From contig CACNVX010000002.1 of NCBI GenBank assembly GCA_902624045.1, positions 1 through 64,000 of the forward strand: a stretch of DNA of 64,000 nt, in the 5' to 3' direction. Each line of letters opens with the position of its first letter. Positions within the stretch are counted from its first letter, which is position 1. The notes below the pieces were generated by a model, which worked only from the letters and a program-made list of their open reading frames with translations, made no database searches and was not told the DNA's origin. Both the position numbers and the translations under genes were made by a program. Positions 1 to 64,000 of this stretch are shown here, one piece after another. The stretch is from an uncultured Pelagibacteraceae bacterium (GTDB lineage Bacteria; Pseudomonadota; Alphaproteobacteria; Pelagibacterales; Pelagibacteraceae).

Positions 1-487
1 AATTATTTTTTTAAAATCTAATATTCTCTTCTTTGAAAATCTTGCAACTGCCGTTCTTGATCTTGACAAAAATTTTCAAGTTTATAATTTTATAAAATTA
101 ATAATAACTTATTTATCATTTATTTTTCTTTCACCCGGATTTTTAAAATCAATTTTATTGATTATAATAATGACATCTTTGATTTTATATGTTTTTTTCG
201 TAATTACAGGTTTTCTAAAAAACAAAAATTATGAAAATTCAATTAAAAACAATAAATTGTTTAATGATTATTTTATTAACTTTATAGCATGTTTAAGTTT
301 TGTAATATTATTAGTTTTAATTTTACCAACACATGCATATATCAGGTATTATATTTTTATATATCCTTTTATATTTTCAATTTTTTATATAATTTTCAGA
401 TTAAGAAATACATTTTTAATTTCTTTCTATGCAATATTATTTTTATCAATTGAGACAACTCTTTATAGAATAATGTATTATTTATAA
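1..487 (+). CDS. C-terminal part of a multi-pass membrane protein (polysaccharide island), truncated by the window edge
   Basis: The listed ORF 158-487 starts at a TTG, but the same frame is open back to position 2 (IIFLKSNILFFENLATAVLDLDKNFQVYNFIKLIITYLSFIFLSPGFLKSILLIIIM...). It is hydrophobic throughout. Confidence 0.6.
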   Translation, partial: IIFLKSNILFFENLATAVLDLDKNFQVYNFIKLIITYLSFIFLSPGFLKSILLIIIMTSLILYVFFVITGFLKNKNYENSIKNNKLFNDYFINFIACLSFVILLVLILPTHAYIRYYIFIYPFIFSIFYIIFRLRNTFLISFYAILFLSIETTLYRIMYYL

Positions 488-1398
488 TGACAAAAGTTTG
501 TGTTTTACTAGCATCATATAATGGAGCAAGATGGATAGAACATCAAATAGATACAATTTTAAAACAAAAAAATGTCAAAATCGATTTGTTTATTTCTGAT
601 GATTGTTCAACTGATGAAACACTAGAAATAATAAAAAAAATTTCTAAAAAAAACAAATCCGTTTTTTTTTGGAAGAATAAAAAGAAATCAACATCTGCAA
701 CTCAAAATTTTTTTTCATTAATAACAAATATTAATTTCAAGAAATATGATTATGTTTCAATTTCAGATCAGGATGATTTGTGGAATATAAATAAGTTACA
801 GAGAGCTATAAAGATGATCCACAAGAAAAAGGTTGATTGTTATTCTAGCGATGTTTCTATTTTATATCAAAACGGTCAAATAAAGTACCTAAAAAAATCA
901 TATAATCAAAAAAAAATGGATTTCTTATTCGAAGGCGGTGGTCCAGGATCTACATTTGTTTTAAAGACAAAGTTTGCAATTAATTTACAAAAAAATTTAA
1001 AATCAAAAAAAAATATTGCAAAAAAAATAAATTTTCACGACTGGTACATTTATTTTTTTGCAAGAGTTAATAATTATACCTGGTTTATCGATTTTTTTTC
1101 AGGATTAAAGTATAGGCAGCATCACAATAATCAGTTGGGAGCTAATGTTAGTTTAGGAACTATACTTAAAAGAATAACCTATATTTTAAGCGGTGATTTT
1201 TTAAACCAAATTAAATATTTTTTTATATTAAATAGTAAAATGAGTAAAAAATATTTTTTCTTATTTAGTTCAAATAAATTAAAAACTTTGAAATTTATTA
1301 CAAAAAATTTTTCCCATTTTAGACGAAAAAAATTAGAAAAATTTATTTGTTTATTTGTATTAATATTTTTTGTAATCATTAGAAAAAGGTTAATTTGA
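487..1398 (+). CDS. Glycosyltransferase family 2 (rhamnosyltransferase-like)
   Basis: MTKVCVLLASYNGARWIEHQIDTILKQ...DLFISDDCSTDET...SISDQDDLW is the GT2 GT-A fold signature. Confidence 0.9.
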   Translation: MTKVCVLLASYNGARWIEHQIDTILKQKNVKIDLFISDDCSTDETLEIIKKISKKNKSVFFWKNKKKSTSATQNFFSLITNINFKKYDYVSISDQDDLWNINKLQRAIKMIHKKKVDCYSSDVSILYQNGQIKYLKKSYNQKKMDFLFEGGGPGSTFVLKTKFAINLQKNLKSKKNIAKKINFHDWYIYFFARVNNYTWFIDFFSGLKYRQHHNNQLGANVSLGTILKRITYILSGDFLNQIKYFFILNSKMSKKYFFLFSSNKLKTLKFITKNFSHFRRKKLEKFICLFVLIFFVIIRKRLI

Positions 1399-2312
1399 TT
1401 AAAAATATAATTCTTATAGGTAATGGTAGTCATGCAAAAAAAAGGATTATTCCCTCTTTAAAAAGAAAAAAAATTAATTTAAAGAAAATTTACACAAGAA
1501 AACATTCAATATTTAATAAATCAAAATCAGATTTTTTAAAAAAAAAAAACTTTTTTTATGTTTGTACTCCACCAAATACACATTATAAAATTGTGAAATA
1601 TTTGCTGGAAAATAAACAAAATGTGATAGTCGAAAAGCCTGCTATTTTAAAATTAAATCATCTGAACAATATAAAGAAAAAAATTTCAAAAAATAATAAA
1701 AATATTTTCATTGAAAATTTAATGTATAAATATTCTAAGATTTATTCAAAATTTCTTGATTACTGGTCAAAAAATAAAAAGAAAACATTAAAACTGGAAA
1801 TTAATTTTTTGATTCCTAATTTTTTTGATATTGGATTTAGATCAAGACAGCAAGATAGTTTTATAGTTCTTCATGATATAGGTATATACCCAATTTCGTT
1901 GCTAAATAATATGAATATCGAAATCCTCAAAATCGAAATTTTAGCAAAAGAATATTTAAAAAAGAAAATAAAAAAACTTCGGTTAAAAATTATATCAAAA
2001 AACTTAATAATATACATAAATATAGGTGAACAATTGAAATATATGAATAATCTAATTATTTCTCACAATGATGGATCAAAAATAATTTTTGAAAAAATAT
2101 TTTCTGGAATCAAGTTAAATAAATCTATAACAAAGATAAATAAAATAAATAAAACAATTAGAAAATTAATAATTAAAGACCACAATTGTTTTGATAAATT
2201 TTTTTCTTTAAAATTTAGTAATTATAAAACTTTAAATAAAAATAATATAATTTTAATGGAAAAAAATATAGATTTTTTTGATAAAATTAAATTAAAAATT
2301 AAGTCTAATTAA
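1395..2312 (+). CDS. Gfo/Idh/MocA-like sugar oxidoreductase
   Basis: IILIGNGSHAKKRIIPSL nucleotide-binding start, then YVCTPPNTHYKIVKYLLENKQNVIVEKPA. TTG start overlapping the previous CDS. Confidence 0.7.
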   Translation: MIKNIILIGNGSHAKKRIIPSLKRKKINLKKIYTRKHSIFNKSKSDFLKKKNFFYVCTPPNTHYKIVKYLLENKQNVIVEKPAILKLNHLNNIKKKISKNNKNIFIENLMYKYSKIYSKFLDYWSKNKKKTLKLEINFLIPNFFDIGFRSRQQDSFIVLHDIGIYPISLLNNMNIEILKIEILAKEYLKKKIKKLRLKIISKNLIIYINIGEQLKYMNNLIISHNDGSKIIFEKIFSGIKLNKSITKINKINKTIRKLIIKDHNCFDKFFSLKFSNYKTLNKNNIILMEKNIDFFDKIKLKIKSN

Positions 2313-2963
2313 TTTAAATCCTTCGCAAAACTTTGCATTATTCTGACTGCCCCTGAATGAGGCAAGTCCTCTTATTGCTTCTATATTTCTGGCCTTATTA
2401 CCTTTAATTTGAGATGCATATAATTCCAGAGCCTTTTGTTTGAATTTTATTTCAGATGATATATCAACAAAAACATCTGGTATAAAATTTGGCTCAATAT
2501 AATTTGCATTCCAATGAGTTTCTGAAAGAGTTTCATATGCAAGAATCATTTTAAATTTATTATTTTTTTTTGGTCTTGTACAAACCATGGCTGCATTAAA
2601 GACTACTTTGTGATCTATATGACGGTCAGGAAAAGGAATAAATACTAATTCTGGATTTACATTATTAATAATATTAAAAATACTTTTATTAAAAATAGCT
2701 ATTGGTTCTTCATTAAACTTTGTGGCTATTTTTTTTAAAAAGAATAACTTTTTAACACCTAATATAGAACATGCTTTTTTACATTCTTTTTCTGTTTTTT
2801 TGTAATCCTCCTCTTTGTATATTGGGGGCAAATGACCACCAACAACAAGAACAGTCACATCTGATTTCATTAATGACAATTTTTTAATTGTGCCACCAAC
2901 ACCCAATGTTTCATCATCGGGATGAGGAGCTATTACTAAAACTTTTTTAAATTGTTTAAGCAT
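2292..2963 (-). CDS. PIG-L family deacetylase
   Basis: VLVIAPHPDDETLGVGGTI and PDRHIDHKVVFNAA motifs. Confidence 0.92.
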   Translation of the reverse strand: MLKQFKKVLVIAPHPDDETLGVGGTIKKLSLMKSDVTVLVVGGHLPPIYKEEDYKKTEKECKKACSILGVKKLFFLKKIATKFNEEPIAIFNKSIFNIINNVNPELVFIPFPDRHIDHKVVFNAAMVCTRPKKNNKFKMILAYETLSETHWNANYIEPNFIPDVFVDISSEIKFKQKALELYASQIKGNKARNIEAIRGLASFRGSQNNAKFCEGFKLIRLNF

Positions 2964-2966
2964 ATT

Positions 2967-4199
2967 CTATATTACCTTAAATTTAGGAAGAGGCACCATT
3001 AAATTAATTTTATTATTTATTTTATAAACTTTCTTTTTAATATCATCTTTAAAATTCCATGCAAATATTAGTATAAATTTTGGTTTTAATTTTTTAATTT
3101 CTGAGGTGCAAACTATTTTGTTTCCATATATTGGTAAATATTTGTTTTGTTTTAGTTTGTTATCCTCAAAAATATATTTTACTTTATTTCTTGGCAAATT
3201 AAGCATTTTTAAAAACAAAATAATTTTAGTTGGGGATCCATATCCAAATATTTTATGATTTGATATTTTTTTTATTATTTTTTTTCTTGTATCTAGCATA
3301 ATAGCTTTAATATTCTTTTCCCATCGCATTATAAATTTTTTATCAAAAATAACTGTTCTTTTCTCTTTTTTTAAAAATAATAGTGCTTTTTTTGAAATAT
3401 TTTTTTTATCATCCTTTTTGCATAATATCCTTAGCGAACCACCTTGGATTTTTACCACACTAATATCGACTATTGAAAAACCGATACTAGTTAAAAAGTT
3501 TACAAGTGGATTCGCATGGTGATAATCCAAGTGTTCATGATAGATTGTATCAAAGTAATTATTGTTTAAAACTTTTTTAAAATACCCCACTTCAAAACAA
3601 AAGTGTCCATTATATTTTAAAATATAGTGTATATTTTTAAAAATAGATTTTAAATTGTCTACATGCGCAAGTGTATTATGACTTGTTATAAAGTCTACTT
3701 TTCCATGTAATCTTTCAACTTTTCTTACAGTTTTTTTATCAAAAAAGTTATTTATTGAATCTATTCCTTTTGATTTTGCTACCTTACAAGGTTTTGTTGC
3801 TGGATCAATTCCAAGAACTGTCATTTTTCTTTTTTGAAAATTTAGCAGACAGGTTCCATCATTAGATCCAATATCTAAGATAATATTATTTTTCTTAAGA
3901 TTAATTTTTTTAATTATTTCATCAGCATATTTTTTTAAATGTATAACCATACTTTTACCTGTTCCACTTAGGTAGGTATAATTTTTTGCATATAAAATTT
4001 TTGGATTGACTGAATAATTTAATTGAAAATGATTACATGATTTACAATTATTTAAAATTAGTGGATATTTTTTAGCCTTTTTACTAAGTTTTTTTTGAGA
4101 AAGAAGATTGTTTCCAAGAGGTATCTTACCAAAATTTATTATACGATCTAATTTTTTATTATTACAAAGTCTACATTTTTTAATAATCTTACCATCCAT
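2967..4199 (-). CDS. Class I SAM-dependent sugar C-methyltransferase (N-terminal zinc-binding plus C-terminal domain, TylC3/NovU-like architecture)
   Basis: N-terminal CRLCNN...CKSCNHFQLNY cysteine pairs, ILDIGSNDGTCL SAM motif, C-terminal IFGYGSPTKIILFL. Confidence 0.85.
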   Translation of the reverse strand: MDGKIIKKCRLCNNKKLDRIINFGKIPLGNNLLSQKKLSKKAKKYPLILNNCKSCNHFQLNYSVNPKILYAKNYTYLSGTGKSMVIHLKKYADEIIKKINLKKNNIILDIGSNDGTCLLNFQKRKMTVLGIDPATKPCKVAKSKGIDSINNFFDKKTVRKVERLHGKVDFITSHNTLAHVDNLKSIFKNIHYILKYNGHFCFEVGYFKKVLNNNYFDTIYHEHLDYHHANPLVNFLTSIGFSIVDISVVKIQGGSLRILCKKDDKKNISKKALLFLKKEKRTVIFDKKFIMRWEKNIKAIMLDTRKKIIKKISNHKIFGYGSPTKIILFLKMLNLPRNKVKYIFEDNKLKQNKYLPIYGNKIVCTSEIKKLKPKFILIFAWNFKDDIKKKVYKINNKINLMVPLPKFKVI

Positions 4200-4626
4200 T
4201 TTTTTTTAGTAGGTGTTTAATATTTTTGTTTGTTATCATTTCCACTCTAACAGTATCTTTCTCATATGTAGCTTGATCTCTAGGATTTTTGCTAGATACA
4301 ATTAAAGTTGTATTTTTCTGGAAGTAGGTTGAATGAATCTCCATTGGTGGAGTGTAAATAAGATCATTTTTTTTTACTTTAATATAATTAATTTTTTTCC
4401 CATTAATTTTTTTGAAAAAATAATCAATTTCACCATTAAGAACATACATAATATGGTAGTCTTTTTTATGATAGTGATTAGACCTAATAGTATTTTTTTT
4501 ACAATTTATTATTGATACATTTTTACATGGAATATCACAAATTGATAAAATAGAGCCTCTAGCGTCTTTATCTCTCAATTTAGTTTTAATTATAAAACTC
4601 TTATTTTTTTTTGTTATATTATCCAT
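4189..4626 (-). CDS. Cupin-fold protein (sugar isomerase/epimerase-like)
   Basis: RSNHYHKKDYHIMYVLNGEIDYFFKK...DLIYTPPMEIHSTYF cupin motifs. Overlaps the methyltransferase CDS. Confidence 0.65.
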   Translation of the reverse strand: MDNITKKNKSFIIKTKLRDKDARGSILSICDIPCKNVSIINCKKNTIRSNHYHKKDYHIMYVLNGEIDYFFKKINGKKINYIKVKKNDLIYTPPMEIHSTYFQKNTTLIVSSKNPRDQATYEKDTVRVEMITNKNIKHLLKKNGW

Positions 4627-4657
4627 TTAAAGATGCTACTAAACGAATTAATTTAAA

Positions 4658-6508
4658 ATGGCAACTTTTAAATCTAAAATACTATTGTTGAGCAGCTTTC
4701 AAAGAAAGTTAGCTCTATTTATTTTAGATAATTTTATTTGTATTGTATCTTTTTTTTTAGCTTACTATTTAAGATTAGAGTTATTTTTTATAAACGAAAC
4801 TGAAAATCAATTTATTTCATTTTTAATACTTTATTTTTCATTTGTAGTTTTGTGTTTTACCTTCTCTTTTTACCAACCTTTGTCGAGGTATTATGATTTA
4901 TTAAATATAGCAAAAATTATTTTAGTATTCTTCTTATATGCTTTTTTAATGACCTTGTTATTTGACTATCTTACAATTCCTGGAATACCAAGATTAGTTG
5001 GCTTTCTTCATCCAATAATTTTCTTAATTTTCTTTATATCATCAAGAGTGTTTGCTTATTATGTGATAAGAAAAATTTCATCTTCTGAAAAACAAAAAAA
5101 TATAATTGTTTATTGTAATATTAATACTGCAGAATTTTTAAAAAATGTTCTAAGATCTTATAATATTATATTCTTTATAACAGATGATATAAATTTTGAA
5201 AAAAGATTGATTGGTAATATTCCAATATTTACCTTAAAAAATTTAAATAAATCAATTTTTAAAAAAAAAAAAATTGATTTTGTTTACATAGATAAAAATT
5301 TAAATACTGATAAAAATAGAAAGAAAATTCTTTCGCAATTAACACAAAAGGAAAAAGTATCTTTCAAAGTAATACCCAAAACTGAAAAATTTTTAGATTT
5401 TCAATTTACAGAGGATATCAAAAATATAAATATTTTTAAAAGAAAAATAAATTTTTCATCAAATAAATTAAAAAATAAATTTAAAAATTCCTCAATACTC
5501 ATAACTGGTGCTGGTGGATCGATTGGTAGTGAATTATCTAAAGAAATTTTAAGACTGGAGCCAAAAAATATAATTTTAGTAGAAAACTCTGAGTATAACT
5601 TATATAGAGTTTTAGATGATTTAATTTATATAAAATCAGAAGAAAATATTAATACTTTAATTTCTTACCATCTTATATCAGTCACAGATAATGAAAAAAT
5701 CATAGAGGTTTGCAAAAATAGCAGGCCAAATTATATCTTTCATTGTTCAGCATACAAGCATGTTCCCCTAGTAGAAAAAAATATTATAGTATCTGTTGAG
5801 AATAATTTTATCTCTACCATTAATTTATGCAAAATTGCTCAAAAAATAGGCTCATCAAAATTAATTTTAATTTCTTCAGATAAAGCCGTAAGACCTTCAA
5901 GTATAATGGGAGCCACAAAACGATTGTCAGAGCTTGCAATTAAATATTATGCGCTTAAATCTATTGACAATAAACTAAAAACCTCGTTTTCAGCGGTAAG
6001 GTTTGCAAACGTTCTAAATTCCTCTGGATCAGTTGTTCCTTTATTTGCAAGACAAATTCAAGCTGGTGGTCCAATTACGATAACTGATAAAAAAGTAGAG
6101 AGATACTTTATGACAATTTTAGATGCTGTTAAGCTTGTTTTGGAAACTACATTAATCTCAAAAAATGGAAATATAATGTTACTCAAAATGGGTAAACAAA
6201 TAAAAATTTTAGATGTAGCTAAAAAGATTGCAAATTTTTATGGGTTAACCATAAAAGATAGTAAAAATTTATCTGGCGATATTGGAATTGTAGAAATAGG
6301 TTTAAGAGCAGGTGAAAAAATAAAAGAGGAATTATTTTATGACTCTAATATTAAAAAAACTAGTAATAAAGATATATTGTGTGTAGATAATTTTAAGTTA
6401 GATTTACAAAAGTTTGAGTTATTAAAAGAGAATATTAACATTTGTATAAAGAGAAATAATGTTGATAAACTTAAGAATATACTGCTAGATCAAAAAAATA
6501 TGTTTTAA
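4658..6508 (+). CDS. Membrane-bound nucleoside-diphosphate-sugar epimerase/4,6-dehydratase (CapD/FlaA1/WbpM-like)
   Basis: N-terminal TM helices, then ILITGAGGSIGSELSKEIL, VSVENNFISTINLCKIA, SSDKAVRPSSIMGATKRLSE and AVRFANVLNSSGSVVPLF. Confidence 0.93.
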   Translation: MATFKSKILLLSSFQRKLALFILDNFICIVSFFLAYYLRLELFFINETENQFISFLILYFSFVVLCFTFSFYQPLSRYYDLLNIAKIILVFFLYAFLMTLLFDYLTIPGIPRLVGFLHPIIFLIFFISSRVFAYYVIRKISSSEKQKNIIVYCNINTAEFLKNVLRSYNIIFFITDDINFEKRLIGNIPIFTLKNLNKSIFKKKKIDFVYIDKNLNTDKNRKKILSQLTQKEKVSFKVIPKTEKFLDFQFTEDIKNINIFKRKINFSSNKLKNKFKNSSILITGAGGSIGSELSKEILRLEPKNIILVENSEYNLYRVLDDLIYIKSEENINTLISYHLISVTDNEKIIEVCKNSRPNYIFHCSAYKHVPLVEKNIIVSVENNFISTINLCKIAQKIGSSKLILISSDKAVRPSSIMGATKRLSELAIKYYALKSIDNKLKTSFSAVRFANVLNSSGSVVPLFARQIQAGGPITITDKKVERYFMTILDAVKLVLETTLISKNGNIMLLKMGKQIKILDVAKKIANFYGLTIKDSKNLSGDIGIVEIGLRAGEKIKEELFYDSNIKKTSNKDILCVDNFKLDLQKFELLKENINICIKRNNVDKLKNILLDQKNMF

Positions 6509-7500
6509 TTTTCATTATCTTTTAAATGTAAAGTAAAAACTATTAGAAAAGATAAAAGTAATGCAAGTAAAACCTCTATATAATAAATATAACTAGTATT
6601 AACTGTTGTATATGAGTATCTAAATTTCGGTAAAAATTCGTCTAAATTTTCAATAAAATTTGATAAGTCTGACATTAAGACTATATTTTTACTTCCTAAT
6701 TCATCTAACCCACTGTACTTGTTTCCTAAATAATAATAATAAAGCATGATAGCACTATCTTTAAAAAAAACATCCAGGTTTCGTGTCATTTCAGTTTTTG
6801 AGAGAACTAGTCTTAAAAAGAAATCGTCATCTACTTTGGTATTTTTTTTAATTTCAAAAATAAAATTTTTAACATATTCTTCCAACTCAGCTTGATCATT
6901 TAATTTGAATTTATTCTTGATTTCTTCACCAATTACTTTGGGATGGAAGGTCAAAAGAAATTCATTTAAATTATTCAAAGTAGTGTAATATTCTTTATCA
7001 TAAAACGTTTGAGTTACTATCTTTAATTCTTTTTTTGCTTTTTTATGTAAATTATTTAAATATTCTTCAGCATCCTCTGCATTATCCCAAATAAGAGTTA
7101 GTCTTCTGTTGGGATATGTGAAATTAGGTGTATCAAAATGAAATGACTTAGCAATTTTATAATATTTATTTTTCTCTACGTTTTTAATTTTTAAGTCATC
7201 TATATTAAAGTTATAAATTAATTCAAAATAGTTTGCATGAAACTCTTTAAGATTTTCGAACGGAAAATATTCATATTTTTCAGTTAAATCATTAAATTTA
7301 ATTGAATTTTTACTATTTGTAGTCCAACTGTAAAAAAATTTATAATCAAAAATTACTTTATATTTTTGATCTAGTTTATCTTTTAAAAACGTATTATTTG
7401 CATAAAAAGATAACAACATTAATGCAATAAATATTGTTACAAACATCTTGTATCTTTTTTTAAAAACATTAGTAAAATCTTGAAAAGTAAAAAAACGCAT
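6505..7500 (-). CDS. Wzz/chain-length-determinant-like membrane protein (tentative)
   Basis: 331 aa with one N-terminal TM (MFVTIFIALMLLSFYAN), a long soluble region and one C-terminal TM (YYIEVLLALLLSFLIVFTLHLKD). Topology and context only; no strong motif. Confidence 0.45.
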   Translation of the reverse strand: MRFFTFQDFTNVFKKRYKMFVTIFIALMLLSFYANNTFLKDKLDQKYKVIFDYKFFYSWTTNSKNSIKFNDLTEKYEYFPFENLKEFHANYFELIYNFNIDDLKIKNVEKNKYYKIAKSFHFDTPNFTYPNRRLTLIWDNAEDAEEYLNNLHKKAKKELKIVTQTFYDKEYYTTLNNLNEFLLTFHPKVIGEEIKNKFKLNDQAELEEYVKNFIFEIKKNTKVDDDFFLRLVLSKTEMTRNLDVFFKDSAIMLYYYYLGNKYSGLDELGSKNIVLMSDLSNFIENLDEFLPKFRYSYTTVNTSYIYYIEVLLALLLSFLIVFTLHLKDNEN

Positions 7501-7535
7501 AATAGGCCAATTGATATATATTTAAACTAATTACA

Positions 7536-8543
7536 ATGCAAAAAAAAAATTCTTATTTAATTACTGGAGGTTGTGGATTTATAGGTTCAAATTTTATTGA
7601 GATTTTATTAAAAAAAGGTGAGAAAATTGTTAACCTGGACTCATATTCTTATGCAGCAAATAAACAAATTAACAAAAAATTTTTAAAAAATAAAAATTAT
7701 ACATTTTACAAAGGTAGTTATGCTAACTCTTTATTAGTAAAGAAAATATTTAATAAACACAAGATAAATAAAGTAGTTAATTTTGCAGCAGAGTCCCATG
7801 TTGATAATTCTATTAATGGTCCCATATTATTTATTAAAAATAATGTTTACGATTTTTCAATTTTTTTAAAAGAGTGTGCAAATTATTATAAAAATAATAA
7901 GATAAAAAAATTTATTTTTTTACATGTAAGTACAGATGAGGTTTATGGATCTTTAAATTTGAGACAAAAATCATTTACAGAAAAAAATAAATACATGCCA
8001 AATAGTCCTTACTCATCTAGTAAAGCTAGTTCAGATTTAATTGCAAGGTCATGGTATAGAACTTACAATTTTCCAATAATTATTACAAACTGCTCAAATA
8101 ATTACGGAAAATATCAAAATTTTGAAAAGTTAATTCCATTAACAATTAAGAGGGCATTAAATCATAAAATAATACCAGTATATGGAAATGGACAAAATAT
8201 AAGGGATTGGCTTCATGTAAATGACCATTGTTCGGCATTATATCTAATTAGTAAAAAAGGACTCTCAGGAGAGCAATACAATATTGGTGGAGGCACAGAA
8301 ATTTCAAATATAAAAATTGTTAAAATGATTTGTTCATATTTAGATAAACTTTTACCTATAGAAAAAAAAAAATATTCTTCTTTTATCAAATTCGTTAAAG
8401 ATAGACCCGGACATGACTTCAGATATTCAGTAAACTTTAGAAAATTAAAGTTGGAATTAAATTGGAAACCAAAAGTCAAATTTTCAAATGGTTTAAATGA
8501 TACAATTAATTGGTATGTAAATAAACTTAAAGAAAAAAATTAG
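7536..8543 (+). CDS. rfbB: dTDP-glucose 4,6-dehydratase
   Basis: YLITGGCGFIGSNFIE, FAAESHVDNSI, HVSTDEVYGSL, SPYSSSKASSD; followed by rfbD/A/C. Confidence 0.93.
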   Translation: MQKKNSYLITGGCGFIGSNFIEILLKKGEKIVNLDSYSYAANKQINKKFLKNKNYTFYKGSYANSLLVKKIFNKHKINKVVNFAAESHVDNSINGPILFIKNNVYDFSIFLKECANYYKNNKIKKFIFLHVSTDEVYGSLNLRQKSFTEKNKYMPNSPYSSSKASSDLIARSWYRTYNFPIIITNCSNNYGKYQNFEKLIPLTIKRALNHKIIPVYGNGQNIRDWLHVNDHCSALYLISKKGLSGEQYNIGGGTEISNIKIVKMICSYLDKLLPIEKKKYSSFIKFVKDRPGHDFRYSVNFRKLKLELNWKPKVKFSNGLNDTINWYVNKLKEKN

Positions 8544-8547
8544 ATTA

Positions 8548-9444
8548 ATGAAAGTTTGCATAATTGGTTCAAGTGGACAGTTAGGTTATCATTTATATGA
8601 AAAATTTAAAAAAAATTCTAATTATTACTTTTTTTCATCAAAAATTTTAAAACCTCAATTTATTAAAGGTAGTCTGACTCATGTAAATCAGTTAATTTTA
8701 AAATTAAAAAAAATAAAGCCATCTGTAATAATTAATTGTTCAGCGTATACAAATGTTGATCGTGCTGAAATTGAGAAAAAAAAAGCTATAATATTAAATT
8801 CTAAGTCTGTAAAAATTTTATCAGAGTTTTGTTATAAAAATAAAGTTATTTTAATTCATTTTTCTACTGATTATGTATATTCAGGTAAGGGAAAAAATAT
8901 GTGGAAAGAAAACTCTTTATCTAAGCCAATAAATTATTACGGTATTTCAAAATTTAATGGAGAAAAAAGTATAATAAAATCAAATTGCAAATTCATTATT
9001 TTAAGACTTTCTTGGCTTTACGGAATTTATGGAAAAGAAAATTTTATAATTAAAATTATAAAATTAGCCAAAATCGATAAAAAAATTACAATGGTAAATG
9101 ATCAATTTGGATCCCCGACTAGCACTGAGCTGGTAATATTAGTTTTAAAAAAAATTTTAAATAAAATTAAGCAAAATAAATTTAAATCTGGAGTTTTTAA
9201 TTTGTGTCCAAAACAAAGTGTTAACAGATATGAATTGAGCAAATATATTTTAAACAATTATTTTAATAGAAAATTCCTTCAAAGTATCAAAATTTATAGT
9301 ACTAGTACAAAAAATCTTAATTTATTAGCACTTAGACCATTAAATAGTAGAATGAATACCAATAAAATTAAAAAGTTTTTAAAAGTTGAAATAAAAAACT
9401 GGAAGTTTTATTTAGATAAATATTTAAAAAATATTAAGGTCTAA
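8548..9444 (+). CDS. rfbD: dTDP-4-dehydrorhamnose reductase
   Basis: CIIGSSGQLGYHL, NCSAYTNVDRAE, FSTDYVYSGKG, YYGISKFNGE, DQFGSPTST. Confidence 0.92.
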   Translation: MKVCIIGSSGQLGYHLYEKFKKNSNYYFFSSKILKPQFIKGSLTHVNQLILKLKKIKPSVIINCSAYTNVDRAEIEKKKAIILNSKSVKILSEFCYKNKVILIHFSTDYVYSGKGKNMWKENSLSKPINYYGISKFNGEKSIIKSNCKFIILRLSWLYGIYGKENFIIKIIKLAKIDKKITMVNDQFGSPTSTELVILVLKKILNKIKQNKFKSGVFNLCPKQSVNRYELSKYILNNYFNRKFLQSIKIYSTSTKNLNLLALRPLNSRMNTNKIKKFLKVEIKNWKFYLDKYLKNIKV

Positions 9445-9449
9445 GTTTT

Positions 9450-10325
9450 ATGAAAACAAGAAAAGGTATTTTGTTAGCTGGTGGAAGTGGATCAAGATTA
9501 CATCCTGTAACTAAAATTATCTCCAAACAAATATTACCACTATATGATAAACCAATGATTTATTATTCTTTGTCAGTTCTTATGATGGCTGGCATTAGAG
9601 ATATTATGATAATATCAACTCCAAGAGATATAAAATTTTTTGAGAATTTGTTTGGTAAAGGTAAAGATCTTGGTATTAGCATAAGTTACGCCATTCAGAA
9701 GCGACCCAAAGGTATTGCTCAAGCATTAATAATTGCTGATGATTTTATAGGTAAATCTCAAATAGCTTTGATGCTTGGAGATAATTTTTTTTATGGAAAT
9801 AATTTAGAGCAAATATTGATTTCTACTAGTAAAAAAAATATTTCAACAATTTTTGCATATGAAGTTAAAGATCCTACTAGATATGGAATAATATCTTGTG
9901 ATAAAAGTGGAATTCCTAATAAAATTTTGGAAAAACCAAAAAAACCAAAATCGAATTTTGCAGTAACAGGACTTTATTTTTTCGAAAATATTGCAATTAA
10001 AGTTGCTAAATCTCTAGCACCATCAAAAAGAGGAGAGCTAGAAATCACTGATGTAAATAAATTTTTTCTCAAACAAAAAAAACTTAATGTTGAATACCTT
10101 TCAAGAGGTTTTGCTTGGTTAGATACTGGCACGTTCGAGTCTTTTTTTGAAGCTTCTCAACTGATAAAGACAATTGAAAATAGACAAGGGATAAAGATTG
10201 GATGTTTAGAAGAAATATCTTTAAATAAAGGTTGGATAAAAAATTCAGACTTAAAATCAATAATCAAAAGCCTTGGTAAATCAACATATGCTGATTATTT
10301 AAAAAAAATAAATAATAAAAGATGA
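9450..10325 (+). CDS. rfbA: Glucose-1-phosphate thymidylyltransferase
   Basis: KGILLAGGSGSRLHPVTKIISKQILPLYDKPMIYY...LGDNFFYG...AWLDTGT. Confidence 0.96.
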   Translation: MKTRKGILLAGGSGSRLHPVTKIISKQILPLYDKPMIYYSLSVLMMAGIRDIMIISTPRDIKFFENLFGKGKDLGISISYAIQKRPKGIAQALIIADDFIGKSQIALMLGDNFFYGNNLEQILISTSKKNISTIFAYEVKDPTRYGIISCDKSGIPNKILEKPKKPKSNFAVTGLYFFENIAIKVAKSLAPSKRGELEITDVNKFFLKQKKLNVEYLSRGFAWLDTGTFESFFEASQLIKTIENRQGIKIGCLEEISLNKGWIKNSDLKSIIKSLGKSTYADYLKKINNKR

Positions 10326-10849
10326 ATATTGTAAAGAACGGCCCAGACGGAATAAAAGTATTAAAACCAAAATTGTTCAAAGATAATAGAGGTCACTTTT
10401 ATGAAGCTTTAAATTTAAAAAAATTAAGTAAAATTTTAAAAAAAAAAATTACAATAAAACAATCAAATGTATCCTTTTCAAAAAAAAATGTTTTTAGAGG
10501 ATTTCATTTTCAACAATATCCATTTACTCAGGAAAAATTTATAAGGGTTTTAAACGGTAAGATATTAGATATTTTAATTTCTATTGATAAAAATTCTAAA
10601 AATTATTTAAAAGCGTTTTATTTTGAGTTATCAGATAAAAATAAGAGAATTTTATATGTGCCTAAAAAATTTGCGCACGGATTTTTAGTTTTGTCTAAAA
10701 ACGCAACAATTGAGTATTTTGTTACAAATTATTATTCAAAAGAAAACGAGAGAAGTATAAATATTTTCGATGAAAGATTAAAAATTAATAAAAAAATAAC
10801 CCAAAAAAAATTGATAATGTCAGCCAAGGATAAGACAAGCAATTTTTAA
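10322..10849 (+). CDS. rfbC: dTDP-4-dehydrorhamnose 3,5-epimerase
   Basis: FRGFHFQQYPFTQEKFIRVLNGKILDILISID...YVPKKFAHGFLVLS. Confidence 0.93.
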   Translation: MNIVKNGPDGIKVLKPKLFKDNRGHFYEALNLKKLSKILKKKITIKQSNVSFSKKNVFRGFHFQQYPFTQEKFIRVLNGKILDILISIDKNSKNYLKAFYFELSDKNKRILYVPKKFAHGFLVLSKNATIEYFVTNYYSKENERSINIFDERLKINKKITQKKLIMSAKDKTSNF

Positions 10850-12099
10850 TGACGTTAGTTAATTTTAACAAATATTTATTTATTTTTTTATCTATAAATA
10901 TATGTTTAATTCCTGTTTTTCTTATAACAGGACCTTTTTTATCAGATCTGAGTTTAAGTTTATGTTCAATATTATATTTATTCTACATTCTATTAAATAA
11001 AAAATTTAACGTTTTCAAAAATTATTTCTTTATTTTTTTCTTAATATTTTATTTAACAATTTTAATATCATCTCTTCAGTCTGCAAATATATTTTTTTCT
11101 CTACATTCTTCCTTACCGTATATAAGGTTTGGGTTATTTATTTTATGTGTATGGCATACAGCAAAAGAAGATATAAAACTATTCAATAAAATTTTCCTAG
11201 TATTAACTGCTATTTACATTTTATTAGTATTCGATGGATATTTGCAATTTTTTACAGGAACCAATATCTTAAATTTCGAAAAAACAGGAATTAGAATATC
11301 AAGTTTTTTTGGCGACGAATTAATTTTAGGTAGTTATGTAATTAGGTTTTTACCAATTTACCTAGGATTGTATTTTTATACAATTGTAAAAAGATACATA
11401 TCCATTTATGAAAAAATATTTTTTTTAATATTTTTTATTTTAATATCGATACTTGTAATAATTTCTGGTGAGAGAACAGCTTTTGCTTTGTTGCTGATTA
11501 GCATTTTTTTAATACTTTTTTCTCTCAAGGGTTTTAAAAAAGCAAGAATTTCTTTTTTATTAATTTTTGTTTTGACTAGTATAATTTTCACATTCGTTTA
11601 TCAAAATAATTTCCAAAGACTATTCGTAGAAACAAAACAACAGATAATTAAAGAGAATAAAATATATTTTTTTGGTCAACGAAGACACGAGTATGCAAAT
11701 GTCTCAATTAATATATTTAAAGACAATATATTCCTAGGTTCAGGTCCCAGAACCTACAGAGTTGAGAGTAAAAACGATAAATATGCAATTTCAGATCTTT
11801 CTTGGAATACACATCCACACAGTATGTACTTACAACTGCTTGCTGAAACTGGAATAATGGGGACACTTTTAATTATTTTTGTCTTTTGTTATTTTATTAT
11901 TCAAATTTTTAATCAATCAAAAAATAAAAATTTTTCAAATTTAAAATTCAATATTCAATCATGTGTTGTTATAGCAATAATTATTAACTTTTTTCCGTTA
12001 ATGCCCTCTGGAAATTTTTTTAATAATTGGATTAGTATTGTATATTATTATCCAGTCGCAATATTTTTTGGTTTGAAATATGAAACTGAAAAGATCTGA
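10849..12099 (+). CDS. O-antigen ligase/polymerase family membrane protein
   Basis: 416 aa polytopic protein with GSGPRTYRVES...THPHSMYLQLLAETGIMGTLLII, a WaaL/Wzy-C type loop. Confidence 0.85.
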   Translation: MTLVNFNKYLFIFLSINICLIPVFLITGPFLSDLSLSLCSILYLFYILLNKKFNVFKNYFFIFFLIFYLTILISSLQSANIFFSLHSSLPYIRFGLFILCVWHTAKEDIKLFNKIFLVLTAIYILLVFDGYLQFFTGTNILNFEKTGIRISSFFGDELILGSYVIRFLPIYLGLYFYTIVKRYISIYEKIFFLIFFILISILVIISGERTAFALLLISIFLILFSLKGFKKARISFLLIFVLTSIIFTFVYQNNFQRLFVETKQQIIKENKIYFFGQRRHEYANVSINIFKDNIFLGSGPRTYRVESKNDKYAISDLSWNTHPHSMYLQLLAETGIMGTLLIIFVFCYFIIQIFNQSKNKNFSNLKFNIQSCVVIAIIINFFPLMPSGNFFNNWISIVYYYPVAIFFGLKYETEKI

Positions 12100-12234
12100 A
12101 AGTAAATTTATAAAATTTAATTTATATATATAAATTTAAAAATTTAGAAATAATAATTATTTTGCCTATATATATTGACTAAATTGATTAATATTTATGT
12201 TTACTTAATAATATTTTTTTTATATAAGCCCCCT

Positions 12235-12350
12235 GCCTGGTGATTATTGCGAAAGGGTAATACCCGATCCCATTCCGAACTCGGAAGTCAAGCCTTTCTG
12301 CGCCGATGGTACTTTGTCTTAAGATACGGGAGAGTAGGTCATTGCCAGGC
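12235..12350 (+). rRNA. rrf: 5S ribosomal RNA
   Basis: GCCTGG...CCAGGC terminal helix; GGGTAATACCCGATCCCATTCCGAACTCGGAAGTCAAGCC and GGGAGAGTAGGTCATTGCC are conserved 5S segments. Confidence 0.95.
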
Positions 12351-12360
12351 TATAGCTCTA

Positions 12361-13254
12361 ATGAAAAAATATATTTTAGTAACAGGTGGGGCTGGATTCG
12401 TTGGTTCAAACCTAATTGATCTTCTTTTAAAAAAAACCAATAAGGATATTATAAGTTTAGATAATTATTCTAGCGGTCAAAAAAAAAATCACATAAAAAG
12501 TTTGAGAGTAAGCTACGTCCGAGGAGATACATCTCAGATAAATAAGATATTTAAAAAAAATAAAAACAAAATACACTCCCTTTTTCATTTTGGAGAATTT
12601 GCTAGAATATTTCAAAGTTTTAAAAAATTTGATGATTGTTTTAAATCTAATGTAATTGGCTCCAATGCAGTTTTTAATTTTTGCTTAGATAACAAGATAA
12701 AATTAATTTATTCTGCAACCTCAGCGAGTTTAGGCAATAAAGGAAATGACAAAAATTTATCACCATATGCTTTTTCAAAATCAAAAAATTTGGAATTATT
12801 AGAAAATTTAAGAAAATGGTTTAACTTTAAATTTGAAGTAGTTTATTTTTATAATGTCTATGGCCCAAAACAAATTAAAAAAGGGTCAATGGCAACTGTA
12901 ATTGGAATATTTGAGGATCTATTTGAAACTAATAAACCGATAACGGTTGTTATGCCAGGGACACAAACAAGAAGATTTACGCATATTTCTGATACTGTTA
13001 ATGTTTGTTATGAGGCTTGGAAAAGGAATAAATGTTCGCATTACAGTATTTCTAATAAAAAAGCTTATTCAATTTTGCAAGTAGCAAAAATGTTTAAATC
13101 TAATATATCATATTTGAAGTCAAGACCAGGAGAGCGTTTTGCATCAGCTTTAACTAAAATATCTCAAAATAATAGAATAATTCAAAGATTTGGAAAAATA
13201 GATTTGAAAGATTACATAAGTTCGTTTATTAAAGGTAAAAATTTTAAAAAATGA
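12361..13254 (+). CDS. NAD-dependent epimerase/dehydratase (nucleotide-sugar epimerase)
   Basis: [32 protein letters not shown]...YAFSKSK (YxxxK), [10 protein letters not shown]. The supplied ORF (12247) extends into 5S; the true ATG is at 12361. Confidence 0.88.
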
Positions 13255-13376
13255 AAATTAAGAGCTCACTCAAATCAATAAAGAAAAGAGACCTAAACTC
13301 TAAGCTTGTAAGAAGAAGAGGAAGAGTCTACGTAATTAATAAAACAAACCCAAAATTTAAAGCAAGACAAAAGTAA
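13251..13376 (+). CDS. rpmJ: 50S ribosomal protein L36 (cysteine-free form)
   Basis: Read by eye, absent from the ORF track: [45 protein letters not shown] overlap with the preceding stop. Confidence 0.93.
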
Positions 13377-13380
13377 GTTT

Positions 13381-13491
13381 ATGGATAATGAAAACCATAA
13401 AAATACTTGGAATAATTTTACAAAATTTGTTCTGTGGGGAACTGTCGCTGTTATATGTGTTTTAGTATTAATGGCAATATTCTTATTGTAA
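13381..13491 (+). CDS. Small membrane protein, aa3-type cytochrome c oxidase subunit IV-like
   Basis: MDNENHKNTWNNFTKFVLWGTVAVICVLVLMAIFLL*: N-terminal H..TW..F and one TM helix, next to pntA as in other alphaproteobacteria. Confidence 0.65.
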   Translation: MDNENHKNTWNNFTKFVLWGTVAVICVLVLMAIFLL

Positions 13492-13500
13492 GGTTCCCAA

Positions 13501-14589
13501 ATGAAAATAGGGTCTATACTAGAAAATCAAAACCTTGAAAAAAGAATTGCTATAACACCTGAGTTAGTAAAAAAATATATTACTCTTGGATTTGAAATAA
13601 ATTTAATTGAAAATTATGGAACTCATCTTGGTATAAGAGATGAGCAATTCAAAGGCATGGGTGTTAAAATTTCTAAAGATGATTCAGAAATTTTAAATTC
13701 TTCTGACATAATTGTTCAGCTAGGCATGTTGTCTGATGATAAAGTTTCAAAAATTAGAGAAAATCAAACATTAATTGGAGTTTTAAACCCTTACAAAAAT
13801 AAAGAACAATTAGAAAATTTAGCTAAAAAAAAAATCAATCTTTTTTCTTTAGAATTACTTCCAAGAATTACTAGAGCTCAATCAATGGATATATTATCCT
13901 CACAAGCAAACCTTGCTGGTTATAAGGCAGTTATAGAATCTTTTGCCAATTTTGAAAAAGCTATACCAATGATGATGACAGCAGCAGGAACAGTTCCGGC
14001 TGCAAAGGTTTTGGTTGTCGGCGCAGGTGTTGCTGGGTTACAAGCTATTGCCACTGCAAAGAGAATGGGAGCAATAGTTTTTGCTACTGATGTAAGAATG
14101 GCATCAAAAGAACAAGTTGAGAGTTTAGGTGGTAAATTTTTAACTGTAGAAGGTTCAGAAAATTTAGAAACTGATGGTGGTTATGCCAAAGAAACTTCTC
14201 AAGATTTCAAGCAAAAACAAGAAGAGCTTTTATCTGAAACTTTAAAAAAAATTGATATAGTAATTTGTACAGCCCTTATACCAGGTAAAAAAGCTCCTTT
14301 GATAATTAAAGATAAAATGATTGAAAACATGCAATCTGGATCAGTAATTTATGATCTTGCAGCAATCCAAGGTGGAAATACTGCATTTACAGAAGTGGAT
14401 AAAATTATTAAAAAAAACGGAATAAAAATAATGGGTGAAAGTAATATTTTAAATAAGTTACCTGTTTCTGCTTCAAACTTATATGCCAAAAATATTTTTA
14501 ATTTTGTTGATAATTTAATCGACAAAGAGACTAAAAAAATAAATATTAATTTAGAAGATGAAATTATAGAAAAAACATTAATAAAGTGA
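13501..14589 (+). CDS. pntA: NAD(P) transhydrogenase subunit alpha part 1
   Basis: IAITPELVKKY, MDILSSQANLAGYKAV, VLVVGAGVAGLQAIATAKRMGA. Confidence 0.96.
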   Translation: MKIGSILENQNLEKRIAITPELVKKYITLGFEINLIENYGTHLGIRDEQFKGMGVKISKDDSEILNSSDIIVQLGMLSDDKVSKIRENQTLIGVLNPYKNKEQLENLAKKKINLFSLELLPRITRAQSMDILSSQANLAGYKAVIESFANFEKAIPMMMTAAGTVPAAKVLVVGAGVAGLQAIATAKRMGAIVFATDVRMASKEQVESLGGKFLTVEGSENLETDGGYAKETSQDFKQKQEELLSETLKKIDIVICTALIPGKKAPLIIKDKMIENMQSGSVIYDLAAIQGGNTAFTEVDKIIKKNGIKIMGESNILNKLPVSASNLYAKNIFNFVDNLIDKETKKININLEDEIIEKTLIK

Positions 14590-14592
14590 GTT

Positions 14593-14901
14593 ATGGAAAT
14601 AGATCCTTTAATATTTAGACTAAGTATATTTATCCTTTCAATATTTGTGGGATATTATGTTGTATGGAGTGTAACACCATCTTTACACACACCTTTAATG
14701 TCAGTTACTAATGCAATTTCCTCTGTAATTATTGTTGGAGCTATTATTGCAGGTTTGTCAGGAAATTCTGACAACGTATTTAACACTTCAAGTATATTTG
14801 GTTTTTTAGCAATAGCACTAGCTGCAATTAACATTTTTGGAGGATTTCTTGTAACTCAAAGAATGTTGGCAATGTATAAAAAAAAGAAAAAGGATAAATA
14901 A
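14593..14901 (+). CDS. pntA2: NAD(P) transhydrogenase subunit alpha part 2
   Basis: VGYYVVWSVTPSLHTPLMSVTNAISSVIIVGA...AAINIFGGFLVTQRMLAMYKKK. Confidence 0.95.
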   Translation: MEIDPLIFRLSIFILSIFVGYYVVWSVTPSLHTPLMSVTNAISSVIIVGAIIAGLSGNSDNVFNTSSIFGFLAIALAAINIFGGFLVTQRMLAMYKKKKKDK

Positions 14902-14902
14902 A

Positions 14903-16300
14903 ATGATATCTGCAAACTTATCAGCAATTTTTTATTTAGTATCAGGTGTTTTGTTTATTCTTGCTTTAAGGGGCCTGTCTTCACCCGAAACATCAAGACA
15001 AGGAAATTTGTTTGGTATTTTAGGTATGATTATTGCTATAATAGTAACGTTTTTATCAACAGGTAATTTTTCTACTGGATTTATATTTGTACTAATATTT
15101 ATTTTAGTAGGCGGATCTGTTGGTGCATTTATAGCTTATAGAATACCTATGACAGCTATGCCAGAATTAGTAGCTGGTTTTCATAGTCTTGTTGGACTTG
15201 CTGCTGTTTTTGTTGCAATTTCTGCTTTTTTAAACCCTGAAGCATTTAATCTAGGAGTGCCAGGAAATATTAAACTTGGTAGCTTGATTGAGATGTCTAT
15301 TGGTGCTGCGGTCGGAGCTATAACATTTTCTGGCTCAGTAATTGCTTTCTTAAAATTACAAGGAATTATGTCTGGATCTCCAATCACATTTAAAGGACAA
15401 CACCCTTTAAATGCAATTATATTGATTTCAATAGTTGTTTTAATTTATCTTTTGTGCTCAACACAATCATCCAATTTATTTTGGATTTTATTAGTTGTAT
15501 CATTTTTAATTGGTTTTCTTTTAATTATACCAATTGGTGGAGCAGATATGCCTGTTGTAATTTCTATGCTTAACTCGTATTCTGGTTGGGCAGCTGCAGG
15601 AATTGGTTTTACTTTAGAAAATACAGCATTAATAATTACAGGAGCACTTGTTGGATCATCGGGTGCAATTTTATCTTATATTATGTGTAAAGGAATGAAT
15701 CGTTCTTTCTTTAATGTTATATTAGGTGGATTTGGAGCTACTGAAGATATAACAACTAGTTCTGCAAAAGAACAAAGACCGGTCAAAAGTGGTAATGCGG
15801 ATGATGCTGCTTTTTTAATGAAAAATGCTTCATCAGTCATAATTGTTCCTGGTTATGGAATGGCAGTTGCTCAAGCTCAACATGCTTTAAGAGAAATGGT
15901 AGATACATTAAAGAAAAATGATATTAAAGTATCTTACGCCATTCATCCAGTTGCTGGACGAATGCCAGGACACATGAATGTTTTATTGGCAGAAGCAAAT
16001 GTACCATATGATGAGGTTTTTGAATTAGAAGAAATAAACAATGATTTTGCAAACGCAGATGTTGCTTTTGTTATTGGTGCAAATGATGTTACCAATCCAG
16101 TTGCAAAAACAGATCCACAAAGTCCAATTTATGGAATGCCAGTCTTAGATGTAGAAAAATGCAAGTCAGTTTTGTTTGTAAAAAGAAGCCTATCACCTGG
16201 ATATGCAGGTATAGATAATGATTTGTTCTATAAGGAAAATACCCTGATGTTGTTTGCAGACGCAAAAAAAATGACAGAAGATATTACTAAGAATTTGTAG
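14903..16300 (+). CDS. pntB: NAD(P) transhydrogenase subunit beta
   Basis: GVLFILALRGLSSPETSRQGN, GADMPVVISMLNSYSGWAAAGIGF, PGYGMAVAQAQHALREM, HPVAGRMPGHMNVLLAEANVPYDEV. Confidence 0.97.
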   Translation: MISANLSAIFYLVSGVLFILALRGLSSPETSRQGNLFGILGMIIAIIVTFLSTGNFSTGFIFVLIFILVGGSVGAFIAYRIPMTAMPELVAGFHSLVGLAAVFVAISAFLNPEAFNLGVPGNIKLGSLIEMSIGAAVGAITFSGSVIAFLKLQGIMSGSPITFKGQHPLNAIILISIVVLIYLLCSTQSSNLFWILLVVSFLIGFLLIIPIGGADMPVVISMLNSYSGWAAAGIGFTLENTALIITGALVGSSGAILSYIMCKGMNRSFFNVILGGFGATEDITTSSAKEQRPVKSGNADDAAFLMKNASSVIIVPGYGMAVAQAQHALREMVDTLKKNDIKVSYAIHPVAGRMPGHMNVLLAEANVPYDEVFELEEINNDFANADVAFVIGANDVTNPVAKTDPQSPIYGMPVLDVEKCKSVLFVKRSLSPGYAGIDNDLFYKENTLMLFADAKKMTEDITKNL

Positions 16301-16305
16301 ATCAT

Positions 16306-17004
16306 ATGAATACAAAGATTTTTTGTGATATTGCAGACATATCCTCAATAAAAAAATTTAATAATAAATCAATTGTAAAAGGATTTACCACCAACCCAAG
16401 TTTAATGAGAAAAGCTGGTGCAAAAGATTATAAATCTTATTCTAAACAAATACTTAAAATTTGTAGAAATAAACCTATTTCTTTTGAAGTATTTGCTGAT
16501 GATAAAGATTCTATGATCGAGCAAGGAAAAAAAATTAATAGTTGGGGTAAAAATGTTTATGTAAAAGTTCCTGTGGTTAATTCAAAAAATAAATTCTCCG
16601 GTAGTGTAATAAAAGAGCTAAATAGTAAAAATATTAAGTTGAATATCACAGCAGTATACACAGCTAAGCAAACCGAAAAAATACTTAAGTTAATTGATAA
16701 AAAAACTAGAGTGATAATTTCAATTTTTGCTGGAAGAGCAGGAGATACCGGCAAAGATCCAGTACCAGAATTTAAAAAAAGTATAAAATTAGCAAAGAAG
16801 TTTAAAAATGTAGAAATTTTATGGGCAAGTGTTCGAGAACCTTATAATTATTTACAAGCTAAACAATTGGGCTGCCATATAATTACTATTCCTCCAGCTG
16901 TAATTGAGAAAATAGAAAAATTTGGAAAATCATTCAATCAGTTAACTATAGAGACTGTTAAGGCTTTCCTTGTCGATAGCAAGAAATCTAATTTTAAAAT
17001 ATAA
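16306..17004 (+). CDS. Transaldolase family protein (short, FSA-like)
   Basis: KIFCDIADISSIKKF, KGFTTNPSLMRKAG, VYVKVPV, NITAVYT, ISIFAGRAGDTGKDP, ILWASVREPYN. Confidence 0.9.
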   Translation: MNTKIFCDIADISSIKKFNNKSIVKGFTTNPSLMRKAGAKDYKSYSKQILKICRNKPISFEVFADDKDSMIEQGKKINSWGKNVYVKVPVVNSKNKFSGSVIKELNSKNIKLNITAVYTAKQTEKILKLIDKKTRVIISIFAGRAGDTGKDPVPEFKKSIKLAKKFKNVEILWASVREPYNYLQAKQLGCHIITIPPAVIEKIEKFGKSFNQLTIETVKAFLVDSKKSNFKI

Positions 17005-17010
17005 TTAAAT

Positions 17011-17087
<77 letters not shown>

Positions 17088-17093
17088 GTATTT

Positions 17094-17300
17094 TTAAATT
17101 CTATTTTTGAGTTTATTTAATTTCTTAACTCTTTTTATATTTTCTTGAAGTATTCTCTTTTTCTTTTCTGATGGTTTTTCATAAGTATTCTTTAATTTAA
17201 TAACCTTAAAGAAACCATCTCTTTGAAGTTTTCTTTTTAAAACCCTCAAAGCTTGTTCAACATTATTATCTTTAACTTCTATTTTAATAACTACCTCCAA
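17094..17300 (-). CDS. rpsU: 30S ribosomal protein S21
   Basis: VEQALRVLKRKLQRDGFFKVIKLKNTYEKPSEKKKR. Confidence 0.93.
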   Translation of the reverse strand: MEVVIKIEVKDNNVEQALRVLKRKLQRDGFFKVIKLKNTYEKPSEKKKRILQENIKRVKKLNKLKNRI

Positions 17301-17351
17301 AAAAGCGCTTAGATAACACTTTTATAAATTTATGTCTATTAATTTTATTCA

Positions 17352-17933
17352 CTATACAGATGCCTGGGTTGATTTATTTTGTTTTTCTTTTTCTTTTTTT
17401 TCTCTTTTTATTCTTCTTTCAGCTTTTTCAATAGCTTCAACTAAATCTTTTTGAGTGAATAAATTTAAGGCAACAGGATCTTTTGGATTTAAATTATTAT
17501 AGTTCCAATAACTTTTATTTCTAATTGACGTCACAGAATTTTTAGTAATACCAACCAACTTGGCTATTTGAGAATCTTTTAATATATTGTGTTGCCTAAT
17601 TAACCACAAAGCAGAGTCGGGTTTATCTTGTCTTTTTGATAAGGGGATATATTTCTTTATTTTTTTTTCGTTATTTGAAATTTCAATATCACTACTTTTA
17701 ATATTTAATGGTCTATTTTCATCTTTTGATGACAGTTCAATTTCATCTCTTGAAAGTTGACCAGATATAATAGGATTATATGCTTTAATACCCTTTGCCA
17801 CTTCACCATCTGCAATTCCTTGTATTTCAACTTCATGTAATTTACAAAAATCTGCGATTTGTTTAAAAGTTAATGTAGTATTTTCTACTAACCATACGGC
17901 AGTTGCCATTGGCATTAAGGGCGCGTTTGACAT
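17352..17933 (-). CDS. DUF1013 / cell-cycle transcriptional regulator TrcR-like
   Basis: APLMPMATAVWLVENTTLTFKQIADFCKLHEVEIQGIADGEVAKGI...NPI and WLIRQHNILKDSQIAKLVGITKNSVTSIRN. Confidence 0.88.
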   Translation of the reverse strand: MSNAPLMPMATAVWLVENTTLTFKQIADFCKLHEVEIQGIADGEVAKGIKAYNPIISGQLSRDEIELSSKDENRPLNIKSSDIEISNNEKKIKKYIPLSKRQDKPDSALWLIRQHNILKDSQIAKLVGITKNSVTSIRNKSYWNYNNLNPKDPVALNLFTQKDLVEAIEKAERRIKREKKEKEKQNKSTQASV

Positions 17934-18164
17934 TTAACTATTCTTTTCTGATTTAAAATTTTGGAATTTTTTATTAAATTTACTTATTCTACCTTTATCC
18001 ATTAATTTTTGCTTTCCACCAGTCCAGGCTGCATGAGATTTAGGGTCTATTTCTAATTTTAATATATCCCCCTCAGCACCCCAAGTTGATTTAGTTACAA
18101 ATTGAGTACCATCAGTCATTTCAACTTTAATAGTGTGGTAGTTTGGATGTATGTCTTTTTTCAT
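17934..18164 (-). CDS. rpmE: 50S ribosomal protein L31 (no cysteines)
   Basis: [29 protein letters not shown]...[14 protein letters not shown]. Confidence 0.94.
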
Positions 18165-18199
18165 ATCGAGACTTATAGCAAAAGAAAATTAGAACACAA

Positions 18200-18940
18200 T
18201 TAAAAGTTCTTTAAATTTTCAAGCATTTTATCATTAATTGCACTACTTGATGCTCGAATATCTATATTATTATGATCGAATTTATCTAAATCATTAACTA
18301 TCCCACCTGACTCCTCTACTAACAAGGCTCCTGCTGCTACGTCCCAAATATTAATTTTATTATGAAAAAAACCATCTAGTCTACCTGAAGCTACATAAGC
18401 TAAGTCTAAAGCTGCACAACCGCTGTATCTCATATTCAAATTGCTAAATTTGACTCCTTCATGATTACTAGAAAACAAACATTCATCTATCAAGTTTTTA
18501 TTTGATACTCGTAATCTTTGATTATTTAGATAAGCGCCTTTATTTTTTTCCGCATAAAACATTTCATCTTTAATTGGATCATAAATTAAACCACTAATTA
18601 TCTCTTTTTTAGATTCAAGAGCTAAACAAATTGCAAAATGAGGAATGCCATGTAAAAAATTTGTTGTACCATCTATAGGATCGATAATCCAAATATTATC
18701 TTTATCTTTGTTTTCAATTGAACCAACTTCCTCTGATAAAAAAGAATAATTTTTTTTTGCCTTAGAAAGTTCTTCAATTAGAATTTTTTCAACATGTTTG
18801 TCAGTTTTTGTAACAAAATCTCGGGGTCCTTTTTTAGATACTTGTAGTTTTTCAACTTCTCCAAAATCTCTTATCGCAGACTTTGATGCTTTTTCAGCTG
18901 CTTTGATCATAATGTTTAAATTTGAGGATATAGAGATCAT
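18200..18940 (-). CDS. suhB: Inositol monophosphatase family protein
   Basis: FVTKTDKHVEKILIEEL, FLSEEVG, IWIIDPIDGTTNFLHGIPHFAI, WDVAAGALLVEESGG. Confidence 0.94.
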   Translation of the reverse strand: MISISSNLNIMIKAAEKASKSAIRDFGEVEKLQVSKKGPRDFVTKTDKHVEKILIEELSKAKKNYSFLSEEVGSIENKDKDNIWIIDPIDGTTNFLHGIPHFAICLALESKKEIISGLIYDPIKDEMFYAEKNKGAYLNNQRLRVSNKNLIDECLFSSNHEGVKFSNLNMRYSGCAALDLAYVASGRLDGFFHNKINIWDVAAGALLVEESGGIVNDLDKFDHNNIDIRASSSAINDKMLENLKNF

Positions 18941-18941
18941 T

Positions 18942-19502
18942 TTAGATTTTTTTAATATACTCTAAATTTCTAGTATCAAGTACGATTTCATCACCCGCCT
19001 CAATAAACGGAGGAACTTGAATATTCAAACCATTATCAAGGGTTGCTGGTTTGTAAGATGATGACACAGTTTGCCCTTTAAGGGCCACATCAGTAGTTTC
19101 AATTTTACAATGTACTTGGTTAGGTAATTCAATTGATAATGGGTTTTCATTATAAAAACTTACAGAAACTTGTAGGTTTTCAGTTAAAAGTTTGCCCTTA
19201 TCACCTACAGTTTCTTTTTTTATTTCTATTTGTTCAAATGTTTTTGGATCCATAAAAAAATAATTAGTTTCATCACTATAAAGATAATTGAAAGTCTTTT
19301 CCTCCAATGATGCTTTTTCTACTGTTTCACTTGATCTAAATCTTTCATTTAACTTTGTGTTTTTGTTTAAGCTTTTCATTTCAACTTGAGCAAACGCACC
19401 ACCTTTTCCTGGTTTTACATGTTGTGTTTTTAAAACTTGCCACAAGTCATTTTTATATTCTAAGAGCATTCCAACTCTTATTTCTCCAGCATTAATTTTC
19501 AT
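18942..19502 (-). CDS. efp: Elongation factor P
   Basis: GEIRVGMLLEYKNDLWQVLKTQHVKPGKGGAFAQVEMKSL...VPPFIEAGDEIVLDTRNLEY. Confidence 0.97.
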   Translation of the reverse strand: MKINAGEIRVGMLLEYKNDLWQVLKTQHVKPGKGGAFAQVEMKSLNKNTKLNERFRSSETVEKASLEEKTFNYLYSDETNYFFMDPKTFEQIEIKKETVGDKGKLLTENLQVSVSFYNENPLSIELPNQVHCKIETTDVALKGQTVSSSYKPATLDNGLNIQVPPFIEAGDEIVLDTRNLEYIKKI

Positions 19503-20113
19503 TTTAATTTTTCTATAGCTTGTAATGGTTTATATTTTTTATTTTTCCAAACGTAGCCTGAGATAGCTAAAAAATTGGCATTATTCAATAATAGATTTTT
19601 ATAATTAACATCATTAATTCCACCAATAGCTACTGTTGGAGTTTTTGTAATTTTTTTAACCTTATTTAAAATCTTTACAGAGGCTACATGCTTAGTTTTT
19701 TTAGTTTTAGATTGACTAAAAGCACCAAAGGCAATGTAATCAGCTTCTGCTTTAATTGCTTTTTTTGCTAAAATCATGGAATTATGACAAGTAATTCCTA
19801 TAATTTTTTTACCAAGAATTTTTTTTGCTAAATTAATATTCATATCTTTTTGACCTAGATGGCAACCATCTGCGTCTAATTTTAAAGCAAGTAAAGGATC
19901 ATCGTTTATTATAAATTTTACTTTGTTTTTTTTACAAATATTCTTAATTTTTTTTCCAATTATAATTTTCTTTTTAAGAGAATAATTTTTTAGTCTAAGC
20001 TGAAAAAAACTTACTTTTTTTGTTTTTAGAACTAATTTAAGATTATTATAGAAAGAATTAGGTATTCTGTTAGGAGATATAAGATAAATAAATTTTTTTT
20101 TACTTATTTTCAA
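19499..20113 (-). CDS. thiE: Thiamine phosphate synthase
   Basis: FQLRLKN, FIINDDPLLALKLDADGCHLGQKDMN, IIGITCHNS, ADYIAFGAF, PTVAIGGIN. Confidence 0.92.
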   Translation of the reverse strand: MKISKKKFIYLISPNRIPNSFYNNLKLVLKTKKVSFFQLRLKNYSLKKKIIIGKKIKNICKKNKVKFIINDDPLLALKLDADGCHLGQKDMNINLAKKILGKKIIGITCHNSMILAKKAIKAEADYIAFGAFSQSKTKKTKHVASVKILNKVKKITKTPTVAIGGINDVNYKNLLLNNANFLAISGYVWKNKKYKPLQAIEKLK

Positions 20114-21110
20114 GTTCTCTAGACCATTTTCCCTGAGCAGCTAAGGTGCACATTTTAGCTCTATGATTAAAGGTATTTTGAGTTGACTCAGCATCTTTAA
20201 TATTTTTTGACCAGATTTTTAAAGCACTTTGTTGAAGAGCTCTTCCATATGAATAGGTCATTATAAAATTAGTATTGTTGTTTTTATTTATTAAATTTAA
20301 ATTTTCCGTAGCCTCAATTTCAGATTGCCCTCCAGATAGAAAAGCTATCCCAGGAACTTCATTAGGTACACAATTTTTAAGGCATTCCAAAGTTTTGATA
20401 GAAACTTCTTCACTAGAAATTTTATTTTCTGATAGGCTACCAGACAAAATCATATTTGGTTTTAATATTATTCCTGATAGATCAACATTGTGTAAAATTA
20501 GTTCCTCAAAACACTTTTTAATTACCTCTGATGTTTTATTTAAACAAACCTCAGCAGAATGGTTTCCATCCATTAATACTTCAGGTTCTACTATTGGAAC
20601 CATTCCACTTTCTTGAACTAGTGCAGAGTATCTAGCAAGTGCATGAGCATTACTACTAATTGCTACTTTGCTAGGATATTTTTCACTGATAGAATAGACT
20701 CCTCTCCATTTTGTAAATCTTGCTCCAAGACCATGATATTTTTTTAGTCTATCTCTAAGGCCATCTAGTCCTTCTGTAATTTTTTCTTTAGGGGAATTTG
20801 CTAAATTTTTTGCACCAGTATCAACTTTAATTCCAGGAACTGCACCTGAACTAGATATTAAATCTGGTATTGATTTTCCTGTGCTGGAAATTTGATTTAT
20901 GGTTTCATCGTATAGAATAACACCACCTATGCAATCTTTCATTCCATCTGATGAAAAAAGAATTTCTCTGAATGAAAGCCTATTTTCTGGAGTTGATTTG
21001 ACATTTACTGCTTCAAGTCTTTTTGTCATAGTTCCATTGCTTTCATCAGCCGCAAGTATACCTTTGCCGTTGGAAATTATTTTAAGTGCAATTTTATTTA
21101 ATTCAGACAT
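20100..21110 (-). CDS. fba: Class I fructose-bisphosphate aldolase
   Basis: GKGILAADESNGTMTKRL, GARFTKWRGVYSI, PIVEPEVLMDGNHSAEVC, IILKPNMILSG, GIAFLSGGQSEIEATENLN. Confidence 0.96.
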   Translation of the reverse strand: MSELNKIALKIISNGKGILAADESNGTMTKRLEAVNVKSTPENRLSFREILFSSDGMKDCIGGVILYDETINQISSTGKSIPDLISSSGAVPGIKVDTGAKNLANSPKEKITEGLDGLRDRLKKYHGLGARFTKWRGVYSISEKYPSKVAISSNAHALARYSALVQESGMVPIVEPEVLMDGNHSAEVCLNKTSEVIKKCFEELILHNVDLSGIILKPNMILSGSLSENKISSEEVSIKTLECLKNCVPNEVPGIAFLSGGQSEIEATENLNLINKNNNTNFIMTYSYGRALQQSALKIWSKNIKDAESTQNTFNHRAKMCTLAAQGKWSRELENK

Positions 21111-21111
21111 T

Positions 21112-22290
21112 TTAATTTAATGCGGTTATACCAGGAAGGTTTTTACCTTCAAGATATTCTAAAAAAGCTCCACCTGCAGTTGAAACAAAATTAAACTCAC
21201 TAACAGCATTTAAATTATTTAATAAAGAAACTGTATCCCCACCACCAGCAACTGAAAAAATTTTATTTGCTTTATTATTTTCAATTATTTTTTTTGCTAT
21301 TCGAATACTTCCATAAGCAAAATTTGGATTTTCAAAATATCCTGCGGGTCCATTCCAAAGTATAGTTTTACTATTATCAATTATTGTTGCTATTTTATCT
21401 ATAGTTTTTGGACCAATATCTAATATCATTTCATCAGATAATATCTCGTCCAATGCCTTCTTTTGAGGAGATCCATTTAAATCCCTAGATACAATCACAT
21501 CTTCTGGATAGATTATTTTACAATTTTCTTTTTTTGAAAGAGAAATAATTTCTTCAACTATTTTATCACAATTTTTTTCTTTAAAGGATTTTCCAATACT
21601 ATTTCCAAAATATTCTATAAAATTATTAGCCATACCCCCAACAATTATAATATTTTCAAATTTAGGTATTAAATTTTTAATAACATTAATTTTAGTTGAA
21701 ATTTTAGACCCCCCAATAATACAACTAATTGGTCTTGTAATTTCAGAAGTTATTTTATTAAGCGCATTCACCTCTAAGTCTAGCTGTAACCCAGAAAAAG
21801 AGGGTAAGAATTTTGGAATTTCATAAATTGAGGCATGAGCTCTATGCGAACAAGAGAAAGCGTCATTGACATATATATCCCCTAGCTTTGATAGCAGTTC
21901 AGCAAATTTATTGTCGTTTTGCTCTTCCTCAGAATAAAATCTAATATTTTCTAATATAAAAATATCTTCATTATATACACTGAAGAAATTTTTATTTTTT
22001 ATTTCTTTAATATTTTCACTAATAAGTTTTACTTTTTTTCTTAATTTATTTTGCAATTCCTCACAAATTGGTTTTAGGGAGAGCTCTTTAACAACTTTTC
22101 CTTTTGGCCTTCCAACATGAGATAAAATTATAATTTTAGCATTTTCTTTAATCAAAAAATTTAATGTAGGAAGAATTTTATCGATTCTTGTTGTGTCTGT
22201 TATCTTGTCTTTTTCCAATGGAACATTTAAATCTAGTCTTAATAATATTTTTTTATTGTTTAGATTTTTTTCGTTTATTATACTTCTCAT
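21112..22290 (-). CDS. pgk: Phosphoglycerate kinase
   Basis: KKILLRLDLNVPLEKDKITDTTRI, ILSHVGRPKG, NDAFSCSHRAHAS, ILWNGPAGYFENPNFAYGS, SVAGGGDTVSLL. Confidence 0.97.
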   Translation of the reverse strand: MRSIINEKNLNNKKILLRLDLNVPLEKDKITDTTRIDKILPTLNFLIKENAKIIILSHVGRPKGKVVKELSLKPICEELQNKLRKKVKLISENIKEIKNKNFFSVYNEDIFILENIRFYSEEEQNDNKFAELLSKLGDIYVNDAFSCSHRAHASIYEIPKFLPSFSGLQLDLEVNALNKITSEITRPISCIIGGSKISTKINVIKNLIPKFENIIIVGGMANNFIEYFGNSIGKSFKEKNCDKIVEEIISLSKKENCKIIYPEDVIVSRDLNGSPQKKALDEILSDEMILDIGPKTIDKIATIIDNSKTILWNGPAGYFENPNFAYGSIRIAKKIIENNKANKIFSVAGGGDTVSLLNNLNAVSEFNFVSTAGGAFLEYLEGKNLPGITALN

Positions 22291-23297
22291 TAAGAGATTT
22301 TATGCAAAATTTTAGCTATATCACACATCCTATTAGAAAAGCCCCATTCATTATCATACCAGGCTGATATTTTACCCATATTACTTCCAACTACATTTGT
22401 TAAAGAAGCATCTACTATTGCAGATGCAGGGTGATGATTGAAATCTACAGATACTAATTTTTCATTAGTAACTTCTAAGATATTTTTTAATTTATTTTTT
22501 GACGCTCTTTCAAATGCATTATTAATTTTTTTTATACTAATATCTTTTTTTGTACAAAAAACTAATTCAACAAGAGAAACATTAGGAGTAGGCACTCTCA
22601 TAGCAACACCTTCTAGTTTCCCTTTGAGATTTGGTATTATTTCTCCTATTGCTTTTGAAGCCCCTGTTGAGGTAGGAACTATTGATTGACTTGCAGATCT
22701 CGCTCTTCTTGGATCTTTGTGAGAGTTATCCAAAATTCTCTGATCGCTAGTAAATGCGTGAATTGTGGTCATAAAACCTTTTTCAATTTCAAAATTTTGA
22801 TCAAGTACACTGGTTACTGGTGCTAGACAATTGGTGGTGCATGAAGCTGCAGATATTATTTTATCCTTTTTAGTAATTATATTTTCATTAACACCAAATA
22901 CGATTGTTTTATCAGCATTTTTACATGGAGCAGAAACGATTACTTTTTTTGCACCATTTTCAATATGAGCAATAAGTTTTTCTTTTGAATTAAATTTTCC
23001 AGTACATTCAAAAACATAATCAACATTATGTTTTTTCCAATTAATGTCTTCAATTTTTGTTTCTTGAGAAAATGTAATTTTGTTTTTATTAATTATTAAA
23101 TGATTTGGATCAAAATCTAAATCAGCATTTAATTTTCCATGTATTGAATCGTATTTGATTAATTTAGATGTAGTTTCTGAATTCGACCTATTGTTTATAT
23201 GATTAATTTTTAAATTTTTATTTTTACTTTCGACAATTGATCTAACAACCATACGACCAATCCGCCCCATTCCATTTATTCCAATTTTAATTGTCAT
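22290..23297 (-). CDS. gap: Type I glyceraldehyde-3-phosphate dehydrogenase
   Basis: IKIGINGMGRIGRMVVRS, ISAASCTTNCLAPV, RRARSASQSIVPTSTGA, SAWYDNEWGFSNRM. Confidence 0.97.
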   Translation of the reverse strand: MTIKIGINGMGRIGRMVVRSIVESKNKNLKINHINNRSNSETTSKLIKYDSIHGKLNADLDFDPNHLIINKNKITFSQETKIEDINWKKHNVDYVFECTGKFNSKEKLIAHIENGAKKVIVSAPCKNADKTIVFGVNENIITKKDKIISAASCTTNCLAPVTSVLDQNFEIEKGFMTTIHAFTSDQRILDNSHKDPRRARSASQSIVPTSTGASKAIGEIIPNLKGKLEGVAMRVPTPNVSLVELVFCTKKDISIKKINNAFERASKNKLKNILEVTNEKLVSVDFNHHPASAIVDASLTNVVGSNMGKISAWYDNEWGFSNRMCDIAKILHKIS

Positions 23298-23298
23298 T

Positions 23299-25257
23299 TT
23301 ATTTTTTTACTAATTTTTTAGTAATATTTTTAATATTTGTACTTTCTAGTCCAAAATATTTATAAATATCTTTATAGGGCGCACTTTTGCCGAATTCATC
23401 AATTCCAAAAGTAATTCCGTTATCACCTATATATTTTTTCCAACAATCACTTGATCCAGCTTCAATCGATATTTTAAATTTTGTTTCTTTTAATATTTTA
23501 TTTTTATAAGTTTTTGATTGTAATTCGAAAAGATCCATACAAGGCATTGATATCACTTTGGAGTATATTTTATCTTTGGCCAATTTATGGCTAACCTCTA
23601 TTGCTAGATTAACTTCAGATCCACTTGCTAATATTGTTAGATTAATTTTTTTATTTGTTCTTAAAACCTCGTAAGCGCCCAATGAGCATAAGTTTTTATT
23701 TGAGTATGTTTTTCTTACTGGATTTAAATTTTGTCTTGTTAAAGATAGCACACTAGGTGTTTTTGAGCTTTTTAAGGCATGCTCCCAACATTCGATAGTT
23801 TCAATTCTGTCTGCAGGTCTAAATACATTTAAGTTAGGTATAGCACGTAAGCCTGAAAGCTGTTCTATAGGTTGATGAGTAGGACCATCTTCTCCTAGAC
23901 CAATAGAATCATGAGTCATTACATATATAACTCTTTTTTTCATTAATGCTGACAATCTAATCGAAGGTTTACAATAATCAGAAAATATTAAAAAAGTACC
24001 TCCATAAGGAATTAAATTGCTATGAAGTGCAATACCATTCATAACCCCACTCATTGCGTGTTCCCTCACTCCGTAGTGAATGTAGTCTCCAGTAAAATCT
24101 CCAGGCTTAATTATTTTATGGTTTTTAGTTTTTGTATTATTTGATCCCGCTAAATCAGCAGAGCCACCAATTAAATTATTTCTTTCTTTTGTTAATGCGC
24201 TCAATGTCATTTCTGAACATTTTCTAGTAGCTAAACTTTTTGGCTCTTTTATTGCATTTTTTTTTTCTTTCTTAATTGCTGTATCAAAGTTATTTTTTAA
24301 TTTTTGATTAAATTTTATTTTTTTTCTTTTTAATATTTTGTTCCATTTTTTTTCTAAAATTTCACCTCTTTGGCCAATTTTTCTCCAATCTTTTAAAATT
24401 TTATTTGGGATATCAAAAGGTTTACTTTTCCAATTTAAGACTTTTCTTACCAGTTTGATTTCATCTGCTCCTAACGGACTTCCATGGGATGATGCCTTTC
24501 CTGATTTATTCGGTGAACCATATCCAATTTTTGTTTTACAAGAAATCACAGAAGGTTTTTTAGCGTTCTGAACCTTTTTTAGTGCTTTAAAAATTTCTTT
24601 CTCATTATGACCGTTTATTGAAATATAATCCCAACCATATCCTTCAAATCTTTTTTTAAAATTATCCGAAACTGCAAGATTTGTTGGGCCATCAATTGAA
24701 ATTGAATTATTATCAAATAGCATAACTAAATTTCTAAGTTTCAGATGTCCCGCTAAACTCATCGCTTCATGACTTATTCCCTCCATTAAGCACCCATCTC
24801 CAGCTAAAACATAAGTTTTGTGATTAATTAAATTTTTTCCTAATTTATTTTTTAGAACTTCTTCAGCAATAGCAAAGCCAACTGCATTAGATATGCCCTG
24901 TCCAAGAGGCCCTGTTGTTGTTTCAATACCTGTTCTTGGATGATATTCTGGATGTCCAGCACAAATAGAATTAAGCTGCCTAAATTTTTTGATGTCATTA
25001 ATTGATATACTTTTATATCCAGTTAGGTAAAGCAAGGAGTACAAAAGCATGGAACCATGACCAGCAGACAAAATAAATCTATCTCTATTTAGCCAATCAG
25101 GATTTTTTGGATTAAATCTCAAAAAATTTTTAAAAAGTACTGTAGCAACATCTGCCATACCCATAGGCATCCCTGGGTGGCCCGAATTTGCCTTTTGAAC
25201 AGCATCAATTGATAAAAATCTGATGCAATTAGCTAAATCATTGTGTAGTTTGCTCAA
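23299..25257 (-). CDS. tkt: Transketolase
   Basis: IRFLSIDAVQKANSGHPGMPMGMADV, LSAGHGSMLLYSLLYLTGY, GPLGQGISNAVGFAIAE, VREHAMSGVMNGIALH. Confidence 0.97.
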   Translation of the reverse strand: MSKLHNDLANCIRFLSIDAVQKANSGHPGMPMGMADVATVLFKNFLRFNPKNPDWLNRDRFILSAGHGSMLLYSLLYLTGYKSISINDIKKFRQLNSICAGHPEYHPRTGIETTTGPLGQGISNAVGFAIAEEVLKNKLGKNLINHKTYVLAGDGCLMEGISHEAMSLAGHLKLRNLVMLFDNNSISIDGPTNLAVSDNFKKRFEGYGWDYISINGHNEKEIFKALKKVQNAKKPSVISCKTKIGYGSPNKSGKASSHGSPLGADEIKLVRKVLNWKSKPFDIPNKILKDWRKIGQRGEILEKKWNKILKRKKIKFNQKLKNNFDTAIKKEKKNAIKEPKSLATRKCSEMTLSALTKERNNLIGGSADLAGSNNTKTKNHKIIKPGDFTGDYIHYGVREHAMSGVMNGIALHSNLIPYGGTFLIFSDYCKPSIRLSALMKKRVIYVMTHDSIGLGEDGPTHQPIEQLSGLRAIPNLNVFRPADRIETIECWEHALKSSKTPSVLSLTRQNLNPVRKTYSNKNLCSLGAYEVLRTNKKINLTILASGSEVNLAIEVSHKLAKDKIYSKVISMPCMDLFELQSKTYKNKILKETKFKISIEAGSSDCWKKYIGDNGITFGIDEFGKSAPYKDIYKYFGLESTNIKNITKKLVKK

Positions 25258-25310
25258 AATTATCCTGACTAGACTAAGAAGAATCTATTTAATAATATAA
25301 ATATATATAT

Positions 25311-25634
25311 ATGAATTCTATAAACGAAAAAGAAAAAAAATTAAATATTGCTTTAAAGGAATTAAAAAATTTAGATCTAACAAATCCTGAATTACAAAAA
25401 AATATCGAAAATTTAAGCACAAAACAAAATCAATTAGAAATTGAAAAAATACAGATTGAGGAAAAATATAAAATGTTGCTTGAGGAACATGAAAATCTTG
25501 CAAACAAACTTGAGGAATTCAAAAATAAAGAAAAGCTAGAGGAAAGAAAACAAATTGAATTTTCTGAAAAAATTGATGAACTTAATCAAGAAACTGACAC
25601 TTTATTGGATGAAATAGATAAATGGCAAATGTAA
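25311..25634 (+). CDS. Small coiled-coil protein (DUF4164-like), upstream of and overlapping zapA
   Basis: 107 aa, highly charged heptad-like sequence; position upstream of zapA as in other alphaproteobacteria. Confidence 0.6.
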   Translation: MNSINEKEKKLNIALKELKNLDLTNPELQKNIENLSTKQNQLEIEKIQIEEKYKMLLEEHENLANKLEEFKNKEKLEERKQIEFSEKIDELNQETDTLLDEIDKWQM

Positions 25635-26068
25635 GCATAAAATTTAATAATAAAGAGTTTTTGCTAGCATGCGAAGATGGACAAGAAGAACACTTAGAGG
25701 AGTTATTAATTCAGATTAATAAAAAGTTTAATAGTTTAAAAAACGATTTGGGAAATTTAGGAGAAAACAAACTTTTGTTAATTACCGCTGTAAAAATAAT
25801 GGATGAATACTATGAAACTAAAAAAAAAGTAGATCAAAAAAAAGCTGAATTGATTGAATTGCAAAACAAATTTAAGGAGCTAAAATCTTTAATTTATGAT
25901 TATAGGGATAAAAAAGAGTCAGAAATAGAAAATATAAATCGAGATCACGAAAATTTCAAAAAAGAAATTGATGCAAATCAAAAAAAATATGAGAATATAA
26001 TTGATGAAGCAGCTGATCAAATATCAAATTTTGTTAAAAAAGCAAAATTAGAAAATATACCAAAATAG
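25622..26068 (+). CDS. zapA: Cell division protein ZapA
   Basis: ANVSIKFNNKEFLLACEDGQEEHLEELLIQINKKFNSLK...LLLITAVKIMDEYYE. Confidence 0.88.
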   Translation: MANVSIKFNNKEFLLACEDGQEEHLEELLIQINKKFNSLKNDLGNLGENKLLLITAVKIMDEYYETKKKVDQKKAELIELQNKFKELKSLIYDYRDKKESEIENINRDHENFKKEIDANQKKYENIIDEAADQISNFVKKAKLENIPK

Positions 26069-26072
26069 GTCT

Positions 26073-26618
26073 GTGAATAAATCTAAGCTAAGAAGTAGAA
26101 TTTTAAAACTTAGAAAAAGAAATTCATTTAAAAAAATAAAACTAAATCCTGATAAAATTTTTCGATTTTTTAAAAAAAACAAAATTAACTTTAAAAATAT
26201 TGGAGGATATTACCCTTACAATTATGAGATTGATGACTTGGATATATTAAATTTTTTAAGAAAAAAAAAAATAAATATTTCTTTACCAAAAATTAGAAAA
26301 AATAATCAAATGGATTTTTTTGAATGGAGAAATAAAGATCCTTTAAAAATTAATAAGTATGGAATTGTTGAGCCGATTTCAACTAAGAAAATTTATCCAG
26401 ATGTAATATTTGTTCCACTAGTAGCTTATGATAATAATTTGAACAGATTAGGTTATGGTGGAGGATATTATGATCGTTATTTGGAAAATATAGCAAATAT
26501 TAAAAATATTTTAAAAATTGGATTAGGATTTTCATATCAAGAATTGGAAAAAATACCTGTCAATGATTACGATAAAAAGCTTGATTTAATTATTACTGAG
26601 AAAAAAATTATACAATGA
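26073..26618 (+). CDS. 5-formyltetrahydrofolate cyclo-ligase
   Basis: NKSKLRSRILKLRKRN, IGGYYPYNYEIDDLDIL, DVIFVPLVAYDNNLNRLGYGGGYYDRYL. GTG start. Confidence 0.92.
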   Translation: MNKSKLRSRILKLRKRNSFKKIKLNPDKIFRFFKKNKINFKNIGGYYPYNYEIDDLDILNFLRKKKINISLPKIRKNNQMDFFEWRNKDPLKINKYGIVEPISTKKIYPDVIFVPLVAYDNNLNRLGYGGGYYDRYLENIANIKNILKIGLGFSYQELEKIPVNDYDKKLDLIITEKKIIQ

Positions 26619-27418
26619 GAATTTTATTTTTAGGTGACGTTGTTGGAATATCTGGATGTTCTAAATTAACGAGTAATTTATTAAATGAAATTGAGAGAAA
26701 AAAAATTGATTTTGTAATTGTAAATGGTGAAAATTCTGCAGCACAGGGAGTAGGGATAACAAAAGAAATCTGTAAGGATTTTTTTAACTGTGGAGTTGAT
26801 GTTATTACAACTGGCAATCATGTTTGGGATCAGAAAGAAATAATGGATTTTATTGACAAAGAAAAAAGATTATTAAGACCTAAAAATTTATTTGAACCTT
26901 CACCAGGCAAAGGTTTTGAAATATATACTACAAAGAATAATATTAAAATTGGAGTCCTTAATTTGATGGGGAATGTTTTTATGAAAAAGTGTGAAGATGT
27001 TTTTAAAGTGTCTCAAAAATTTTTAAAAGATAATGAACTTAAAAAAAATTTTGATTTACTGGTAGTTGATTTCCATGGTGAAATCACTAGTGAAAAAAAT
27101 GCTATAGGACATCTATTTGATGGGAAGGCAACATTGGTTGTTGGAACACATACGCACATACCCACAAATGATGCTAGAATATTAAAAAATGGGACTGGAT
27201 ATCAAACTGATGCAGGTATGAGTGGAGATTACGACTCTGTAATTGGGATGAATAAAGATAATTCTTTAAATAGATTTTTAAAAAAGAATTCAGTGAAACA
27301 TTTTCCTGCAATAGGTGAAGCTACTTTGTGTGGTGTTATAGTGGATTGTGATATAAAAACAGGGTTAGCACTAGATATCAAAAGTTATATATACGGAGAT
27401 CAACTAAAAAATATTTAA
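26615..27418 (+). CDS. YmdB-family metallophosphoesterase
   Basis: MRILFLGDVVGISGCSKL, FVIVNGENSAAQGVGIT, VDVITTGNHVWDQKEI, VDFHGEITSEKNAIGH, VVGTHTHIPTNDARIL. Confidence 0.93.
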   Translation: MRILFLGDVVGISGCSKLTSNLLNEIERKKIDFVIVNGENSAAQGVGITKEICKDFFNCGVDVITTGNHVWDQKEIMDFIDKEKRLLRPKNLFEPSPGKGFEIYTTKNNIKIGVLNLMGNVFMKKCEDVFKVSQKFLKDNELKKNFDLLVVDFHGEITSEKNAIGHLFDGKATLVVGTHTHIPTNDARILKNGTGYQTDAGMSGDYDSVIGMNKDNSLNRFLKKNSVKHFPAIGEATLCGVIVDCDIKTGLALDIKSYIYGDQLKNI

Positions 27419-27422
27419 AAGC

Positions 27423-28148
27423 ATGGCAGGTCATTCACACTGGGCGGGAATAAAACATAAAAAAGGTAAGGCTGACAAGCAAAGATCAAAGATATTTTCA
27501 AAATTATCTAAAGAGATTACTGTTGCAGCAAAACTTGGAGATAAAGATCCCACAATGAATCCCAGACTTAGATCTGCAGTGCAAGCTGCCCGATCTGCAA
27601 ATATGCCTAAAGACAATATTGAGAGAGCAATAGACAAATCTTCTTTAGCGAATGGAACAAATTTTGAAAATTTAAGATATGAGGGATTTGGACCAGATAA
27701 GATAGCTGTTATAGTTGAAACTTTAACAGATAACAAAAATAGGACTGCATCAAATATTAGAACTATTTTTCAAAAAAGTGGTGGAAGCCTAGGAACCCAA
27801 GGTTCAGCTTCGCATAATTTTCAACAATTAGGTATAATCAAAATTGATAAAAAAGAGATATCTGACGAAAAAATATTAGACCTAGCAATAGAGTCCGGAG
27901 CTGATGAGTGTTTGTCCCATGATGGATATCATGAAGTTCACTGTAAAATAAGCGAAATATTTAATGTAAAAAAAAATTTAGAGAAAATTATTGTAAATTT
28001 TATTTCTACGGGAATTGAGTGGATCCCACTAAATAGTGTTAACGTAAATGAGGATAACAAAGATAGTGTAATAGATTTTTTAGAAACTCTAGAAGAAAAT
28101 GATGATGTGCAGAACGTTTATTCAAACGTTAATTTAGGCGGTATTTGA
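27423..28148 (+). CDS. yebC: YebC/PmpR family transcriptional/translational regulator
   Basis: MAGHSHWAGIKHKKGKADKQRSKIFSKLSKEI...MPKDNIERAI. Confidence 0.97.
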   Translation: MAGHSHWAGIKHKKGKADKQRSKIFSKLSKEITVAAKLGDKDPTMNPRLRSAVQAARSANMPKDNIERAIDKSSLANGTNFENLRYEGFGPDKIAVIVETLTDNKNRTASNIRTIFQKSGGSLGTQGSASHNFQQLGIIKIDKKEISDEKILDLAIESGADECLSHDGYHEVHCKISEIFNVKKNLEKIIVNFISTGIEWIPLNSVNVNEDNKDSVIDFLETLEENDDVQNVYSNVNLGGI

Positions 28149-28642
28149 TGTTGATTATTGGAATTGATCCAGGGATTTCAGGATCAATCTGTTTTTTTGA
28201 AGATGGTATAATAAAAGATGTAGTTGAAATGCCAACCATGACTGATGGTAAGAGGAATAAAAGACAAGTTAATGGTGCTCAAATATTTAATGAAATTAGT
28301 GAAAGGATAAACAAAATTGATAAAAAAAACATTAAAGTTGTCATCGAACAAGTTTCAGCAATGCCAGGTCAAGGAGTTACTAGCATGTTCAATTTTGGAC
28401 AATCGTTTGGTATCTTAAAAGGTATTTGTAGCGCTATGCACCTACCAGTATATTACGTAAGACCTGCTAAGTGGAAAAAATATTTTAATCTTATTAATTC
28501 TGAGAAAGACGCGAGTAGAACAAGAGCTATTGAGATTTTTCCGTATTTTTCATCAAAATTATCAAAAAAAAAAGATACTAATAAAGCTGACGCCATTTTA
28601 ATAGCTAGTTTTTTCTTTGAAACTTATAAAAAAGAAGAGTAA
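28145..28642 (+). CDS. RuvC-like (phage-type) crossover junction endodeoxyribonuclease
   Basis: IIGIDPGISGSICFFEDG, VVIEQVSAMPGQGVTSMFNFGQSFGILKG, VRPAKWKKYF, EKDASRTRAIEIFP, NKADAILIASF: RNase H-fold acidic residues kept, but sequence unlike canonical RuvC. Confidence 0.82.
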   Translation: MMLIIGIDPGISGSICFFEDGIIKDVVEMPTMTDGKRNKRQVNGAQIFNEISERINKIDKKNIKVVIEQVSAMPGQGVTSMFNFGQSFGILKGICSAMHLPVYYVRPAKWKKYFNLINSEKDASRTRAIEIFPYFSSKLSKKKDTNKADAILIASFFFETYKKEE

Positions 28643-28695
28643 TTAATTCAAAACATTAGACAAATTCATGACACAATTAAGTGTGAAGAATAATT

Positions 28696-29370
28696 ATGGA
28701 AGCGGATATTGCAGCAAAAGCAGTTGAATTAGGTACGAATACTGATTTTTCATTATTTAGTTTGTTTTTTAGAGCTGACATAGTTGTTAAGTCAGTGATG
28801 ATAATATTAATACTTTGTTCTGTATACTCCTGGGCTGTAATAATTGATAAATTTCGTTTGTTTAAAAAAATTAATAAGTCATCTGAAGATTTTGAGGAAA
28901 AATTTTGGAACTCTAAATCTGCTGAAACCTTTTATAACAGCCTGCCAAACAAACTTGAAGATCCAATGTCTCTTGTATTTCAAGATGCTATGGAAGGATT
29001 GCTTAAAAAAAAGGCGAGAACAAATTTAAGCGAGAGAATGAGCGCATCTTTGGAGACAGGAATTGAAAAGCAAATGACGAAAATTGAAAAAGGATTTACA
29101 TTTTTGGCAACAGTTGGATCAACCGCTCCTTTTATAGGACTATTTGGAACGGTATGGGGTATTATGAATTCTTTTCAATCCATTGCCATATCAAGAAATA
29201 CAAGTCTTGCTATAGTAGCACCAGGGATAGCCGAAGCTTTATTTGCTACTGCCCTTGGTTTGTTGGCGGCTATACCGGCTGTAGTAGCTTACAATAAATT
29301 TAATAATGACGCAAAAAAATATTCTGAAAAACTAGAAAACTTTTCAAAAAGATTTTTAACTATAATTTAA
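28696..29370 (+). CDS. tolQ: Tol-Pal system protein TolQ
   Basis: MTKIEKGFTFLATVGSTAPFIGLFGTVWGIMNSFQSIA...APGIAEALFATALGLLAAIPAVVAYN. Confidence 0.96.
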   Translation: MEADIAAKAVELGTNTDFSLFSLFFRADIVVKSVMIILILCSVYSWAVIIDKFRLFKKINKSSEDFEEKFWNSKSAETFYNSLPNKLEDPMSLVFQDAMEGLLKKKARTNLSERMSASLETGIEKQMTKIEKGFTFLATVGSTAPFIGLFGTVWGIMNSFQSIAISRNTSLAIVAPGIAEALFATALGLLAAIPAVVAYNKFNNDAKKYSEKLENFSKRFLTII

Positions 29371-29786
29371 TGGCATTTAAATTTAATCGCTCTTCAAATG
29401 AACCAATGAGTGAAATAAATGTTACTCCATTTGTGGATGTAATGTTAGTTTTATTAATTATCTTTATGGTTACTGCTCCATTGTTAACTGTTGGTGTACA
29501 GGTTGATTTACCAGAGAGTTCCGCAGATTCTCTACCCGAAGAAACAGAACCTTTAACTTTAACAATTAATGCAAAAGGTGAGATTTTCATTCAAGAGGCA
29601 AAAGTAGAGTATAATAATATAATTGCTAAGGTTTTAGCAGTGTCAAAAAATAGAACCGATACTAGAATTTATGTAAGAGGAGATAAGACAATAAATTACG
29701 GAAGAGTTTTAGAGATAATGGGGTTATTATCTGGATCTGGTTTCACGAAAGTAGCATTAATTTCAGAGCCATATAAGCAAAGGTAA
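29370..29786 (+). CDS. tolR: Tol-Pal system protein TolR (ExbD family)
   Basis: MSEINVTPFVDVMLVLLIIFMVTAPLLTVGVQVDLPES. Confidence 0.96.
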   Translation: MAFKFNRSSNEPMSEINVTPFVDVMLVLLIIFMVTAPLLTVGVQVDLPESSADSLPEETEPLTLTINAKGEIFIQEAKVEYNNIIAKVLAVSKNRTDTRIYVRGDKTINYGRVLEIMGLLSGSGFTKVALISEPYKQR

Positions 29787-29790
29787 TTAA

Positions 29791-30654
29791 GTGAATAGAA
29801 GCATCATTCTTTCTTCTGTTTTACATGCTTTATTAATTTTTATTACTGCTATGAGTTTACCATTTTTAGCAAAAAAACCTTACGATATCCCCCCGATTGT
29901 ATCAGTTGAATTAATACAAATTGCAGAAAAAACAAATATTCCTTTTGCACCAAAAGCAAAAAAAATAATTGAAAAAGTAAAAAATAAAGAAAAAAAACTT
30001 GTGTCAGAACAAGCGCCACCAAAAAAAGTCCAGAAAACAAAAACTAAAACTGTTTTGTCCCCAGATCAAAATAACAAAAAAATTGAAAATGAAGCACCTG
30101 ACTCAATTCCGCTTCCTGAAAAAAAAGTAAAAAAAGTTAAAACTCGTGAAGAAAAAAAACAGAATCCTGATAAGGTGGATAACAAAGTTCAGCAAGTATC
30201 AGAATTTGAGAAAAAAGATTTATTTGATCCCAACAATATTGCTGCTTTAATAGATAAATCAAAAGAAGAAACAGCAGAAGTTTTAAAAACTAATAACAAA
30301 ACCACTCAAGATCAGGATAAAAATGTGGAAAACTCAGGGCTTACATTAAGTGAAGAGGATGCTCTTAAAGCTCAAATTTTTGGATGTTGGAGTATTCCTT
30401 TAGGTTTACCTTACAATGAAAACTTATTAGTTAGAATAAAACTTAAATTAAAACCAGATGGAACTGTGTCAAAAACTGAGATTTTAGATCATGCTAGAAT
30501 GAATAAACCAGGTCAAGGATTTTACAAAGTTTTAGCAGAAAGTGCACTAAGAGCAGTTAAATTGTGTCAACCTTTACGCGTTCCAAATACAGGCTATGAG
30601 AGATGGAAAGAATTACAACTAAATTTTGATGCAAGAGAGATGTTAGAAGGTTAA
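29791..30654 (+). CDS. tolA: TolA-like protein
   Basis: N-terminal TM, long Lys-rich spacer, C-terminal CWSIPLGLPYNENLLVRIKLKLKPDGTVSK; located between tolR and tolB. GTG start. Confidence 0.88.
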   Translation: MNRSIILSSVLHALLIFITAMSLPFLAKKPYDIPPIVSVELIQIAEKTNIPFAPKAKKIIEKVKNKEKKLVSEQAPPKKVQKTKTKTVLSPDQNNKKIENEAPDSIPLPEKKVKKVKTREEKKQNPDKVDNKVQQVSEFEKKDLFDPNNIAALIDKSKEETAEVLKTNNKTTQDQDKNVENSGLTLSEEDALKAQIFGCWSIPLGLPYNENLLVRIKLKLKPDGTVSKTEILDHARMNKPGQGFYKVLAESALRAVKLCQPLRVPNTGYERWKELQLNFDAREMLEG

Positions 30655-30663
30655 TATATAGAT

Positions 30664-32004
30664 ATGATAAAAAAAATTTTTATTTTAATTTTAATTTTAA
30701 TACCAAAAAATGTATTTGCGTTAATTGAGGTAGATATAACAAGAGGTAATCTTAATCCTTTACCATTAGCAGTGTCTCCATTATCAATAGATGAGAATTC
30801 GAGATTAACCTTTGAGAAAATACTTAAAAAAGAGAATATAGGATCTGAAATAGCAATCATCGTGGAAAATAATCTAAAAACTTCGGGACTGTTTGATCCT
30901 TTAGATAAAAAAGCTTTTCTTCAAGCCCCTGATATTGCTAATTTGAAACCAAGATTTGAAGATTGGAATTTAATTAAAGCCCAAGCCCTTATAACTGGTA
31001 AAGTGAATTATGTTGATGATAAGTTAAGAGTAGAATTTAGATTGTGGGATGTTTTAGCTGCAAAGGAGATGATGGCTTTAGCATTTACTACTGTTCCAGA
31101 TAATTGGAGAAGAGTAGGCCATATTATTTCTGATAAGGTTTACGAAAGGTTAACAGGGGAAAAAGGATATTTCGATACAAGAATAATTTATGTATCAGAA
31201 GAAGGTCCTAAGACACAAAGAATTAAAAAATTAGCAATTATGGATCAAGATGGTGAAAATAATAAGTTTTTAACATTGGGTAACGAATTAGTATTAACTC
31301 CAAGATTTAATCCAAATAGTCAAATGGTAACCTACTTGTCTTATTTTAAAAATATGCCCAGGGTTTATTTGCTAGATATTGAGACAGGCACCCAAGAGGT
31401 TGTTGGAGATTTTCCAGGAATGACCTTTGCTCCAAGATTTTCACCAGATGGAAAAAAAATTATTATGAGTTTTGCAAAAGATGGTAAATCAGATATTTAC
31501 ACTATGGATTTAGAAAATAGGATAGTAGAAAAAATTACAAATCACCCATCAATTGATACTTCTCCTTCTTACTCTCCAAATGGAAAATTTATTACTTTTA
31601 ATTCTGATAGAAGTGGTTATCAACAAATTTATGTGATGAAAAATGATGGCACAGATGTGAAAAGAATTTCTTTTGGAAATGGTTTATATGGAACACCTGT
31701 ATGGTCTCCAAGAGGAGATTTAATTGCATTTACAAAACTACATAAAGGAAAGTTTTACATTGGTGTGATGAGAACTGATGGAAGTGGAGAAAGGTTACTA
31801 ACTGAAAATTACTATCAAGAAGCACCATCTTGGTCACCCAATGGTAGAGTTCTTATCTTTTATAGAGAAACAAAAACTAACGCAAAAGGCGAAGGATTTT
31901 CTGCCAAATTATGGTCTATTGATTTAACAGGTTATAATGAACGTCAAATAAAGACGCCAACAGATGCATCTGACCCATCATGGTCATCATTATTAAGCAA
32001 TTAG
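30664..32004 (+). CDS. tolB: Tol-Pal system beta-propeller TolB
   Basis: Repeated [10 protein letters not shown] / [10 protein letters not shown] / [10 protein letters not shown] / [10 protein letters not shown] blades. Confidence 0.96.
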
Positions 32005-32102
32005 TAGATTAATTATTTTAAATTTCTTGATTTTTAGACTTGAAACCTTTAATTACTTGTGAAAAAGTCAATAAATTGAAATTAGCAGCAAGGAGCAATT
32101 TA

Positions 32103-32597
32103 ATGAGATTAAGCAAAATTTTTAAAAACTCACTTTTAGTATTATTAGCATGCCTGGTATTATCTGCTTGTGCAACTAAAAAAGAAACATCAATAGGTAA
32201 AATAGATGGGCAAATGCAAGGTGATGTTTACACTGGAACAGATACAGTTAAATACTTAGCTGATGGAGTTCCTGATAGAGTATTCTTTGCAACAAATGAG
32301 TCAATATTAACTACTGCTTCAAGAGAAACTTTAAGAGCTCAAGCAGCTTGGTTAAGAAAAAACCCTAGTATAAATGTTGTGCTTGAAGGACATGCAGATG
32401 AAAGAGGTACAAGAGAATATAACTTAGCTTTAGGTGAAAGAAGAGCAAACGCAGCTAAAGACTACTTGATGACGTATGGAATTTCATCTGACAGAATTAC
32501 TGTATTAAGTTATGGAAAAGAGAGACCAGTTGATTCAGGCTCTAACCCATTAGCTTGGTCAAAAAACAGAAGATCAGTAACTGTTAAAGCAAATTAA
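32103..32597 (+). CDS. pal: Peptidoglycan-associated lipoprotein Pal
   Basis: MRLSKIFKNSLLVLLACLVLSACATKK lipobox; NVVLEGHADERGTREYNLALGERRANAAKDYL. The ORF-track TTG start at 32040 is probably upstream of the real ATG at 32103. Confidence 0.93.
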   Translation: MRLSKIFKNSLLVLLACLVLSACATKKETSIGKIDGQMQGDVYTGTDTVKYLADGVPDRVFFATNESILTTASRETLRAQAAWLRKNPSINVVLEGHADERGTREYNLALGERRANAAKDYLMTYGISSDRITVLSYGKERPVDSGSNPLAWSKNRRSVTVKAN

Positions 32598-32607
32598 TTA
32601 TTTAATA

Positions 32608-32650
32608 AAAAAGACCCTAAAACCTTTGTTGGCTTTAGGGTCTTTTTTTT
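32608..32650 (+). terminator. Rho-independent terminator after pal
   Basis: AAAAAAGACCCTAAA-ACCTTTGTTGG-CTTTAGGGTCTTTTTTTT: strong stem followed by a T-run. Confidence 0.9.
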
Positions 32651-32681
32651 GCCATTTTTATAACGATAACTCATAAAATCC

Positions 32682-33686
32682 ATGAGATTATTTCTAAAAT
32701 CTATAAACATAAAACTAATATTTATTTTAAATTTATGCCTAATTAATTTTTCTTATGCAGATAATCACAACATATATGAAACATTAGAAATAATTAAAAA
32801 TGATCTTAAAACTCTTGAAAGAGCTGTCTATTCAGGCTCTATTGAAGTACAAACAACAACCAACAGTGATACAGTTTCAAATTTAGATAATAACGAAGAT
32901 GTGCTAACCAGACATCTATTGAAATTGTCTGAGGTAGAGGATCAATTTAGACAACTTACAAACAAATTTGAAGAAATAAATTTTAAATTAGATAGATTGT
33001 CAACTAGATTGTCCAAAATACAAGCAGATAATCAAATTAGGTTTCAGGACTTAGAAAATAATATTAGTAATGTTAAAATTGATAAGACAGATAATAAATT
33101 AAGTTCAGCACCTAAAACTGATGAAAAAAAAATTCTTCCTGGAAGTTCACAACCTCAAGATCTTGGAACTATATCTTATAAAGATACTGAGACATCTGAA
33201 ACTTCACAACAAATCCAATCAGTAGAAACCACAGCTTCTATAGTGACCGAGACATTTCAGTCAGAAGAAAAAATTCTTCCTGAGGATTTAAGCCCACAAA
33301 AAAAATATGAGTTTGCAACTAGTTTCTTAAAGGTTGGAGATTATAGTACTGCTGAGAGAGCATTTAGAGAATTTGTTATCAGCCTTCCTGATCATGAGTT
33401 AGCAGGGAGTGCTCAATATTGGTATGCAGAAACATTTAGGATCAGGCAGTTATACACAGATGCTGCTTCAGCATATTTAGAAGGTTACCAAAAATATCCA
33501 AAAGGTAAAAAAGCTCCAATTAATTTATTGAAACTTGGGGTGTCTATGGTTCAAATTGGTGAAAAAAATCAAGGATGTAAAATGATTAATGGCGTAGAAA
33601 TACAATATCCTAACGCAAACCAATCTGTAATACAAAAAGCGAAATATGAGTCTAAAAAATTTGAGTGCACCAAGCAAGACTCATAA
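32682..33686 (+). CDS. cpoB: Tol-Pal accessory protein CpoB/YbgF
   Basis: Coiled-coil N-terminus, then YEFATSFLKVGDYSTAERAFREFVISLPDHELAGSAQYWYAETF TPR; downstream of pal. Confidence 0.88.
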   Translation: MRLFLKSINIKLIFILNLCLINFSYADNHNIYETLEIIKNDLKTLERAVYSGSIEVQTTTNSDTVSNLDNNEDVLTRHLLKLSEVEDQFRQLTNKFEEINFKLDRLSTRLSKIQADNQIRFQDLENNISNVKIDKTDNKLSSAPKTDEKKILPGSSQPQDLGTISYKDTETSETSQQIQSVETTASIVTETFQSEEKILPEDLSPQKKYEFATSFLKVGDYSTAERAFREFVISLPDHELAGSAQYWYAETFRIRQLYTDAASAYLEGYQKYPKGKKAPINLLKLGVSMVQIGEKNQGCKMINGVEIQYPNANQSVIQKAKYESKKFECTKQDS

Positions 33687-34683
33687 ATATTTTTTTAATA
33701 ATTTAAAAGATAAAAGAATTTTTAATATTTATAATAAATTTGAAAAAAATCTTAAATTAAACGAAAATTTTATTGTTGCAGTATCTGGAGGCCCAGATAG
33801 CCTAGCTTTGGCTTTCTTGGCAAAAATTTATTCAATAAAAAATCGTTTAAATGCAAATTTTTTTATTGTCGATCATAAACTTAGAAAAAATTCTTCAAAT
33901 GAAGCAAAATATGTAAAAAATCTTTTTAAAAATCTATCTATAAAAATTGATATTTTAAAATGGAATGGAAAAAAACCTGATCATAATATCCAATCAATCG
34001 CTAGAAAAAAAAGACACAGTTTATTATTTAGTCAAGCGAAAAAACTAAATATTAAAAATATTTTATTTGGTCATCATCTAGATGACTTGTTTGAGAATTT
34101 TTTTATTAGAATGATTAGAGGAAGCGGCTTAAATGGGCTAATTTCATTTGATGAAAAAACCCAAGACAACAGCATTAATTTTTTTAGGCCCTTAATAGAA
34201 ATTGATAAAGACGATTTAATTTATATAAGTAAAAAAGTCTTTGGTGATTACATCGAAGACCCATCAAACAATGATGATAAATATAAAAGAGTAAAAATTA
34301 GAGGTTTAATAAAAAATCTTCAATTAGAAGGATTAGATAGAAACAAATTTAAATTAACACTTCAAAATTTAAAATACGCTAATCAAGTTATAAAATTCTA
34401 CTCAAAAAAAAATATAATTAATAACTCAAATTTTTATAATAAAAAAAAATCAATTATATTAAGTAAAGAATTTTTTGATCATCCTAAGGAAATAGTATTT
34501 AGGTCATTGACAGAAATTATTAGAGCTATGGGAAAAAAATATTATCCAGTAAGAGGGAGAAAATTAGACAAAGTTATTGATTTGATAAATAATTCTAAAT
34601 CTTTTAAAATTACGCTTGGAAATTGTATAATTAAAAAAGTTAATCATTCGGTGATCATATCAAAAGAGCTTAAAACTTCATAA
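33646..34683 (+). CDS. tilS: tRNA(Ile)-lysidine synthase
   Basis: FIVAVSGGPDSLALAFLA PP-loop; VDHKLRKNSSNEAKYV; GHHLDDLFENFFIRMIRGSG. Start uncertain (an in-frame TTG lies at 33661). Confidence 0.92.
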   Translation: MSLKNLSAPSKTHKYFFNNLKDKRIFNIYNKFEKNLKLNENFIVAVSGGPDSLALAFLAKIYSIKNRLNANFFIVDHKLRKNSSNEAKYVKNLFKNLSIKIDILKWNGKKPDHNIQSIARKKRHSLLFSQAKKLNIKNILFGHHLDDLFENFFIRMIRGSGLNGLISFDEKTQDNSINFFRPLIEIDKDDLIYISKKVFGDYIEDPSNNDDKYKRVKIRGLIKNLQLEGLDRNKFKLTLQNLKYANQVIKFYSKKNIINNSNFYNKKKSIILSKEFFDHPKEIVFRSLTEIIRAMGKKYYPVRGRKLDKVIDLINNSKSFKITLGNCIIKKVNHSVIISKELKTS

Positions 34684-34737
34684 TTATGTTGATATTTTGT
34701 CACTTGTTATATTCACAATAATTCTTATCTTATAGTC

Positions 34738-36645
34738 ATGAATTTCAAAAATCTTGCAATGTGGGGCATCATTGTCTTCTTAACTATTGGTCTTTATAAC
34801 CTGTTCAAAAACCCTCAATCAAATATAAGAGGCAATAATCAAATTATTTTTTCAGATTTCTTAGAGTCTGTTGATAATGGTGAAATTTTAAAAGTTGAAA
34901 TTCAGGGCAATAATATTAAAGGATCATATTCAAATGGAAATACATTTTCCACTTACTCACCAAATGATCCAAACTTAATTGAAAAATTATCAGAGAAAGG
35001 TGTAAGTATTTCGGCGTCACCAATAGAAGAAAAAATGCCATCATTGTTTGGAGTACTTTTGTCCTGGTTCCCTATGCTATTGTTAATTGCAGTTTGGATA
35101 TTTTTTATGAGACAGATGCAAGGGGGAAAAGGTGGAGCCATGGGCTTTGGAAGATCGAAAGCAAAAATGATGAACGAACTCAAAGGAAAAGTAACGTTTA
35201 ATGACGTGGCAGGTGTAGAAGAAGCTAAAGAAGAAGTTGAAGAAATTGTAGAATTTTTAAAAGATCCAAAAAAATTTAGTAGGTTAGGAGGAAAAATTCC
35301 TAGAGGAGCTTTGTTAGTTGGTCCTCCAGGAACAGGTAAGACTTTATTAGCAAGAGCAATTGCTGGAGAAGCTGGAGTTCCCTTTTTTACAATTTCTGGA
35401 TCTGATTTTGTTGAAATGTTTGTTGGAGTTGGAGCATCGAGAGTTAGGGATATGTTTGAACAAGGTAAAAAAAATTCTCCTTGCATCATTTTTATTGATG
35501 AAATCGATGCAGTTGGAAGAAGTAGAGGTGCAGGTTTAGGTGGAGGAAACGATGAAAGAGAACAAACTCTAAATCAGTTGTTAGTTGAGATGGATGGTTT
35601 TGATACTAATGAGGGTGTGATTATAATTGCTGCTACCAACAGGCCTGATGTGCTTGATCCGGCTTTATTAAGACCAGGAAGATTTGACAGACAAGTTGTT
35701 GTTTCTAATCCAGACATAATTGGAAGAGAGAAAATTTTGAAAGTTCATGTAAAAAAAATAAAAATGGCACCAGACGTAAATTTAAGAACTATCGCAAGAG
35801 GCACTCCTGGTTTTTCTGGAGCAGATCTCGCAAATATTGTAAATGAGGCAGCTTTATTGGCTGCAAGAAAAAATAAAAGAATTGTTACTTTACTTGAATT
35901 TGAAGAAGCTAAAGATAAAGTTATGATGGGAGCAGAAAGGCGTTCAATGGTAATGACTGAAGATGAAAAAAAATTGACAGCTTATCATGAGGGTGGACAT
36001 GCTTTAGTCTCATTCAACATGCCAAGTTATGATCCTATTCATAAAGCTACAATTATTCCAAGAGGAAGGGCTTTGGGAATGGTTATGAATTTACCTGAGA
36101 GAGATCAGCATGGATATTCAATCAAATATCTTAAAGCAAGATTAGCTGTTTGTTTTGGTGGAAGAGTTGCCGAGGAGTTGATATTTGGAAAAGATAATAT
36201 TTCAACAGGGGCTGGTGGTGGCACGGGTTCAGATATTAACCAAGCAACACAACTTGCAAGAGCCATGGTGACAAAATATGGAATGAGTGAGGAAATGGGA
36301 CCGGTAGAGTACGGAGAAAATCAAGAGGAGGTTTTTCTTGGAAGATCGGTAACTCAAACACAATCTGTATCTGAGCAAGTAGCTCAGAAAATTGACAAAG
36401 AAATAAGAAGACTAGTTGATGAAGGATATGATCAGGCTAAGAAAATTTTAACTGAAAAAATAGACGATTTACATAAGATTGCAAAAGCACTTATAACTTA
36501 TGAGACTTTAACAGGTGAAGAAATTGAAAATATTATTAATAAAAATTTATACCCAAAAGATAAAGTATTAGAAAGTCCCGAGAAAAAAGATGATGAGGAC
36601 TCTGCTTTGGGTGCAATGGGTTTAAAACCAAAAATAGTTCATTAA
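34738..36645 (+). CDS. ftsH: ATP-dependent zinc metalloprotease FtsH
   Basis: [74 protein letters not shown]. Confidence 0.98.
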
Positions 36646-36651
36646 GAAATA

Positions 36652-37704
36652 ATGAAAAGTTATTACACTAGGGCGTGTAATTTCTATTTCGGTAGTCAAT
36701 CAAGAATTTTAGTAAAGAAAAAAAAAACTATTCCTTTACATGGAGTTAAAGAGATATCATTCGATCAAATTGAAATAATTACTAGAAATTCAAAAAAAAA
36801 AATCCCTGTTAGTAATATTAAATATTTACCAGAAAAAATAAAAAAAAAAATAAATTTTGATATAATAAAAATTAAATCAAAGAAAAAAAATTTTTCTAAT
36901 TTTAATTTCAAAAAATTTCCAAATATATTAGGTGTACTAAATTTAACTCCTGATAGTTTTTCAGATGGAGGAAAATTTAACACTAAAACCAAAGGGTTAA
37001 ATCATGCAATTAATTTGTTTAAAGATGGAGCTGATTTAATTGATATTGGTGGTGAGTCAACAAGACCAGGAGCAAATACTATAAATGAAAAAAAAGAGTG
37101 GAATAGAATATATGAAATAATTAAATTATTAAGAAATAAAGTGCCAATATCACTAGATACAAGAAAATCTAATATCATGGTCAAAGGAATACAGTTAGGG
37201 GTAAAATTAATAAATGATGTCTCTGGACTAAGTTTTGACCCAATGACAATAAATGTTTTAAAAAAATATAAAACTCCATTTATAATTCAACATTCTATTG
37301 GTACACCAAAAAATATGCAAAAAAACCCTAAATATAAAAACGAAATATTAGATATTTATGATTTTTTTCAAAAAAAAATTAATTTAATTAGATCAGAAGG
37401 TATTAAACATAATAATATTATTTTAGACCCAGGAATAGGATTTGGAAAAAATTTGAAACATAATATGAGTATAATTAGAAATATTTCTATTTTTCATTCA
37501 CTTGGTTTTCCTTTACTTATAGGTAATTCAAGAAAAAGATTTATAAAAGAAATATCTGAAAAAAATGATAGCAAATCCAGAATTGGCGGTACAATGTCAT
37601 CTTCAATATATTTAATGATGCAAGGAGTTCAAATTTTAAGAGTTCATGATGTAAATGAATTAATACAAGGAATTAAAGTTTTTAAAGAAATAATGAATAA
37701 CTAA
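36652..37704 (+). CDS. folP: Dihydropteroate synthase
   Basis: ILGVLNLTPDSFSDGGKF, DLIDIGGESTRPGA, LINDVSGL, IILDPGIGFGK, LIGNSRKRFI. Confidence 0.95.
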   Translation: MKSYYTRACNFYFGSQSRILVKKKKTIPLHGVKEISFDQIEIITRNSKKKIPVSNIKYLPEKIKKKINFDIIKIKSKKKNFSNFNFKKFPNILGVLNLTPDSFSDGGKFNTKTKGLNHAINLFKDGADLIDIGGESTRPGANTINEKKEWNRIYEIIKLLRNKVPISLDTRKSNIMVKGIQLGVKLINDVSGLSFDPMTINVLKKYKTPFIIQHSIGTPKNMQKNPKYKNEILDIYDFFQKKINLIRSEGIKHNNIILDPGIGFGKNLKHNMSIIRNISIFHSLGFPLLIGNSRKRFIKEISEKNDSKSRIGGTMSSSIYLMMQGVQILRVHDVNELIQGIKVFKEIMNN

Positions 37705-39035
37705 TGACAAAAAAATATTTTGGAACGGATGGAATAAGAGGGGCAATAAATAGCAAAAATATAAATGGAGATATGTTTTTTAAATTTGGACTTGCTAGCG
37801 GAACATATTTCAAGTCACAGAAAAAAAGAAAACAAACAGCAATAATAGCTAAAGACACTAGATTATCAGGCTATACTTTAGAGCCAGCACTTGTTTCAGG
37901 ATTGGCTTCAGCTGGGATGCATGTTTATACTCTAGGTCCTTTGCCAACAAACGGACTAGCAATGCTCACAAAGCATATGAGAGCAAATATGGGGATAATG
38001 ATTACCGCTTCTCACAATCCACATCATGACAATGGTTTAAAATTATTTGGCCCAGATGGAATGAAATTATCAGATAAAATAGAGAAGAAAATCGAGAGCT
38101 TAATAGATAAACAAATTTCAAAACATCTTTCAAAACCTGAAAAGTTAGGAAGAGTAAAAAGATTGGAAACAGGCACAAGAAAGTATATTAAAATATTAAA
38201 AAAAAACTTTGCAAAAGAGTTTAATCTAAGGGGACTTAGAATTGTAATAGATTGTGCTAATGGAGCTGGATACAAAGCAGGTCCTGAACTGTTAAAATCA
38301 TTGGGGGCAAAAGTAATAGCTATTGGTGTAAAACCAAATGGTTTAAATATAAATAAAAACTGTGGCTCAACTTATCCAAATAAAATTAGATCAGCAGTAA
38401 AAAAATATAATGCACATATTGGTATATCTTTAGATGGGGATGGTGATAGAATTATTATGTGTGATGAGAAAAGTAATATTATAGATGGAGATCAGATTAT
38501 AGCAGCTCTTGCTACGAGATGGAAAAACAAAAAAATGTTAAAGGGGGGTGTGGTAGGAACTTTGATGTCAAATTATGGTTTAGAAAATTATTTTAAATCA
38601 TTGGGTATTAAATTTATAAGAGCTAATGTTGGTGACCGGTTTGTTAAAGAAAAAATGCAAAAAAATAAATTTAACTTAGGTGGTGAGCAATCGGGCCATA
38701 TAATTTTAGGAAAATTTGCAACAACAGGTGATGGATTATTGGTTGCATTGGAGGCACTTTTCGCTTTAAGGAAAGGAAAAAAAGCAAGTGAATTTTTTAA
38801 AAAATTTAAGAAAACACCCCAACTTTTAAAAAATATAGATGTAAAGAATAAAAGTATAATTAATAAAACTGAAGTAAAAAAGTCTATAAAGATAGCCGAA
38901 AAATTGATTAAAGGTAATGGTAGAATTTTAGTAAGAAAATCTGGAACAGAGTCAAAAATCAGAGTGATGGTAGAAAGCCATAAAAAAAGTCTTTTATCAA
39001 AATGTTTAAATTTAATTACAAAACAAATTAAATAA
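37704..39035 (+). CDS. glmM: Phosphoglucosamine mutase
   Basis: KKYFGTDGIRG, GIMITASHNPHHDNGLKLFG, SLDGDGDRIIM, GGEQSGHII, RKSGTESKIRVMVE. Confidence 0.96.
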   Translation: MTKKYFGTDGIRGAINSKNINGDMFFKFGLASGTYFKSQKKRKQTAIIAKDTRLSGYTLEPALVSGLASAGMHVYTLGPLPTNGLAMLTKHMRANMGIMITASHNPHHDNGLKLFGPDGMKLSDKIEKKIESLIDKQISKHLSKPEKLGRVKRLETGTRKYIKILKKNFAKEFNLRGLRIVIDCANGAGYKAGPELLKSLGAKVIAIGVKPNGLNINKNCGSTYPNKIRSAVKKYNAHIGISLDGDGDRIIMCDEKSNIIDGDQIIAALATRWKNKKMLKGGVVGTLMSNYGLENYFKSLGIKFIRANVGDRFVKEKMQKNKFNLGGEQSGHIILGKFATTGDGLLVALEALFALRKGKKASEFFKKFKKTPQLLKNIDVKNKSIINKTEVKKSIKIAEKLIKGNGRILVRKSGTESKIRVMVESHKKSLLSKCLNLITKQIK

Positions 39036-39036
39036 T

Positions 39037-39849
39037 TTGAAAATACGCTCAAAAATATTAATTATTGCTGGATCAGACTCTTCTGGTGGGGCAGGTATCC
39101 AGGCTGATATAAAAACTGTTTCCTCACTAGGGTCGTATGCTATGACAGCCATAACTGCAGTAACAACTCAAAATACAACAGGTGTGAAATCAATTGTAGA
39201 AATTAATCCAAAAGAAATTTTTAATCAGATAATTTTTACTTGCAAAGATATTAAGCCTGATGCAATTAAGATTGGAATGTTACATTCCTCAGAAGTTATC
39301 AAATCAGTATTTAAAGCAATTAGCTTAATAAAAATTAAAAAAGTTGTATTAGATCCAGTAATGATTGCAAAAGGGGGGACAAAGTTGATCGATAATAAAG
39401 CTATTCAAATGCTTAAATTAAAATTAATTAAAAAAGCATTACTTATTACTCCAAATATACCAGAAGCAGAAATTCTGACTAATACTAAAATTACTACTGA
39501 AGAGGACATGATATATGCAGCCAATAAATTGATTGAAATAGGTGCAAAAAATGTACTTATAAAGGGTGGTCACCTAAAGCATAGATTTGTAAGAGATATA
39601 CTTTTTAACAAAAAAGACATTAAAATTTTTAATAGTAAACGATATAAGACAAAGAATACTCATGGTACAGGTTGTACTTTATCTAGTGCAATCTCAACTT
39701 TTTTATCATGTGGAAAACCACTAAAGAAATCTTGTGACCTTGGAATTAAGTATGTAAATTCAGCCATAAAATCAAATCCTAAATATGGAAAAGGTCATGG
39801 ACCAATCAATCATCTAAACTCTGTGAAAATAGATAGAAAATTTAAGTAA
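39037..39849 (+). CDS. thiD: Hydroxymethylpyrimidine/phosphomethylpyrimidine kinase
   Basis: [41 protein letters not shown]...DPVMIAKGG...[13 protein letters not shown]. Confidence 0.95.
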
Positions 39850-41141
39850 TGAAAAATATTGTTGTTGTTGGATCACAATGGGGGGATGAAGGAAAAGGTA
39901 AAATTGTAGATTGGCTATCGGAGCAGGCAGATATAATAATTAGATTCCAGGGCGGCCATAATGCTGGTCATACATTGGTTATAGATAATGTAACTTATAA
40001 ATTGAGACTACTGCCATCAGGTATAGTCAGGAAAGGAAAAATTTCGATAATAGGGAACGGCGTTGTTGTAGATCCTTGGGCCTTATTAGAGGAGATTAAA
40101 GAAATAAAATCAAAGGGTATTGACGTAAATGTTAATAATTTTATCATATCTGAGTCAGCAAATTTAATTTTGCCATTCCACAGGGAAATGGATGAAATTA
40201 GAGAAGATGCTGCAGGTAAAAGTAAAATTGGTACTACAAGAAGGGGAATTGGTCCTGCATATGAAGATAAAGTTGGCAGAAGGTCTATAAGAGTTATGGA
40301 CCTAATGTCAGAAAAAAATTTAGACCAAAGACTTGAGTCAGTCCTTATTCATCATAATGCAATTAGAAAAGGATTGGGAAAAAAAATTTACGAAAAAGAT
40401 CAGCTCAAAGCAGACTTGCTTAAAATAGCTCCAAAAATATTAAAATTTTCACAACCTGTTTGGTTAAAAATCGATCAATTTAAAAAACAAAAAAAGAAAA
40501 TTTTATTTGAAGGTGCACAAGGTATTTTATTGGATGTAGATCATGGAACATACCCTTTTGTGACTTCCTCAAATACGGTTGCATCGAGTGCAGCAACAGG
40601 AACTGGATGTGGTCCTAACTCAATAAATTACGTCCTTGGAATTACAAAAGCATACACAACAAGAGTTGGAGAAGGTCCGTTTCCTACTGAATTAAAAGAT
40701 GATGTTGGTGAGTCTCTAGGTACACGAGGTAAAGAATTTGGAACTGTTACAAGTAGAAAAAGAAGATGTGGTTGGTTTGATGGTGTTTTAGTTCGACAAA
40801 CAATCAAAGTGTCAGGTATTGATGGTATTGCATTAACAAAATTAGATGTGTTAGATGAATTGGATGAAATCAAAATGTGTATTGCTTATGAACTTGATGG
40901 TAAAAAATTGGATTATTTGCCTGCAGCAGTAGAAGATCAAATTAAAATAAAACCAATATATAAAAAATTTAAAGGATGGAAAGTTTCTACAAGAGGGATA
41001 AAAAAAATGAATGAATTACCAGAGAACGCAAAAAAATATATATTTGCTATTGAAAACTTTATAGGAGCCAAGGTATCAAGTGTATCGACCAGTCCTGAGA
41101 GAGAAGATACAATCTTAATTGAGAATCCTTTTGAAGTTTAA
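39849..41141 (+). CDS. purA: Adenylosuccinate synthetase
   Basis: [63 protein letters not shown]. Confidence 0.98.
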
Positions 41142-42031
41142 TTTGCTGGTAGTAAGTTTTTTGATTTAGCTAAAAGAAGCATGTGCTTTTGGAGTTTTTC
41201 GAAGGCTTTATTCTCTATTTGTCTAACTCTTTCTCTACTAATTTTGTATTTTTTACTCAGATCCTCAAGGGTTGTAGGATCATCATTTAATCTTCTTGAA
41301 TATAAAATTTCTCGTTCTCTATCATTAAGAATTTTGATTGAGTCTCTTAATAAATTTTTTCTATTTTTCAATTCTTCATGTTGAGCAAATTTTAAGTCAT
41401 GATCAAGTTCTTTGTCAACCAACCAATCTTGCCATTCATCACCGTCTTCCCCAACTTGAGCATTTAAAGAAAATTCTTTACCTGATAATCTTCTGTTCAT
41501 TGACACAACTTCTTCTTTACTAACATCAAGTTTATTAGCAATATGATTTACATGTTCGTCTCTTAAATCACCTTCTGTTTCAGGTGAGATCTGATTTTTT
41601 ATTTTCTTTAAATTAAAAAATAATTTTTTTTGAGCAGTGGTTGTTCCTATTTTTACTAAGCTCCAAGATCTTAAAATATATTCTTGAATAGAAGCCTTAA
41701 TCCACCACATTGCATAAGTTGCCAATCTAAATCCTTTTTCAGGTTCAAATTTTTTAACAGCTTGCATAAGACCCACATTACCTTCTGAAATCATTTCATT
41801 GACAGGTAAACCATAACCTTTGTAACCCATAGCAATCTTTGCAACCAATCTTAAGTGACTAGTAACCAATTTTTCTGCAGCTTTAATGTTACCAGTTGTT
41901 TTCCAATTTTTTGCAAGCATATATTCCTCTTCTGCTGCTAACATAGGAAACTTTTTGATCTGGTCTAAATATGCAGACAGCCCACCTTCATTAGATAGAG
42001 TTGGTAAATTGTTACTCATTGTTGTGCTCAT
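41138..42031 (-). CDS. rpoH: RNA polymerase sigma factor RpoH (sigma-32)
   Basis: [87 protein letters not shown]. Confidence 0.96.
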
Positions 42032-42072
42032 AGAAGTGCTTATTTAATTAATTTTGTCTAATTTTCAATAAT

Positions 42073-43053
42073 TTATTCTCTAGTGTTTCTAAGCATTTTT
42101 AGAATATTATTTAGATCTTGTGGCAAAACTGAGGAAAAAATCATCTCTTTTGTAGTACTTGGATGAATAAATCCTAAAGTTTTTGCATGTAAGAATTGCC
42201 TATTTAATTTAGTAATTGAATTTTGGATATCTGGATCAATATTTTTTAATTGTTTATATTTTTTTTTATATTTATCATCTCCAACTAGACTGTTACCTTT
42301 ATAATTCATATGAACTCTAATTTGATGTGTTCTTCCTGTTTCTAATTTACATTCAACTAAACTTAAAGTTGGTGTTTTCTCATTGTCAAAAATTTCAAGG
42401 GTTTTATAATTTGTTATAGCTTTCTTTCCTTTCGAACTACTAACTTCCATAAGTTGCCTATTTTTTGAGCTACGAGTTATTAGTGTTTCAATCTTACCCG
42501 AAGATGGCCTTAATTTTCCCCAAATTAAAAGCTGGTACTCTCTTATAATTGTATGATCACTAAATTGTTTTGATAAATTTTCATGAGTTTCATTGTTTTT
42601 TGCTATAACAACTAAACCAGATGTATTTTTATCAATTCTATGTACAATACCAGGTCTTAACTTGTCACCTATATTTGATAAAGACTCTTTATCATAATGC
42701 ATTAATGCATTAACAATTGTCTTATCATAATTTCCAGCTCCTGGGTGCATGATTATTCCTGCAGGTTTATTAATTACTAATAAATCATTATCTTCGTATA
42801 TTATTTCTAACTTAAATTCGTAAGGTTTAAGTGATGCTATTTCAGGCTGTGGAATTTTTAGATTTATTTTATCACCAATTGATACTTTTTTTGACGGACT
42901 TCTAATTATTTCATTATTAAGTTTTAACTTTTCTTTTAAAATTAAATTTTTAATTCTAGTTCTGCTTATTAATTCCTCTCTTTTGTTGATTAAAACATCA
43001 ACCCTTAAATTCTTCTCATCCTCTTTGACTATAAAATTAATGTTTTTTTCCAT
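42073..43053 (-). CDS. rluD: 23S rRNA pseudouridine synthase, RluD family
   Basis: LLVINKPAGIIMHPGAGN, LRPGIVHRIDKNTSGLVVIAKN, GRTHQIRVHMNYKGNSLVGD. Confidence 0.93.
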   Translation of the reverse strand: MEKNINFIVKEDEKNLRVDVLINKREELISRTRIKNLILKEKLKLNNEIIRSPSKKVSIGDKINLKIPQPEIASLKPYEFKLEIIYEDNDLLVINKPAGIIMHPGAGNYDKTIVNALMHYDKESLSNIGDKLRPGIVHRIDKNTSGLVVIAKNNETHENLSKQFSDHTIIREYQLLIWGKLRPSSGKIETLITRSSKNRQLMEVSSSKGKKAITNYKTLEIFDNEKTPTLSLVECKLETGRTHQIRVHMNYKGNSLVGDDKYKKKYKQLKNIDPDIQNSITKLNRQFLHAKTLGFIHPSTTKEMIFSSVLPQDLNNILKMLRNTRE

Positions 43054-43076
43054 AAAATATAATATTAATACTATAT

Positions 43077-43153
43077 GCGCTTGTAGCTCAACTGGATAGA
43101 GCGCCTGACTTCGGATCAGGAGGTTCTGGGTTCGACTCCTAGCAGGCGCACCA
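43077..43153 (+). tRNA. tRNA-Arg(TCG)
   Basis: GCGCTTGTAGCTCAACTGGATAGAGCGCCTGACTTCGGATCAGGAGGTTCTGGGTTCGACTCCTAGCAGGCGCACCA; cloverleaf, anticodon loop CTTCGGA, CCA encoded. Confidence 0.95.
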
Positions 43154-43155
43154 AT

Positions 43156-43947
43156 TTATTCACCCATGTTTATTAAAGTTCCTTTTTCTCTTGCTTTATC
43201 GAAAGAGTAATAAAATACAGTTATTGATAAAATTAAATAAAAACCGTTTAGATAGATTGCATTTATTATATTTTCATAATTAACCATTCCATTAACTAAA
43301 ATATTTCTAGTTTCCTCAAAAATATAAACTAATGGCAATGCGAAAGCGATTGATTGAAATATTGCTGGCAATGTTTCAACTGGATAGTATATACAGCCAA
43401 AAGGTGCCAACAAAAACATTGTTGACCATGCAATATTTTCAAAAGATGGCCCAAATCTTAGCAATCCTGCAGACACAAGTAGACCAAGTGTAATTCCAAA
43501 TAAATATAAACTTAAAAAAAGAAAAGCCAAAGGAAGACCAAGTTTTAACAATGAAATTCCAAACAATGGAGAAGTTAACAATATTGCAGGGATTAAACCA
43601 ATTAAAGCTCTAATTAAAGCAGTCAAAATTAGAGAGATAATTATTTCACTAATTTTCATTGGTGCAATAAATAAATTTGTAAAATTTCTACTCCAAATTT
43701 CCTCTAAAAATAACATATTAAAACCAATACTGGTTCTGAATAAAAAATCATAAAGAATTGCACATGAAAGAATAACTCCTACCGCACCACTATAATAAGT
43801 GCTGTGAGCTGCAAAGAAATTAGAAATAAATCCCCAAAGAGTAATTTGAATAGATGGCCAATATATTAAATCCAATATTCTTGGAAATGATCTAGTTATT
43901 AAATAAAAGTGTCTTAAAAAAAGACCATAAATTCTTATTAAATTCAT
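43156..43947 (-). CDS. ABC-2 type transporter permease
   Basis: Polytopic 263 aa; SFPRILDLIYWPSIQITLWGFI; paired with the ATPase gene upstream. Confidence 0.87.
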   Translation of the reverse strand: MNLIRIYGLFLRHFYLITRSFPRILDLIYWPSIQITLWGFISNFFAAHSTYYSGAVGVILSCAILYDFLFRTSIGFNMLFLEEIWSRNFTNLFIAPMKISEIIISLILTALIRALIGLIPAILLTSPLFGISLLKLGLPLAFLFLSLYLFGITLGLLVSAGLLRFGPSFENIAWSTMFLLAPFGCIYYPVETLPAIFQSIAFALPLVYIFEETRNILVNGMVNYENIINAIYLNGFYLILSITVFYYSFDKAREKGTLINMGE

Positions 43948-43949
43948 TA

Positions 43950-44672
43950 TTATTTTCTCACAATTTCTAAAAATACTTCCTCTAAATTTTTTCTTCCATA
44001 TTTTGTAATTAACTCCTCAGGAGTTCCTCTATCCACTATTAAACCATCTTTCATCATTAGAACAGAATTACATAATCTTTTCACTTCTTCCATATTATGA
44101 GAGGCAAGCAAAACTGATATTTTTTTTTCTTTTTTATAATCCTCCAAAAAAGATCTTACAAAATCCCCTGTTTCAGGATCTAATGAAGCAGTAGGTTCAT
44201 CTAACAAAAGAACAGTTGGATCATTTATTAAAGCTTTAGCAAGACTTACTCTATTTTTTTGTCCAGAGGAAAGTTCTCCAGTAATTTTATTTAAAAGGTC
44301 TTTTAATCTAAGTTTATTTGCAAGGTGATCTATTCTATCATTTAAATTTTGAATGTTATATAACTTTCCATAAACAATTAAATTTTGTTTAACCTTAAGT
44401 TTTTTAGGTAATTCAATGTAGGGAGAAATAAAATTCATTTTATGAAGAAGTGAAATTTTATTTTTTTCAATATTCTCTCCATTGATTAAAACTTCACCAC
44501 TGCTTGGTTTTAATAATCCTAAAATCATTCCAATAGTTGTAGTTTTTCCACATCCATTAGGTCCCAATAAACCAACCATTTCATTTTCATTAATTTTAAA
44601 ATTTATTTTAGCTACTGCTTCTTTATCTTTATATTTTTTCGATAGATTGATTACTTCAATAGAATTTGTCAT
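43950..44672 (-). CDS. ABC transporter ATP-binding protein
   Basis: MVGLLGPNGCGKTTTIGMILGLLKPSSGEV; LSSGQKNRVSLAKALINDPTVLLLDEPTASLDPE. Confidence 0.95.
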   Translation of the reverse strand: MTNSIEVINLSKKYKDKEAVAKINFKINENEMVGLLGPNGCGKTTTIGMILGLLKPSSGEVLINGENIEKNKISLLHKMNFISPYIELPKKLKVKQNLIVYGKLYNIQNLNDRIDHLANKLRLKDLLNKITGELSSGQKNRVSLAKALINDPTVLLLDEPTASLDPETGDFVRSFLEDYKKEKKISVLLASHNMEEVKRLCNSVLMMKDGLIVDRGTPEELITKYGRKNLEEVFLEIVRK

Positions 44673-45604
44673 TAATATTTAGAGGCTCTCTTTAATCTAT
44701 CGTTAATTGTTTTACCAAGACCTTTGTTTGGTATCATCTCAACTGCAATCTTTTTAAAACCGTCGTTTTTAATTTTTCTTAAAGTTGAATATAAATTCTT
44801 TGTAGCCTCCTCTATATTCTTCACTTTGGATAAATAATAATAGTTTTTTAGGTTTGATTTTCTTTTTTTTATTAATAAATAAGCTTCATCTTTTTTAGGT
44901 TTTTTAACATTAATTCTTAAGGGTATCCCAGGTGAGTAATGCAATGGAAATAAACCAGGTGATAATTTTTTTTTTGAGTTTGTATTAATTAGTAATTTTT
45001 TTTTTAAAACATTTTCAATTTTTTTTGTGTCAAGACCTCCATATCTTAAGAGTGATGGTTTCTCTAAAAGATTTAATATTGTGGACTCAACTCCAATTTT
45101 GCTTTTCCCACCATTTAAAATATATTTTATTTTTGAACCGAATTCCTCTTTTACATCAGAAGGTTTAACCGAACTTAATCTTGAAGATATGTTTGCGCTG
45201 GGTGCAGCTACTGGATAATCTAAAAGTTTTAATAAATTTCTAAACAATTTATGCTTAGGAAAACGTACAGCAATACTTTTTTTATTATTAGTTACATATT
45301 TTGATATTTTGGAGTTATTTTTTAATTTCAAAATATAAGTTATTGGACCTGGAGAGAATTTTTTGTAAAGTTTTATTAAATTATCGTTTATATCACAGTC
45401 CTTTTTAAGTCTTTGAATGCTATAATAATGGACAATAAGTGGATTGTTTAAAGGTCTTTTTTTAAGACTAAATATTTTCTTAACAGCACTATTCGAGTAT
45501 GCGTTTGCAGCCAGTCCATAAACAGTTTCTGTTGGTACTGCAACACAATGATTATTATCTAAATATTTTTTTGCTTTTTTGATATTTGATTGAATAGATT
45601 TCAT
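44672..45604 (-). CDS. L-threonylcarbamoyladenylate synthase (Sua5/YciO/YrdC)
   Basis: NNHCVAVPTETVYGLAANAYSNSAVKKIFSLKKRPLNNPLIVHY; VAAPSANISSRLSSVKPSDV; LSPGLFPLHYSP. Confidence 0.94.
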   Translation of the reverse strand: MKSIQSNIKKAKKYLDNNHCVAVPTETVYGLAANAYSNSAVKKIFSLKKRPLNNPLIVHYYSIQRLKKDCDINDNLIKLYKKFSPGPITYILKLKNNSKISKYVTNNKKSIAVRFPKHKLFRNLLKLLDYPVAAPSANISSRLSSVKPSDVKEEFGSKIKYILNGGKSKIGVESTILNLLEKPSLLRYGGLDTKKIENVLKKKLLINTNSKKKLSPGLFPLHYSPGIPLRINVKKPKKDEAYLLIKKRKSNLKNYYYLSKVKNIEEATKNLYSTLRKIKNDGFKKIAVEMIPNKGLGKTINDRLKRASKY

Positions 45605-45624
45605 GTATTAATAATTATTATTAT

Positions 45625-45873
45625 ATGAAAGATAAAATTTTACCACCTGATTATGATCAGTTCTCAGTTGAGGAACTTACAGAAAAAGCAAATAAGATTA
45701 TAGAGTCTTTAGAAAGTGAAAATGATTTAAACAATTCAGTTGAGAGTTATCAAGAACTTCTAAAACTAAACAATATTATCGAAAAGAAATTTCATAAAAA
45801 TTTTAAATCTATTAGTGAGGAGACAAATAAAAAAATTAGAGAAATAACTAAAAAAAATGAAAAAACAGCTTAA
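45625..45873 (+). CDS. xseB: Exodeoxyribonuclease VII small subunit
   Basis: FSVEELTEKANKIIESLESENDLNNSVESYQELLKLNNIIEKK; upstream of ispA. Confidence 0.78.
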   Translation: MKDKILPPDYDQFSVEELTEKANKIIESLESENDLNNSVESYQELLKLNNIIEKKFHKNFKSISEETNKKIREITKKNEKTA

Positions 45874-46729
45874 TAAAATTGCTGAGGATACTAATATATT
45901 TCTTAAAAAATATATTAATTCACAAAAATATTCACACTTAATGTCTCCCATGAAGTATGGTTTATTCCCAGGTGGGAAAAAAATTAGATCTAAAATCTTA
46001 ATTGACTTAGGATCATTATTTTCAATTGAGTATAAAACATTAATAATAATTGGGTCAGCTGTTGAGTGTATCCATGCTTATTCACTTATTCATGACGATC
46101 TTCCGTGCATGGACGACGATAATATAAGAAGAGGCAAACCTTCAACTCACATTAAATTTGGTGAGTCTACAGCAGTTCTAGCAGGAAATTCATTATTAAC
46201 TTTAGCATTTGAAATTTTATCTAATCCCAAATTAAAATTAAACGAAAGGATTAAAATAAATTTAATCAAAAAATTATCAGAATGCTCAGGTCATTTAGGA
46301 ATAGCTGGAGGGCAATATTTAGATTTAAGCTATGAGAGAAAGAAAATATCAAAAAATAAAATATTAGAAATGGAAATAAAGAAAACTGGAATGTTATTTA
46401 GTTTTTGTTGTGCGGCTCCAGCAATAATTAAGAAAAAATCAATTCAAGAAATTAAATTTTTTGAGAATATTGGATCAAAAATTGGTCTTTTGTTCCAAAT
46501 AGCTGATGATTTAATTGATTTGAAAAGTAATTCTAAGGAAGCTGGAAAAAAAACAGGAAAAGATCAAAAAAAAGGTAAGGCAACACTTATAAATTTAATA
46601 GGCTATGATGACTCACTTAAGTATTGTGATAAGATAATAAAAGAAATTAATAAGAATTTAAGAAAATATGGTTCAAGATCTGAAAAAATTAATGAAACTT
46701 TAAATTATATATTGAACAGAAAAAAATGA
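45857..46729 (+). CDS. ispA: Farnesyl/geranyl diphosphate synthase
   Basis: [76 protein letters not shown]. Confidence 0.94.
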
Positions 46730-48642
46730 AAAAAAATTATCAATTTTTAAATAATATAAACTTTCCATCTGATTTAAGAAAAGTTTCTGAAGATAATTTA
46801 CAAAAAGTAGCAGATGAGTTGAGGGAGGAAATGATAAGTGCTGTTTCAGAAACAGGAGGTCACCTTGGTGCTGGTTTGGGAGTGGTTGAATTGACAGTCG
46901 CGCTTCATTATGTTTTTGATACACCAAATGATAAATTAATATGGGATGTTGGTCATCAATCTTATCCACATAAAATTTTAACTGGTAGAAAAGATAAGAT
47001 TAGAACTTTACGACAGGGTAACGGTTTATCAGGTTTTACAAAAAGATCTGAAAGTGAGTATGACCCATTTGGAGCAGCCCATAGTTCAACATCTATTTCA
47101 TCAGCATTAGGAATTGCTGAGGCAAATAAATTAGAAAATAAGTCTTCCAATGTAATAGCTGTAATAGGAGATGGAGCAATTAGTGCAGGTATGGCTTATG
47201 AGGCTATGAATAATGCTGGAGCATCAAAGACAAAAATGATTGTTATTTTAAATGATAACGACATGTCAATTGCAAAACCAGTTGGAGCAATGAGAACTTA
47301 CTTAGCAAAATTATTTACGGGTAAAATATATTTTAGTCTTAGAGAAACTTTAAAATTAATTACATCTGCATTTTCAAAAAGATTTAGCGCCAAAGCAGGA
47401 AAAGCAGAGGATTTTTTCCGTTCAGCAGTTACTGGAGGTACATTGTTTAGTTCACTTGGTTTTTATTATGCAGGTCCTATTGATGGTCATGATTTATCGA
47501 GCCTTGTTCCAATTTTAAAAAATGCAAAAGAATCAAGACATGAGGGTCCTATAATGATTCATATCAAAACTCAAAAAGGAAAAGGTTATTCTTATGCAGA
47601 AAAAGCAAATGATCATTATCATGGAGTGTCAAAATTTAATGTTGAGACTGGTGAACAGTTAAAGAGCAAATCAAATCTTCCAGCTTATACAAAAGTATTT
47701 GCAAACACGTTAGTTAAACATGCTAAAAAAGATAGCAAAATAGTAGGAATAACAGCAGCGATGCCAGGAGGGACAGGCATGGATATTTTTGGCAAGGAGT
47801 TTCCAAATAGAATGTTTGACGTAGGAATTGCAGAACAACATGCTGTAACTTTTGCAGCCGGTCTAGCAACCGAAGGATACAAACCATATGCTGCAATTTA
47901 TTCTACATTTTTACAGAGAGCATATGATCAAGTTGTCCACGATGTTGCCATCCAAAGTTTACCAGTTAGATTTGCGATAGATAGAGCAGGATTAGTTGGT
48001 GCTGATGGATCAACACATGCTGGCTCATTTGATATAACTTACTTATCAACTTTACCTAACTTTGTTGTAATGGCAGCAAGTGATGAAGCTGAACTGGTTA
48101 AAATGATCAATACTTCAGTAGATATAAATGACAGACCTTCCGCAATTAGATATCCAAGAGGAACAGGGGTTGGTGTTGACCTTCCATCAATAGATGAAAA
48201 AATTGAAATTGGTAAAGGAAGAATTGTTCAACAAGGAACACAGGTTTGCATTTTAAACCTTGGTACAAGACTTGAGGAGTGTAAGTTAGCTGTAGAGGAA
48301 TTAAAAGCAAAAGGAGTTTCAACAACTTTGATAGACGCTAGATTTGCTAAGCCTTTAGACGAAGAGCTTATACTAAAATCTGCTAAGGAACATGAGCTTA
48401 TGATAACTATTGAAGAAGGATCAATTGGTGGTTTCGGTTCTCATGTTAAAAATTTATTAGCTGAAAGAGGAATATTTGATAAAGGTTTAAAATTTAGATC
48501 AATGACTTTACCGGATGAATTCATTGAACAAAATGATCCAAAAAAAATGTATGATAAAGCTGGTTTAAACAGTTCTCAAATTTCTAAGAAAATTACTGAT
48601 GTTTTGTTTCAAAAGGAGACAATAAGAGTTGTAAAAAATTAA
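46726..48642 (+). CDS. dxs: 1-deoxy-D-xylulose-5-phosphate synthase
   Basis: [80 protein letters not shown]. Confidence 0.98.
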
Positions 48643-48648
48643 TTTAAG

Positions 48649-49731
48649 CTAACTACATTGGGCTTTATTCATTAAGTAGTGGTCAAGTAAAACACAGTTC
48701 ATCATCGCTTCACCAATTGGTACAGCTCTAATTCCTACACAAGGATCATGTCTACCTTTAACAGATATTGAGGTATTTTTCCCAAATTTATTTACAGTTT
48801 TTCTACTAGTTAAAATTGACGATGTTGGTTTGACAGCAAAAGATGCAATAATTTCTTGGCCCGTAGAAATTCCACCAAGAATTCCACCTGCTTTATTTGA
48901 ATTAAATTTTAATTTATTTCCTTTTGAAGAAATTTCATCTGAATTTTGTTCTCCGCTTAATTGTGCTGAGTACATTCCTGCACCAACATTTACACCTTTA
49001 ACAGCATTAATACTCATTAGACCTGAAGCTATGTCAGTATCCAATTTTGAATAAATTGGAGCACCTAAACCAACTGGGATACCTCTTGCTCTTATTTCAA
49101 TCACTGCTCCACATGAGGATCCTGACTTTCTAACACCAAGCAAATATTTTTCCCATAATTTAATCATTGATTTATCTGGACAAAAAAATGGATTTTTTGA
49201 AATTACTTTATCATTCCATTGATTTGTATCACATCCAAGAATTCCTAACTGAGTTACTGCCCCAATTACTTTAAATTTTTTACCTAATTTTTTTTGAAGT
49301 ACAACTTTTGCTACTGCACCGGCCGCAACTCGTGCTGCAGTTTCTCTAGCAGAGGATCTGCCACCACCTCTATAGTCTCTAATTCCATATTTTTTAAAAT
49401 AAGTAAAATCCGCATGACCTGGTCTGAACTTATCTTTAATGTTACTATAATCTTTGGATCTCATATCTTTGTTGTAGATTATGAGAGAAATAGGCGTTCC
49501 TGTAGTTTTACCCTCAAATACTCCTGATAGTATTTGAACTTTATCATCCTCTTTTCTCTGAGTTGTAAATTTAGATTGTCCTGGTTTTCTTTTGTCCAAT
49601 TCTATTTGAATATCTTGTTCTTTAAGATTTATGTTTGGAGGACAACCATCAACAATACAACCAATTGCGGGTCCATGAGACTCTCCCCAAGTTGTGAAAC
49701 GAAATAGCTTTCCAAAAGTATTAAATGACAT
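48649..49731 (-). CDS. aroC: Chorismate synthase
   Basis: [66 protein letters not shown]. Confidence 0.97.
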
Positions 49732-49764
49732 TATTTATATTATATAGATTATTTTGTTTAAATT

Positions 49765-50391
49765 ATGAATCAAAAAAACTCTTTAGGTCTTAATAGTTGC
49801 TTTCTTGATATAGATGATCCAATTCATTTATTTCATGAATGGATGGAGGAAGCAAAGAAAACTGAGCCAAATGATCCAAACGCTGTTGCTTTGGCCACAT
49901 CAGATAAAAACAACATTCCTTCAGTTAGAATGGTTTTACTTAAAGATTTCAACAAAGATGGATTTGTATTTTATACAAATTTAAATAGTCAAAAGGGAAA
50001 TGAATTAAAAGAAAATCCGTATGTTGCGATGTGTTTCCATTGGAAAAGTCTTTTGAGACAAATTAGAATTAATGGAAAGGTTAAATTAGTTTCTGATCAG
50101 GTTGCAGACAAATATTATTCATCTAGAGCGTATGAAAGTCGAATAGGAGCATGGGCTTCTAAACAAAGTGAAGAATTAAATTCGCGAGAACAATTGTTAA
50201 AATCTATACAAGATTACAAAAAAAAATATAGCAACAAATCAGATGTACCAAGACCAAGTCACTGGTCTGGATGGATTTTATCTCCAGATAGTATTGAATT
50301 TTGGCTAGATGGTGAGAATAGAATTCACGAGAGATTAAAATATAAGAAAAATGACTCCGGGAAGTGGATAAAGTCTTTATTAAGTCCTTAA
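49765..50391 (+). CDS. pdxH: Pyridoxamine 5'-phosphate oxidase
   Basis: DPIHLFHEWMEEAKKTEPNDPNAVALAT, SVRMVLLKDFNKDGFVFYTNLNSQKGNEL, RPSHWSGWILSPDSIEFWLDGENRIHERL. Confidence 0.96.
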   Translation: MNQKNSLGLNSCFLDIDDPIHLFHEWMEEAKKTEPNDPNAVALATSDKNNIPSVRMVLLKDFNKDGFVFYTNLNSQKGNELKENPYVAMCFHWKSLLRQIRINGKVKLVSDQVADKYYSSRAYESRIGAWASKQSEELNSREQLLKSIQDYKKKYSNKSDVPRPSHWSGWILSPDSIEFWLDGENRIHERLKYKKNDSGKWIKSLLSP

Positions 50392-51401
50392 AAATTTCTT
50401 GATAAACTAAATGATGTTAATCTTTTAAGAATATTTTTTTCTTCAGAGTCTTTAAATACACTTAGAGAATTTGAGGCTAAATTTATATAGTGCTGTGCTT
50501 TTTGATAGCATTCCTGAATTATTTTATGCTTATTTATAAGAGCAATAATTTCATTAAAGTCATCTTTTGTTCTTAACTCTTTTTTAAACATATTTGATAA
50601 AATTTTCTTTTCATCATTTCCTAATTTTTGAAAAAGTAAAATTATTGGTAAGGTAATTTTTCCTTCAAAAAAATCTTGACCAATTTTTTTACCAAATAGT
50701 TTGAGCTCAGCATTATAGTCTAATGTGTCGTCTGCTATTTGAAAAGTTAATCCCAAGTTTCTTCCATAAAATTCTAAAGCATCTTTTTCTTTATTTTCTA
50801 CATCAGATAAAATTGCACCAACTTTAGTTGCTGCTGCAAATAACTCAGCAGTTTTAGCTGAGATGATTTTTAAATATGTTTCTTCCAGCATATCAACTTC
50901 ACCTTTGTGTTGAAGTTGTAGAACTTCTCCTTGAGCAATTTTAGATGAAGTGGACGATAATAATTTTAAAACTTCTAGGTTTCCATCTTCTACCATCATT
51001 TCAAAACATCTACTTAACAGATAATCTCCTATTAAAACTGACGAATGATTATCCCAAACTTTGTTTAAAGTTTCTTTCCCTCTTCTAACAGTGCCTTCAT
51101 CAATTACATCATCATGCATCAACGTTGCGCTGTGAATTAATTCAACACACGCAGCTAAATTTATATCTCTAGAGCCTTTAGAGTAACCGCATAATTTTGC
51201 ACTACCCAATGTTAGTAAAGCTCTTAGTCTTTTTCCTCCAGTTTCTATATGATAATCTGTCATTTTTTGAACCAGCTGTACGTCACTAGATAATTTTGAT
51301 TTTATTTTTTCTTCGGTTAAAACCAGTTTTTCTTCAACCGAGTCTTTAAGCTGAAAATATGAATCATTTATCTGATTTTTAAGCTGTACAACTGTTCCCA
51401 T
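50388..51401 (-). CDS. ispB: Polyprenyl (octaprenyl) diphosphate synthase
   Basis: GGKRLRALLTLGSAKLCGY, ELIHSATLMHDDVIDEGTVRRGKETLNKVW, FQIADDTLDYNAELKLFGKKIGQDFFEGKITLP. Confidence 0.94.
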   Translation of the reverse strand: MGTVVQLKNQINDSYFQLKDSVEEKLVLTEEKIKSKLSSDVQLVQKMTDYHIETGGKRLRALLTLGSAKLCGYSKGSRDINLAACVELIHSATLMHDDVIDEGTVRRGKETLNKVWDNHSSVLIGDYLLSRCFEMMVEDGNLEVLKLLSSTSSKIAQGEVLQLQHKGEVDMLEETYLKIISAKTAELFAAATKVGAILSDVENKEKDALEFYGRNLGLTFQIADDTLDYNAELKLFGKKIGQDFFEGKITLPIILLFQKLGNDEKKILSNMFKKELRTKDDFNEIIALINKHKIIQECYQKAQHYINLASNSLSVFKDSEEKNILKRLTSFSLSRNF

Positions 51402-51515
51402 AACATTTTCAAATTAGTATAATTTGTGTATATATATTACTTATCAATTGACGCACCAGTTTCTTCAATTATAAGTAGTCTTTATATTCAATAAATAATT
51501 CTATAAGACTTAGCT

Positions 51516-52322
51516 ATGTTCTCTTTTTTTAAAAAGAAAAAAATTGTTGCTCACTTAAAATTAAGCGGGGTTATTGGTAATGCAGGAAAATTTAAACAAG
51601 GTATTGATTTTGCAGGTCAAGAAGAACAAATTAAAAAGGCTTTTTCTCTGAAAAAAGCGGCATGTGTAGCTATATCAATCAATTCTCCAGGAGGATCACC
51701 AGTTCAATCTCATTTAATTTATAGTTTTATTAGACAACAAGCAAAAAAACACAAAAAAAAAGTTATTGTATTCGCAGAAGATGTAGCAGCCTCTGGAGGT
51801 TATTTGATTTCTTGTGCTGGTGACGAAATTTATGCAAATTCAAGTTCAATAATTGGATCTATAGGAGTGATATACTCTTCTTTTGGATTTACTGAGTTGA
51901 TAAAAAAAATTGGGGTTGAAAGAAGAGTTCATACTGCCGGTAAAAACAAAAGCACACTTGATCCATTTTTAGAGGAAAAAAACGAGGATATTGAAAGATT
52001 AAAAAATATTCAATTGGATCTTCATAAAGACTTTATAGATGTTGTTGAAAAAAGCAGAGGATCAAAATTAAACAAATCTGATGTTGAACTTTTTTCTGGC
52101 GAGTTTTGGTCAGGTAGTAAAGCAAAAAATTTAGGATTGATTGACGGAATTGGTAACGCACATGAAATATTAAAAGATAAATTTGGCGAAGATGTAATTA
52201 TAAAAAAATTTGAAAAATCAAAAGGATGGTTAAGTCAAAAACTTTCTTCATCCAGCAATCAAGTAGATCGAATAGCAAGTATTTTAGATGAAAGATCAAT
52301 TTGGCAAAGATATGGTTTCTAA
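51516..52322 (+). CDS. S49 family serine peptidase (SppA/SohB-like)
   Basis: [74 protein letters not shown]. Confidence 0.94.
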
Positions 52323-53193
52323 AGCAAAAAAAGAAAAAAAAAAAATTCAAACTTTCCAAGATACAATTTTAAATCTTCAGAAATTTTGGAGTAAAAAAGG
52401 ATGCATTATTCTTCAGCCTTATGATATGGAAGTTGGTGCAGGAACTTTTCATCCAGCTACTACCCTAAGATCGCTTGGAACCAAGCCATGGAAAGCAGCT
52501 TACGTACAGCCATCAAGAAGACCTACAGATGGAAGATATGGTGATAATCCAAACAGGTTGCAACACTATTATCAATTTCAAGTTTTAATTAAACCTTCCC
52601 CTGAAAATATAAAAAAACTTTATTTAAATAGTTTATCTACTATAGGAATAGATCATAATGATCATGATATAAGGTTTGTTGAAGATGATTGGGAAAGTCC
52701 AACATTAGGTGCTGCAGGATTAGGATGGGAAGTATGGTGTGATGGAATGGAAATTACTCAATTCACCTATTTTCAACAAATGGCTGGATTTGATTGTAAA
52801 CCTGTATCAGTTGAAATCACTTATGGTTTAGAAAGAATTTGTATGTTCACTCAAAAAGAAAAAAACGTTTATAATTTATTATGGAATGATGAAGGTGTAA
52901 AATATCACGAAGTATTTCATCAAGCTGAAAAAGAATTTTCAGCATACAATTTTGAACACGCGAATGTAGAAACACTTTTGAAAATGTTTGAAATGCATGA
53001 GTCCGAAGCAAAAGATTTGGTAGAAAAAAAAATTTCTTTACCAGCATATGATCAATGTTTAAAAGCTAGTCATGTGTTTAATATTTTAGATGCAAGAGGT
53101 GCAATCAGTGTCGCACAAAGAGCAGGTTATATTGCTAGAATAAGAGATATTACAAAATCTACAGCAGGCGTTTGGTTAGATAGTCAAAAATAA
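52312..53193 (+). CDS. glyQ: Glycyl-tRNA synthetase alpha subunit
   Basis: [71 protein letters not shown]. Likely ATG at 52312 (MVSKAKK) rather than 52288. Confidence 0.96.
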
Positions 53194-55259
53194 TGTCAGA
53201 GTTATTTTTAGAATTATTTAGTGAAGAAATACCTTCAAATCTTCAACAAAGTTTAAGGGAAGATTTACTTAAAAGTTTTAATGATTTTTTTTTAGAAAAA
53301 TCAATTTTATTTAAAAAAAGCTCATCATACTCAACACCAAACAGACTAGTGGTATTATTTGAAGGTGTTCAAAAAAATATTGTACTAAAATCTAAGGAGA
53401 TTAAAGGTCCAAATATCAATTCAGCAGATATAGCATTAGACGGGTTTGTTAGGTCAAATAACATATTAAAAAAGGATCTCTACCAAAAGAAAACCGATAA
53501 AGGAGAATTTTATTTTTTCAAGACAAAGTCAAAAAAATTGCAGACACATGAATTGCTAGAAGAATTTATACCAATATTATTAAGTAAAATTCAATGGAAA
53601 AAATCAATGTATTGGGGAACTTTTGACCTAAATTGGGGGAGACCGTTAAAATCAATTCTAGCTGTATTTGATAAAAAAAAGTTAAATTTTAATTTTCATC
53701 ACCTGACATCTTCTAACTCAACTTTTATTGATAAAGAATTTGAGGAAAATAAAAAGTCTTTTTTAGAATTTAAAAATTATAAAAGTTTTTTTAGAAAAAT
53801 GGATATTATCGTTGATCACAATGAAAGAAAAAAGTTAATAGAAAAAAAATTCAACAACATATTAAAAAATAAAAATATTAAGATTCAACATAATCCTAGA
53901 TTACTTAACGAGGTTGTAGATTTAACAGATCAACCAAATATCCTTCTTTGCGAATTTGATAAGAAATTTCTAAATATTCCAAAAGAAATATTAATCATTA
54001 CCATGCAATACCATCAAAAATATTTTCCTATATTTGATAATAAAGAAAATATTACCAATGAGTTTTTAGTGGTTGCAAACAAAAAAGATAAAAAGGGATT
54101 AATTAAATTAGGAAATGAAAGAGTAGTTGAAGCAAGATTAAGTGATGCAGAATTTTTTTGGAAAAAAGATAAATCTCAAAATATGGTCAAAAAAGTTACT
54201 GAATTAAAATCAATGAATTATTTTAAAGGATTAGGAAGTTATTTCGATAAAGCCCAAAGAATGAGAAAATTGGGTGGAATGATATCTGATGAACTTTTAA
54301 TTAGTAAAGAAAAAGTTGAATTGTCAGCATCAGTTTGTAAAGTTGATTTATTATCGGAACTAGTGGGTGAATTTCCAGAACTCCAAGGTGTAATGGGGGG
54401 TTATTTTGCTAACGCACAAGGTTTTGATAAAGATTTAGCTTTAGCAATAAGTGAGCAATATTTACCTACAGGTTCAGGTTCAAGAGTTCCAAAAAAACCA
54501 TTTAGCATAGCCCTTTCTTTGGCAGATAAGATAGATACTTTAGTTGGTTTTTTTGGTTTAAATCAAAAGCCAACAAGTTCTAAAGATCCGTATGCTCTAA
54601 GAAGATTAGCTTTGGGGGTAATAAGAATAATAGTTGAAAATAAAAAAGATTTTAAAATAAAAGATCTAATTAATTATTCTTCAAACCTGTATTTAGATCA
54701 AGGTTTTGAAATTGATCACCAATCTTTACAAAATGAATTATCAGATTTTTTAATGGATAGATTAAAATACCACATGAAGGAGGAAAATATTAGAAATGAT
54801 ATAATTCAAGCATCAACCAGCTCTTTTAATTTAGATCAATCTGTTATTATTTTTAATAAAGCTAAACATTTAAATAAAATTATTAACAAACCAGATGGGT
54901 TAGATATTATTGCAAGCTATAAAAGAGCCTCAAACATTTTAGACAGTGAATTAAAAAATGATAAAATAGAATTATCAAATACAACTGACCCTGGTATTTT
55001 TAAAACTGAGTTAGAAAAAAACTTATTTAAAAAAATTAGTGAATTAAGGAAATATTTTTCAGATATTAATAAAGATGAAAATTATGTTCAAACATTGGAC
55101 AATCTGGCTAGTGTTAAAAGAGAGGTTTTTGACTTTTTTGACAATGTAATTGTTAACGAAGATGATCAGGTCATAAAGAAGAATAGGCTGGAACTAATCC
55201 AAATGATGTGTAAAACGTTCAACAATTATGTTAATTTTTCTCTAATCGACTCCCATTAA
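53193..55259 (+). CDS. glyS: Glycyl-tRNA synthetase beta subunit
   Basis: SELFLELFSEEIPSNLQ; NERVVEARLSDAEFFWKKDK; PFSIALSLADKIDTLVGFFGLNQKPTSSKDPYALRRLALGVIRII. Confidence 0.95.
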   Translation: MSELFLELFSEEIPSNLQQSLREDLLKSFNDFFLEKSILFKKSSSYSTPNRLVVLFEGVQKNIVLKSKEIKGPNINSADIALDGFVRSNNILKKDLYQKKTDKGEFYFFKTKSKKLQTHELLEEFIPILLSKIQWKKSMYWGTFDLNWGRPLKSILAVFDKKKLNFNFHHLTSSNSTFIDKEFEENKKSFLEFKNYKSFFRKMDIIVDHNERKKLIEKKFNNILKNKNIKIQHNPRLLNEVVDLTDQPNILLCEFDKKFLNIPKEILIITMQYHQKYFPIFDNKENITNEFLVVANKKDKKGLIKLGNERVVEARLSDAEFFWKKDKSQNMVKKVTELKSMNYFKGLGSYFDKAQRMRKLGGMISDELLISKEKVELSASVCKVDLLSELVGEFPELQGVMGGYFANAQGFDKDLALAISEQYLPTGSGSRVPKKPFSIALSLADKIDTLVGFFGLNQKPTSSKDPYALRRLALGVIRIIVENKKDFKIKDLINYSSNLYLDQGFEIDHQSLQNELSDFLMDRLKYHMKEENIRNDIIQASTSSFNLDQSVIIFNKAKHLNKIINKPDGLDIIASYKRASNILDSELKNDKIELSNTTDPGIFKTELEKNLFKKISELRKYFSDINKDENYVQTLDNLASVKREVFDFFDNVIVNEDDQVIKKNRLELIQMMCKTFNNYVNFSLIDSH

Positions 55260-57925
55260 TGAAAAAACTTATATTAAATTTTAATTCTAAGGATAGTAAA
55301 AAAATTGAAAATCCTAAAAACTTTTTAGGTGGAAAAGGTGCTAATCTTTCTGAAATGGGAAGAATGGGTCTTCCAGTGCCTCCAGGTTTTACAATATCTA
55401 CAAAAGTTTGTGAAATTTTTTATAAGGATAAAAAAAAATTAAATAAAAATTTAATTTCTCAAATTAAAAAAGAATTAAAATTAATCGAAAAAGATGTTTC
55501 TAAAAAATTTGGAGACCTAAAAAATCCACTTTTATTGTCTGTACGTTCTGGCGCAAGAGTATCAATGCCTGGTATGATGGATACTATTCTAAATTTGGGC
55601 CTGAACGATAAAACAGTTAAAGCTTTAGCAATTAAAACTTCAAATGGAAGGTTCGCTAAAGACAGTTATAGAAGATTCATTCAAATGTATGGTAATGTGG
55701 TAATGGGTGTTGAAGGTTATCATTTTGAGGAATTAATTGAAAATTACAAACTTACGAAAGGTGTTTTGTTAGATACAGATTTAGATGAGAGTGATTGGGA
55801 TGGACTAATTGAGGACTTTAAAAGAACAGTAAGAGAAAAGGCTAAAAAAGATTTTCCTCAAGATGTCTATGAACAATTACTAGGAGCAATAACTGCTGTA
55901 TTTTTATCTTGGGAAAGTAATAGAGCAAAAGTATATAGAAAACTAAATCAAATCCCAGCGGAGTGGGGAACCGCAGTAAATGTTCAATCAATGGTTTTTG
56001 GAAATATGGGTGATGATTGTGCAACAGGAGTTGTCTTTACAAGAAATCCATCAGATGGATCAAATGAAATATATGGTGAATATTTAATTAACGCGCAAGG
56101 TGAGGATGTTGTGGCAGGCACTAGAACGCCACAATATATAACAAAAAAAGCCAGGAGAGATGCCAAAGTAAAAGAATTATCAATGGAAGAATCTATGCCT
56201 AAAGTCTTTAAAGAACTTCAAAAAATTTTGAAAAAATTAGAGATGCATTACAAAGATATGCAAGACGTAGAGTTTACAGTCGAAAATAATAAATTATGGA
56301 TGCTTCAAACAAGATCAGGAAAAAGGACAGCAAAATCAGCAGTCAAAATTGCAGTTGATATGGTTAAAGAAAAATTGATTTCTAAAAAAGAAGCTGTATT
56401 AAGAATTGATCCAAACTCTTTAGATACACTTTTGCATCCTACTTTAGATGAAAAAAGTTCAATTAATGTAATAGCAAATGGATTGCCAGCATCACCTGGT
56501 GCAGCTAGTGGCAAAGTTGTGTTTACATCAGAAGAAGCTGAAAGATTAACCGCAATGATGCAAGATACAATTTTGGTAAGAGTGGAAACCTCTCCAGAAG
56601 ATATACAAGGAATGCATGCTGCTAAAGGAATTTTGACTGCAAGGGGAGGAATGACAAGTCATGCGGCTGTTGTTGCAAGAGGTATGGGCAGGCCATGTGT
56701 TTCAGGATCGAGTGAAATTGATATAAACTATGAAAATAAGTCTTTTAAAACTTCTTCAATGGAGATTAAAGAAGGAGACATAATCACTATTGATGGCTCA
56801 ACTGGAAGAATTATTTCCGGAAGTGTTTCAACTGTGAAGCCTGAAATATCTGGTGATTTTTCCAAGTTAATGTCTTGGGCAGATAGCTTTAGGAAATTAA
56901 GAGTAAGAACAAATTCTGAGACACCAAAAGACACCAAAACAGCAAAAGATTTTGGTGCAGAGGGAATTGGATTATGTAGAACTGAACATATGTTTTTTGA
57001 TGAAGAACGAATTTTGTCTGTAAGAGAAATGATATTATCTAAAACGAAAGATGACAGAGCAATAGCATTACAAAAACTGTTACCACATCAAAGAAAAGAT
57101 TTTATAGATATCTTTAAAATCATGAGTGGATTACCAGTCACAGTTAGATTGTTGGACCCACCATTACATGAATTTTTACCACGCACAGAAAAGGAAATTA
57201 ATGAGGTTGCTAGTATAGTTAATCTCCCAATTAAAGAGATTGAGTCAAGAATTGAAGAGCTACATGAGCAAAATCCTATGTTAGGTCATAGAGGCTGTCG
57301 TCTTGGAATATCTTTTCCTGAAATTTACGAGATGCAATGTAAAGCAATATTTGAAGCTTTAGCACACCTTAAAAAAAGTAAAATTAAATCTGCATTTCCT
57401 GAAATAATGATACCTTTGGTATCTACAGAGGCCGAGATAAAAATAATGAAAGATTTAGTAATTAGAACCGCAAGTAAAGTTCAACATGAACATAAATTAA
57501 AAATAGAATTTTTAGTAGGAACGATGATTGAATTACCTAGAGCAGCAATAAAAGCAAAGGAAATTGCTAAGCATGCAGAGTTCTTTAGTTTTGGAACAAA
57601 TGATTTAACTCAGACTACTTTTGGAATCAGTAGAGATGATAGTGGTAAATTTTTAAATGATTATTTAGAAAACAAAATATTTTCTGTTGATCCTTTTGTT
57701 TCAATAGATGAAGGAGTTTCAGATTTAGTTGAAATAGCGGTAGAAAAAGGAAGAAAACAAAATAAAAATCTTAAACTAGGTATTTGTGGAGAGCATGGAG
57801 GAGATCCGCATAGCATTTCTTTTTGTGCAAGAGCAGGATTGAATTATGTTTCTTGTTCACCTTATAGAGTTCCTGTTGCAAGGCTAGCTGCCGCTCAAGC
57901 TGAAATTAAAAAAAAATTAAATTAA
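55259..57925 (+). CDS. ppdK: Pyruvate, phosphate dikinase
   Basis: FLGGKGANLSEMGRMGLPVPPGFTIST, GILTARGGMTSHAAVVARGMGRPCVSG, AEGIGLCRTEHMFF, LGICGEHGGDPHSISFCARAGLNYVSCSPYRVPVARLAAAQA. Confidence 0.98.
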   Translation: MKKLILNFNSKDSKKIENPKNFLGGKGANLSEMGRMGLPVPPGFTISTKVCEIFYKDKKKLNKNLISQIKKELKLIEKDVSKKFGDLKNPLLLSVRSGARVSMPGMMDTILNLGLNDKTVKALAIKTSNGRFAKDSYRRFIQMYGNVVMGVEGYHFEELIENYKLTKGVLLDTDLDESDWDGLIEDFKRTVREKAKKDFPQDVYEQLLGAITAVFLSWESNRAKVYRKLNQIPAEWGTAVNVQSMVFGNMGDDCATGVVFTRNPSDGSNEIYGEYLINAQGEDVVAGTRTPQYITKKARRDAKVKELSMEESMPKVFKELQKILKKLEMHYKDMQDVEFTVENNKLWMLQTRSGKRTAKSAVKIAVDMVKEKLISKKEAVLRIDPNSLDTLLHPTLDEKSSINVIANGLPASPGAASGKVVFTSEEAERLTAMMQDTILVRVETSPEDIQGMHAAKGILTARGGMTSHAAVVARGMGRPCVSGSSEIDINYENKSFKTSSMEIKEGDIITIDGSTGRIISGSVSTVKPEISGDFSKLMSWADSFRKLRVRTNSETPKDTKTAKDFGAEGIGLCRTEHMFFDEERILSVREMILSKTKDDRAIALQKLLPHQRKDFIDIFKIMSGLPVTVRLLDPPLHEFLPRTEKEINEVASIVNLPIKEIESRIEELHEQNPMLGHRGCRLGISFPEIYEMQCKAIFEALAHLKKSKIKSAFPEIMIPLVSTEAEIKIMKDLVIRTASKVQHEHKLKIEFLVGTMIELPRAAIKAKEIAKHAEFFSFGTNDLTQTTFGISRDDSGKFLNDYLENKIFSVDPFVSIDEGVSDLVEIAVEKGRKQNKNLKLGICGEHGGDPHSISFCARAGLNYVSCSPYRVPVARLAAAQAEIKKKLN

Positions 57926-58187
57926 GAGGGGCGTTCTGTTGCCAGGTGCCCCAGACCCCGTTTGCTTAATTAACTAAGTTAATTAGGCAGCAAGTGCGTA
58001 ACTTTCGTTAGCAATTATAAATTAGCCCGTTACGGTGGAACAATCCCGAACGAAAGAATAGCCTTTAGTCACCCGTCGAATCTATTTCACCCCCATAAGT
58101 TGCAATGGTGGAGGTGGTGGGTACTGCCCCCACGTCCGCAATGGTTATTACGAAATTCGTTTATCGTCGTAGTTGGAAATCCAACGA
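57926..58187 (-). ncRNA. ssrA: tmRNA, two-piece circularly permuted form: acceptor piece about 58187-58106, linker 58105-58095, coding piece about 58094-57928
   Basis: On the minus strand, GGACGTGGGGGCAGTACCCACCACCTCCACCA (T-arm/CCA end) precedes GGGGGTGAAATAGATTCGACGGG (tmRNA 5' end); the GGGGGTG/CACCTCC acceptor stem pairs. Tag ORF GCTAACGAAAGTTACGCACTTGCTGCCTAA = ANESYALAA* at 58012-57983, followed by a TAATTAACTTAGTTAATTA hairpin. Confidence 0.93.
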
Positions 58188-58191
58188 TATT

Positions 58192-58219
58192 AATATAAAA
58201 GTAATTACAACAGATTCAA
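58192..58219 (-). promoter_or_regulatory. Candidate sigma-70 promoter for ssrA
   Basis: Minus strand TTGAAT-16 nt-TATATT (58219-58214 and 58197-58192), just upstream of the acceptor piece. Confidence 0.5.
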
Positions 58220-58227
58220 TAACAATC

Positions 58228-59175
58228 ATGAAATTAACTAAAGAACAGCAAGAAGAGATAAAGAACCAACAATCACAAAGCAATCTAACTAAAAGAGTAA
58301 CGGCACCAGACCTTGAAAAAATCTTATATGAGGCAATTCCAGCTTTAGATCATGGCTTTGTAAGGGTAGTTGATTATATGGGTGATGATACATCAATAGT
58401 TCAGTCAGCCAGAGTATCGTACGGAAAAGGAACAAAACAAGTTTCGACTGACAAAGGTTTAATTAAATATTTGATGAGGCACTGGCACAGCACACCATTT
58501 GAAATGTGTGAAATTAAATATCATGTTAAGCTTCCAATATTTATTGCGAGACAATGGATTAGGCATAGAACTGCAAATGTTAATGAATATTCCGCAAGAT
58601 ATTCTATTTTAGATAAAGAATTTTATTTGCCATCACAAGAAAATTTAGCTGCTCAATCAACTAGTAACCGACAGGGGAGAGGAGATGTTTTGGAAGGAAA
58701 ACAGGCAGAGGAGGTCTTAGAACTTTTAAAAAGTGATGCAGAGAGAACTTACGATAATTATGAGACTATGCTTAATGAAAGATTTGATGGATCAACAATT
58801 GACCAAAATAAAAAAGGTTTAGCGAGAGAGCTTGCAAGAATGAATTTAACATTAAATACTTATACTCAATGGTATTGGAAAACTGATTTGTTAAATTTAA
58901 TGAATTTTCTAAGATTAAGAGCTGATAGTCATGCACAATATGAAATTAGAGTTTATGCAGATATAATGTTGAATACTGTAAAAAGATGGGTTCCAATTAC
59001 ATATGATGCTTTTATAGATTATAGGGTAGGTGGTACGGAGGTTTCTGCAAAAGGAAAAGTAATCATACAAAAACTTATTAAGGGTGAAAATGTAGAAGTT
59101 GAAAGTTCAGGGCTGTCTAAAAGAGAGTGGAATGAATTGATGGTTGCTTTTGATCTTAAAGATAAGTTGATTTAA
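58228..59175 (+). CDS. thyX: FAD-dependent thymidylate synthase ThyX
   Basis: [22 protein letters not shown] ThyX motif. The supplied start (58105) runs through tmRNA; the ATG at 58228 ([10 protein letters not shown]) is more likely. Confidence 0.95.
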
Positions 59176-60031
59176 TTTTTTCAGCAAAATTTAAATAAAT
59201 TTTTGAAATTTCATGTTCTGGATTAGCTTCAACTATAGGCTTTCCTTCATCACCCATTTTACCAACTTCAGGATTAATAGGTATTTCACCTAAAAATTCT
59301 TTTTTAAATTCCCCAGCTGTTTTTTTAACTCCTCCTTCACCAAAAATTTTATATTTCTTTCCATCGTCCCCAGTAAAAAAACTCATATTGTCTACTAAAC
59401 CTAAAATTTTAACTCCAAGTTTATCAAACATTCTAATACCTCTTTTAACATCTAAAAGAGCTACTTCTTGAGGTGTGCTCACAATTATTGCACCATCCAT
59501 TTTTATTTCTTGTGAAAATGTTAGTTGAGTGTCACCAGTTCCTGGAGGCATATCAACTATTATAAAGTCTAAATCTTTCCATTTTACTTTTTGTGTAAAA
59601 GTTTTAATTGCGCTTGTTACCATAGGGCCCCGCCATATCATTGGGGTTTGTTGATCTGTTAAAAATCCGATTGACATGCATTGAATTTCGTATTTTGTTA
59701 TTGGCTCTAATTTTTGACCATCACTTTTTGGTTTTTCATTAATATCAAACATTTTGGGAATAGATGGACCATAAATATCTGCATCTAATAGACCAACTTT
59801 ACATCCTATTTTTTTAAGAGCTATCGCAAGATTCGTTGCAAAAGTAGATTTTCCAACCCCACCTTTTGCACTAGAGACTGCAATCGTAAACTTGGTTCCA
59901 AGTATTGGATTTTTAGTGAATTTTTTAGGCTGTAGCTTCTTTTTCATTGCGGCACTTAGTTCTCGCTTTTTATCGCTCATCAAACTATCATTACTTGTTT
60001 TTTCCAATAAAGACACTATATAAGTTCGCAT
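59156..60031 (-). CDS. mrp: Mrp/NBP35-family iron-sulfur carrier ATPase (ApbC), short N-terminus
   Basis: [66 protein letters not shown]. Start may instead be the internal Met at about 59980. Confidence 0.93.
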
Positions 60032-61138
60032 ATGTCAGATGATTTTAGAGGTAGAGGTGGAAGCCCATGGGGAGCTCCTCCAGGAGGAGGTAGCGGTGGT
60101 AATGGTTCAGGTAGAGGTCCAACCCCCCCCAATATTGACGAAATTATAAAAGAAATTCAAGATAAGATAAAAAGATTTTTACCTGGAGGAAAATCTTCAG
60201 GAGGTAAATCTATAAGCCTGATTTTATTAGTTTTGGCATTTGTATGGTTGGCTAGCGGTCTTTATAGAGTGCTTCCAGATGAGCAAGGTGTAGTTTTAAG
60301 ATTTGGAAAGTTTGTAAAAACAACTCAACCAGGTTTAAATTATCATATACCTTTTCCAGTAGAAACTGTTCAAACACCTAAAGTAACAAAAGTTAATAGA
60401 ATGGATATTGGATTTAGATCTGAAAGGGATAGTGGCTTTTCTACAGGTGGCGGAGTGGCAGACGTACCACAAGAAAGTTTAATGTTAACTGGAGATGAAA
60501 ATATAGTTAACATAGATTTTTCAGTATTCTGGGTAATTAAAGATGCTGGAAATTTCTTATTTAAAATTCAAGATCCAGAAGGAACTGTCAAAGCTGCAGC
60601 AGAAACTGCAATGAGAGAAGTAATTGCTAAAAGTGCTATTCAGCCAATTTTAACAGAGGGAAGATCTAAAATTGAGGTTGAAACACAAGCAATTATCCAA
60701 ACAATTTTAGACGATTATGAAAGTGGAATTCAAATAACTCAAGTTCAAACTCAAAAAGCTGATCCACCAGATCAAGTGATTGATGCATTTAGAGATGTGC
60801 AAGCTGCAAGAGCTGATATGGAAAGGTCTAAAAACGAAGCCGAAGCTTACGCTAATGATGTTATACCAAGAGCACGAGGAGAAGCTCAAAAAATTTTACA
60901 AGCAGCTGAAGCATATAAAAAAGAAGTGGTAGCAAAAGCAGAGGGAGAGGCAAGTAGATTTATTGCTATTTACAGTGAGTATAAAAATGCAAAAGCAGTG
61001 ACACAGGAAAGAATGTACTTAGAAACTATGGAAAAAGTTTTAGCAGATATCGATAAAGTAATTATAGAAAAAAATGCAGGATCAGGTGTTGTCCCTTACT
61101 TACCATTGCCTGAATTAAAAAAGAAAGCGACAAATTAA
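60032..61138 (+). CDS. hflK: Membrane protease modulator HflK
   Basis: Gly-rich N-terminus, TM helix, LPDEQGVVLRFGKFVKTTQPGLNYHIPFPVETV, AYANDVIPRARGEAQKILQAAEAYK. Confidence 0.95.
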   Translation: MSDDFRGRGGSPWGAPPGGGSGGNGSGRGPTPPNIDEIIKEIQDKIKRFLPGGKSSGGKSISLILLVLAFVWLASGLYRVLPDEQGVVLRFGKFVKTTQPGLNYHIPFPVETVQTPKVTKVNRMDIGFRSERDSGFSTGGGVADVPQESLMLTGDENIVNIDFSVFWVIKDAGNFLFKIQDPEGTVKAAAETAMREVIAKSAIQPILTEGRSKIEVETQAIIQTILDDYESGIQITQVQTQKADPPDQVIDAFRDVQAARADMERSKNEAEAYANDVIPRARGEAQKILQAAEAYKKEVVAKAEGEASRFIAIYSEYKNAKAVTQERMYLETMEKVLADIDKVIIEKNAGSGVVPYLPLPELKKKATN

Positions 61139-61139
61139 A

Positions 61140-62012
61140 ATGAAAGCTGGAAAAGTATTGGTTGGATTATTAGTAGCAATAGGTGTTGTAGCTTACTTGT
61201 CAGTGATTATAGTTAAAGAGGTTAATCAAGCGATTATTCTTCAATTTGGTGATCCAAAGAGAATTATAATGAAACCGGGATTAAACTTTAAAATTCCTTT
61301 CATTCAAAATGTAGTCTATCTGGACAAAAGAATTTTAAATTTGGATGCTCCACCAGAAGAGGTTATTGCATCTGATCAGAAAAGATTAATTGTTGATGCG
61401 TTCGCAAGATTTCAGATCATAGATCCATTAAAATTTTATATTTCAGTTGGAAATGAGAGAGTTGCAAGATCAAGATTATCTACAATTATTAACTCAAGAA
61501 TTAGAAATGTATTAGGACAAGAAGAATTACAAACTTTATTATCAAAAGATAGATCCAAACAAATGGCTTTGATTAAAGAGGGTGTAAATAATGAGGCTCA
61601 GAACTTTGGAATAAATATTGTTGATGTTAGAATTAAAAGAGCAGATCTTCCACAAGCGAATAGTGATGCGATCTATAGAAGGATGCAAACCGAAAGAGAG
61701 AGAGAAGCTAAAGAGTTTAGAGCGAAGGGTGCAGAAATGGCCGTAACTATTACATCAACTGCTGATAAAGAAGTCACAGTAATTTTGGCTGATGCACAAA
61801 AACAATCAGAGATAATGAAAGGAGAAGGTGATGGTTTGAGAAATAAAATATTTGCCGACGCCTTTGGTCAAGATCCTGAATTTTTTGCATTTTATAGGGC
61901 TATGCAAGCATATGAAAAAGCTTTAATTGGAGGTGAAACATCTTTAATTTTGTCACCTGATAGTGAGTTTTTCAAATTTTTTGGAAATATAAAACCTGAA
62001 ATCCAACAATAA
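61140..62012 (+). CDS. hflC: Protease modulator HflC
   Basis: VVKEVNQAIILQFGDPKRII-type SPFH start; NSRIRNVLGQEELQTLLSKDR; RMQTEREREAKEFRAKGAE. Confidence 0.95.
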   Translation: MKAGKVLVGLLVAIGVVAYLSVIIVKEVNQAIILQFGDPKRIIMKPGLNFKIPFIQNVVYLDKRILNLDAPPEEVIASDQKRLIVDAFARFQIIDPLKFYISVGNERVARSRLSTIINSRIRNVLGQEELQTLLSKDRSKQMALIKEGVNNEAQNFGINIVDVRIKRADLPQANSDAIYRRMQTEREREAKEFRAKGAEMAVTITSTADKEVTVILADAQKQSEIMKGEGDGLRNKIFADAFGQDPEFFAFYRAMQAYEKALIGGETSLILSPDSEFFKFFGNIKPEIQQ

Positions 62013-62018
62013 ATCTTA

Positions 62019-62204
62019 ATGCGTGAGCTAGTCATAGCTTTTGGTCTTTTCTTATTTATTGAGGGAATTTTGTACGCCTTATTTCCAGCAAAAATGAAAA
62101 GTATGTTAAAAAAATTAGAACTTGTGAAAGATAGCCAACTGCGATCAGGTGGACTTATTTTTGCGGCAATAGGTTTTGTAATTATTTATTACATTAAGAG
62201 CTAA
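62019..62204 (+). CDS. DUF2065 family small membrane protein
   Basis: MRELVIAFGLFLFIEGILYALFPAKMKSMLKKLELVKDSQLRSGGLIFAAIGFVIIYYIKS; downstream of hflC. Confidence 0.85.
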   Translation: MRELVIAFGLFLFIEGILYALFPAKMKSMLKKLELVKDSQLRSGGLIFAAIGFVIIYYIKS

Positions 62205-62205
62205 T

Positions 62206-63621
62206 ATGAGAAAAATTAAAATAATATTTTTAACGATAATTTTTTCATTAACTTTTTCACTGAGTGCAAACTCTAAAACAGTGCCTGCTTCATTTGCAGA
62301 CCTTGCAGAAAAATTAATGCCATCTGTGGTCAATATTTCTACTACAACAACTGTGGTAACTAATACTAATCCATTTCCTTTTCAATTTCCTCCGGGATCT
62401 CCTTTTGAAGATATGTTTAAAGAATTTGGGACTCCTCAAGAAAGACAATCAGCTGCGCTAGGTTCTGGGTTTATAATTGATGAGAAAGGAATTGTAATTA
62501 CAAATAATCACGTAATTCAAGATGCTGACGATATTATTGTTAGAGTAAATGGCGATCAAGAATTTAAAGCAAAGGTTTTAGGCGCTGATCCTCTTATGGA
62601 TATAGCTGTTTTACAACTAGAAACAGATGAAAAGTTTGTACCGGTCGAATTTGGAAACTCTGATAAAGCAAGAATTGGTGATTGGGTTTTAGCTATTGGA
62701 AATCCATTTGGTCTTGGTGGAACCGTAACCGCTGGAATTATATCAGCAAGAAACAGATCAATTGGTTTATCAAGATATGAAGATTTTATACAAACAGACG
62801 CTTCTATTAACTCAGGAAATTCAGGTGGGCCATTATTTGATATGGATGGAAATGTAATTGGAATTAATACAGCAATTCTTGGACGTAATGGTTCTATTGG
62901 AATTGGATTTTCAATACCATCAAACAGTGCTCAAATTGTAATTAAACAATTAATTGAATTTGGTGAAACAAAAAGAGGTTGGCTTGGTGTAAGAATTCAA
63001 GATGTAACAAAAGAAATTGCTGATGTTGAAAAATTAGATAAAGCAAGAGGAGCATTAGTTGCTAGTGTTGCAGAAAATAGTCCATCAGAAAAAGCAGGAA
63101 TACAAGCTGGTGACATTATATTAGAATTTAATGGAGAAAAAATAAACCAAATGAAAGAACTTCCAGCAATTGTAGCAAGAACAGAAGTTGGAAAAAAAGT
63201 TGAAGTTAAAGTTTGGAGAGATAAAAAAGAGATTACTAAAAATGTTATTTTAGGAAGGCTAGAAACTTCAGATGATTTTAAAATAAGTAAAAATCAAGAA
63301 AATAAAAAACAAAATAATGAAGAAATAATTGAAAGTTTAAGAATTGCAGTAAGACCACTAACTAAAGAAGATATTAAAAACAGAAATTTACCAAATCAGA
63401 CAACAGGACTTGTTATAACAAAAATTGCAAACAACAGCCCTTTAGCAAATTCAATAGAGCTCAATAGTGTTATTATTGAAGCTCAAAAGAAAAAAATTAG
63501 ATCAGTCAATGACTTAAAAGATATTACAAAAGAAGTTCTTAATTCAAATCAAAAGACAGTTTTACTCGCAATCTATAATAATCAAAATCAAAGACGATAC
63601 ATTGGTGTTAAGCTAGACTAA
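62206..63621 (+). CDS. Do/DegP-like periplasmic serine protease with PDZ domains
   Basis: GSGFIIDEKGIVITNNHVIQDADDI, ADPLMDIAVLQLE, FIQTDASINSGNSGGPLFDMDGNVIGINTAI, PDZ GWLGVRIQDV. Confidence 0.96.
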   Translation: MRKIKIIFLTIIFSLTFSLSANSKTVPASFADLAEKLMPSVVNISTTTTVVTNTNPFPFQFPPGSPFEDMFKEFGTPQERQSAALGSGFIIDEKGIVITNNHVIQDADDIIVRVNGDQEFKAKVLGADPLMDIAVLQLETDEKFVPVEFGNSDKARIGDWVLAIGNPFGLGGTVTAGIISARNRSIGLSRYEDFIQTDASINSGNSGGPLFDMDGNVIGINTAILGRNGSIGIGFSIPSNSAQIVIKQLIEFGETKRGWLGVRIQDVTKEIADVEKLDKARGALVASVAENSPSEKAGIQAGDIILEFNGEKINQMKELPAIVARTEVGKKVEVKVWRDKKEITKNVILGRLETSDDFKISKNQENKKQNNEEIIESLRIAVRPLTKEDIKNRNLPNQTTGLVITKIANNSPLANSIELNSVIIEAQKKKIRSVNDLKDITKEVLNSNQKTVLLAIYNNQNQRRYIGVKLD

Positions 63622-63623
63622 TA

Positions 63624-64000
63624 ATGGATTTAAAATCCAAGATAATATTAATATCTGGACCCACGGCATCAGGAAAATCAAGTTTTGCAATTAAAGTTGC
63701 AAAAAAAGTCAGTGGAGAGATTATTAATGCAGATAGCATGCAAGTATACAAAGAGCTTAAAATCCTGTCAGCTAGACCTGATCCAAAAAAATATCAGAAA
63801 ATAAAACATCATTTATATGGCTTTCATAATGTAACAAAAAACTTTTCCACAGGTGATTGGCTTAAGCTGGTAATTAAAAAAATTAAGTTAGTTCAAAAAA
63901 GAAAAAAAATCCCAATTCTTGTAGGAGGGACAGGTTTATACTTTAAAGCTTTAACTGATGGTTTAGTTAAAATACCAAATATTTCATTAAAATTAAGAAA
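63624..64000 (+). CDS. miaA: tRNA dimethylallyltransferase, 5' part (runs off the window)
   Basis: Read by eye: MDLKSKIILISGPTASGKSSFAIKVAKKVSGEIINADSMQVYKELKILSARP...ILVGGTGLYFKALTDGL. Confidence 0.94.
   Translation, partial: MDLKSKIILISGPTASGKSSFAIKVAKKVSGEIINADSMQVYKELKILSARPDPKKYQKIKHHLYGFHNVTKNFSTGDWLKLVIKKIKLVQKRKKIPILVGGTGLYFKALTDGLVKIPNISLKLR

Follow-up and report, generated by a model that had tools for sequence, protein, structure and literature searches.

A predicted promoter at the first base of the separated 5S rRNA gene of SAR11, and the gene run that it may head

SAR11 bacteria rank among the most abundant cells of the ocean. As far as we could find, the literature does not address how these bacteria produce 5S rRNA after the separation of its gene from 16S-23S. 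The question is raised directly by the locus analysed here, a 5S gene lying behind 12 kb of surface-glycan genes in a stretch of 64,000 nucleotides from an uncultured Pelagibacteraceae bacterium (the window). The answer that we favor, and consider likely on the strength of sequence comparison, is that the 5S is transcribed alone from a sigma70-type promoter, starting at its first base and continuing into a run of genes that includes rpmJ, and that the 5S reached this place by moving across the glycan island.

The 5S gene, called clear in an earlier sequence-only reading of the same DNA, is confirmed by a match to the full Rfam model RF00001 (model positions 1-120) at 12236-12350 on the plus strand, with 97.9 bits against a cut-off of 38 and an E-value of 4e-20. 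Helix I pairing (GCCUGG with CCAGGC) adds one base, placing the first base of the 5S at G12235, which pairs with C12350. This is the sole 5S match in the whole assembly (1.15 Mb, 53 contigs, 83% complete), and no phage record matched the 5S. No 23S was found in this 83% complete assembly, and an Rfam scan detected neither 16S nor 23S in the window; where a canonical 16S-23S-5S operon would place the 23S within about 100 bases, the 12 kb upstream of this 5S hold none. Because the contig (C2, 89,537 bp) begins at base 1 of the window and the assembly has no detectable 23S, the sequence cannot be extended leftwards to that gene. Pelagibacteraceae relatives carry one 5S per genome in nearly all cases, single-contig genomes included. 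Weak second 5S-like matches were seen at L212 and L214 (G328) and at L213 (G347), with 53, 30 and 52 bits, in genomes that are 8% and 3% contaminated. Features of the locus are collected in Table 1.

Table 1. Features at and around the 5S rRNA gene in the window.
Feature	Position	Strand	Basis
Right part of HVR2-type surface-glycan island, cut by the contig start	1..12099		ORFs, Pfam
-35 box TTTACT of the predicted 5S promoter	12200..12205	+	Sequence; alignment with 75 relatives; strict pattern match
-10 box TATAAG, 17 bp past the -35 box and 6 bases ahead of the 5S	12223..12228	+	Alignment, strict pattern
Predicted transcription start, at the 5S first base	12235	+	G in 75/75 family loci; inferred
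5S rRNA gene	12235..12350	+	Rfam RF00001, 97.9 bits; sole match in assembly
NAD-dependent epimerase/dehydratase (Epimerase PF01370), ATG 10 nt past the 5S; variable gene between 5S and rpmJ	12361..13254	+	Pfam, comparison
rpmJ, for ribosomal protein L36 (41 aa); 4-nt overlap of its start with the epimerase stop	13251..13376	+	Pfam PF00444
Match to Rfam 'pntA sRNA' RF01810	13377..13438	+	Rfam
36-aa ORF, COX4_pro_2 (aa3 cytochrome oxidase subunit IV), E 1.9e-11	13381..13491	+	Pfam
pntA	13501..14589	+	ORF, Pfam
PNTB_4TM subunit	14593..14901	+	ORF, Pfam
pntB	14903..16300	+	ORF, Pfam
Transaldolase	16306..17004	+	ORF, Pfam

Pfam matches in the upstream 12 kb comprise GT2, Gfo/Idh, PIG-L, a C-methyltransferase, Polysacc_synt_2, rmlB, rmlD, rmlA, rmlC and a Wzy/O-antigen ligase, and the ORFs at 158-487 and 6505-7500 had no Pfam match. 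The earlier description of this DNA as surface-glycan genes with no 23S or 16S is thus accurate for almost all of it. Four ORFs lie on the minus strand (2292-2963, 2967-4199, 4189-4626 and 6505-7500), and the O-antigen ligase gene ends 135 bases ahead of the 5S, at 12099. What precedes the 5S is a variable surface-glycan island whose DNA is unconserved among relatives, as in the hypervariable region HVR2, known to lie between 23S and 5S in SAR11 since 2007 (Wilhelm et al., PMC2217521) and found again in marine and freshwater SAR11 (PMC3815206, PMC4053759, PMC7318151). The HVR2 of Candidatus Pelagibacter is the same kind of glycan island, placed between 16S-23S and the sole 5S, with variable content and conserved flanks. 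The locus is, by comparison with relatives, the right edge of HVR2, and in the part that the window covers its arrangement differs in no way from the known one and is textbook SAR11; the sequence-only reading was right to propose it, as borne out by relatives with both genes on one contig and by published genomes (PMC2217521, PMC3815206). What is added here is the predicted 5S promoter, the gene run behind it, the loss of a flanking stem and a sister family in which the island lies beyond an intact rRNA operon.

A DNA search for the 23S covered 23 chosen genomes, the end of the gene being extrapolated where it was partly masked as N; such blockwise masking explains the short or missing 23S matches in complete genomes. 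In the 14 family genomes with 23S and 5S in line on one contig (G002, G003, G024, G012, G061, G062, G063, G064, G065, G072, G176, G253, G256 and G311), the 5S lies downstream on the same strand at a distance of 14.6-88 kb. One further genome (G069, contig C1, loci L107 and L132) has the 23S on the minus strand and the 5S on the plus strand, about 437 kb apart and pointing away from each other. The 5S of G069 still has its promoter sequence and rpmJ attached, a case similar in kind to that of strain uisw_092, in whose published genome about 880 kb separate 23S and 5S (PMC12421898).

When the 5S flanks of relatives are set side by side, a common pattern is seen immediately upstream, namely TTTACA, 16-17 bases, TATAA, 5-6 bases and then the first base of the 5S. 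Judged by sequence criteria only, boxes with a spacer of 16-18 bases and a start 5-8 bases further on are those of a sigma70-type promoter, and TTTACT-17-TATAAG in the window, with 6 bases and then a G behind it, fits this description. Each of 75 family loci from 7 genera was scored by its best match to TT[TG]ACA and TATAA at fixed geometry (maximum 11). The full score was reached in 41 loci, 10 in 16, 9 in 14, 8 in 3 and 5 in a single locus (L122). Of these 75 loci, which are related and not independent, 71 thus score at least 9; when the test is moved to shifted positions of that upstream DNA, 2.7% do so, and in Markov sequence 4.1%. The motif was first noticed on 30 loci; among 48 family loci fetched afterwards, 44 score at least 9. 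In 69/75 loci, 5 or 6 nt separate the end of the -10 box from the first 5S base. Seventeen further loci, mostly from basal genera, gave at least 9 in 14 of the 15 with enough upstream DNA, the remaining one (L196) scoring 8; L201 was cut at a contig end and L207 was unparsed. The genera sampled here for the first time (g12, g13, g14 and g17), like additional members of g5, g6, g7 and g10, keep the geometry but vary somewhat in their boxes, for example TTTACC/TATGAA in g13 and TTTGCA/TATAGA in g12. The promoter was scored in 11 genera altogether (g1, g5-g10, g12-g14 and g17), upstream DNA being missing in a twelfth (g16).

Of 197 family genomes, 78 matched a strict pattern combining promoter and 5S, and none matched the reversed pattern used as control. 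Conservation begins at the -35 box: preceding columns carry approximately 0.04-0.3 bits, and mean pairwise identity at -110 to -45 is 0.34. Three operon-type 5S genes from the second family of the order, here called the sister family, reach only 3-4 at the promoter geometry. Hence, judging from these alignments, the TTTACT-17-TATAAG element most likely drives the 5S on its own, and of the two routes suggested earlier, transcription apart from 16S-23S is probably the correct one. We infer initiation at G12235, with the reservation that the conservation of this G may reflect helix I pairing instead of a role in starting transcription. The 16S promoters of the split family (L125-L144) differ in their -35 box, TTGATT or TTGACT, and are followed by leaders of about 200 bases; the predicted 5S transcript is leaderless.

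The 5S had also been described as standing alone, which it does not: it heads a tight run of genes on the same strand (epimerase, rpmJ, the COX4-like ORF, pntA, the PNTB_4TM subunit, pntB and transaldolase), with gaps of at most 10 bases throughout and of 1-9 nt from pntA on. Directly or past one epimerase gene, rpmJ follows the 5S almost everywhere checked. The gene after the 5S is rpmJ in 49 loci (median gap 11), an epimerase in 25 (median gap 12) and neither in L017; in most epimerase loci rpmJ comes next, about 930-1,080 bases from the 5S. In the loci read, only 8-30 bases lie between the 5S and the next start codon, for which reason the polymerase probably continues into rpmJ and beyond, and the run is likely co-transcribed from the predicted 5S promoter. 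The sequence of events would be the following. The sigma70-type promoter ending 6 bases before the gene would fire and the transcript would begin on the first base of the 5S, whose 5' end would accordingly need little or no trimming; a cut in the short A+U-rich spacer would then free the 5S and leave an mRNA with a very short leader. In G064 (L163), a second TTTACA/TATAAA pair is found right before rpmJ, after the epimerase, and rpmJ may therefore have a promoter of its own where it is separated from the 5S.

In six loci of the sister family, the operon-type 5S is enclosed by a flanking stem (TTTCACGTTTTGTTGA ... TCTACAAAACGTGAAA) scoring 11.5-15.5. The mean stem score of the 75 split 5S genes is 3.7, no better than the 4.8 of shuffled flanks; two split loci reach 11.5 and shuffled flanks reach up to 12.5, so that calls at single loci mean little. 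As a group, the split 5S genes are without the flanking stem, and the 23S of the same family retains its own. On the simplest reading, the stem would no longer be needed once transcription begins on the first base of the 5S itself.

The best-surviving alternative, which we nevertheless regard as unlikely, is that the 5S is processed from a transcript starting slightly upstream, in the last gene of the island or in the spacer, the boxes contributing part of the supply only. In its favor, 57/72 loci have their nearest long upstream ORF on the strand of the 5S, and the ligase gene in the window ends 135 bases before the 5S. However, the upstream genes and the spacer are unconserved while the boxes and their distance to the 5S are conserved, and the stem associated with operon-type 5S is missing from the split group. 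Rather improbable, too, is the idea that the boxes are the promoter of rpmJ and pnt and that the 5S landed between them as an ordinary passenger with 5' processing of its own. Such an origin would agree with the position of the 5S, always between the boxes and rpmJ in the loci read. A promoter for the downstream genes alone would have no need of a fixed spacing to the 5S, though, and in the sister-family loci read a coding sequence precedes rpmJ and no boxes of this kind lie immediately before the gene.

Very long read-through across the O-antigen genes, which the sequence-only reading had offered as the other way of making this 5S, would yield a single primary transcript that begins at the 16S promoter and spans 23S and the entire island up to the 5S. 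The shared strand of 23S and 5S in the 14 one-contig genomes speaks for it, as would the lack of a terminator in the first 600 nt past the 23S, although the scan used there detects perfect stems only and is insensitive; with the same kind of scan no terminators were found after the 23S or before the 5S, a result that is uninformative. Against read-through stand the 15-88 kb of island to be crossed, with genes on both strands (four opposite-strand ones in the 12 kb ahead of this 5S), the opposite-strand ORF that adjoins the 5S in 15/72 loci, the roughly 880 kb between the genes in uisw_092 (PMC12421898) and the conserved promoter abutting the 5S. For G069, with its genes pointing apart, it is excluded, and for the family as a whole we consider it very improbable. 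That the 5S is an extra copy, with an intact 16S-23S-5S operon in the unassembled part of this incomplete genome, as the missing 23S would allow, is the least probable reading of all, given the single 5S of nearly all relatives and the split form in all family loci read.

Transcription of the 5S from its own first base thus being the preferred reading, the question is how the gene came to lie where it does. In the sister family (15 genomes, among them the SAGs AG-337-G06 and AG-892-M06, labelled Pelagibacteraceae in records), 23S and 5S are 88-96 bases apart. These genomes behave like SAR11 subclades IV and V, which keep a single rRNA operon (PMC7318151), a likeness that does not prove identity. 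The rpmJ gene of G038, G048, G050, G051, G052, G054 and G056 lies 54-78 kb past the intact operon, with which it shares contig and strand. In G038, G048 and G051, the first 46-53 kb past the 5S are mostly unlike between genomes, and next comes a conserved block holding rpmJ and pntA, both on the same strand; among ten proteins scanned, those encoded in the island include products of glycosyltransferase, rmlB-like and rmlA-like genes. The order of rRNA operon, glycan island, rpmJ and pnt is therefore common to both families, and only the 5S has changed sides. The usual order in bacteria being 16S-23S-5S, the move of the 5S most likely took place in the ancestor of the split family. Comparison with the sister family thus alters the evolutionary story: a glycan island of this type was probably already beside the rRNA operon, and the 5S would have shifted from behind the 23S, across the island, to the front of rpmJ. 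Insertion of the island between 23S and 5S was considered and rejected, since the sister family has the order rRNA operon, island, rpmJ and a 5S that directly follows the 23S. That islands arose at this place independently in the two families would be a less simple explanation.

The separate synthesis proposed here has parallels outside bacteria. Eukaryotic 5S rRNA is made by RNA polymerase III, apart from the large rRNAs and starting at its first base, from an internal promoter. Separate synthesis from the first base would be shared with SAR11, while the polymerase differs, the promoter is internal and no mRNA lies downstream. According to the part of a review on which we draw (PMC8339473), the 5S of Crenarchaeota/TACK archaea is likewise unlinked from 16S-23S and independently transcribed; the transcription system there is archaeal, and that part does not describe the 5S as heading a ribosomal-protein operon. 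Broken rRNA operons, in which the rRNA genes are similarly not together, have been surveyed in bacteria (PMC7761764; Brewer et al. 2020, cited in PMC8339473). These surveys center on the separation of 16S from 23S, and PMC7761764 makes no mention of SAR11 or Pelagibacter. For SAR11, the sequence makes a specific prediction, that the transcript begins on base 1 of the 5S. If this is true, SAR11 would be a bacterial parallel to crenarchaea and eukaryotes, whose 5S is transcribed separately. An rRNA heading the mRNA for a ribosomal protein would be unusual. We tentatively propose a fuller scheme, to which we give slightly less than an even chance, in which the 5S would be both a primary transcript with an unprocessed 5' end and the 5' leader of an rpmJ-(COX4)-pnt operon, one promoter would set the supply of 5S, L36 and the proton-translocating transhydrogenase, and the split would have arisen as the 5S crossed the pre-existing island. 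A literature search that left most subscription journals outside its reach returned nothing on a 5S promoter in SAR11. As far as we could find within that scope, the conserved promoter at the 5S first base, the operon that it heads and the evidence for a move of the 5S are undescribed and go beyond the known split.

The closest published account of this neighborhood is that of Meyer et al. (2009), who placed the pntA motif of HTCC1062 between rpmJ and pntA and found 5S or rmlB to be the gene most often annotated 5' of it in marine metagenomes (PMC2704228). The succession of 5S or rmlB, rpmJ, pntA motif and pntA is shared with the present locus. There the motif is regarded as a candidate RNA; the word "promoter" does not occur, and the 5S is not described as heading an operon. 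Unlike in that treatment, the motif here coincides with a small coding sequence, the RF01810 match lying almost wholly inside the 36-aa COX4_pro_2 ORF. Across 52 relatives that have a 36-aa ORF here, differences at codon positions 1, 2 and 3 number 12932, 5060 and 23490, a coding-like distribution; a simple parse picked up no such ORF in about a quarter of the loci. By this codon pattern, the RF01810 RNA family may wholly or partly be a conserved small gene. Farther along the window, at 57892-58223, there is a tmRNA of the permuted (two-piece) alphaproteobacterial type with the tag ANESYALAA.
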